A DNA stretch of 38,085 bases from Blastococcus sp. CT_GayMR20. GTDB taxonomy: Bacteria; Actinomycetota; Actinomycetes; Mycobacteriales; Geodermatophilaceae. A program made the translations under genes and the position numbers. Below the pieces are notes generated by a model. The model searched no databases. It had not been told where the DNA came from and saw nothing but the letters and a program-made list of their open reading frames with translations. The stretch covers positions 1 through 38,085 of the forward strand of contig NZ_SPQM01000036.1 of assembly GCF_004570345.1 (NCBI RefSeq), written 5' to 3'. Below are positions 1 to 38,085 of this stretch, in pieces. Numbering within the stretch: the first letter of the stretch is position 1; each line of letters starts with the position of its first letter.

Positions 1-400
1 CGGCTCCTCGACGGCCAGCTGCCGGTACACCTCGTGCACGAAGGGATTGGCATCCCGGTAGGTGTGCTGGGGCGCCAGCCCGTACAGGGGGACCTCCACC
101 CGCACGCCGGCGTCCGCCAGCCGCCCGATCAGCGCCCAGTGCTGCGGTGCGATGCCACTGATGTAGGCCCCGCCGTGCAGGTAGACCGCCGCACGGCCCG
201 AGCCCGTCCACGGCCGGACGGTCCAGACCGGGAACCCACCGACGGCCCGGCAGGTCACGTCGTGCCGGGTGGTGAGCTTCTTCGGCGGCGGGGCCTCCAC
301 CTTGGGCGCGGCGATCCGGCGTCGTCCCCGCTCGGGTGTCGCGTACGCGCTTGCGGGTCACCCGCAGGAACAGGCCGACCGCGGTCATCTGCCAGCTCAC
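1..400 (-). CDS. alpha/beta hydrolase, partial, with apparent frameshift
   Basis: Runs off the left edge, so only the N-terminal part is visible. The reading frame below about position 345 encodes an esterase/lipase-like segment with the oxyanion-hole motif HGGAY, followed by a PLYGLAP stretch typical of the hormone-sensitive-lipase type (alpha/beta hydrolase 3). The catalytic Ser, Asp and His would lie beyond the edge. That frame has a TGA at about 363-361 and its only early start is GTG 300. A better N-terminus (GTG 400 or ATG 388, reading MTAVGLFLRVTRKR) lies in another frame and would join at about 345-352 if one base were removed or two added. The GTG at 400 is 6 bp after the upstream GNAT stop, as expected of a coupled start. 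I infer a frameshift, either real or a sequence error. Substrate unknown. Confidence 0.7.
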   Translation of the reverse strand, partial: MSWQMTAVGLFLRVTRKRVRDTRAGTTPDRRAQGGGPAAEEAHHPARRDLPGRRWVPGLDRPAVDGLGPCGGLPARRGLHQWHRTAALGADRAAGGRRRAGGGPPVRAGAPAHLPGCQSLRARGVPAAGRRGA

Positions 401-405
401 GCGGG

Positions 406-921
406 TCACTCAACCACGGCCGGCGCGATCAGCCGGAAGGCTTCCAGTTCCACGTCGTACCAGCGACGGAAGAGGCCGAGCGGCTGCATGCCCAGCCGGG
501 CGCAGACCGCCAGGGACGCCGCGTTGCCGGGTCGGACGACGGCGTAGACCTCCGGCAGCCCGGCGTCGAAGCCGCGCTCGATGACCGCGCGAGCCGCCTC
601 CGTCGCGTACCCGTGCCCCCAGCAGTCCGGGTGCAGGTGCCAGCCGACCTCGACCTCGCCGACGCCGTGGGGCAGCGGCTTGAACAGGACCGTCCCGGCC
701 ACCACGCGGTCCGGGAGCTCGATCGCCCAGCAGCCGAACCGCGCGTCCAGATCGTGCACCCGCGCCCACCGGGCGACCAGCTCAGGAGGCGCAACGGACG
801 GCGTCCCGCCCAGCCAGCGGCTCACCTCGTCCCGGCCGTAGAGATCGGCCAGCCGGGCGAGATCCGCGGGCGCCGTCGTCCACGCCCGAAGGCGCAGCCG
901 CGCGGTGCGCAGCTCCTCCAT
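406..921 (-). CDS. GNAT family N-acetyltransferase (RimJ/RimL-like)
   Basis: A 171-residue protein that probably transfers an acetyl group from acetyl-CoA to an amine. The N-terminus (TARLRLRAW) and the acetyl-CoA pyrophosphate loop CWGHGYATEAARAV at about residues 99-112 are typical of the Acetyltransf_3 (RimJ/RimL) group, and the length fits one GNAT domain. It lies 45 bp downstream of kamA and 6 bp upstream of the hydrolase on the same strand, so the three are probably co-transcribed. In methanogens and some bacteria a lysine 2,3-aminomutase pairs with a GNAT (AblA/AblB) to make N-epsilon-acetyl-beta-lysine. This protein is shorter than AblB and looks like a different GNAT subgroup, so that role is only a possibility. 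Confidence 0.85.
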   Translation of the reverse strand: MEELRTARLRLRAWTTAPADLARLADLYGRDEVSRWLGGTPSVAPPELVARWARVHDLDARFGCWAIELPDRVVAGTVLFKPLPHGVGEVEVGWHLHPDCWGHGYATEAARAVIERGFDAGLPEVYAVVRPGNAASLAVCARLGMQPLGLFRRWYDVELEAFRLIAPAVVE

Positions 922-966
922 CGCCGGTGGCTACCCCGGGACCGGGCGAGGACCACACGGCACCGC

Positions 967-2376
967 TCAGTTGAGCAGGTCCGCCGCCGACGCTGCCCGG
1001 GACGACGCGGCCTTCAGCTCCGCAGCCACCGGATCGTGCTCCCGCTCGGCCCACCACGACTGCCCGCTCGCCGGCAGCGTCGCGATCGGGTCGTAGTAGG
1101 TGTACCGCCGGTCGAGCGCCGCCTCGTCGGTGCGCTCGATCCCCGTGCGGTAGTTCTTCGTCCAGTAGCTGATGCCCCGCTCGCGGTCGTACTCGGCGAC
1201 CTGGTGCACCCAGCGCTTCCCGACGTAGGGCACATCGCAGACGATCCGAGGTGTCGCGAACCCGGGCAGGTAGCCCATGACGTCGTGCTGCAGTGTCTGG
1301 GCCTGGGCCAGCGAGACCCGCCAGTGCTCGGCGCTGGGGATCATGTCGCACATGTAGAAGTAGTAGGGGGTGATCCCCGCACCGTCGAGCAGCGCGAAGC
1401 AGAGGTCGAGCAGCTGCGTCGCCGAGTCGTTGACGCCCCTCAGGAGCACGCCCTGGTTGCGGACGTCGCGCACACCGGCGCCGAGCATCGCCTGGGCGGC
1501 CTCGGCCACCAGCGGCGTCACCGACTGGGCGGCGTTGACGTGCGTGTGGACGGCGAGGGACACGCCGCGGGCCCGGGCGGTCGTGGCCAGTCGTGTCATG
1601 CCCTCGACGACGTCGTCCTGGAGCCAGTGCTGGGGGAGACCCATCAGCGCCTTGGACGCCAGCCGGATGTCGCGGACCGACTCGATCTCCAGCAGGCCGG
1701 CCACGAACGCCTCCAGGTTCTTGAACGGCAGGTTGGCGACGTCGCCGCCGGAGACGACGACGTCGCGGACGCCGGGGGTCGCCCGCAGGTAGGCGAGCAT
1801 CTCCGCCTGCCGGTCCACCGGCTTGAGCTCGAACTTCAGCTTGGGGACGGCGGGCGTCGAGTTGCCCACCAGGTCCATGCGCGTGCAGTGGCCGCAGTAC
1901 TGCGGGCAGGTGGACAACAGCTCGGCGAGCACCTTGGTCGGGTACCGGTGGGTCAGCCCCTCGACGGCCCACATCTCGTGCTCGTGCAGCGAGTCGCGCG
2001 CGGCGTACGGGTGGCTCGCCGCCGCGCCCGGCAGCCGGTCCGACGCCACGGGCAGCATGTAGCGGCGCACCGGGTCCGCGAGCATCGCGGCCGTCGTCGG
2101 CACGTGCGCAGGCACCATCGTGTTGAGCATCTGCGGGGGCATCAGGAGTGACATGGTCGCCCGGCCGGCCTGGTCGGCCTCGACGTCGGCGTAGAAGGAC
2201 TCGTCGAGCAGGTCGCCGTAGACCCCCCGGAGCTGCCGGAGGTTCTTCACGCAGTTGGTGCGCTGCCACTGGGCGCTGCGCCACTGCTCCCCGGTCACCT
2301 CGGCGAAACCGGGCAGCCGACGCCAGTCGGGCTCGACGAGCTCGCGCGCCGCATACTCGTAGGGCTGTTCGAGCAC
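967..2376 (-). CDS. kamA: lysine 2,3-aminomutase (KamA family radical SAM enzyme)
   Basis: Family role: interconverts L-lysine and L-beta-lysine with a [4Fe-4S] cluster, SAM and PLP. The radical-SAM motif CPQYCGHC gives C157, C161 and C164. The SAM-binding GGD-type loop SGGDVANLP follows at about 209-217, and K387 in CDVPYVGKRW is the likely PLP lysine. The 469 residues are somewhat longer than clostridial enzymes. The start is GTG 2376, because AAGGAGGGGAG lies just upstream (about 2391-2381) and the kdd promoter region begins there. It is divergent from kdd-amidohydrolase-kamD-kamE-kal, which encode the following steps of the same pathway, so beta-lysine is very likely the intermediate. A role in making beta-lysine for another product cannot be excluded. 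Confidence 0.93.
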   Translation of the reverse strand: MLEQPYEYAARELVEPDWRRLPGFAEVTGEQWRSAQWQRTNCVKNLRQLRGVYGDLLDESFYADVEADQAGRATMSLLMPPQMLNTMVPAHVPTTAAMLADPVRRYMLPVASDRLPGAAASHPYAARDSLHEHEMWAVEGLTHRYPTKVLAELLSTCPQYCGHCTRMDLVGNSTPAVPKLKFELKPVDRQAEMLAYLRATPGVRDVVVSGGDVANLPFKNLEAFVAGLLEIESVRDIRLASKALMGLPQHWLQDDVVEGMTRLATTARARGVSLAVHTHVNAAQSVTPLVAEAAQAMLGAGVRDVRNQGVLLRGVNDSATQLLDLCFALLDGAGITPYYFYMCDMIPSAEHWRVSLAQAQTLQHDVMGYLPGFATPRIVCDVPYVGKRWVHQVAEYDRERGISYWTKNYRTGIERTDEAALDRRYTYYDPIATLPASGQSWWAEREHDPVAAELKAASSRAASAADLLN

Positions 2377-2504
2377 GGTGCTCCCCTCCTTGGCTCGGCG
2401 CTGCGGTTCTCCGCACCACGGGTGAGCCTACGGGAGAATCTTCGGCATTTCGCGCTCGACGCGATAGGTTCTTCTGCACCGAACGGGTGAGACGGGAGAG
2501 ACGC
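2377..2504. promoter_or_regulatory. divergent kamA/kdd promoter region with paired direct repeats
   Basis: The 128 bp between the divergent starts hold two direct repeats at 2405-2426 and 2467-2491. Both read GGTTCT, two bases, GCACC, two to four bases, GGGTGAG, and their starts are 62 bp apart. A minus-strand -10-like TAGGCT (2430-2425) points to a kamA start inside copy 1. A plus-strand TAGGTT (2465-2470) with a weak TTCGGC 18 bp upstream points to a kdd start inside copy 2. The -35 matches are poor, so the promoters are tentative, but the repeats are plain in the sequence. GGGAGAG at 2494-2500 is the kdd ribosome-binding site. There is no room for a cobalamin riboswitch. Confidence 0.55.
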
Positions 2505-3536
2505 GTGCGCACAGCGGCAGAACGGGCACTCGGCGTGCATCGCGTGCTCGACCCCCCGGGCGTCCTGCCCCAGGCGGCCCAGCGGCTCGACGCCGACCCG
2601 GCGATCGCGCTGGACGAGGTCCGCATCGCCGTGGAGCGGCTCAACCTCGACGCCGCGTCCTTCCGTCAGCTCTCCGAGGCGCACGGTGGTGACGGCGACG
2701 CCGTACGGGCCGCCGTCCTGGAGATCGTGCGGACTCGCGGCAAGATGCAGAACCCGGTCACCGGGTCCGGCGGCATGCTCATGGGCGTCGTCGATGCCGT
2801 CGGCCCGGAGTCGCCTCTCGGGCTGGTCGTCGACCAGCGGGTGGCCACCCTCGTCTCGCTGAGCCTGACCCCGCTGTGGATCACCGACGGCCTCGACCGG
2901 TGGGACGGCCGGTCCGAGCAGGTGCCGGCACACGGCACGGCGATCCTCTTCGCCCGCTCCATCGCCGCCGTGCTGCCCGACGACCTGCCCGACGCGGTGG
3001 CGCTCGCCGTCCTCGACGTGTGCGGGGCACCGGCCCTCACCGCGCGGGTCGTCGAGCGGACCGGCGCGCGGTCGGTCGCCGTCCTCGGGGCGGCGGGCAA
3101 ATCCGGCTGCCTCAGCCTGGCCGCCGCGGCGGCCGCCGGGGCCCAGGACCTCACCGGTCTCGTCCGGAACGAGTCCGAGGCCGCCGCCCTGCGCGCAGCC
3201 GGGCTGGCGGACCGCGTCGTCGTCGCCGACGCCACCGACCCGCTGGCCGTCGCGGCCGCCGTCGGCACCCCGGCCGACCTGACCGTCGTCTGCGTCGACG
3301 TGCCCGGCGCGGAACACGGCGCCGTACTCGCGACGGCCGACGGGGGCACCGTGGTCTTCTTCTCCATGGCCACCTCCTTCCCGGCGGCGGCACTCGGTGC
3401 GGAGGGAATGGCGGCGGACGTGACCATGCTGGTCGGCAACGGCTACACGCCCGGCCACGCCGCCCTCGCCCTGGATCTCTACCGCTCGAACCCCGGCGTC
3501 CGGGCCCTCGTCGATCCGCGCGTGACCGGATGCTGA
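2505..3536 (+). CDS. kdd: L-erythro-3,5-diaminohexanoate dehydrogenase
   Basis: Family role: NAD(P)-dependent oxidative deamination of L-erythro-3,5-diaminohexanoate to 5-amino-3-oxohexanoate plus ammonia. The 343-residue length and the N-terminus GVHRVLDPPGVLPQAAQRLD match the Kdd family. The Rossmann nucleotide-binding loop VAVLGAAGKSG lies at about 191-201. An open frame extends upstream, but GTG 2505 is chosen because GGGAGAG sits about 5 bp before it and family homology begins here. The gene overlaps the next by 7 bp and is first in a five-gene operon. Kdd is essentially restricted to the lysine-fermentation pathway, so it is the strongest single indicator of what the cluster does. Confidence 0.9.
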   Translation: MRTAAERALGVHRVLDPPGVLPQAAQRLDADPAIALDEVRIAVERLNLDAASFRQLSEAHGGDGDAVRAAVLEIVRTRGKMQNPVTGSGGMLMGVVDAVGPESPLGLVVDQRVATLVSLSLTPLWITDGLDRWDGRSEQVPAHGTAILFARSIAAVLPDDLPDAVALAVLDVCGAPALTARVVERTGARSVAVLGAAGKSGCLSLAAAAAAGAQDLTGLVRNESEAAALRAAGLADRVVVADATDPLAVAAAVGTPADLTVVCVDVPGAEHGAVLATADGGTVVFFSMATSFPAAALGAEGMAADVTMLVGNGYTPGHAALALDLYRSNPGVRALVDPRVTGC

Positions 3537-5038
3537 TCTCCGACATCACCATCGGGGACCGCTCCGGCCGGGCGGTGCACGTCGTCGACGGCCGGATCGC
3601 GTGGGTCGGCGACGCCGCCGACGCACCGGCCGCCGACCGCGTGGTCGCGGGGGAGGGGGCGCTGCTCACCCCGGCGTTCGTCGACTCCCACGTGCACGCC
3701 ACGGCGACCGGGCTGGCCCTCAGCGGGCTCGACCTCCACTCGAGCTCGAGCCTCGCTGCGGCGACGACGTCCGTCGCTGAGCACGTCCGCCGCACCCCGA
3801 CGGGCATCGTGCTGGGCACCGGGTGGGACGAGACCGGCTGGCCGGAGGGACGGGGACTCACCCGGGCCGACCTCGACGCGGTCGTCGGCGACCGGCCGGC
3901 CTACCTGGCGCGGGTGGACGTCCACTCCGCGACGGTCTCGACCGCCCTCCTGGACCTCGTCCCCGGCATTGCCGAGCTGCCCGGCTGGTCCGCCGAGGGG
4001 CAGCTCCGGCTCGACGCCCACCACGCGGCCCGGCAGGCCGCCTACGGGGCGATCGGCCCCGAGCAGCGGCGGACGGCGCAGCGGGCGACCCTCGACACCG
4101 CCGCCGCGCTGGGCATCGGCAGCGTCCACGAGATGGCCGGCCCGGAGGTCTCCAGCGCCGACGACCTGGCCGCCCTGCTCGAGCTGGCCGCCGGACCGGG
4201 ACCGCGCGTGCTCGGCTACTGGGGCGAGCTCGCCGAGCGCGGCGGGCTGGCGCTGGTCGGGGAGCTCGGGCTGGCCGGCGCCGGGGGAGACCTGTTCTGC
4301 GACGGCGCGTTCGGCTCGCACACCGCCGCACTCGGCAACGGTCCCTACGCCGACCGGCCGGACACCGCCGGCACACTCCGCTTCGCGACCGGTCAGCTCG
4401 CCCACCACGTCCGGGCCTGCACGCTCGCGGGCATCCAGGCCGGGTTCCACGTCATCGGGGACGCCGCGGTCGCGCAGGTCATCTTCGCCGTCGAGACCGT
4501 CGCCGCCGAGCTCGGGCGGCCCGCCGTCCGAGCGTGCCGGCACCGCCTGGAGCACGTGGAGATGATCGACCGGCCCGACATCGAGCGGCTGTCCGATCTG
4601 GGCATGGTCGCGAGCGTCCAGCCGGCCTTCGACGCCGCGTGGGGCGGGGACGCCGGCATGTACGCCGAGCGGCTGGGCGTCCACCGGGCGCTCGCGACCA
4701 ACCCGTTCGCCGCGATGGTCGACGCGGGTGTGGCGGTCGCCCTCGGCAGCGACGCACCCGTGACCCCGCTGGACCCGTGGGGCGGCGTGCACGCGGCGGT
4801 CGACCACCGCACCCGTTCGTCGGCCCTGCGCCCGTTCGACGCCTTCGACGCCGCCACGCACGGGGGCTGGTACGCCGCCCGGGCCGAGCACCCCGACGGT
4901 CCGCTCGCCGTCGGCGCCCCTGCGGACCTCGCGCTCTGGGCCACCGCGGACACCCTGTCCGGCCTCCTGGACGAACGGTCGCGCCCCGCGTGCCGCCTGC
5001 TCGTCGTCGACGGCGAGCCGATCGGAGACCTCCCATGA
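3530..5038 (+). CDS. YtcJ-like amidohydrolase (amidohydrolase 3 family)
   Basis: A 502-residue metal-dependent hydrolase. Visible metal and active-site motifs are DSHVHA (H54, H56), FHVIGD (H307), CRHRLEHVEM (H338, H342) and GSDAPVTP (D408). The stretches TGWDETGWP and DGAFGSHTA are typical of YtcJ/exoenzyme-regulatory-type amidohydrolases. ATG 3530 overlaps the kdd stop by 7 bp and the gene's own stop overlaps the kamD start by 4 bp, so it is translationally locked into the lysine operon. No amidohydrolase belongs to the textbook pathway. It could act on an acylated or cyclised intermediate, or on an amide of lysine feeding the pathway; this is inference and the substrate is unknown. Confidence 0.88.
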   Translation: MLISDITIGDRSGRAVHVVDGRIAWVGDAADAPAADRVVAGEGALLTPAFVDSHVHATATGLALSGLDLHSSSSLAAATTSVAEHVRRTPTGIVLGTGWDETGWPEGRGLTRADLDAVVGDRPAYLARVDVHSATVSTALLDLVPGIAELPGWSAEGQLRLDAHHAARQAAYGAIGPEQRRTAQRATLDTAAALGIGSVHEMAGPEVSSADDLAALLELAAGPGPRVLGYWGELAERGGLALVGELGLAGAGGDLFCDGAFGSHTAALGNGPYADRPDTAGTLRFATGQLAHHVRACTLAGIQAGFHVIGDAAVAQVIFAVETVAAELGRPAVRACRHRLEHVEMIDRPDIERLSDLGMVASVQPAFDAAWGGDAGMYAERLGVHRALATNPFAAMVDAGVAVALGSDAPVTPLDPWGGVHAAVDHRTRSSALRPFDAFDAATHGGWYAARAEHPDGPLAVGAPADLALWATADTLSGLLDERSRPACRLLVVDGEPIGDLP

Positions 5039-6654
5039 CCACCCTGTCGCTCGATCCCGCGCTGGTCGCCCGCGCCCGGCAGCTCGCTGCGCTCGCCGCG
5101 CGGCCGGTGATCGACCTGGCGCACCGGCACACCACCGTGTCCGTCGAGCGGGCCGTGCTGCGGCTCGCCGGGCTGACGGGCACCGACCCGGTGACGGGGG
5201 AGGGTGCGCCCGGGGTCGGTGGGGTGGGTGGCAACCCAGTGGACCGCGTGCCCTGGGTGAATCGCGTGGTCGACGCCGTCCGCGACCAGGTCGGCCTGGA
5301 GTCGGGCGTCGCGCTGCCGGTCTGGCACGCCCTCGCGTCGGGGAAGTCCCTGCAGGGACTGGCCGAGGACGTCGGGGCCGGGACCGCCCGCTTCGAGATC
5401 CCGACGGGCGCCGACGCCGACCGCGCCCGCGAGGCAGCCCGGGACGCCGCGGCCGCCGGCATCGCCCGCATCGACGCCAACCGGCGCCGGCGCGAGGAGC
5501 TGGTGTCCAGGCACGGCGACCCGCCCCGCCGTCCCTGGATCTACCTCATCGTCGCGACCGGGGACATCCACGAGGACATCCCGCAGGCCCAGGCCGCCGC
5601 GCGGGCCGGGGCCGACGTCATCGCCGTCATCCGGTCCACCGGGCAGTCGCTGTTGGACTACGTGCCCGAGGGCGCCACCCGCACCGGCTACGCCGGCACG
5701 TACGCCACCCAGGAGAACTTCCGGCTCATGCGGGCGGCGCTGGACGAGGTCAGCGCCGAGCTCGGCCGCTACGTCCGGCTGACCAACTACGCGTCCGGAC
5801 TGTGCATGCCGGAGATCGCCGTCCTGGCCGGGCTGGAGCGGCTGGACATGATGCTCAACGACGCGATGTACGGGATCCTCTTCCGCGACATCAACCCGCG
5901 GCGCACCTTCGTCGACCAGCGGTTCAGCCGGATGGTGCACGCCCGCGCGGGGATCATCATCAACACCGGCGAGGACAACTACCTGACCACCGCCGACGCC
6001 GTCGACGAGGCGCACACCGTCACGGTCAGCCAGCTGCTCAACGAGACGCTGGCCAAGGAGGCGGGCCTGGAGGACTGGCAGCTCGGTCTCGGGCACGCCT
6101 TCGAGATCGATCCCGACCGCCCGGAGTCCTTCCGGCTGGAGCTGGCGCACGCGCTGCTGGCCCGGTCGCTGTTCCCCGACGCACCGCTGAAGTGGATGCC
6201 GCCGACGAAGCACATGACCGGCGACGTCTTCCGCGGCTACCTGCTCGACGGCTTCTTCAACCTCGCCGGCGCGCTCACCGGCCAGGGGATCCTGCTGGTC
6301 GGGATGATGACCGAGGCCGTGGTCACCCCGTGGCTGTCCGACCGCGACCTGGCGCTGCGCAACGTCCGCTACGTGCTGAACTCCGCGGGCAACCTGGCCG
6401 AGGACTTCGCGCCGCCACCCGGCGGCTTCATCGACCGGCGGGCCGACACCGTGCTGCGCGAGGCCGTCGACCTGCTCGGCCGCATCGCCGACCACCCCGA
6501 GGGGCTGATCCAGGCGATCGCCGACGGCACCTTCGGCATCACCAAGCGGCCCCCGGACGGCGGCAAGGGACTCGACGGCGTCGTCGCCACCGGGCCCGAC
6601 GCGTTCAACCCGGCGCTGGAGCTGCTCGAGGCGAAGGAGACCGCAGATGCCTGA
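5035..6654 (+). CDS. kamD: lysine 5,6-aminomutase alpha subunit
   Basis: Large subunit of the adenosylcobalamin- and PLP-dependent aminomutase that moves the terminal amino group of D-lysine or L-beta-lysine. With beta-lysine the product is L-erythro-3,5-diaminohexanoate, the Kdd substrate. The 539-residue protein contains family-specific stretches such as RSTGQSLLDYVPEGATRTGY, YATQENFRLMR, TNYASGLCMPEI and WMPPTKHMTGDVFRGY; the last is the most recognisable. It is slightly longer than the roughly 516-residue clostridial subunit, with a Gly/Pro-rich insertion near residues 55-70. ATG 5035 overlaps the upstream stop as ATGA. The beta subunit follows with an 8-bp overlap, as expected for a heteromeric enzyme. 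Confidence 0.95.
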   Translation: MTTLSLDPALVARARQLAALAARPVIDLAHRHTTVSVERAVLRLAGLTGTDPVTGEGAPGVGGVGGNPVDRVPWVNRVVDAVRDQVGLESGVALPVWHALASGKSLQGLAEDVGAGTARFEIPTGADADRAREAARDAAAAGIARIDANRRRREELVSRHGDPPRRPWIYLIVATGDIHEDIPQAQAAARAGADVIAVIRSTGQSLLDYVPEGATRTGYAGTYATQENFRLMRAALDEVSAELGRYVRLTNYASGLCMPEIAVLAGLERLDMMLNDAMYGILFRDINPRRTFVDQRFSRMVHARAGIIINTGEDNYLTTADAVDEAHTVTVSQLLNETLAKEAGLEDWQLGLGHAFEIDPDRPESFRLELAHALLARSLFPDAPLKWMPPTKHMTGDVFRGYLLDGFFNLAGALTGQGILLVGMMTEAVVTPWLSDRDLALRNVRYVLNSAGNLAEDFAPPPGGFIDRRADTVLREAVDLLGRIADHPEGLIQAIADGTFGITKRPPDGGKGLDGVVATGPDAFNPALELLEAKETADA

Positions 6655-7393
6655 CGGGAGCATCGTCCGGCCCTACGGCGACACCACCGGCGACGGCATG
6701 GTGCAGACGTCGTTCACGCTGCCAGTGCCGGCCGGCCCGAGGGCCGAGGGCGCCGCCCTGCAGCTGGCGAACAAGATGGGCATCGAGCCGGCGATGGTCG
6801 TGCACAGCCACGCCATCGACGCCGGCTACACGTTCTTCGTCGTCTACGGCAGCGTCAAGCACCTCGTCGACCTCGACGCCGTCGTCGTCGAGGAGCGCGC
6901 CTACCCGCTGCTGTCCTCGTCGGAGATCAACGGCGCCATCCGGGCAGGCCTCAACCGCAAGATGGTCGTCCTCGGGGCGTGCATCGGCACCGACGCCCAC
7001 ACCGTCGGCATCGACGCGATCCTCAACGTGAAGGGCTTCGCGGGGGAGAAGGGCCTGGAGTACCTCCGCGAGATGGCGGTGACGAATCTCGGCGCCCAGG
7101 TGACGGTGCCCGAGCTGGTCACGAGGGCGCGCACCGCCCGAGCCGACGCCGTCCTCGTGTCCCAGGTCGTCACGCAGAAGGACGCGCACCTGCGCAACAC
7201 CCGCGAGCTCGCCGCCGCGTTCCGCGAGGCGATGGGGGAGTCCCGGCCCCTGCTGGTCGTCGGCGGCCCCCGCTTCGAGCCCGCCATGGCCGCGGAGCTC
7301 GGTGTCGACAAGGTCTTCGGCCGGGGGACGACGCCCGGCGAGGTCGCCAGTTACCTCATCTCCGCCCTCCTACCGGAAGCGAGCTCCGCATGA
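6647..7393 (+). CDS. kamE: lysine 5,6-aminomutase beta subunit (cobalamin-binding)
   Basis: Small subunit of 5,6-LAM, 248 residues. It has the base-off/His-on cobalamin motif DAHTVG (D116, H118, G121), in which H118 should coordinate cobalt. K129 in LNVKG is exactly 11 residues after H118, the same spacing as H133 and K144 in the Clostridium sticklandii enzyme, where the lysine forms the PLP Schiff base. The C-terminal half is a Rossmann-like B12 domain ending LLVVGGPRFEPAMAAELGVD. Active-site residues therefore look intact. ATG 6647 overlaps kamD by 8 bp, and the stop overlaps the kal start as ATGA. Confidence 0.95.
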   Translation: MPDGSIVRPYGDTTGDGMVQTSFTLPVPAGPRAEGAALQLANKMGIEPAMVVHSHAIDAGYTFFVVYGSVKHLVDLDAVVVEERAYPLLSSSEINGAIRAGLNRKMVVLGACIGTDAHTVGIDAILNVKGFAGEKGLEYLREMAVTNLGAQVTVPELVTRARTARADAVLVSQVVTQKDAHLRNTRELAAAFREAMGESRPLLVVGGPRFEPAMAAELGVDKVFGRGTTPGEVASYLISALLPEASSA

Positions 7394-7779
7394 CCGACCC
7401 ACGTCTGGGCCTCACCGTCACCCACCGCCGCTACGTGCCCTACGCGCACGCCCACTACGGCGGAGCGCTGGTCGACGGCGCCTACACGCTCGGCCTGTTC
7501 GGCGACGTCGCCACCGAGGTCGCGATCGTCATGGACGGCGACGAGGGCCTGCTCGCCGGCTACTCCGAGGTGCGGTTCCTGGGTCCGGTGCGTGCCGGCG
7601 ACGTCCTGGAGGCCACCGTCGAGGTGGTGCGCGTGGGCCGTCGCAGCCGTGAGCTGCGCTGCACCGCGCAGGTCGTGGCCCGCGCCGAGCCGGAGCGCGG
7701 TCCGTCCGCCGCCCGGGTCCTCGAGCCGCCGCTGCCGGTCGTCGAGGCGACCGCGACCCTCGTCGTACCCGGGCCTTGA
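7390..7779 (+). CDS. kal: 3-aminobutyryl-CoA ammonia-lyase (hotdog fold)
   Basis: Family role: removes ammonia from L-3-aminobutyryl-CoA to give crotonyl-CoA, the last dedicated step of the pathway. The 129-residue single hotdog domain carries AHAHYGGALVDGAYTLGLFG near the N-terminus and a following VRFLGPVRAGDVLEATVEV segment, as in Kal and beta-alanyl-CoA ammonia-lyases. ATGA coupling to kamE and its place at the operon end support Kal over a generic thioesterase. Its presence implies that 3-aminobutyryl-CoA is formed, yet the enzyme that normally makes it (Kce, DUF849) is not in this window. Confidence 0.87.
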   Translation: MTDPRLGLTVTHRRYVPYAHAHYGGALVDGAYTLGLFGDVATEVAIVMDGDEGLLAGYSEVRFLGPVRAGDVLEATVEVVRVGRRSRELRCTAQVVARAEPERGPSAARVLEPPLPVVEATATLVVPGP

Positions 7780-8264
7780 CGGGGCAATAACGATTCAGTC
7801 ACAGTAGCTCCCGCAGTCACCGTAAGTGCCGACGCCGACGCGGACGGTTCTTACAGTCGCTGCAGTTCCATCCGGGAGCACCGGCGCGCGCTCCTCCGGA
7901 TCGAGTCGTACGGCCCCCGGTCACACCGGACCGAGGGGGCGGCGGCCTGCCCGGGGGAGGCGGACCGGCGATTCCGGCGGAGCCCGTCGAGGATCCGTGT
8001 CATCAGACAACGGTCGCTCCGGTCGTGCCCAGCGACCGGACGTCCGGCCCGAAGATGCGGCGATTCCGCGAGGCGTCCGCCGGCGCTGACCCGGTTGGGG
8101 GATCGACGCTGAGAGGACCCCGTCCTCCCCACCCTTCGCACGCTCAGGGTGGGACCCGGGACGCGGCCATACCGAGGTGGGATGCTGGGTCGGGACCGCG
8201 GCAGTGGCGCGGCGGTCCGGACCCCGTCCGACCGGCACGGGGCGGCGGTTCCGGGAGGCTGTGC
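7780..8264. other. 485-bp non-coding region with several stem-loops
   Basis: No convincing gene. Three inverted repeats stand out. One is an imperfect stem at 7870-7901 with ATCCGG/CCGGAT ends. The second has GCCCCC (7913-7918) pairing with GGGGGC (7935-7940). The third is a perfect 8-bp stem, CGGTCGCT (8011-8018) with AGCGACCG (8031-8038), around a 12-base loop. One or more may end the kal operon transcript; none has a U-run. Short frames here lack ribosome-binding sites and recognisable proteins. The last bases (GGGAGG at 8253-8258) form the lnt ribosome-binding site. Confidence 0.5.
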
Positions 8265-9902
8265 GTGCCGGCAGGACATGGTGGGCCGGTCACCGGCACG
8301 CTCCCACGGCCGGCCGGCCCCTCGTCGTCCCCGCCCCCGGTCCGGGGCGGACGGCGCCGTCCCTGGCGCACGCTGCTCGCGCTGGCGGGCGGGCTCGTGC
8401 TGGTCCTCGCCTTCCCCGGCTGGTCGCTGCCGTTCCTCGCGGTGCTCGGCCCCGCGGCACTCGCCCTCGCCGTCCGCGGCGAGCGGTTCCGGTCCGGCCT
8501 GTGGCTCGGGCTGGTCTTCGGTCTCGCGTTCTTCGTGCCGCTGCTGTCCTGGAGCGGCACCTACGTCGGCTCCTTCCCGTGGCTGGCGCTCGGCGTCTTC
8601 CAGGCCTCCTACCTCGCCCTCCTCGGCGGTGCCTCCGCGCTGACGTCGCGGCTGCGGTGGTGGCCGCTGTGGACGGCGTCCCTGTGGGTCGCGGCCGAGG
8701 CCCTGCGCGGGCGGTTCCCGTTCGGCGGCTTCCCCTGGGGACGGCTGGGCTTCAGCCAGACCGACGGCCCGCTGCTCGCCCTGGCGGCCTACGGCGGCGT
8801 CCCCCTCGTCAGCTTCGCCGTCGCCCTGATCGGCACGCTGCTGGCCGCGGGGGTCCTCGCCCTGCTCCGTGCCTGGTCCGCCCCCTCGCGCGGCCCCGGA
8901 CTGCGCTCGGCGGCGGCGGCCCTCGCCGTCGCTCTGGCCGTGCCGCTGGCGGGCGCGCTCGCGTGGCTGCCGCTGCCCGGGCCGTCGCTGACCGAGGGCG
9001 GGCCGACGTCGACCGTCGCGATCATCCAGGGCGACGTCCCGCGGGCCGGGCTGGAGTTCAACGCCCAGCGCCGGGCGGTCCTCGACAACCATGTGCAGCG
9101 GACCCTCGAGCTGGCGGAGCGGGTGGCAGCGGGGGAGCAGCCCCGACCGGACGTGGTCGTGTGGCCCGAGAACAGCTCCGACATCGACCCGTTCACCAAC
9201 GCCGACGCGGCCCGGCAGATCGACCGGGCGGCCCGGGCCGTCGACGCGCCGATCCTCGTCGGCGCGGTCGTGGAGGGTCCGGGCGAGTTGATCAGCAACA
9301 CCGCCGTGGTCTGGGACCCCGTGGACGGCCCGGGCGACACCTACGTCAAGCGCCATCCGGTGCCCTTCGCCGAGTACATCCCGCAGCGTGCGTTCTTCCG
9401 CCTGTTCAGCGACAAGGTCGATCTGGTCCGGCGCGACTTCGCCGCCGGCGACGAGGTCGGGGTCCTCGACGTGGGCGGGGTGCGGCTGGGCGACCTCATC
9501 TGCTTCGAGGTGGTCTACGACGGACTCACCCACGACGTCGTCGACGGCGGCGCCGGGATGATCGTCGTCCAGACCAACAACGCGACGTTCGGCTACACCG
9601 ACGAGAGCGAGCAGCAGCTCGCCCTGAGCCGGCTTCGAGCCGTCGAGCACGGCCGCAGCGTCGTCATCGCCGCCACCAGCGGAATCTCCGCGGTCGTCGC
9701 CCCCGACGGGTCCGTCGTCCGTTCGACGGAGCTCTTCGAGCCGGCGGTGTTCGTCGAGGAGATCGCCTCGCGCGACTCGAGGACGATCGCGCTCCGGCTG
9801 GGGGCCGCACCGGAGTGGGCGCTGACCGCGCTCGGCACCGGCGCCCTGCTCGTCGCCGCGGTGCCCCGGCTGGCGCGGCGACGCACGGCGGCGCCGCGAT
9901 GA
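8265..9902 (+). CDS. lnt: apolipoprotein N-acyltransferase
   Basis: Membrane enzyme that N-acylates the amino-terminal cysteine of lipoproteins. The N-terminal part has several hydrophobic segments (about residues 35-235), followed by a nitrilase-type domain. The expected catalytic triad is present: E302 in WPENSS, K362 in YVKRHPVPFAEY and C413 in LICFEVVYD. The 545-residue length is normal. The frame is open further upstream, but GTG 8265 is preferred because GGGAGG lies 6 bp before it. It overlaps ppm1 by 4 bp (ATGA). In mycobacteria the two activities sit in one polypeptide (Ppm1); here they are two coupled genes, suggesting that the proteins may work as a pair in the membrane. Confidence 0.93.
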   Translation: MPAGHGGPVTGTLPRPAGPSSSPPPVRGGRRRPWRTLLALAGGLVLVLAFPGWSLPFLAVLGPAALALAVRGERFRSGLWLGLVFGLAFFVPLLSWSGTYVGSFPWLALGVFQASYLALLGGASALTSRLRWWPLWTASLWVAAEALRGRFPFGGFPWGRLGFSQTDGPLLALAAYGGVPLVSFAVALIGTLLAAGVLALLRAWSAPSRGPGLRSAAAALAVALAVPLAGALAWLPLPGPSLTEGGPTSTVAIIQGDVPRAGLEFNAQRRAVLDNHVQRTLELAERVAAGEQPRPDVVVWPENSSDIDPFTNADAARQIDRAARAVDAPILVGAVVEGPGELISNTAVVWDPVDGPGDTYVKRHPVPFAEYIPQRAFFRLFSDKVDLVRRDFAAGDEVGVLDVGGVRLGDLICFEVVYDGLTHDVVDGGAGMIVVQTNNATFGYTDESEQQLALSRLRAVEHGRSVVIAATSGISAVVAPDGSVVRSTELFEPAVFVEEIASRDSRTIALRLGAAPEWALTALGTGALLVAAVPRLARRRTAAPR

Positions 9903-10669
9903 GCGACCGCGTGCTGGTCATCGTGCCGACGTACAACGAGATCGAGAACCTCGGGCGGATCCTGGACCGCCTGCACGCCAGCGTCCCCGGTGCGCACGCG
10001 CTGGTGGTCGACGACGGGTCACCGGACGGCACCGGGGAACTGGCCGACGAGCTGGCCGCCGCCGACCCCCGGGTGCACGTGCTCCGGCGGACCGCGAAGA
10101 ACGGGCTGGGGGCGGCCTACATCGCCGGGTTCCGCTGGGCGCGGGCCAACGGCTTCGACGTGGTCGTGGAGATGGACGCCGACGGCTCGCACTCCCCCGA
10201 GCAGTTGCCGCACCTGCTCGCCGCCCTGGAGGACGCCGACCTCGTGCTCGGGTCGCGGTACGTGCCCGGGGGAGAGGTGACCGACTGGCCGGCCCACCGG
10301 CTGCTGCTGTCGCGGGCGGGCAACCGCTACACCCGCTGGGCGCTGCGCCTGCCGCTCAGCGACGCGACCGGAGGTTTCCGGGCCGCACGGGCGGAGTTGA
10401 TCGACCGGCTGCCCTTCGACGACGTCGCCAGCCAGGGGTACTGCTTCCAGGTCGACTGGGCCTGGCGGGCGGTGCGCGCCGGTGCCCGGGTCACCGAGGT
10501 GCCCATCACTTTCTCCGAGCGCACGTTCGGCAGGAGCAAGATGAGCGGCTCGATCGTTGGGGAGGCATGGATACGGGTCACCGTGTGGGGTCTGCAGGAC
10601 CGGCTGGCCGACTGGCTGCCGGGCAGGGTCCGCCGTCCCGGCGCGCAGAGAGGCAGACCTCGTGAGTGA
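9899..10669 (+). CDS. ppm1: polyprenol monophosphomannose synthase
   Basis: A GT2-family glycosyltransferase of 256 residues that transfers mannose from GDP-mannose to polyprenyl phosphate, supplying the lipid-linked mannose donor for lipoglycan and protein mannosylation. Features are the N-terminal nucleotide-binding start VLVIVPTYNEIENL, the VVDDGSPDGT motif, the metal-binding EMDADGSHSPEQLP (D93 and D95) and the acceptor-side SGSIVGEAWIRVT near the C-terminus. It resembles the soluble catalytic domain of mycobacterial Ppm1, with no large membrane extension. ATG 9899 overlaps lnt; the stop overlaps the fxsA start by 8 bp. An order of lnt/ppm1, fxsA, then convergent rbpA resembles M. tuberculosis Rv2050-Rv2053c. 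Confidence 0.92.
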   Translation: MSDRVLVIVPTYNEIENLGRILDRLHASVPGAHALVVDDGSPDGTGELADELAAADPRVHVLRRTAKNGLGAAYIAGFRWARANGFDVVVEMDADGSHSPEQLPHLLAALEDADLVLGSRYVPGGEVTDWPAHRLLLSRAGNRYTRWALRLPLSDATGGFRAARAELIDRLPFDDVASQGYCFQVDWAWRAVRAGARVTEVPITFSERTFGRSKMSGSIVGEAWIRVTVWGLQDRLADWLPGRVRRPGAQRGRPRE

Positions 10670-11180
10670 CGTCGTCGGACGACGGGTGCGGCTGTTCGCC
10701 GGCCTGCTGGTGCTCGCCGAGCTGATCGTGTTCGTCCTCGTGGCCGCCTGGATCGGGCTGGGCTGGACGATCCTGGCCACCCTCGCCACCAGCGTGATCG
10801 GCTGGATCCTGCTCGCCCGCCAGGGCACGCGCGCCCTCGCCGACCTCCGCGACCGGGCGCGCTCGCGGCAGCCGGCCGGCCGGGAGCTCGGGGACGCCGG
10901 GCTGGTGGCCGCGGGCGGTCTGCTCATGGTGCTGCCCGGGTTCATCGGCGACGTCGTCGGGCTGCTGTGCCTGCTGCCCGGCACACGCTCGCTGGTCCGC
11001 GGGGCGCTGACGTCCGTCGTCCTCGCGCGGCTACCCGACCGGTTCCGTGGCCCGGTGCGGGCCCGCAGCGTCCGGGTCGAGCAGGTCGGCGGCTACGGCA
11101 GCGGCAGCACGCGGGCCGCACCGCTGGTCATCGAGGGCGAGGTCGTCCGCGACACCCCGCCGGAGCGCCCTGCCCCCTGA
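10662..11180 (+). CDS. FxsA family membrane protein
   Basis: A 172-residue FxsA-family (PF04186) protein. The N-terminal third has two hydrophobic segments (about residues 8-50), followed by a short basic/polar stretch (RQGTRALADLRDRARS) and another hydrophobic segment around LVAAGGLLMVLPGFIGDVVGLL. That layout, with the GW-LLARQG and PGF-GD signatures, is typical of the family. E. coli FxsA relates to phage T7 exclusion by F, but the cellular role in actinobacteria is unknown. GTG 10662 lies inside the 3' end of ppm1 (8-bp overlap), so it is translationally coupled. The stop codon lies at the start of a 13-bp tandem repeat. Confidence 0.88.
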   Translation: MSDVVGRRVRLFAGLLVLAELIVFVLVAAWIGLGWTILATLATSVIGWILLARQGTRALADLRDRARSRQPAGRELGDAGLVAAGGLLMVLPGFIGDVVGLLCLLPGTRSLVRGALTSVVLARLPDRFRGPVRARSVRVEQVGGYGSGSTRAAPLVIEGEVVRDTPPERPAP

Positions 11181-11220
11181 TGCGGCCCCCTGATGCGGCC
11201 CCCTGATGCGGCCCCCCTGA
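11178..11220. repeat. 13-bp tandem repeat, three copies, at the fxsA stop
   Basis: The unit TGCGGCCCCCTGA occurs at 11181-11193 and 11194-11206, and again with one extra C at 11207-11220. It is preceded by a partial copy that includes the fxsA stop. Each unit ends in TGA and the unit length is not a multiple of 3, so stops occur in different frames. Array length can vary without changing FxsA. Confidence 0.9.
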
Positions 11221-11226
11221 CACGCG

Positions 11227-11260
11227 GAACGGCCCCGGTGGAGATCCACCGGGGCCGTTC
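11227..11260. terminator. strong hairpin, probable bidirectional terminator
   Basis: A perfect 16-bp inverted repeat (11227-11242 with 11245-11260) around a 2-base centre, starting GAACGGCCCCGG and ending CCGGGGCCGTTC. It lies between the convergent fxsA and rbpA genes. There is no long U-run, as is common for actinobacterial terminators. Confidence 0.88.
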
Positions 11261-11265
11261 TGCTG

Positions 11266-11315
11266 CCCCTCTGCAGGGTCCGCGCCGAGCTTGCGAGGCG
11301 TGGGGGGCAGAGGGG
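11266..11315 (-). terminator. hairpin just downstream of rbpA
   Basis: CCCCTCTGC (11266-11274) pairs with GCAGAGGGG (11307-11315). The intervening 32 bases can form an inner CGCC/GGCG stem. It begins 7 bases after the rbpA stop on the minus strand, which fits an rbpA terminator working with the neighbouring 16-bp stem. Confidence 0.6.
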
Positions 11316-11322
11316 TCCTTTC

Positions 11323-11667
11323 TCAGCTGGCGCGGGTACGCCGGCCGCGGAGCACGTCGAGGCGCTCGGCGAGCACCTCTTCGAGGTCCTCCACGGAACG
11401 GCGCTCGAGGAGCATGTCCCAGTGGGTGCGCGGCGGCTTGACCTTCTTCGGTGCCGGCTCGGCACCGCCCACGAGCTTGGCGGCACCACCGTCGAACTTG
11501 CACTCCCACGTGTCGGGGAGCTCGGCGTCGTCGGCGAAGGGCACGGTGAACAGGTGGCCGGACGGGCACCGGTACTCGGCGTACTGCCGCTCGATCGGTG
11601 CGGTGTTCCGCTCGGTCTCGTAGCTGACGCTGCCCAGTCGGCTGCCGCGCAGGGAACGCTCGCCCAT
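11323..11667 (-). CDS. rbpA: RNA polymerase-binding protein RbpA
   Basis: An actinobacterial transcription factor that binds RNA polymerase and the principal sigma factor and stabilises the open complex. The 114 residues show the family parts in order: the N-terminal tail (MGERSLRGSRLGS), the core domain with YRCPSGHLFTVPFA and WECKFDGG (a Cys pair that may hold zinc), the basic linker PKKVKPPR, and the sigma-interaction helix region THWDMLLERRSVEDLEEVL. The frame continues upstream, but ATG 11667 matches the conserved N-terminus and is preceded by AGAGGACGG. It is convergent with fxsA and separated by strong hairpins. A SigR-type promoter is predicted upstream, as known for Streptomyces rbpA. 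Confidence 0.96.
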   Translation of the reverse strand: MGERSLRGSRLGSVSYETERNTAPIERQYAEYRCPSGHLFTVPFADDAELPDTWECKFDGGAAKLVGGAEPAPKKVKPPRTHWDMLLERRSVEDLEEVLAERLDVLRGRRTRAS

Positions 11668-11755
11668 GGCACACCGTCCTCTCGTTCGTATGTCGGTCGT
11701 GGCTCGAAGTCCGGCCATGGGGCCCATACCCACGCACCAGGGAGTCACCGTGAAG

Positions 11756-11781
11756 AACGACAGAAATCGCAGAAGGATTCC
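11756..11781 (-). promoter_or_regulatory. SigR/SigH-type promoter for rbpA
   Basis: On the minus strand GGAAT (11781-11777) is followed by exactly 18 bases and then GTT (11758-11756). This matches the GGAAT-N18-GTT consensus of thiol-stress sigma factors SigR/SigH, about 90 bases upstream of the rbpA start. Streptomyces coelicolor rbpA is known to have a SigR-dependent promoter. The motif is short, so chance remains possible. Confidence 0.6.
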
Positions 11782-11856
11782 GTCGAAACAGTGGTTCATC
11801 ATCGCATGGGATCAGATCGCCGGACGGACTGCCCCCCGTAGGGGTGAGAGCGCAGG

Positions 11857-12606
11857 TCAGGGGAGGGCGAGCTGGCCGGGGCCCGCGGGCGTGGGGCCGA
11901 GTTCCCCCCGCACGTAGTGCCGCCGGCAGAGCACCTGGTAGCGGACGGCAGGGGAGGACCCCGCCCCCGTCCCGGGCAGCTCCGCGGGTGCGGTGTCGGC
12001 CACCACGACCGTCTCGCCGGACCGCACCATCGCGCCGTCGACGACGCGGGCGTTGAGCAGCCCGGGGAGGCCGCACCAGCAGAGGACCTCCACCTGGATC
12101 CGCTGGACGTCGTCGGCGACCTCCAGCAGCCGCTGGGTGCCGGGGAACAGCCGGGCGCGGAAGTCGGTGGTGAGCCCGAAGGCGTAGACGTCGACGTGCC
12201 AGCCGTCGACGAGGCCGGCGAGCTGGTCGACCTGCCCGGCCGTCAGGAACTGCGCCTCGTCGACGATCAGGTAGTCCACCCGGTGCCCGCCGGCCCAGCG
12301 CCCGCGCACCAGCGACCGCAGGTCGGTGCCGGCGTCGATCTCGACCGCGTCGCGGGAGAGCCCGACCCGCGAGCTGATCCTGGGCTCCGCCGAGCGGTCG
12401 CCCTGGGTGACCAGGAGCCCGTGCCGCCCCTGCCGGGCCTGGTTGTGGTCCACCTGCAGGGCCAGGGTCGACTTCCCGCAGTCCATCGGACCGTGGAAGA
12501 ACCGCAGGTGCGCCGGTGCGGGGTACCGGCGCCGGTCGCCGGAGGCCGGCACGGAGTTCGGCGCCGGGTCGAGCGGGACGGGCTCCGCGGGGTCGACCGG
12601 CGTCAC
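11857..12606 (-). CDS. tdk: thymidine kinase
   Basis: Phosphorylates thymidine in the pyrimidine salvage pathway (type II thymidine kinase family). The P-loop is FHGPMDCGKSTLALQ (GPMDCGKS at 39-46), the Walker-B-like motif is YLIVDEAQFL (DEAQ 116-119), and the late CWCG and CRRHY cysteines would form the structural zinc site. The 249 residues include about 30 extra N-terminal residues rich in Pro. GTG 12606 overlaps the upstream MFS gene stop by 4 bp (GTGA). The P-loop MDCGKST variant, differing from MFSGKT of enteric enzymes, is one I associate with actinobacterial proteins. About 190 bp of non-coding DNA separate it from rbpA downstream. Confidence 0.88.
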   Translation of the reverse strand: MTPVDPAEPVPLDPAPNSVPASGDRRRYPAPAHLRFFHGPMDCGKSTLALQVDHNQARQGRHGLLVTQGDRSAEPRISSRVGLSRDAVEIDAGTDLRSLVRGRWAGGHRVDYLIVDEAQFLTAGQVDQLAGLVDGWHVDVYAFGLTTDFRARLFPGTQRLLEVADDVQRIQVEVLCWCGLPGLLNARVVDGAMVRSGETVVVADTAPAELPGTGAGSSPAVRYQVLCRRHYVRGELGPTPAGPGQLALP

Positions 12607-13964
12607 AGCCGCTCCGGCGGCACGTTGCCGGCCGCGACGACCGCTCGGCGCATGGGCAGCAGCGCCAGCGCGATGAACCCGGCCACGAAGAAGATCACCA
12701 GGCTGACGATGGCCAGCCGGTAGGAACCGGTCAGCTGGAAGGTCAGCCCGAACGCCAGCGGCCCGAGCCAGCTGGTGCCGCGGTCGCTGATCTCGTAGAA
12801 GCCGTAGTACTCGGCCTCCTTGCCGGCCGGGATGAGCTGGCTGAACAGCGACCGGGACAGCGCCTGCGTGCCGCCCTGCACCAGCCCGATGACGGCGGCG
12901 AGCGCGTAGAACTGCGCCACCGCGCCCTCCTGGAGGAAGAACGCCGCACCGATCACGCCGATCCACGCCACCAGGGCGCCCAGGACGACGCGCTTCGCGC
13001 CGTAGCGACCGGCGAGGCGTCCGAGGCCCAGTGCCCCGGCGATCGCGACCACCTGGACCATGAGGATCGCGCCGGTGAGCACCGACTGCTCCAGCCCCAG
13101 TTCCTCGGTCGCGTAGGTCGCCGACAGCGAGATGACCGTCTGGACGCCGTCGTTGAAGAGCAGGTAGGCGCCGAGGAACCACAGCGTGAGCGGGAAGGCC
13201 CGCATCTCCCGCATCGTCCGCGCCAGCTGGCGGAAGCTGCTCCGCGACCGGCCGGCGGACTCGCGGACCGGGCGGTTGCGCAGCCGGGACACCGTGAAGA
13301 CGGTGAAGGCGCCCCACCACAACCCGGCCGTCGCCAGGCAGATCCGGACCGCCTCGCCGGTGGTCAGGCCGAGCGACTCCGCCGACAGCACGATCCCCAG
13401 GTGGACGGCGAGCAGCAGCGCCCCGCCGACGTAGCCGAACGCCCAGCCGCGGCTGGAGACGGCGTCGCGCTCGTCCGGCCCGGCCAGGTCGGGCAGCCAG
13501 GAGTAGTAGACGACCGTGGCGGCGCCGAAGCTGATGTTCGCGACGACGAACAGGACGGCGGCCAGCAGCCACCGCCCGTCGCCGGCGAAGTAGAGGGCGG
13601 TGGTGGCGAGCGCGCCGAGGAAGGCGAAGCCGCCCAGCAGCTCGCGCTTGCGGCCGCTGCGGTCGGCGACTGCGCCGGCCAGCGGCAGGAAGAGCACCTG
13701 CAGCAGCACCGACGCCGACAGCACGTACGAGAACCAGCTGCCGGCGGCGATCGACAGACCGAGGAACGACAGCCGCTCGTCGGGGCCGGCGGCGTCCTCG
13801 GCGATCGCGGTCAGGTACGGACCGAGGAAGACGGTCGTCACCGAGGTGTTGAAGACCGACATCGCCCAGTCGTAGGAGTACCAGCCGAAGCGCTCGCGCT
13901 TCAGGTCGCGGTCGACGGGCGGAACGGCGGGCCCGGCTCCGGCGGTGGGCGGCGCGGTGGTCAC
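12603..13964 (-). CDS. MFS transporter, UMF1/Atg22-like
   Basis: A 453-residue integral membrane permease of the major facilitator superfamily with about 12 hydrophobic segments. The start of the mature part, FGWYSYDWAMSVFNTSVTTVFLGPYL, is characteristic of the UMF1 family (related to yeast Atg22). A second-half signature is EAEYYGFYEISDRGTSWLGPL. Bacterial substrates of this family are not established. GTG 13964 opens the frame and is followed by a Pro/Ala-rich cytoplasmic N-terminus of about 20 residues. It overlaps tdk by 4 bp, so the two are translationally coupled; a nucleoside-related cargo is tempting but not supported by any motif. Confidence 0.85.
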   Translation of the reverse strand: MTTAPPTAGAGPAVPPVDRDLKRERFGWYSYDWAMSVFNTSVTTVFLGPYLTAIAEDAAGPDERLSFLGLSIAAGSWFSYVLSASVLLQVLFLPLAGAVADRSGRKRELLGGFAFLGALATTALYFAGDGRWLLAAVLFVVANISFGAATVVYYSWLPDLAGPDERDAVSSRGWAFGYVGGALLLAVHLGIVLSAESLGLTTGEAVRICLATAGLWWGAFTVFTVSRLRNRPVRESAGRSRSSFRQLARTMREMRAFPLTLWFLGAYLLFNDGVQTVISLSATYATEELGLEQSVLTGAILMVQVVAIAGALGLGRLAGRYGAKRVVLGALVAWIGVIGAAFFLQEGAVAQFYALAAVIGLVQGGTQALSRSLFSQLIPAGKEAEYYGFYEISDRGTSWLGPLAFGLTFQLTGSYRLAIVSLVIFFVAGFIALALLPMRRAVVAAGNVPPERL

Positions 13965-14043
13965 GGCCGCAGGTTCTCAGCCGCCGCACGGCCGGTCCAG
14001 CACCGGGGGGTCTCGATGCCCGCATGTCCTCCGTCCGGGGGCC

Positions 14044-14937
14044 TCACGGGACGTCGTCCGGGACGACGCCGCCCGGGAAGGCGGCGACGGCGGTCGTCGG
14101 CCGCGTCCGGTCGACGAAGTGCGGGCGGTCGCGCTCGTCGGCGCGCAGCGGCACCAGGCCCCGGGTGATGGCCGCGGTGATCCGGTAGCGCGCGCGGTTG
14201 GCGTCGCCGACGCGCCCCATCTGCAGGTCGTCGAGCTGCACCGGCGGACCGACGTGCACCTTGAGGGCCGGCCGGCGGATGACGGCCCGCAGGACGGTGC
14301 GCAGCTTCCCCCAGTCGTTGCCGTACTGCAGCACCTCGTGCGCGCCCCACTGGCTGACCGGGATCACCGGCACGCCGAGGCCGAGGGCGAGCCGAGCCAT
14401 GCCGGTGCGGCCGCGCTCCGGCCAGCCGTCCGGGGTCAGCCCCACCCGCCCCTCCGGATAGGCGACGACGTGCCCGCCCTGCACGAGGGCCACCTCGGTG
14501 ACGCGCACGGCGTGGCGGGCGAGTTCGGTGCCGCGCTCGACGCGGATCGCGCCGGTGCGTTCGAGCAGCGGGCCGGCGATCGGCGCGGAGATGATGCCGC
14601 CGGTCGCCATGATGCGGGGCATCGCGCCGGCCTTGTGCAGCGCGACCGCGATGACGAACGGGTCGAAGTCGCCGATGTGGTTCGTGGCGAACAGCAGCGG
14701 CCCGTCCCGGAGCTCCGCGGGGATGCCGCCGGTGACCTCGACGCGGCCGAAGATGCTCACCAGCCAGGAGAAGTTGCGGAGCAGAAACCGCCAGAACCAC
14801 CACGGGGGCGCGACGGCGATCGCCATCTCCCGGGCGAACCACTCGGGGTCGTCGGGCTTCACCAGCCGCGCGAGGTCGTCCGGGAGCGGTGGGGCCGTCG
14901 GGCGCCAGTCGCGCAGCCGCGCGCCGAGTCGGCTCAC
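14044..14937 (-). CDS. lysophospholipid acyltransferase family protein (PlsC-like)
   Basis: A 297-residue acyltransferase with the HX4D catalytic motif in NHIGDFDPF and the downstream acceptor-binding motif YPEGRVGL, in place of the usual FPEGTRS. Membrane-anchoring hydrophobic sequence precedes it (WWFWRFLLRNFSWLVSIFG). PlsC-type enzymes transfer acyl groups to lysophosphatidate or related acceptors at the cytoplasmic membrane; the acceptor here is unknown. GTG 14937 overlaps the stop of the upstream glycerophosphodiester phosphodiesterase gene by 4 bp. The pairing suggests linked phospholipid breakdown and rebuilding. The C-terminal 40 residues beyond the domain have no visible motif. Confidence 0.87.
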   Translation of the reverse strand: MSRLGARLRDWRPTAPPLPDDLARLVKPDDPEWFAREMAIAVAPPWWFWRFLLRNFSWLVSIFGRVEVTGGIPAELRDGPLLFATNHIGDFDPFVIAVALHKAGAMPRIMATGGIISAPIAGPLLERTGAIRVERGTELARHAVRVTEVALVQGGHVVAYPEGRVGLTPDGWPERGRTGMARLALGLGVPVIPVSQWGAHEVLQYGNDWGKLRTVLRAVIRRPALKVHVGPPVQLDDLQMGRVGDANRARYRITAAITRGLVPLRADERDRPHFVDRTRPTTAVAAFPGGVVPDDVP

Positions 14938-15710
14938 CGGGGGGTCCACTCGCCGCGCTTCTCCAGCAGCTCGCGGAGCATCGCGGGCCGGTCCGTCATG
15001 ATGCCGTCGACCCCCAGGTCCAGCATCGCGGTGGTCTCCTCGGGGGTGTCGACCGTCCAGACGTGCACCTGCAGACCGCGGGCGTGGGCGGCGGCGATGA
15101 ACCGCTCGTCGACCAGCGCGCGCCCGCCGAGCTGCAGCGGCACCTGGGCGCAGCCGGCCTGCATGCGGACCAGACCTGCCGCGCGCGGCGAGTACGACGA
15201 CAGCCGGAGCGCGGCGACGCCCCGCGGGCCCAGGGAGGTGCAGAGCGACGGGCCGAAGAGCCGGCGCGCGGCGGCGACGCGCGCGTCGGAGAACGAGCCG
15301 ACGCAGATGCGGTCGACCACGCCGAGCCGGCGGACGGTCCGCACGAGCGGCGCGAGCACACCGGCGGCCTTGATGTCGAGGTTGAAGCGGACGTCGGGCC
15401 AGGCGCCCAGGAGGTCCTCGAGCCGCAGGATCGGCTCCCGCCCGCCGATCCGGGCCTCCGACACCTCGGCCCAGGTCAGGTGCTCGATCCGACCCGTGCG
15501 GTCGGTGACCCGCCCCAGCGTGCCGTCGTGGAGGACCACGAGGACGCCGTCCGCCGTCACCCGGACGTCGGTCTCGAGGTAGCGGTAGCCGAGATCCACG
15601 CAGGCCTGGAAGGCCGGCATCGTGTTCTCGAGGTGCTCGATCGCGCCGCCACGGTGCGCCATGGCGATGGGGGTGGGCCCGTCGAGGAAGGCGAAGCGCG
15701 AACCGGGCAC
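14934..15710 (-). CDS. glycerophosphodiester phosphodiesterase
   Basis: A 258-residue GDPD-family TIM-barrel enzyme that hydrolyses glycerophosphodiesters to glycerol 3-phosphate plus alcohol. The N-terminal motif MAHRGGAIEHLENTMPAF carries the conserved HRG...ENT catalytic elements. YRYLETDVRVTADGVLVVLHD gives the ExD metal ligands and the second catalytic His. The C-terminus has VHVWTVDTPEE and LGVDGIMTDRP, both typical of the family. There is no signal peptide, so it is probably cytoplasmic. Start GTG 15710 lies 9 bp after the stop of the aminotransferase gene, and the stop overlaps the PlsC-like gene. Confidence 0.93.
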   Translation of the reverse strand: MPGSRFAFLDGPTPIAMAHRGGAIEHLENTMPAFQACVDLGYRYLETDVRVTADGVLVVLHDGTLGRVTDRTGRIEHLTWAEVSEARIGGREPILRLEDLLGAWPDVRFNLDIKAAGVLAPLVRTVRRLGVVDRICVGSFSDARVAAARRLFGPSLCTSLGPRGVAALRLSSYSPRAAGLVRMQAGCAQVPLQLGGRALVDERFIAAAHARGLQVHVWTVDTPEETTAMLDLGVDGIMTDRPAMLRELLEKRGEWTPR

Positions 15711-15719
15711 GTCGCCACG

Positions 15720-16919
15720 CTAGTAGGACTGCGGGGCGGCCCCGGCGACCGCCGTGGCCATCCGGTCGACCATGGTCGTCAGCACGGGCCGCGGAGTGGC
15801 GAAGTTCAGCCTCACGTGGCCCGCGCCGGGTGATCCGCACTCCGGCCCGTCGACCAGCGCGACGCCGGCCTGCTCCAGGAAGAAGGTCCCGGCCGTCTCC
15901 CGGAGGCCGAGCTCCCGGCAGTCCAGCCAGGCCAGATAGGTGCCCTCGGGAGGTCGGTAGCGCACCCGGGGCAGCCGCTCGGCCAGCAGGTCGGCGAGCA
16001 GCCGCCGGTTGCCGTCCAGGTAGGTCAGGACGCCGTCCAGCCAGGGGCCGCCCTGGTCGTAGGCGACCGTGCTGGCGAGCACCCCGGGGGTGGAGGCGCC
16101 GTGCCCGAACAGGAAGCCGGCCTCGGACCAGGTGGCGGCGTCGTCGGCGTTCGAGAGCAGCAGATGGGCCGCCTTGAGGCCGGCCAGGTTCCACGCCTTG
16201 GACGCCGACGTCGCCGTCACCGTGTGGCTCGCCGTGAGCGGCGAGAGCGACGCGTACGGCCGGTGCACGGCGCCGGGGTGGACCAGCGGGGCGTGGATCT
16301 CGTCGGAGAACACCCGGACGCCGGCGGCGTCGACGACCTCAGCCAGCGCCAGCTGCTCCTCGACGTCGAACACCCGTCCCAGCGGGTTGTGCGGGTTCAC
16401 GTGGACGAACAGCCGGCCGCCCGCGGCGAACGCGCGGGCGATGCCGTGGAGGTCGTAGGTCATCCGGCCGTCGCGCTCGACCATCGGGACCTCGATCAGC
16501 TCCCGGCCCAGCGCCTCGGGGACCTTCAGGAACGGCATGTACGCCGGGGTGGGGAGGACGACGGCACCGCCCGGCGGCGTGAAGTGCTCGATGGCCGCCT
16601 GGAGTCCCGCCACGACGTCGGCCAGCGGCGTGATCCACTCCGCGGGGACCGTCCACCCGTAGCGCTCCTGCTGCCACCGCGCACAGGCTCGGGCCATGTC
16701 GGCTGCGGCCTCGGTCGTCAGGTAACCCAGCCGGCCCCCGTCCACGGCGTCGTGCAGGGCCCGACGGACGACGGGGGCGGTGCCGAAGTCCATCTCGGCC
16801 ACGAAGGCACCGATGGCAGAGCCGTAGCGGGTCCACTTGAGGCTGCCTCCCGTCCGCAGGGCGTCCTCGGTGAGCCCGTCGAACGTCAGCGGCTCGTCCT
16901 CGTACTCGGGAGCGGCCAT
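15720..16919 (-). CDS. PatB/MalY-type aminotransferase (probable C-S beta-lyase)
   Basis: A fold-type I PLP enzyme of 399 residues. The signature NPHNPLGRVF lies at about 175-184, SDEIHAPL (D206 contacts the PLP nitrogen) follows, and SASKAWNLAGLK carries the PLP Schiff-base lysine K241. The SASK...NLAGLK context and the DEIH motif place it with PatB/MalY cystathionine beta-lyase-like proteins rather than aspartate aminotransferases. It probably cleaves cystathionine or cysteine conjugates. ATG 16919 is chosen over a longer frame because AGGAGG lies 8 bp upstream. First gene of a minus-strand run continuing into the GDPD and PlsC-like genes. Confidence 0.88.
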   Translation of the reverse strand: MAAPEYEDEPLTFDGLTEDALRTGGSLKWTRYGSAIGAFVAEMDFGTAPVVRRALHDAVDGGRLGYLTTEAAADMARACARWQQERYGWTVPAEWITPLADVVAGLQAAIEHFTPPGGAVVLPTPAYMPFLKVPEALGRELIEVPMVERDGRMTYDLHGIARAFAAGGRLFVHVNPHNPLGRVFDVEEQLALAEVVDAAGVRVFSDEIHAPLVHPGAVHRPYASLSPLTASHTVTATSASKAWNLAGLKAAHLLLSNADDAATWSEAGFLFGHGASTPGVLASTVAYDQGGPWLDGVLTYLDGNRRLLADLLAERLPRVRYRPPEGTYLAWLDCRELGLRETAGTFFLEQAGVALVDGPECGSPGAGHVRLNFATPRPVLTTMVDRMATAVAGAAPQSY

Positions 16920-16994
16920 GGGATGAGCCTCCTCATCGCGTTCTCCTGGCGTGTCCCCGGGCACTGTCGTCCCGGACGTCTAACGTGCCGTTCC

Positions 16995-17402
16995 GTGGCA
17001 GAACGACACGTGTCCGGCACGACGGCGGAGCTTCCCGTCTCGCCGATCCCCAACCGGGGGAGCGGCGAGCAGCGCCGGTGCGGCTGGTGCCGCCGCGTCC
17101 TGCCGGAGCAGGGGTCGGTGGGCCGCCCCCGGCTCTACTGCGGCCAGGCCTGCCGTCAGCGGGCCTACGAGCAGCGCTCCGCGACGGCCAAGGCGGGACT
17201 GCCGGGTGACGTCGTCCTGGTCTCGCGCTCGGAGCTCGACGGGCTGCAGGACCGGCTGTACCAGTTGCGGTGTGCACTCGAGGACGCGCAGACGCTGTTG
17301 ACCGAGCGCCCGACCAAGGCCGAACTCGAGCGCCAGCTGGCCGAGCTGATCCGCTCCACGGGCCGCCTCGACCGGCTCTGGGTCAGCGAACGCTCCGCCT
17401 GA
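16995..17402 (+). CDS. small Cys-rich actinobacterial protein of unknown function
   Basis: A 135-residue protein with a likely zinc-binding module at about 29-57: CGWC, a linker with GRPRLYC, then CRQRAYEQR. The pattern CxxC...YCxxxCRQRAYE recurs in uncharacterised actinobacterial proteins I recall. The C-terminal half (about 75-125) is helical and Leu/Glu/Arg-rich (GLQDRLYQLRCALEDAQTLL), probably a coiled coil. The start is GTG 16995; GTG 17010 is an in-frame alternative. Divergent from the aminotransferase gene. Zinc ribbon plus coiled coil would suit a nucleic-acid- or protein-binding adaptor, but that is speculation. Confidence 0.75.
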   Translation: MAERHVSGTTAELPVSPIPNRGSGEQRRCGWCRRVLPEQGSVGRPRLYCGQACRQRAYEQRSATAKAGLPGDVVLVSRSELDGLQDRLYQLRCALEDAQTLLTERPTKAELERQLAELIRSTGRLDRLWVSERSA

Positions 17403-17407
17403 CCGGC

Positions 17408-17644
17408 TCAGTCAGGGTCCGTCTGGTCGTCGCCGTCGTCCTCGTCGTTCGGCTCCTGGTTGCTGTTGTCCGGCACGTTGCCCTGCGACTCGTCCTCCGG
17501 ATTGCTGCCGCCGGTGTTCTCGCTGTCGTCGGTGGTCCCGTCGTTCTGACCCGAGCCGGCAGCTTCGCAGGCGGTCATCGTGACGCCTCCGCCGAAGAGC
17601 GCCAGGGCGGTGAACAGTGCGGCGATCGGACGTCGGATCTCCAT
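17408..17644 (-). CDS. small acidic secreted protein, putative lipoprotein
   Basis: A 78-residue protein. Residues 1-26 look like a signal peptide: basic MEIRR, a hydrophobic core IAALFTALALFGGG, and MTAC at 23-26 as a loose lipobox. The remaining 52 residues are almost all Asp, Glu, Asn, Gly, Ser and Gln, ending DDGDDQTDPD, and so disordered and strongly acidic. If C26 is lipidated the protein would be a short membrane-tethered acidic tail; an Lnt is encoded in the same window. The ribosome-binding site is weak. The stop faces the preceding plus-strand gene with 5 bp between. Function unknown. Confidence 0.6.
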   Translation of the reverse strand: MEIRRPIAALFTALALFGGGVTMTACEAAGSGQNDGTTDDSENTGGSNPEDESQGNVPDNSNQEPNDEDDGDDQTDPD

Positions 17645-17701
17645 GCGTCGACCCTACGAAGAGCTGGGCGTCGCCGCCCGTCGAGCCGCCCACATCACCG
17701 C

Positions 17702-17724
17702 CCTAGCGTCACAGTGACGTTAGG
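17702..17724. promoter_or_regulatory. 23-bp palindrome, likely repressor operator
   Basis: Arms CCTA-x-CGTCAC and GTGACG-x-TAGG around a central A; every pair matches except one. Size and symmetry resemble TetR-family operators. It is 58 bp upstream of the small lipoprotein start on the minus strand. The 13-bp core recurs at 19612-19624. Confidence 0.6.
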
Positions 17725-18003
17725 AGGGCGGAGTGGCTGGATGGGGGGAGCGACGGCCGCGGGGCGCCGAGAGCGCCTCAGGGGTTCGATCGATGTCGTC
17801 CCATCTCTGTTTCAAGATCGACAGAGTCAAGATCGACTTACGGGGAGTCGCAGAAACGGGATCCTGGGGCGGCGCGGATGGACTGAAGTGCGGCGAGCAG
17901 GCACGCATACCTGGCGCGGCGGCGACACGCTGACGTCGACGTCAGGCCGGCGGCTTCCAGAATCACGATCGCCAGCCACGTCGCCGCTCGCGACCTAGCG
18001 CCG

Positions 18004-18017
18004 ATAATGCACATTAT
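18004..18017. promoter_or_regulatory. AT-rich palindrome, possible operator
   Basis: ATAATG and CATTAT flank a CA centre, a perfect 6-bp-arm palindrome in otherwise GC-rich DNA. It lies 27 bp beyond the stop of the isochorismatase-family gene and has no obvious gene to control. MarR-type operators look similar. Confidence 0.4.
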
Positions 18018-18043
18018 GTCAACTCATCTGGAGGGAGCCGACC

Positions 18044-18598
18044 TCACCCGATGAAGGTGACGTCCTTGGCCTCGGCGACGCCGGCGGTGCGACCTGGTGC
18101 CGCCTGCTCCCCCCAGTACAGGTTGGTGTGCGCGATGACCTTGTCGGGTGACGGCGCACCCCAGGCGCTGAGGTCCTCGGTGGTGTGCGCGTCGCCGACC
18201 AGCGTCACGTCGTAGCCCCGCGCGAAGGCACCGTGGATGGTCGACCGGATGCACGCGTCGGTCTGGGCGCCCGCGACGACGAGGCGTCCGACGCCGGCCC
18301 GGGCCAGGACGTCCTCCAGGTCGGTGCCCTCGAACGAGTCGCCGTACGTCTTGTGCACCACGGGCTCCGACTCCCGCTGCACCAGCTCGGGCACGTACTC
18401 CCACGCGTCGCTGCCCTTCGGCATGTCCGCCGAGGAGTGCTGGACCCAGACGACCGGGACGCCCTCGTCACGCGCCCGGTCGACGAGCGCGCCGATGTTG
18501 GCGACGACCGTCTCGCGCTCGTGCGCCTCGCCGACCACCCCCTTCTGGACGTCGATCACCATCAGGGCGGTGTGCGGTCGGTCCGGCAGCGTCGTCAC
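18044..18598 (-). CDS. isochorismatase-family cysteine hydrolase
   Basis: A 184-residue cysteine hydrolase. The family catalytic triad is visible: D16 in LMVIDVQKG, K83 in VVHKTYGDSF and C116 in VVAGAQTDACIRST. The motif before the Cys (AGAQTDAC) matches nicotinamidase/isochorismatase-like hydrolases that act on amides or vinyl ethers. The substrate cannot be told from sequence. GTG 18598 is supported by GAGGAG about 7 bp upstream. It follows the SRPBCC gene by 63 bp on the same strand. No siderophore or NAD-salvage gene is nearby to assign isochorismate or nicotinamide as substrate. Confidence 0.9.
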   Translation of the reverse strand: MTTLPDRPHTALMVIDVQKGVVGEAHERETVVANIGALVDRARDEGVPVVWVQHSSADMPKGSDAWEYVPELVQRESEPVVHKTYGDSFEGTDLEDVLARAGVGRLVVAGAQTDACIRSTIHGAFARGYDVTLVGDAHTTEDLSAWGAPSPDKVIAHTNLYWGEQAAPGRTAGVAEAKDVTFIG

Positions 18599-18661
18599 AG
18601 CGATCTCCTCGTCTGGGCTCCTGGGCGGATCGTAGGCACACCCACCGACATTCCCGACCCG

Positions 18662-19324
18662 TCACTCCGCCGCCGAGGCCACCCGTTCCATCGCCGCCTT
18701 CATCCGCTCCCGCATCGCCTCGCGGACCTCGGCGCTCGGCAGCTTCTCGAGGTGCGCGTTGAGCCGCGTCTTCCCCGGCGCCGCCGGCGTGAGCGTGATC
18801 TGGAGCGTCGCCGGCGTCGGCCAGTCGACCGGCTGCCAGGTCATTCGGATGCGGTCGCCGGGCTTGACGACGCGGATCTCGCCGGAGGCTCCGGACGTCG
18901 ACTCCCCCGGTGGCACCTCGTACGCCCGGCCGGGCTCGAACACGACCGTCGCCCCGGCGCCGAGCCACAACTCGGGCCGTGTCACGAGCACCTCCCACAC
19001 GTGCCCCGGCGAGGCGGCCACGCTGCGCTGGGCCCCGATCTGGAAGCCGACGTCCGAGGTCTGACCGAGGACGCGCTTGCCCCGGGCGCGCTCGTAGGCG
19101 ACGGCGAGCGACTGCTGCCACCATGGCGACACCTCGGGGTGCTCGCGGTCGAGGAAGTCCACGATCCCCCGGTGGTCCCAGCCCGCCCCGCCGGCGGCGT
19201 CCAGCAGGTCCAGCCAGTCGGTCCAGTCCCGCCCGGTGCCCTCCCGGACCGCCCCGGGGCTCAGTCGCCCGAGCGCGCGGTCGACGGCACTGGCGGTCTC
19301 CTCGGCGGTGTCGTGCTGCACCAT
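18662..19324 (-). CDS. DUF4287-SRPBCC domain protein
   Basis: A 220-residue two-part protein. The N-terminal 95 residues (GRDWTDWLDLLDAAGG, then DHRGIVDFLDREHPEVSPWW and AVAYERARGKRVLGQ) resemble the DUF4287 module. The C-terminal part from about 95 (QIGAQRSVAASPGHVWEVL to the final helix) is an SRPBCC/AHSA1-like fold, the START-type cavity that binds hydrophobic ligands. The late motif RIRMTWQPVDWPTPATLQITL is typical of SRPBCC strands. Ligand and role are unknown. ATG 19324 is preceded by AAGGGGG. Divergent from the glyoxalase remnant. Confidence 0.8.
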   Translation of the reverse strand: MVQHDTAEETASAVDRALGRLSPGAVREGTGRDWTDWLDLLDAAGGAGWDHRGIVDFLDREHPEVSPWWQQSLAVAYERARGKRVLGQTSDVGFQIGAQRSVAASPGHVWEVLVTRPELWLGAGATVVFEPGRAYEVPPGESTSGASGEIRVVKPGDRIRMTWQPVDWPTPATLQITLTPAAPGKTRLNAHLEKLPSAEVREAMRERMKAAMERVASAAE

Positions 19325-19443
19325 TGCGTTCCCCCTTCGTCCGACTCGATGATGCCGCCGCCACCGACGAAATTCGCGGCGTCCCGACGTCCCTTCGACA
19401 GGAGGCCTCCTTCTCCCCTACCCCTCGACCCGAGGAGACCCGA

Positions 19444-19593
19444 GTGCCCGCGTCCATCCGGCCGATCATCGGGATCAGCGACATCGAGCCTGCACGGCAC
19501 CCCGGTCCCGCCGACGACATGCCGTGGGGCCAGCGGGTCGCCCACATCAAGGACCCGGACGGCAACGTCCCGAACCTCACCCAGCAGCTATGA
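19444..19593 (+). pseudogene. glyoxalase/VOC protein remnant with internal deletion
   Basis: A 49-residue frame that starts like a glyoxalase/bleomycin-resistance (VOC) protein (VPASIRPIIGISDIEPA) and jumps directly to a VOC C-terminus (MPWGQRVAHIKDPDGNVPNL). The middle, about 70-80 residues in a normal 120-residue protein, is missing without a frameshift. GAGGAG lies 7-8 bp before GTG 19444, so the start region is intact and the remnant could still be translated. Most metal-binding and dimer-forming strands are gone, so activity is unlikely. Confidence 0.7.
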
Positions 19594-19611
19594 CCCGCAT
19601 ACCCGGCATTA

Positions 19612-19624
19612 CGTCACAGTGACG
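19612..19624. promoter_or_regulatory. second CGTCACAGTGACG palindrome
   Basis: A perfect 13-bp palindrome identical to the core of the one at 17702-17724. It sits between the glyoxalase remnant and the 3' end of the SpoIID gene, about 2 bp past that gene's stop, with no downstream start nearby on either strand. It may be left from a deleted promoter. Confidence 0.5.
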
Positions 19625-19626
19625 CA

Positions 19627-21444
19627 TCAGCCGTCCGGGAACCGGCCCTCGGCCCGCACCCGGTACTCGTCGCTCGCGGCGACGATGGCGACGACGTCGA
19701 AGTCACCCCGGCCCGCCAGCATGGGCGAGAACGTGCTGCGGCCGCCCTCGTCCACCGCCCTGCCCAGCAGGACGCGGTAGTACTCCCCCAGCCGCCGGTC
19801 CCGTGCCTCGGCCGACTGGGAGACGGCCATGGCGACGGCGGACCGGCCGGAGCCGGCCGCGACACCGGCCCAGTAGTTGCGCTCGTCGGGGTTCGCGCCG
19901 CGCCCGAGCACCCCCCGGTAGAGGCCCTCGACCCACAGCCGGACGTCGCCGCCGCCCAGGGCGGCCAGCGACTCGCCGGACCCGTAGATGCCGGCGTTCA
20001 GGTCGTTGAGGGTGCCGCCCCGCGCGAGCAGGTTCACCCAGACGTTCGCCCCACCCGCGTCCGGCGCGCGGCGCAGCGCCCAGACGTAGGTCGTGTGCAC
20101 CAGTTGGCGGTAGCGCTCGTCCGACGCTGCGAAGCCGTAGGCGACGGAGCGGCGGTCCGCGCCCCCGAGGAGGACGGCGGTCCAGTAGCCGATCCCTGGC
20201 TCGTCACCGGGGTGGCCGAGGACGTCGAGATAGAGCGACCGGGCGTAGGCGCGGGCCTGGGCCGTCGACAGCGAGCCGACCGTGAACCAGGAGCTCTTCA
20301 GGCCGAGCGCCGTCCTGGCCTGTTCCCCGGTGAGGGTCCGCTGCCCGCTGGAGGTGTCGAAGACGATCTGGAGCACGCGGCCGCCGTCGGCGCCGAGCCC
20401 GTTCCGCTGGGTGACCCGTGCTGCACTGACCGACGCCACGCCCAGGGCGGCCGCGACCTGCGCCTGGGTCAGCGTCACCGACCACGACCGATTGGGGTTG
20501 GCCGCGGTGTTGTCGCCGCGGTCCTCCACGGCGGGGAACTCGCCGCCCGCGGTCCAGCCCCCGCTGGAGGCGGAGAACTCCGTCCGGGCGACCGACCCGT
20601 CGGCCCGCCGGCGCACCTGACCGGTCGTGGCGAAGACCGCGGTGTCGGTCCGGCCGTCCTCGATCCAGGACACGGCTCCGCCGTCGGGTCGGGTGTAGGC
20701 GCCGGTGTAGACCTGGCACGCGGTCGAGTCGCACGTCCTCGCGTACGGCGTCCACTGCGACGACAGCGCGTAGCTGCGCGCCGCCACCGCCTGCACCTCG
20801 AGCGCCTCCATGCCCCGGCCACCGCCGGCCGATCCCCAGCTCGCCGGCATCTCCCGCGGGAGCACGCCGCGCAGGTAGTCGTCCATGGCCAGGGTGTTGA
20901 CCGTCGTCTGGAACCCGCCGCCGTCGACGATTCCCATCGTGCCGCGGTACGCGCGGATCGAACCGGGCTCGCACAGCCGCAGCTCCCCGCCGACCGTCGC
21001 TCCCGAGCCGACGCGGCCACCCGCGGTGCCGGTCCAGACGGTCCACGGCCCGGCACACGTGTCGCCGACCAGCACCTCGAAGGTGTTGCTGGCGACCCCG
21101 CGGATCCGCACCGCGTCCCGGCCGAGGGCGATGCCGTTCATCGTCAGGCCGGGTCCGGTCAGCAGGGTCTCCCGCGACCGGAGTCCGAGCAGCTCCACGC
21201 CGATCTGCGGGTTGCCCGCGTTCGTGGCGTGCGAGGTGCCCCCGTAGTAGTGGTCGAGGATCGCGCGGGAGTCGGCACCGAGGTCGACGGAGTACCCGTA
21301 GGCGCCCCACTGGCTCATGCCCCGCCCGTGACCGAAGCCCCGCCCGTTGAACGTCAGGTCGCCGTCCGCGGCGCCGGCCACAGGTAGTCCGGCCCCCCAC
21401 AGGACCAGGACCGTCAGGACGCCGAGAAGTCTGCGGAGAGCCAT
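19627..21444 (-). CDS. secreted SpoIID/LytB-domain protein with DUF4214 repeats
   Basis: A 605-residue exported protein. Residues 1-26 form a Sec signal peptide (MALRRLLGVLTVLVLWGAGL, with cleavage near AGA-AD). The start of the SpoIID/LytB region is GRGFGHGRGMSQWGAYG (34-50), and DYLRGVLPREMPASWG with ALEVQAVAARSYAL follow. SpoIID domains are lytic transglycosylases acting on peptidoglycan lacking stem peptides. From about 385 to the end are about four repeats of the form YRxVLGRxxDxxGxxYW, the DUF4214 type seen in cell-surface proteins. ATG 21444 has GTAGGTGG close upstream; the longer frame is not used. Probably a wall-remodelling enzyme held by its repeats. Confidence 0.88.
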   Translation of the reverse strand: MALRRLLGVLTVLVLWGAGLPVAGAADGDLTFNGRGFGHGRGMSQWGAYGYSVDLGADSRAILDHYYGGTSHATNAGNPQIGVELLGLRSRETLLTGPGLTMNGIALGRDAVRIRGVASNTFEVLVGDTCAGPWTVWTGTAGGRVGSGATVGGELRLCEPGSIRAYRGTMGIVDGGGFQTTVNTLAMDDYLRGVLPREMPASWGSAGGGRGMEALEVQAVAARSYALSSQWTPYARTCDSTACQVYTGAYTRPDGGAVSWIEDGRTDTAVFATTGQVRRRADGSVARTEFSASSGGWTAGGEFPAVEDRGDNTAANPNRSWSVTLTQAQVAAALGVASVSAARVTQRNGLGADGGRVLQIVFDTSSGQRTLTGEQARTALGLKSSWFTVGSLSTAQARAYARSLYLDVLGHPGDEPGIGYWTAVLLGGADRRSVAYGFAASDERYRQLVHTTYVWALRRAPDAGGANVWVNLLARGGTLNDLNAGIYGSGESLAALGGGDVRLWVEGLYRGVLGRGANPDERNYWAGVAAGSGRSAVAMAVSQSAEARDRRLGEYYRVLLGRAVDEGGRSTFSPMLAGRGDFDVVAIVAASDEYRVRAEGRFPDG

Positions 21445-21589
21445 GGTCCACCTACTCGGAACCGGCCCGCCGGGACGGGCCTTCCACCCCGTCGGATCGT
21501 CCATTGCACACCCGGCGACCCCCCGGACGGAACGGAGTCGGGCGCGCCGGTCGACGGTTCCCCGTCCGGCGGCCGGGTAGCGCTCGGGC

Positions 21590-21784
21590 ATGACCGAGCA
21601 GCGTCCCGACACCGACGAGCGCAACGACCCGGCCGGCACGCCGTCGCCCGGCCCGGACGACCTGACCGCCACGCCGGTGACGCCGGGCGGCGACGACGCG
21701 GGACGGCCGACCGCCGTACCGGGTGCCTACGAGGCTGACGACGCGGAGCAGGAGCGCGGCAAGGCCGTGAAGCCCGGCAACTGA
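21590..21784 (+). CDS. small disordered acidic protein, unknown function
   Basis: A 64-residue protein (MTEQRPDTDERNDPAGTPSP at the start, ERGKAVKPGN at the end), rich in Asp, Pro, Gly and Thr and lacking hydrophobic residues, so probably unstructured. No signal peptide or domain is visible. It is divergent from the SpoIID gene (145 bp apart) and convergent with the LysE gene, with one base between stops. The neat fit between neighbours and the frame support a gene, but coding is not proven. Confidence 0.55.
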   Translation: MTEQRPDTDERNDPAGTPSPGPDDLTATPVTPGGDDAGRPTAVPGAYEADDAEQERGKAVKPGN

Positions 21785-21785
21785 C

Positions 21786-22418
21786 TCACCGGCCCGACGC
21801 AGCGACCCGCAGCCCCAGCCCCACCAGCACGGTCCCGCTGACCGCCTCGAGCCGGCGCCTAATCCTGGGCCGGCGGAACCAGGTGCCGGCCCGTGCCACC
21901 CCGGCCGCCAGACCGAGGTAGAGCACGGTCTCGAGGGTGATCTGCACCAGCCCCAGGACGGCGGTCGTCGCGAACACCGGACCGTCGGCCGGCACGAACT
22001 GCGGGTAGAAGGCGATCATGAACACGGCGGCCTTCGGGTTGGCCAGCTGGACCACGACGCCCTCCGCGAACGCGCCCCACCACCGACGGCCGGTGGGAAC
22101 CGGCTCCCCGACGATGGCTGCCTCACCGCGCCAGGCGGTGCGCAGCGCACGGAACCCGAGCAGCAGCAGGACGGCAGCGCCTACCACCCGCAGGACGACG
22201 TAGGCCATCTCCGACGCCGCGACCAGCGCCGCGAACCCCGCCCCGGCGAACAGCGCCCACACGTAGAGCCCGAGCTCCAGGCCCAGCACCGTCGGCACCG
22301 CGCCGCGGAGCCCCCGGAGTGCAGCCCGCCGGAAGATCAGCGCCATCGCGGGCCCGGGCGACGCGGAGATCAGCAGCACCGCGAGCACGAAGGCACCGAG
22401 CGACGACAGCACGTCCAC
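21786..22418 (-). CDS. LysE family amino-acid exporter
   Basis: A 210-residue inner-membrane protein with about six hydrophobic segments. The family motif near the N-terminus, SASPGPAMALIFRRAALRG (a variant of the PGPxxxxxxxxxxxxG signature), and QLANPKAAVFMIAFYPQFV in the middle are typical of the LysE/RhtB family, which exports amino acids such as lysine, homoserine or threonine. Start GTG 22418 is chosen to give the usual length; GTG 22412 is an alternative and no strong ribosome-binding site separates them. Despite the name there is no sequence reason to tie it to the lysine cluster 14 kb away. Confidence 0.9.
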   Translation of the reverse strand: MDVLSSLGAFVLAVLLISASPGPAMALIFRRAALRGLRGAVPTVLGLELGLYVWALFAGAGFAALVAASEMAYVVLRVVGAAVLLLLGFRALRTAWRGEAAIVGEPVPTGRRWWGAFAEGVVVQLANPKAAVFMIAFYPQFVPADGPVFATTAVLGLVQITLETVLYLGLAAGVARAGTWFRRPRIRRRLEAVSGTVLVGLGLRVAASGR

Positions 22419-22507
22419 GCGGGAATGCTCGCACCCCCTCCCCACGGTCGACCGACCATCGGCGCGGTCGCCGGGAATCCGCAGGTCGGTGCGGTTGACT
22501 CGGCGCC

Positions 22508-23212
22508 GTGGAGGTCCTCGGCCGGTTCTGGGCGCGCGTGACCGCACCGGTCCCGGAGCTGCCGACGGAGGTCCTGCTGGGCACCGCGGCGGTCGCCGCC
22601 GTCCTCGTCCTCTCCCCCGTGCTCTGGCGGCCGACCCGGCACGTGGTCACGATCGCCCACGAGGGCGCCCACGGGCTGGTGGCCCTGGCAGCGGGGCGGC
22701 GGCTGTCGGGCATCCGGCTGCACTCGGACACGTCCGGCCTCACGGTCTCGGCCGGTCGGCCCACGGGACCCGGCATGGTCCTGACCTGCGCATCGGGCTA
22801 CGTCGGCCCGGGGCTGTTCGGCCTGGGCGCCGCCGCGCTCCTGGCGTCGGGGCACGCGGTCGGCCTTCTCTGGGCGCTGCTGCTCCTGCTCGCGCTGCTG
22901 CTCGTCCAGATCCGCAACTGGTACGGCCTCCGGTCGGTGCTGGTCACCGGGGCCGTCGTCTTCGCCGCGACCTGGTGGCTGCCGCCCGACGGGCAGGCCG
23001 CGTTCGCCGCGGTCGCCACCTGGTTCCTGCTGTTCGCCGCACCCCGGACCGTCGTCGAGCTGCAGGGCGCCCGGCGCCGGCGCCGGGCGCCCGACTCCGA
23101 CGCCGACCAGCTCGCCCGGCTCACCCGGGTACCGGCGCTCCTGTGGGTCGGGTTCTTCCTGCTGGTCGACGTCGGGGCGCTGCTCCTCGGCGGCTACTGG
23201 CTGCTGACCTGA
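22508..23212 (+). CDS. M50-like membrane metallopeptidase
   Basis: A 234-residue membrane protein of the peptidase M50B-like group. A zinc site HEGAH (H51, E52, H55) lies just after a hydrophobic segment, and RNWYGLRSVL and DADQLARLTRVP occur later as in related actinobacterial proteins. About five hydrophobic segments are visible. Such proteins are distant relatives of site-2 proteases, and substrates are not known for this subgroup. GTG 22508 starts the frame, divergent from the LysE gene by 89 bp. The stop is one base from the GH65 gene stop on the opposite strand. Confidence 0.85.
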   Translation: MEVLGRFWARVTAPVPELPTEVLLGTAAVAAVLVLSPVLWRPTRHVVTIAHEGAHGLVALAAGRRLSGIRLHSDTSGLTVSAGRPTGPGMVLTCASGYVGPGLFGLGAAALLASGHAVGLLWALLLLLALLLVQIRNWYGLRSVLVTGAVVFAATWWLPPDGQAAFAAVATWFLLFAAPRTVVELQGARRRRRAPDSDADQLARLTRVPALLWVGFFLLVDVGALLLGGYWLLT

Positions 23213-23213
23213 G

Positions 23214-25571
23214 CTACTTCCGCGCGCGGCGCCGCGGCTCGCAGCCCACCGGCTGGGTCACCGGCTCGACCTGCGGCGGGGGCGGGATTTCCAGCACCAG
23301 GTCCGAGTGGTCGACGGTGACCTGGCGGCCGTGGTGGCGGATGTCGAGCGGTTCGCCGTCCTCCAGCCGGTAGGTCGCGTGCGTGGGCGTGACGCTGACG
23401 GTCAGCCTGCGCCCCCGGTACACGACCCGGAACCGCATGCGGGTGATCCGCTCGGGCAGCCGTGGACCGAAGGTCAGCTCGCCGTTGTGGTCCCGCATCC
23501 CCCCGAAGCCGGCGACGGCGACCGTCCAGCCCCCGGCGAGCGACGCGATGTGCAGACCGTGGCCGGAGTTGTGGTGCAGGTTCTGCAGGTCGGTCAGCGC
23601 CGCCTCGGCCCAGTAGTCGTAGGCCAGCTGCAGGTGGCCGGTCTCCGCGGCGACCACGGCCTGCTGGCTCGCCGACAGCGAGGAGTCCCGCGTCGTCCGC
23701 GCCTCGTAGTAGGCGAAGTTGGCGATCTTCTCCTCGAGGGTGAAGGCGTCACCGCGCAGGTGCAGCGCCATGACCAGGTCGGCCTGCTTGACGACCTGCT
23801 TGCGGTAGATCTCGAAGTACGGGTAGTGCAGCAGCAGCGGGTAGTGGTCCTTCGGCGTGTTCGCGAAGTCCCATTCCTCGTGGTGCGTGAACGCGTCGGA
23901 CTGCATGTGGACGCCGCGCTGGGTGTCGTAGGGCACGGCCATCAGCGACGCCGCCCGCAGCCACGTGTCCACCTCGTCGGGTTCGACGTCCAGCCGCCCC
24001 GCGACGTCGGGTTGGCGCTTGACCGCCTCGGCCGCCTCGCGCAGGTTCCGCTGCGCCATGAGGTTCGTGTAGACGTTGTTGTCGACCACGGCGGTGTACT
24101 CGTCCGGCCCGGTCACGCCGTCGATCCGGAAGCCGTGCTCGGCGTCGAAGTGTCCGAGCGACGCCCACAGCCGGGCGGTCTCGATGAGCAGCTCCGCGCC
24201 GAAGTCGCGGTCGAAGTCGTCGTCCAGGGTGGCGTTCCAGTACCGGACGACGGCGTCGGCGATGTCGGCGTTGATGTGGAAGGCGGCCGTCCCCGCCGGC
24301 CAGTACCCCGACGTCTCCTCACCCCGGATGGTGCGCCACGGGAACGCCGCGCCCTTCCGGCCGAGGACGCGGGCCCGCTCGCGGGCCATCTCCAGGGTCG
24401 AGTGCCGCCAGCGCAACGCGTCACGGACGGCGTGCGGCGCCGTGTAGGTCAGGACCGGGAGCACGTAGGTCTCGGTGTCCCAGAACGTGTGCCCGTCGTA
24501 CCCGGGGCCGGTCAGCCCCTTGGCGGGGATCGGCTGCCGCTCACCGCGCAGACCGGCCTGCAGGACGTGGAACATGCCGACCCGCACGGCCTGCTGGAGC
24601 TCGTCGTCGCCCTCGATCTCGACGTCGGCCTCGTCCCAGTGCTGGTCCAGCAGCTCCCGCTGCTCACGCACCAGCCGGTCCCAGCCGGCGAGCTTCGCCG
24701 TGGCCAGGGCCGCCTCGACCTGGTCGCGCAGCGCCGGGCTCGACCGCCGCGACGACCAGCCGTAGGCCAGGAACTTGACCAGCTTCAGCGACCCACCGGG
24801 CGGGATCCGCGCGGCCAGCGTGTACCGGGCCAGGTCGCCCATGGCCTCGAGGTCCTCGGTGCTGGTGTCGGGGATCTCGATGACGTGGTCCATCCCGGCG
24901 GCCATGCGCAGGTGGCTGCGCTTCGTGCGGTGCACCAGGACGGCACGCCGTCCGCGGCCCACCGCGAGCTCCGAGTGCAGCGGCTTGGCCAGCGCCGCGG
25001 CCGCGCGGGGGTCGTCGTCGTCCGTCGGCACGGCCTCGTTGGCCAGCAGGTCGGACTGGAGTGCGACGTAGAGGTCCCCGAGGTCGTCGGTGAGCTCCAC
25101 CTTGTACTCGATCGCCGCGATCGACCGGCGGGACAGGGACACCAGCCGGGTGCTGGTCACGCGCACGGTCCGGCCGCCCGGCGAGCGCCACTCGGTGGAG
25201 CGCCGGAGGACACCGGCGCGCAGGTCGAGGCTGCGCGTGTGGTCGATGATCTCGCCGTAGTCGAGGTCGAGCGGCGAGTCCTTCACCAGTAGCCGGATCA
25301 GCTTGCCGTCGGTGACGTTGACCATCGTCTGGCCCTGCTCGGGGAAGCCGTAGCCCGCCTCGGCGTAGGGCAGCGGCCGCTCCTCGAAGAAGCCGTTGAG
25401 GTACGTGCCGGGGATGACCACCGGCTCTCCCTCCTCGAACGACCCGCGCATGCCGATGTGCCCGTTGGTCAGGGCGAACACCGACTCGTGGACGGCGAGC
25501 GACGCGTGGTCGAGCCCGACCTCGGTCAGCGACCACGGCTCGATCGGGAACGTCGCCCGTCCCTCCGTCAC
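23214..25571 (-). CDS. glycoside hydrolase family 65 disaccharide phosphorylase
   Basis: A 785-residue GH65 enzyme. Such enzymes cleave an alpha-glucoside (maltose, trehalose, kojibiose or nigerose) with phosphate to beta-glucose 1-phosphate plus glucose. The (alpha/alpha)6 barrel contains KGLTGPGYDGHTFWDTETYV (351-370), the general-acid E491 in GVTGPDEYTAVVDNN, and the phosphate-site region HHNSGHGLHIASLAGGW near 675. The N-terminal beta-sandwich has ALTNGHIGMRGSFEEG. The motifs exclude simple trehalase use, but the disaccharide cannot be read off. It overlaps the upstream beta-phosphoglucomutase gene by 4 bp, the enzyme that consumes beta-glucose 1-phosphate. Confidence 0.93.
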   Translation of the reverse strand: MTEGRATFPIEPWSLTEVGLDHASLAVHESVFALTNGHIGMRGSFEEGEPVVIPGTYLNGFFEERPLPYAEAGYGFPEQGQTMVNVTDGKLIRLLVKDSPLDLDYGEIIDHTRSLDLRAGVLRRSTEWRSPGGRTVRVTSTRLVSLSRRSIAAIEYKVELTDDLGDLYVALQSDLLANEAVPTDDDDPRAAAALAKPLHSELAVGRGRRAVLVHRTKRSHLRMAAGMDHVIEIPDTSTEDLEAMGDLARYTLAARIPPGGSLKLVKFLAYGWSSRRSSPALRDQVEAALATAKLAGWDRLVREQRELLDQHWDEADVEIEGDDELQQAVRVGMFHVLQAGLRGERQPIPAKGLTGPGYDGHTFWDTETYVLPVLTYTAPHAVRDALRWRHSTLEMARERARVLGRKGAAFPWRTIRGEETSGYWPAGTAAFHINADIADAVVRYWNATLDDDFDRDFGAELLIETARLWASLGHFDAEHGFRIDGVTGPDEYTAVVDNNVYTNLMAQRNLREAAEAVKRQPDVAGRLDVEPDEVDTWLRAASLMAVPYDTQRGVHMQSDAFTHHEEWDFANTPKDHYPLLLHYPYFEIYRKQVVKQADLVMALHLRGDAFTLEEKIANFAYYEARTTRDSSLSASQQAVVAAETGHLQLAYDYWAEAALTDLQNLHHNSGHGLHIASLAGGWTVAVAGFGGMRDHNGELTFGPRLPERITRMRFRVVYRGRRLTVSVTPTHATYRLEDGEPLDIRHHGRQVTVDHSDLVLEIPPPPQVEPVTQPVGCEPRRRARK

Positions 25572-26314
25572 GAGTTCTCCCCCATCAACTGCTCGAGGTC
25601 GGTGACGACGACGTCGGCACCGGCTGCCTGCAGCGCCTCGGCCTGCCCGACGCGGTCCACCCCGACGACGTAGCCGAAGCCGCCCGCCCGGCCGGCCTGC
25701 ACCCCGGAGATGGCGTCCTCGTAGACGGCCGCGGCCGCCGGCTCGGCGCCGAGCAGCCGGGCCGCGGCGAGGAAGGTGTCCGGCTCCGGCTTGCCCCGGA
25801 GCGCGTCCCGGGCGGCGACGAGGCCGTCCACCCGGACGTCGATCAGGTCGGCGAACCCACCGGCGGCGATGACCTTCTCGCCGTTCGCCGAGGCGGTGAC
25901 GACGGCGGTCGCCAGCCCGGCCTCCTTCACCTTCCGCAGGTAGCGGACCGAGCCCGGGTAGACCTCCACGCCGTGCTCCTCGAGCTCGCGCAGCACCATG
26001 TCGTTCTTCCGCGTCGCGATCGCCTGCACCGTCGCGGCCTCCGGCGGGTCACCGGGGCTCCCCTCGGGGAGCGTGATGCCCCGGCTGGCCAGGAACCCCC
26101 GGACGCCGTCGGCGCGGTGCTTGCCGTCGACGTAGCGGTTGTAGTCCAGCTGGCTGAACTCCGGCTGGTCCGGATGGAAGCGCTGCAGGAACTCGTCGAA
26201 GGTCCGCTTCCAGGCGGCGAAGTGCACCGTCGCCGTGCGCGTCAGGACGCCGTCGAGGTCGAACAGGCAGACACGGATCGAATCCGGGAGGCCGAGGGGC
26301 CCGGGAGCTGGCAC
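25568..26314 (-). CDS. pgmB: beta-phosphoglucomutase (HAD superfamily)
   Basis: A 248-residue HAD-superfamily protein that should convert beta-glucose 1-phosphate to glucose 6-phosphate. HAD motif I is CLFDLDGVLT (D19 nucleophile, D21 acid/base), motif II is VVTASANG, motif III lysine is in RGKPEPDTF, and motif IV is VYEDAISGVQAG. The cap domain spans about 30-110 and is larger than in Lactococcus PgmB, as in many actinobacterial members. Start GTG 26314 gives nine residues before the core; its ribosome-binding site is weak, so a slightly later start is possible. Coupled to the GH65 gene, so the two form a disaccharide phosphorolysis unit. Confidence 0.9.
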   Translation of the reverse strand: MPAPGPLGLPDSIRVCLFDLDGVLTRTATVHFAAWKRTFDEFLQRFHPDQPEFSQLDYNRYVDGKHRADGVRGFLASRGITLPEGSPGDPPEAATVQAIATRKNDMVLRELEEHGVEVYPGSVRYLRKVKEAGLATAVVTASANGEKVIAAGGFADLIDVRVDGLVAARDALRGKPEPDTFLAAARLLGAEPAAAAVYEDAISGVQAGRAGGFGYVVGVDRVGQAEALQAAGADVVVTDLEQLMGENS

Positions 26315-26474
26315 GGGGGAACGCTACCGGCGGCGGGCCGTCGGCACGTGTCGGAACGGCTGCAGTCGTGTATCGACCTGGCGGACGCCGGATCGCGGCC
26401 GACGGGCGCGGCCCATCGGTGCTGCCTAGGGTCGGTCGCGGATACCGCCGTCCGTCCCAGCAGAGGAGACGACC

Positions 26475-27020
26475 ATGGCCGACCGGCCGACGCCCCCGAA
26501 CCCGTACGACTTCCTGCCCCAGGTGCCGACCTTCACCGTCACGAGCACCGACTGCGCCGACGGCGCGACCCTCGCCGCGCCGCATGTCAGCGGCGTCATG
26601 GGGGCCGGCGGCGAGGACCGGTCGCCGCAGCTGTCGTGGTCGGGCTTCCCCGAGGGCACGAAGAGCTTCGCCGTGACCGTGTACGACCCGGACGCGCCGA
26701 CCGCCAGCGGGTTCTGGCACTGGGCGGTGGCGAACATCCCGGCCTCGGTGACCGAGTTGCCCGGCGGGGCCGGCGACAAGGACGCCCCGCAGCTGCCCGA
26801 CGGGGCGGTGCAGCTGCGCAACGACGGCGGGTTCACCGGCTACGTGGGTGCCGCTCCCCCGTCCGGCCACGGCACCCACCGGTACTTCGTCGTCGTGCAC
26901 GCCGTGGACACCGAGACCCTCGACGTCACCGGCGACACCACGCCCGCCGTCCTCGGCTTCAACCTGTTCTTCCACACCCTGGCCCGCGCGACCCTGGTGG
27001 CCACGTACGAGGAGGACTAG
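26475..27020 (+). CDS. YbhB/YbcL-family phosphatidylethanolamine-binding-like protein
   Basis: A 181-residue PEBP-fold protein. Signature segments are [23 protein letters not shown] (the DPDxP...WxHW anion-binding site) and [12 protein letters not shown]. The C-terminus [18 protein letters not shown] completes the fold. No signal peptide, so cytoplasmic. Bacterial YbhB/YbcL proteins have no firmly known activity; kinase modulation and small-molecule binding have been suggested. ATG 26475 is preceded by AGAGGAG at good spacing. A CCTAGGGT sequence at about 26427 may be its -10 region. Confidence 0.92.
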
Positions 27021-27085
27021 ACCCGCCACGAGAAATTCGTGCAGCGCCGAAGCTCATCGCCGCTGGGTCGGCGCACCATGGAGGC

Positions 27086-27982
27086 ATGGCGACGGTCACG
27101 GTGCGCCGACCGGGTTCGTCCCGGCTGGTGCTCCTCCCGCTCACGCTGCTCGCGGTCCTCTTCGCCGAGGTGGCGCTCCCGGGTGAACGCCGGGCGGCGG
27201 CGGGTGGCAGATGGGCGTCGGAGGTGGTCCCGGCGGTCGTCGCGGCCTACGGCCAGGACGGCACGATCGCCGTGGCGGTGGCCCGCCAGCAGGAGCGCCC
27301 GTCCGGGGAACCGGTCCGCGGCTACGAGGCCCGCCGGATCCGCGCGGCCGGGTGGTCGGCGGACAACGGTGCCCCGGCCGCGACGCCGATCCCCACGGCC
27401 TCCATGGTCAAGCTGTTCATGGCCGAGGACATCCTGCACCGGTCGCGGGTGGGTCTGCTCAGCCTGACGCGTGCGGACTTCGCGCAGCTCCAGGCCATGA
27501 TCCGGCACTCCGACGATCCGGCCGCCTCGGCGCTCTGGGTGCGGTACGGCGGCGGGCGGATGGTCTCCGACGTCGCCGCCCGTTACGGGCTCGCGGGCAC
27601 CACTCCCCCGACGTCGCCCGGCCAGTGGGGATCGACCATGACGACGGCGCGCGATCTCGCGCGGTTCCTGAGCCTGCTGCCGGTGGTGGCCCACCCCGCC
27701 GACGCCGGGGCCCTCATGGTCTGGATGCGCACCGCCACGCCCGTCGCGGCCGACGGCTTCCTGCAGCGGTTCGGGCTCTTCGGCACCGCGCCGCCCCTGA
27801 CGGCGGTCAAGCAGGGCTGGATGTGCTGCATCGGGGGCCAGCGGCACCTGCACTCGGTCGGCGTGATCGGCCACCGGGTGGTCGTGCTGCTCAGCGCGGC
27901 GCCCAGGTCGGTGAGCTACGAGGCGGCCAGCGCGGCGCTGACCGCCGCGGCCGCCGCCCTGCCGCCACCCCGGCACTCCTGA
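27086..27982 (+). CDS. class A beta-lactamase-like serine hydrolase, membrane-anchored or secreted
   Basis: A 298-residue protein with an N-terminal hydrophobic segment (about 12-30, LVLLPLTLLAVLFAEVALPG) that exports or anchors it. The penicillin-binding/beta-lactamase fold shows the SxxK motif in TASMVK (S106, K109), an SDD in place of SDN (RHSDDPAAS), and KQG in place of KTG near the end. These variant motifs make a classical beta-lactamase less likely; a peptidoglycan peptidase or esterase is possible. GGAGG is unusually close to ATG 27086, so the exact start is uncertain. Convergent with the downstream GNAT gene. Confidence 0.78.
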   Translation: MATVTVRRPGSSRLVLLPLTLLAVLFAEVALPGERRAAAGGRWASEVVPAVVAAYGQDGTIAVAVARQQERPSGEPVRGYEARRIRAAGWSADNGAPAATPIPTASMVKLFMAEDILHRSRVGLLSLTRADFAQLQAMIRHSDDPAASALWVRYGGGRMVSDVAARYGLAGTTPPTSPGQWGSTMTTARDLARFLSLLPVVAHPADAGALMVWMRTATPVAADGFLQRFGLFGTAPPLTAVKQGWMCCIGGQRHLHSVGVIGHRVVVLLSAAPRSVSYEAASAALTAAAAALPPPRHS

Positions 27983-27998
27983 GTACGGGGCACCCCGC

Positions 27999-28811
27999 TC
28001 AGCAGGGCGGGCGGAGGTCGGCGACGGCGGTGGTCGCCAGCCGGGCGAACCCGACGCGCTCGTAGATGCGGGCGACGTCGTCGTCACCGGCGGCGAGGAA
28101 GACCATGTCGGCGGTCTCGGTGGCGTGCGCGGCGAGCGCCGACGCCATCCCGGCCCCGAGCCCGCGTCCGCGCAGGCGCGGCAGGGTGGCCACGCCGACG
28201 ACCTCGCTCACCTCGTTCCCGTCGATGTCGACCGGCTGGTGCGAGCCGACGGCCACCGGTCGGCCGTTCTCCACCGCGACCATCATCACGGTGCGGCCGA
28301 CCGCGATGCGCTCGCGGAGGACGGCCGTCCGCGCCCGGGCCTCGGCGGAGCTGTCGAGCGGGACGTCACCGACGTCCGCGGCGCCGCCGGGGGTGGCGAA
28401 GGCCGTCGCGGCGACCCGCTGGTAGTGCGGGAGCTGCGGGTCGTCGGCCCCGACGACGTAGAGCCGCACGCCGGCCGGGAGGAGCAGCTCGACGGGGTCG
28501 ACGGCCACCAGCAGCGGCAGCTCCTCGACGGTCAGCCCCGCGCCCCGGGCCGCCGCGGCGGTGTCCGGCGAGCACTCGGGCACCCATTCCAGCGCCGGGG
28601 GCAGTGCCGACTCCTCCTGCAGCGTGACCGCCGCCCGGACGTCGTCCGCCGTCACGGGCCCGCCGCCGGCGCGTGGCCGCGCGGGATAGGGCCAGACCGG
28701 GTCGCCGATCGGGACGTCGAGCCCGCCGACGGACTCGATCCGCGCGTCCGGGAGCGGCGCGGCGGCGAAGTAGCGCTCGATGCAGTCGAGCAGCCCCGGG
28801 CGGGTCGGCAC
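27999..28811 (-). CDS. GNAT family N-acetyltransferase
   Basis: About 270 residues. The C-terminal GNAT domain has VSEVVGVATLPRLRGRGLGAG, the acetyl-CoA-binding R-x-x-G-x-G/A loop, and a final YERVGFARLATTAV strand. The N-terminal 120 residues are unlike the GNAT core and may be a second, degenerate acetyltransferase or substrate-binding region. GTG 28811 is used because it leaves 122 bp before the divergent coaA and yields a plausible N-terminus (VPTRPGLLDCIERYF). The frame is open to 28913, so a longer form cannot be excluded. Substrate unknown. Confidence 0.82.
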   Translation of the reverse strand: MPTRPGLLDCIERYFAAAPLPDARIESVGGLDVPIGDPVWPYPARPRAGGGPVTADDVRAAVTLQEESALPPALEWVPECSPDTAAAARGAGLTVEELPLLVAVDPVELLLPAGVRLYVVGADDPQLPHYQRVAATAFATPGGAADVGDVPLDSSAEARARTAVLRERIAVGRTVMMVAVENGRPVAVGSHQPVDIDGNEVSEVVGVATLPRLRGRGLGAGMASALAAHATETADMVFLAAGDDDVARIYERVGFARLATTAVADLRPPC

Positions 28812-28933
28812 AGCCAGAACCCTAGACGCGTGGGCTCCGCTCGATGCCGTTCCGGGTCCGTCCGTGGACGCTGCCCACCCGGGCGGGTGACCCGCACGAA
28901 CCCCCGAGGCCACCCGGACGGCACGATGGTGCC

Positions 28934-29887
28934 GTGACGGTCGGTACGCGGCACTCCTTCTCGCCCTACGCGGTGTTCGACCGCGCGTCGTGGCGAGCCC
29001 TGGCGGAGGGGACGCGGCTGCCGCTGGACGAGACCGAGCTGCGGAACCTGGCGACGCTCGGCGACCGGATCGACCTCGACGAGGTGGCGACGGTCTACCT
29101 GCCGCTGGCCGAGCTGCTCAGCCTGCACGTGACGGCCAGCCGGCGGCTGTGGGCCGCGCAGAGCGAGTTCCTCGGCAACACGACCGCGAAGGTGCCGTTC
29201 GTGATCGCGGTGGCCGGCAGCGTCGCCGTCGGCAAGAGCACGACCGCCCGGCTGCTCCAGACGCTGCTGTCGGCCGGACCCGGCTCGCCCCGGGTCGATC
29301 TGGTGACCACCGACGGCTTCCTGCTGCCGAACGCGGCGCTGGAGGCACGCGGCCTCCTCGGCCGCAAGGGGTTCCCGGAGAGCTACGACCGGCGCGCGCT
29401 GGTGCGCTTCGTCGCCGACGTGAAGTCCGGTCGCGAGGAGGTGTACGCCCCGGTCTACGACCACCAGTCCTACGACATCGTCCCCGACCGACGGCAGGCC
29501 GTGGACCGGCCGGACATCCTCGTGCTCGAGGGCCTCAACGTCCTCCAGGCGGGACGGCGGACCGACGGGACGGCGCCGGAGGTCTTCCTCTCCGACTTCT
29601 TCGACTTCTCCGTGTACGTCGACGCCGCGGAGGCCGACATCCAACGCTGGTACGTCGAACGGTTCCTCGCCCTGCGCCGTACGGCGTTCCAGGACCCGAC
29701 CGCCTACTTCCACCGCTTCGCCGACCTCACCGACGAGCAGGCGCACGAGACCGCGCTCGGCATCTGGGCAGCTGTCAACGGGCCGAACCTGCGGCACAAC
29801 ATCGCACCGACGCGCTCCCGCGCCCGCCTCGTGCTGCAGAAGTCGGCGGACCATTCCGTCCGCCGCGTGCTCCTCCGGAAGCTCTGA
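28934..29887 (+). CDS. coaA: type I pantothenate kinase
   Basis: Catalyses ATP-dependent phosphorylation of pantothenate, the first step of coenzyme A synthesis. The 317-residue protein has the P-loop [15 protein letters not shown] (94-108), the substrate-site stretch [40 protein letters not shown] and the switch-like [10 protein letters not shown], all diagnostic for CoaA. GTG 28934 is chosen because homologues begin with [14 protein letters not shown] a few residues later; no strong ribosome-binding site is seen. It is transcribed away from the GNAT gene and followed by 214 bp of non-coding DNA. Confidence 0.96.
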
Positions 29888-30060
29888 GGATCGGCGGCCG
29901 ACACGCCGCACCGACCTGGCACGACGCCGTACCGTCACCAGAGTCGTTGGCAGTACCTGACGACTCGTTGGGGTGACGTGGTGACCGGCGTCACGACCCG
30001 ACTCTTCAGTATCCGCGCACACTTGCCGAATCCGGTAATCGGACGAGCACCTTGAGTGAC

Positions 30061-30080
30061 TCCCGGCGGCCCCGCCGGGA
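30061..30080 (+). other. leader stem-loop before DUF5999 gene
   Basis: TCCCGGCGG (30061-30069) pairs with CCGCCGGGA (30072-30080), leaving 21 bp to the ATG. A second inverted repeat, GTGACG (29973-29978) with CGTCAC (29989-29994), lies further up. The first could be a leader structure; the second could be an operator or the end of the coaA transcript. Confidence 0.5.
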
Positions 30081-30101
30081 ACCCGAACGGACGGAACCGC
30101 T

Positions 30102-30293
30102 ATGTGCCACCACGTGACGCCCTGCCCCGATGTCGACAGTGACGCCCGCGACCTCGCCGCGGTCGTGAGCAGCCACCCGGAACAGGGATGGAGCCTGCTC
30201 TGCAACGGCGTCGTCCTCTTCGACGACGACGGTGAGCTGCTCCCCGACGGCCGGGCGGTGCCCGACCACCACACCTGGCTCGCCCCCGCCTAA
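30102..30293 (+). CDS. DUF5999 family small protein
   Basis: A 63-residue actinobacterial protein. MCHHVTPCP at the start and GWSLLCNGVVLFDDDGELLPDGR in the middle match the small family (DUF5999) common in Streptomyces, which I recognise by these segments. The Cys and two His in MCHH...CP plus LLC could bind a metal. Function is not known. The stop TAA overlaps the stop of the opposing DinB gene within CTAA. ATG 30102 has only a weak ribosome-binding site (ACGGA) after a 20-bp stem-loop, which may make translation conditional. Confidence 0.88.
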   Translation: MCHHVTPCPDVDSDARDLAAVVSSHPEQGWSLLCNGVVLFDDDGELLPDGRAVPDHHTWLAPA

Positions 30294-30889
30294 GAGGAGG
30301 AACCCGCCTTCCGCGCGGTCTGCTCCAGCCGCTCGCGGTAGTCGGACCACCAGGTCCCGTCGACGCCTTCGGGCAGGTTGACGTTGCCGGCCCGCAGGCC
30401 GGCGGCGCCGTCGACCAGCTCGCGCACCACGTCGGCGTGGCCTGCGTGCCGGTTCGTCTCGGCGATGACGTGCACGAGCACGCGGTGCAGCGTCACCGAG
30501 GCGCGGTCGCCGTCCCACCAGGGCACGCGACCGGGAGCGTCCAGCGCGAGCGCCTCGATCGTGGCGTCGGCGGTGGCCCACGCACGGCGGTACAGGCCGA
30601 CGATCTGGTCGCGGGACTCGTCCGCGGCCGCCCACATGTCCCAGTTGGGGTCGGAGCCGTCGTCCTCGATCCAGGCGGTGGCGTCGGGTTCCGGCCGGCC
30701 GAACGTCTCGCCGAAGTAGCCGAGCTCCACGTAGGCCAGGTGCTTGACGAGGCCCAGCAGGTTCGTGCCGGTCGGCGTCAACGGCCGCCGGACGTCGTAC
30801 TCCGACAGCCCCTCCAGCTTCCACAGCAGCGCGTCGCGGGCTGACTGGAGGTAGCGCTGCAGGTCGGCCTTCGCACCGGGGTCGGTCAT
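30290..30889 (-). CDS. DinB family protein (DUF664)
   Basis: A 199-residue four-helix DinB-like protein. Metal-site histidines appear in the expected order: H59 in LLGLVKHLAYVELGYF, and the pair in VLVHVIAETNRHAGHADVVREL. This pattern matches the DUF664/mycothiol-dependent enzyme-like subgroup of actinobacteria; mycothiol use is inference. ATG 30889 (MTDPGAKADLQRYL) is chosen as the family start over a longer frame. It lies 46 bp downstream of gcvP on the same strand. The stop TAG overlaps the DUF5999 stop by 3 bases. Confidence 0.88.
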   Translation of the reverse strand: MTDPGAKADLQRYLQSARDALLWKLEGLSEYDVRRPLTPTGTNLLGLVKHLAYVELGYFGETFGRPEPDATAWIEDDGSDPNWDMWAAADESRDQIVGLYRRAWATADATIEALALDAPGRVPWWDGDRASVTLHRVLVHVIAETNRHAGHADVVRELVDGAAGLRAGNVNLPEGVDGTWWSDYRERLEQTARKAGSSS

Positions 30890-30935
30890 GGTCGACACCC
30901 TGCCAGGCGGCACCGACGTTTCCCGCGGGCCGCGT

Positions 30936-33944
<3,009 letters not shown>

Positions 33945-34067
33945 TGCCGCGACGCTACCAGCGCGCCGGGGCGCTCCTGCCGCGCGACGAAGGGTGGGAG
34001 ACCTCCCGCGAGTGTCGGCCCGCTGTCCTCATGGAGGAGGGATGACGACAGCAACCCGAGACTCGGT

Positions 34068-34088
34068 GCACCGGAAATGCTCCGGTGC
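34068..34088 (-). terminator. hairpin downstream of MerR gene
   Basis: GCACCGGA (34068-34075) and TCCGGTGC (34081-34088) form a perfect 8-bp stem with a 5-base loop, 9 bases past the MerR stop on the minus strand. No U-run follows. It would separate the MerR gene from gcvP transcription. Confidence 0.65.
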
Positions 34089-34096
34089 GGTTCCTA

Positions 34097-34669
34097 CTAG
34101 CCGGCGACGCGCTTGCGGCGGCGCATGGACAGCTCGTCGTCCGACGAGTGCATCGGTGCGCCGTCGAGACGCTCGGCCGGCAGCTCGGCGAGCTCACCGG
34201 AGAGCTCCCGGAGCGCGCCGGAGACGGCGATGCCGAAGACGCCCTGACCGCCGGCGAGCAGGTCGACGACCTCCTCGGCCGAGGTGCACTCGTAGACCGT
34301 GGCGCCGTCGGAGAACAGCGTGACGTTGGCGAGGTCCTTGATGCCGCGGTTGCGGAGGTGGTCGACGGCCTTCCGGATGTTCTGCAGGGAGACGCCGGTG
34401 TCCAGCAGCCGCTTGACGACCTTCAGCACCAGGATGTCGCGGAAGGAGTACAGCCGCTGCGTGCCCGAGCCGGTCGCGGTGCGGACCGACGGGGCCACCA
34501 GGCCGGTACGGGCCCAGTAGTCGAGCTGCCGGTAGGTGATGCCCGCAGCGGCGCACGCCGTCGGACCGCGGTAGCCGACGAGGTCGGTGTCGACCTCGTC
34601 GTACGCCGGGGCGCCGACAGCGGCATCGCTGAAGAGCTGACCCTGGGAGCCGTTGCTCTGGTCGCTCAC
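34097..34669 (-). CDS. MerR family regulator (Rv1830-like)
   Basis: A 190-residue regulator. After a disordered N-terminus the MerR winged helix (about 30-100) reads GYRGPTACAAAGITYRQLDYWARTGLV then GTQRLYSFRDILVLKVVKRLLD. The later half (DLLAGGQGVFGIAVSGAL) and the basic tail MRRRKRVAG match the Rv1830-type protein that always follows DUF151 in actinobacteria. No metal-binding cysteines, so not a metal sensor. GTG 34669 is chosen over the longer frame because AGGAGGA lies about 9 bp upstream. It has its own predicted promoter and terminator. Target genes unknown; the paralogue FtsR lies two genes upstream. Confidence 0.9.
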   Translation of the reverse strand: MSDQSNGSQGQLFSDAAVGAPAYDEVDTDLVGYRGPTACAAAGITYRQLDYWARTGLVAPSVRTATGSGTQRLYSFRDILVLKVVKRLLDTGVSLQNIRKAVDHLRNRGIKDLANVTLFSDGATVYECTSAEEVVDLLAGGQGVFGIAVSGALRELSGELAELPAERLDGAPMHSSDDELSMRRRKRVAG

Positions 34670-34740
34670 GTCCAGCGTCCTCCTCTGGTCCCGTGCCGCT
34701 CGCGCGGTCCGGGTCGACGGCGTTGCACCCACTGACCTCA

Positions 34741-34794
34741 GGTGTCACACCGTTGTTGTTCGCCGACCGTAAGCCGGGCCAGGGGGTGGGTCAA
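34741..34794 (-). promoter_or_regulatory. housekeeping-type promoter for the MerR gene, with palindrome
   Basis: On the minus strand TTGACC (34794-34789), a 17-bp spacer, then TACGGT (34771-34766), a good -35/-10 pair about 100 bp before the MerR start. The palindrome GGTGTCACACC (34741-34751) lies about 8-18 bases after the predicted start and could be an operator. Confidence 0.6.
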
Positions 34795-34880
34795 CTGAGC
34801 GGGGCGGCGTGTCGTCGCGCTCATCATTTCGAGTGGAGGTATGCGCGGTGCTGCCGATACCCCCAGGATGTCCTCCTGCC

Positions 34881-34899
34881 CCTGAGGTAGACCCTCAGG
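34881..34899 (-). terminator. hairpin downstream of DUF151 gene
   Basis: CCTGAGG (34881-34887) and CCTCAGG (34893-34899) form a perfect 7-bp stem with a 5-base loop, 63 bases past the DUF151 stop on the minus strand and before the MerR promoter. The rest of the 293-bp gap between the genes has no supported gene. Confidence 0.55.
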
Positions 34900-34962
34900 C
34901 GGCTCCTCGGCCTGACTCCGCGCCCCCGTCCGCTCGTCGCTGCGATGCTCCCGGAGCTGTCG

Positions 34963-35451
34963 TCAGGCGGCCCCTCCGGAGCCCGATCCCGCCCCGAAGT
35001 CCTCCGGCGAGATCTGGTCGAGGAACTCGCGGAACTTCTCGACCTCGTCCTCCTGCTCGTCCGGGATCTCGATACCGACCTCGTCGAGCAGGTCGTCGGC
35101 GCCGTAGATCGGGGCACCGGTCCGGACGGCGAGGGCGACGGCGTCCGACGGCCGGGCGCTGACGACGCGCTCGTCGCCGAACACCAGCTCGGCGATGTAG
35201 ATGCCGTCGCGCATCTCGGTGATGTTCACGGCCTCCAGCGTCGCGCCGAGCGCCCGCACCACCTCGCGGAGGAGGTCGTGGGTCATCGGCCGGGCCGGGC
35301 GGACGCCCTGCTGCTCGAAGGCGATCGCGGCTGCCTCGACGGCGCCGATCCAGATGGGCAGGTACCGCTCCCCCTGCGTCTCCTTCAGCAGCAGGATCGG
35401 CTGGTTCCCGGGCAGCTCGACCCGGACGCCGACGACTCGAAGCTCCTGCAC
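34963..35451 (-). CDS. DUF151 bifunctional nuclease-family protein
   Basis: A 162-residue DUF151 (bifunctional nuclease) protein, homologue of M. tuberculosis Rv1829. Core segments are LPGNQPILLLKETQGERYLPIWIGAVEA and SARPSDAVALAVRTGAPIY, and the C-terminus EDEVEKFREFLDQISPEDF is nearly the same as in mycobacteria. GTG 35451 is chosen over a longer frame because GAGGAG sits 7 bp upstream and homologues start at the following ELRVVGVRVE. Plant members have nuclease activity; the role in actinobacteria is not known. It lies between two MerR genes in the conserved order, about 110 bp after ftsR. Confidence 0.93.
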   Translation of the reverse strand: MQELRVVGVRVELPGNQPILLLKETQGERYLPIWIGAVEAAAIAFEQQGVRPARPMTHDLLREVVRALGATLEAVNITEMRDGIYIAELVFGDERVVSARPSDAVALAVRTGAPIYGADDLLDEVGIEIPDEQEDEVEKFREFLDQISPEDFGAGSGSGGAA

Positions 35452-35562
35452 GGTGCGGCTCCTCAGCTGCTGCGCCCGGTCGGGGTGGGTGGGCGGTAGT
35501 GACATGGCGCGGGTGGGTCGGTCTCGTCGGTCGCGTTGCGACGTGTTCACGGTACGCCGGAG

Positions 35563-36306
35563 TCAGGGGCGCAGGAGTTCCCGCAGGCGCGCTTCCAGGA
35601 GGGCCGTGTGGAGCTGGGCGGACAGGGTCGCGAGCTCCCGGAGCTTCTCCGTGGCGCGGGTGCGGGCCTCCTCCGAGCGGGCGCGCAGCACCGGCGCGAC
35701 CAGCTGCTCGACCAGTCCCGCCTCGCGCTCCACGCCGCTGCGGTAGACCCGGAGGTGCCGCGGCTCGATCCCGTGCCGCGCGAGCCCCGCGGCGGCCCGG
35801 GCCACCGGAAGGTCGGCCGCGGGGTGCCGGCCGTCGGCGTCGGTGGCCAGGAGCCCGAACTGCACGCAGTCGGCGAGCTGCTCGGGCTCGAGCCCGGCGG
35901 CGCGGGCGAACTGCTCCGGCGTCAGGGGCGGGACGCGGGCCTCGTCGTCGCCGGCGGCGGGAGGCGGCGGCACAGTTCCGGGCCCGCCGGCGCCGGCCGG
36001 CAACGGCTCGCCGCGGTCGAGCGCCTCGAGGTGCTCCTTGATGACCCGCAGCGGGAGGTACTGGTCTCGCTGGGCGGCCAGGACGTACCGCAGCCGGCTC
36101 ACGTCGGCCCGGGAGAACTTCCGGTACCCGGACGGCGTGCGCTGCGGATGGACGAGGTCCTCGGACTCGAGGTAACGGATCTTGCTGATCGTGACGTCGG
36201 GGAAGTCGTCGCGAAGAACTGCCAGCACCTCGCCGATGGTGAGCCGCGGCGCGCGCTGGTCCGCGGCGTCCCCGAGCGCACTGTCGCGCTCGGGCACGGC
36301 GGTCAC
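35563..36306 (-). CDS. ftsR: MerR family regulator FtsR (Rv1828-like)
   Basis: A 247-residue regulator whose homologues are M. tuberculosis Rv1828 and Corynebacterium glutamicum FtsR, an activator of ftsZ. The MerR HTH lies at about 20-80: LTIGEVLAVLRDDFPDVTISKIRYLESEDLV then RTPSGYRKFSRADVSRLRYVL. After a Pro/Gly-rich linker (about 105-125) the effector region LTPEQFARAAGLEPEQLADCVQFGLL follows, and the C-terminal helices are Arg/Leu-rich. It lies between garA and DUF151 in the conserved order. GTG 36306 is the only start with the full N-terminus. No ftsZ is in the window, so the target is inferred from the family. Confidence 0.92.
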   Translation of the reverse strand: MTAVPERDSALGDAADQRAPRLTIGEVLAVLRDDFPDVTISKIRYLESEDLVHPQRTPSGYRKFSRADVSRLRYVLAAQRDQYLPLRVIKEHLEALDRGEPLPAGAGGPGTVPPPPAAGDDEARVPPLTPEQFARAAGLEPEQLADCVQFGLLATDADGRHPAADLPVARAAAGLARHGIEPRHLRVYRSGVEREAGLVEQLVAPVLRARSEEARTRATEKLRELATLSAQLHTALLEARLRELLRP

Positions 36307-36352
36307 GTCCTCGTCTCGTCGGCGCCCGTGCGGAGCGCGCGGGGCCGGGCCA

Positions 36353-36871
36353 CTAGCGAGCGGCCGGCTCGCCGGTGCGGGGGCCGGTCAGGTAGACGAG
36401 GCGGAACTTGCCGATCTGGACCTCGTCGCCCCCGGCGAGCGTCGCGACGTCGACGGGCTCCCGGTTGACGTAGGTGCCGTTGAGGCTGCCGACGTCGTGC
36501 ACCGAGAAGCCGCCGCCCTCGCGGTGGAACTCCACGTGCCGGCGGCTGACGGTCACGTCGTCCAGGAAGATGTCGCTGTCGGGGTGACGGCCCGCGGTCG
36601 TGACGTCCTGGTCCAGCAGGAAACGGCTGCCGGCGTTCGGGCCGCGCTTGACGACCAGCAGCGCCGACCCGGACGGCAGCGACTCCACGGCGCCGGCGTG
36701 CGCGTCGGCGGCCGACTCCGCGATCTCCGGCTGCTCGGCGGAGTCCTCGCCGCCGACCTTGGGGATCACCGAGGTCGACTCTCCGACCCGCTCCTGGGAG
36801 AGCGCCGAGCCGCACTGCGCGCAGAAGCGACTGCCCTCGGGGTTCTCGTGTCCACATCGAGTGCAGTGCAC
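36353..36871 (-). CDS. garA: GarA/OdhI-type FHA protein with N-terminal zinc ribbon
   Basis: A 172-residue signalling protein. Family role: binds and inhibits 2-oxoglutarate dehydrogenase and regulates glutamate metabolism until a Ser/Thr kinase phosphorylates its N-terminal tail. The FHA domain (about 70-160) has GR (94-95), SRRH (109-112) and SLNGTYVN. The tail has ESTSVI (31-36), matching the ETTSVF phospho-motif of GarA, with T33 the likely site. Ahead of this is a four-Cys zinc ribbon, CTRCGHENPEGSRFCAQCG (C3, C6, C17, C20), absent from mycobacterial GarA. GTG 36871 follows AAGGAGGAG; this start excludes about 40 residues of Pro/Arg-rich frame. Confidence 0.93.
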   Translation of the reverse strand: MHCTRCGHENPEGSRFCAQCGSALSQERVGESTSVIPKVGGEDSAEQPEIAESAADAHAGAVESLPSGSALLVVKRGPNAGSRFLLDQDVTTAGRHPDSDIFLDDVTVSRRHVEFHREGGGFSVHDVGSLNGTYVNREPVDVATLAGGDEVQIGKFRLVYLTGPRTGEPAAR

Positions 36872-37108
36872 GTCTGTCTCCTCCTTGGGCGAAGGCCCGC
36901 CGCGAGTCTCGAACAGGCCGCGTGCGGCCGGCGGACGTCGGACCGGTCGGCCCGACGCGGGTCGGCCGCCGCGTGTCGGCGGACCGTGGGTCATGGAACC
37001 AGTCGGCGGACCCGAGGGTCAACCGGACGTTCAGGGTGTGGGAACCGCGGTTTCCGTGCTGGTCACCACGGCTTCGGGCACCCCAGCGCGATCATAGTGA
37101 CGGGCGTG

Positions 37109-37127
37109 CCGCCGGGCCCGACGGCGG
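37109..37127 (-). terminator. hairpin downstream of gcvH
   Basis: CCGCCG (37109-37114) and CGGCGG (37122-37127) form a 6-bp stem with a 7-base loop, starting 4 bases past the gcvH stop on the minus strand. Beyond it, TATGAT on the minus strand (37096-37091) may be a -10 for garA, and AACCGCGGTT (37043-37052) is a 10-bp palindrome in the same gap. Confidence 0.5.
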
Positions 37128-37131
37128 GCCG

Positions 37132-37554
37132 TCAGGAGGCGTCGACGAGCGCCTGGTAGGCGGCGGCGTCCATCAGCGGGCCGATGGGGTCGCCACCCTC
37201 GCCCGGCGCGCTGATCTCGACCAGCCAGCCCTCGCCGTACGGGTCGGCGTTGATGGTCTCGGGCGCATCGGCGAGCTTCTCGTTCACCGCCGTCACCACG
37301 CCGGCGATGGGCGCGTAGACGTCGGACACCGACTTGGTCGACTCCACCTCACCGATCGGCGTCCCGGGCGCGACGTCGTCCCCCACCTCCGGCAGCTGGA
37401 CGAACACGATGTCCCCGAGGGCGTCCTGCGCGTGGTCGGTGATGCCGACCCTGACGATGGTCCGTGCTCCCGCAGTGGCCTCCGTCCCGTCGGTGCCCTG
37501 CACCAGCGCCCATTCGTGCTGGTCGGTGTAACGGCGGTCGTCTGGGGTGGCCAT
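37132..37554 (-). CDS. gcvH: glycine cleavage system H protein
   Basis: Lipoyl carrier of the glycine cleavage system, 140 residues. The lipoylation site is K74 in [15 protein letters not shown], and the N-terminus (YTDQHEWAL) and [14 protein letters not shown] are typical. About 12 extra residues after HEWALV ([13 protein letters not shown]) form a small loop insertion relative to E. coli. ATG 37554 is preceded by CAGGAG. The partner P protein gene lies 3.2 kb further along the same strand, with four regulatory genes between, the usual actinobacterial arrangement. Confidence 0.96.
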
Positions 37555-37604
37555 GCGGCGGGTCTCCTGGTCTGCGGCAGGGAGCGGGAAGGCGGCTGAC
37601 CGCG

Positions 37605-38085
37605 TCAGTCGTCGGTGTCCGGCGCAGCGTATTGAGGCGTGTCGAGCGGCCGCAACGCGTCCACCACGACCCGGGGGGACGTCTCGATGCTGACCGAGCC
37701 ACCGCGGCTGCCGATGTGCGGCACCACTCCCCCGGGGATGTTCATCGCGGTCTCGATGTTCTGCGGCGACCCGATGACGACGAACTCGTACGGGGTCTCG
37801 ATCGGCTGCCCGTCCACTTCGAGCGCCCCGGGGCGGCCCGCGACGGCCGTGGAGACCCCGACGCGGACGCCGTCGATCTGCATGGTCTCCGCACCCGCCC
37901 CGCGCAGCTCCTGGATCGTGTCGATGATGTCGGTGACCTGCACGTCGTCCCCGGGGTCGCGGATCGTCAGGACGAGGCCGGGGCCTGCCGCGGCGACCGT
38001 GCCGGTGAGGATCCCGATGTCCTGGGCCCGGTTCCGGGCGTCCTCCAGGGCGGAGGACGTCTGCCCGTCGGAGTTGACGAGCTCC
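37605..38085 (-). CDS. DUF881 family protein, partial
   Basis: The right edge cuts off the N-terminus; 159 C-terminal residues are visible. Segments such as [40 protein letters not shown] and [20 protein letters not shown] are diagnostic for DUF881, as in M. tuberculosis Rv1823 and Rv1825. Those proteins have an N-terminal membrane segment and a coiled coil, which here would lie beyond the edge; the visible [13 protein letters not shown] may be the end of the coiled coil. Function unknown; genomic links to septum and division loci are known for the family. It lies 50 bp upstream of gcvH. Confidence 0.92.

Follow-up and report, generated by a model that had tools for sequence, protein, structure and literature searches.

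Gene content and organization of the locus

The window, meaning the whole 38,085-nucleotide stretch of Blastococcus sp. CT_GayMR20 DNA that was analysed, contains kamA, kdd, kamD, kamE and kal at positions 967-7779, as the initial annotation had claimed, together with a gene for a YtcJ-like amidohydrolase (AH) (Table 1). kamA is on the minus strand and is divergent from kdd-AH-kamD-kamE-kal, all of which are on the plus strand. The GTG at 2505 was taken as the putative start of kdd. Consecutive plus-strand genes overlap by 7 bp (kdd/AH), 4 bp (AH/kamD), 8 bp (kamD/kamE) and 4 bp (kamE/kal). These coordinates agree with the earlier description of an intact AH gene locked between kdd and kamD by its overlaps, and the encoded protein has its metal motifs (HxH, H, H and D) intact. 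The intergenic region between kamA and kdd is presumed to be a candidate promoter region for both genes. The genes 3' of kal are lnt, ppm and fxsA on the plus strand, followed by rbpA on the opposite strand; lnt and ppm overlap by 4 bp, and the name ppm is our assumption from actinobacterial synteny. No riboswitch or other Rfam RNA in the window reached the gathering score.

A GNAT gene lies 45 bp downstream of kamA and may share its transcript. Of the 25 loci among L001-L029 that extend far enough, 20 have it beside kamA, and a role in N-acetyl-beta-lysine formation is conceivable. An AblA/AblB-like synthesis of N-acetyl-beta-lysine by kamA and the GNAT gene was considered; the GNAT product is a short Acetyltransf_3 protein, and no GNAT above 60 bits was seen in L030-L080.

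Table 1. Features of the lysine aminomutase cluster and its flanks (positions in the window).
Feature	Position	Strand	Evidence
GNAT acetyltransferase (Acetyltransf_3)	406..921	-	PF13302 102.7 bits
kamA, lysine 2,3-aminomutase (radical SAM, PLP)	967..2376	-	2a5h E 5e-39; TIGR03820 151 bits, cut-off 525
Divergent intergenic region kamA/kdd, 128 bp	2377..2504	.	gene positions
kdd, L-erythro-3,5-diaminohexanoate dehydrogenase	2505..3536	+	NF052381 257 bits, cut-off 200; 7dl3 E 7.5e-63
Amidohydro_3 (YtcJ-like) amidohydrolase (AH)	3530..5038	+	PF07969 264 bits, cut-off 29.7; synteny without kam genes
kamD	5035..6654	+	NF052384 671 bits, cut-off 600; 8t0v E 2.2e-160
kamE	6647..7393	+	NF052385 338 bits, cut-off 280; 9q1a E 2.2e-65
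kal, 3-aminobutyryl-CoA ammonia lyase	7390..7779	+	NF052388 172 bits, cut-off 160
lnt, apolipoprotein N-acyltransferase (start uncertain)	8265..9902	+	TIGR00546 269 bits, cut-off 132.9
ppm, GT2 polyprenol-phosphate-mannose-synthase-like	9899..10669	+	PF00535 116.5 bits; NCBIfam matches all below cut-off
fxsA (start uncertain; listed ORF begins upstream)	10557..11180	+	PF04186 100.7 bits
rbpA, RNA polymerase-binding protein	11323..11802	-	PF13397 141 bits

Identity of the pathway enzymes

Kdd, KamD, KamE and Kal all score above the cut-offs of their NCBIfam equivalog models. KamD and KamE also match solved lysine 5,6-aminomutase strongly (8t0v and 9q1a, respectively), as Kdd matches solved 3,5-diaminohexanoate dehydrogenase (7dl3). 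KamA falls under the AblA cut-off (TIGR03820) and is a probable lysine 2,3-aminomutase: 2a5h, an enzyme of that kind, is the one solved structure that matches it at E <= 0.001, and the alignment keeps the CxxxCxxC motif and two aspartates that we take to bind the lysine side chain. The pathway enzymes are predicted to have the activities of their families.

The amidohydrolase occurs with and without kam genes

AH belongs to the Amidohydro_3 family, and no NCBIfam model matched it above its cut-off. All 35 kam-linked copies and at least 39 of 40 kam-less copies retain H54, H56, H307, H342 and D408, presumably the residues of the metal site. Among relatives with a named organism, the closest come from Blastococcus (84%), and the closest solved structures are 3igh and 3icj. 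The predicted structure has a clear fold (mean pLDDT 81.9). Its fold neighbours are many amidohydrolases of different substrates at close Z, with the L-Lys/L-Arg carboxypeptidase 3mtw tied among them, and the structure therefore says nothing on the substrate. The predicted activity of AH is metal-dependent hydrolysis of an amide or C-N bond.

The presence of AH was scored at E <= 1e-70 in 246 genomes sampled evenly from the class, for which a completeness of 90 was asked and which were taken as one draw for the kamD, Kce, AH and ppm counts. AH is present in 123 of the 246 genomes, and its frequency is similar with kamD (26/48) and without it (97/198; p = 0.63), leaving 22 of the 48 kamD-positive genomes without AH at this threshold. 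Co-occurrence with kamD, which was taken as the mark of a lysine-pathway enzyme, was thus not found for AH.

The AH gene has a second set of neighbours. Of the 81 kamD-negative genomes with both genes placed, 74 have ppm no more than 9 kb downstream of AH, measured between match starts; in the other seven it is 11.6-12.5 kb away (five genomes) or on another contig (two). A further 16 kamD-negative genomes with AH have no ppm among the matches listed. Strand is known from the inspected loci, where AH is followed on the same strand by lnt and/or ppm in 21 of 21 AH loci without kam genes and in 19 of 19 kam-less regions chosen from the 97. The location of AH upstream of ppm in genomes without kamD therefore marks it as most likely an old resident of an AH-lnt-ppm block. 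The contingency test and the kam-less synteny together rule out AH as a marker of the pathway. In a tree of AH proteins, built without L121 (a copy of L002), most of L001-L029 and AH pieces of <= 440 aa, kam and kam-less rows interleave with 7 changes, at least 4 of which are forced by supported branches.

The adjacency of AH and kamD does recur in several families, as the initial annotation had proposed to check. With gene starts picked by script, 22 of 26 Geodermatophilaceae-type loci, not counting the frameshifted L004, show an overlap of kdd with AH, and 12 of 28 an overlap of AH with kamD. The coupling of kdd and AH is tighter than simple adjacency would demand, and overlaps of this kind point to a common transcript but not to a common pathway. 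In other families the gaps between kdd, AH and kamD reach several kb, and L035, L046, L063 and similar loci carry extra DNA, up to several kb, between these genes. Among the loci with no measurable kdd-AH gap, kdd and kamD overlap or are < 60 bp apart in 17 of 22.

Four positions distinguish the kam-linked proteins: residues 101, 111, 157 and 232 are >= 85% one residue in kam-linked copies and < 50% that residue in kam-less copies. The clearest is E101 (97% kam-linked versus 38% kam-less). Ten positions (120, 285, 434, 436, 437, 444, 461, 475, 477 and 480) are uniform in the kam-less copies only. The kam-specific positions would fit a recruitment of AH, in kam-bearing lineages, as an accessory enzyme of the lysine pathway that, for example, releases lysine or beta-lysine from N-acyl or N-formyl derivatives or opens a lactam side product of 3,5-diaminohexanoate. 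The kdd/AH overlaps, the GNAT gene beside kamA and the carboxypeptidase among the many tied fold neighbours point the same way. Against recruitment are the independence of AH from kamD, the kamD-positive genomes that lack AH at the threshold, and the presence of this gene, its metal-motif residues unchanged, beside lnt and ppm where there are no kam genes. We judge recruitment unlikely. The same low probability applies to its more specific form, in which the kam operon took in the old AH of the lnt-ppm block and the enzyme was adapted (E101, coupling to kdd) so that it supplies the pathway or clears up after it, for example as a deacylase or deformylase of N-modified (beta-)lysine or as a hydrolase of a by-product lactam. 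Such an enzyme would represent an added hydrolytic step, and we encountered no description of one for this pathway. The pathway role that the initial annotation had inferred for AH is thus not borne out by its distribution, and AH is most likely a bystander of the lysine pathway.

In relatives, a Kce orthologue is encoded away from the kam genes

The initial annotation had noted the absence of kce from the stretch, and this holds: tblastn with four BKACE proteins (E <= 1e-5) found no BKACE/DUF849 gene in the window. Nor was one found by the same search in 80 related kamD loci, which comprise up to 10 kb on each side of kamD, many stopping earlier at a contig end. These loci are the best 80 of at least 565 confirmed and lean towards close relatives; the closest of them are mostly from Blastococcus and Geodermatophilus.

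BKACE genes do occur in genomes that contain such loci. A BKACE above the Pfam cut-off is present in 39 of 40 genomes with kam loci, three of which (G011, G021 and G023) were assigned as Kce-type by Pfam score alone. The 40 BKACE regions taken from kam-locus genomes encode 35 Kce-type proteins and five other BKACEs that are 30-35% identical to the Kce reference. The 20 Kce proteins from genomes with Geodermatophilaceae-type loci are one orthologous set, consisting of the reference (L082, Blastococcus litoris) and 19 proteins at 84-93% identity to it. The reference contains a BKACE domain (PF05853, 297 bits, cut-off 24.8), and its best solved match is the Cloacamonas Kce 2y7d (E 6.6e-60), followed by the next BKACE at 3.9e-38. 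The Kce model NF052387 is its best-scoring NCBIfam model at 269.6 bits, under the curated cut-off of 382. The residues aligned with the 2y7d metal site, whose roles we assume, are invariant in the 35 Kce-type proteins, the five other BKACEs being left out of this count.

A Fur-family gene is present in 30 of the 40 BKACE loci and a GCV_T-domain gene, presumably YgfZ-like, in 33; both are nearly always upstream and on the strand of kce, with L114 as an exception. The placement of kce behind these two genes is kept across families (e.g. L082 7262-9608).

The distribution of Kce, scored as >= 60% identity to one reference, was compared with that of kamD in the 246 genomes. Of the 48 that have kamD, 47 also have Kce, against 1 of the 198 kamD-negative genomes (Fisher p 3e-48). 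Two genomes break the pattern: G277 has kamD without kce, and G099 has kce without kamD. In a second set, Kce was found in 31 of 32 further kam-locus genomes, 3 of which are also among the 246. Of the 47 genomes that carry both kamD and kce, 40 have them on separate contigs, and in the seven genomes where they share a contig (G052, G066, G109, G122, G185, G214 and G237) they are 0.56-4.2 Mb apart. A Kce orthologue was not found in three kam-locus genomes, G018 (whose BKACE is only 31% identical), G025 and G294, which were reached via the MAG loci L023, L030 and L049. The kce-type gene is called a Kce orthologue because of this profile and its nearest structure, not because of the NCBIfam cut-off.

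One exception to the profile has a different kam arrangement. In the 9.2-Mb genome G277 (L169, contig 1, 600000-616000), kamA, kdd, kamD and kamE share a strand; the search of the genome found no kce, and neither kal nor AH was found in the 16 kb. ORFs close by match an AMP-binding ligase, a luciferase-like monooxygenase, a GNAT, an aminotransferase, an ATP-grasp protein and a thioesterase. From its gene content, the locus looks like a biosynthetic cluster with 3,5-diaminohexanoate or 5-amino-3-oxohexanoate as a building block. Among 121 genomes of its genus, kamD was found in G277 only.

The score below the curated cut-off and the distance from the kam genes would also fit an unlinked BKACE with another role, for example 3-oxoadipate cleavage, that accompanies kamD without serving its pathway. 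The Kce model beats the 3-oxoadipate model (196.5 bits), the profile with kamD is near-perfect and the metal-site-aligned residues are invariant, all of which argue against another function, and we regard it as very improbable. The initial annotation had offered two options, kce elsewhere in the genome or a different C-C cleavage or added hydrolytic step. The search that it proposed for DUF849/BKACE proteins, run on genomes of relatives, finds the first option right for the relatives, and since kce lies elsewhere in these, the source strain itself very probably carries the unlinked gene as well. The second option has no support: the unlinked orthologue in nearly all kamD genomes means that no new C-C cleavage is needed, and 25 of the 26 kamD genomes with AH have kce, the exception being G277. 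On this count AH was rejected as a replacement for Kce, and the anticorrelation between AH and kce that had been put forward for checking is therefore absent. A Kce-free route, in which AH or another enzyme cleaves 5-amino-3-oxohexanoate by hydrolysis, would fit the lack of a detectable kce in the window and beside kamD but is scarcely credible given the occurrence of Kce and the fact that 3-aminobutyryl-CoA, on which Kal acts in the established pathway (PMC3149608), would not arise from hydrolytic cleavage.

Proposed function of the locus

We are confident that the locus serves an ordinary 3,5-diaminohexanoate lysine pathway with kce elsewhere on the chromosome, and that AH is a resident of the older AH-lnt-ppm block with its own function. 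KamA would convert lysine to beta-lysine, KamDE would form 3,5-diaminohexanoate from it, and Kdd would produce 5-amino-3-oxohexanoate. Kce, encoded elsewhere on the chromosome, would carry out the acetyl-CoA-dependent cleavage of this intermediate, and the Kal step would yield crotonyl-CoA. The actinobacterial hosts of the pathway are mostly aerobic, and crotonyl-CoA probably enters beta-oxidation in them. The kam genes would lie within the older conserved block. AH, judging by the overlaps, probably shares the kam transcript here but would have a function that does not depend on lysine breakdown.

The missing step in the lysine pathway is thus very probably only apparent. Automatic annotation could overlook both KamA and Kce, since the KamA of this locus and the Kce of a relative score below the strict NCBI cut-offs and the kce gene is unlinked. 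The comparison with kam-less genomes as a control shows that overlaps can lock into an operon a gene that is an older resident of the chromosomal neighbourhood and not a pathway enzyme. For the AH family beside lnt and ppm, which is present in half of the class genomes drawn, these searches name no substrate.

Comparison with known systems

AH is about 26% identical to the YtcJ-like Amidohydro_3 proteins 3igh and 3icj, both of which are uncharacterized. The unlinked Kce orthologue of the relatives resembles Kce 2y7d (PF05853) in being full length, in its match to that structure and in keeping the motif residues. It differs in scoring under the NCBI strict Kce cut-off and in being encoded mostly behind Fur-family and GCV_T-domain genes.

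Lysine fermentation through 3,5-diaminohexanoate occurs in Clostridium and Fusobacterium. The pathway is also described for Candidatus Cloacamonas (PMC3149608). No description of an unlinked kce or of AH in actinobacteria was found in the literature searched, which included the available parts of PMC3149608 and PMC2667541 and consisted largely of papers outside subscription. The same five enzymes as in the Cloacamonas, Clostridium and Fusobacterium pathway are encoded here, with the sixth, Kce, in relatives. In contrast to those systems, kce is outside the kam cluster in the actinobacterial loci examined, kamA is divergent from kdd, and an unrelated amidohydrolase gene is found inside many of the clusters. 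The 3,5-diaminohexanoate lysine pathway is found in many actinobacteria.
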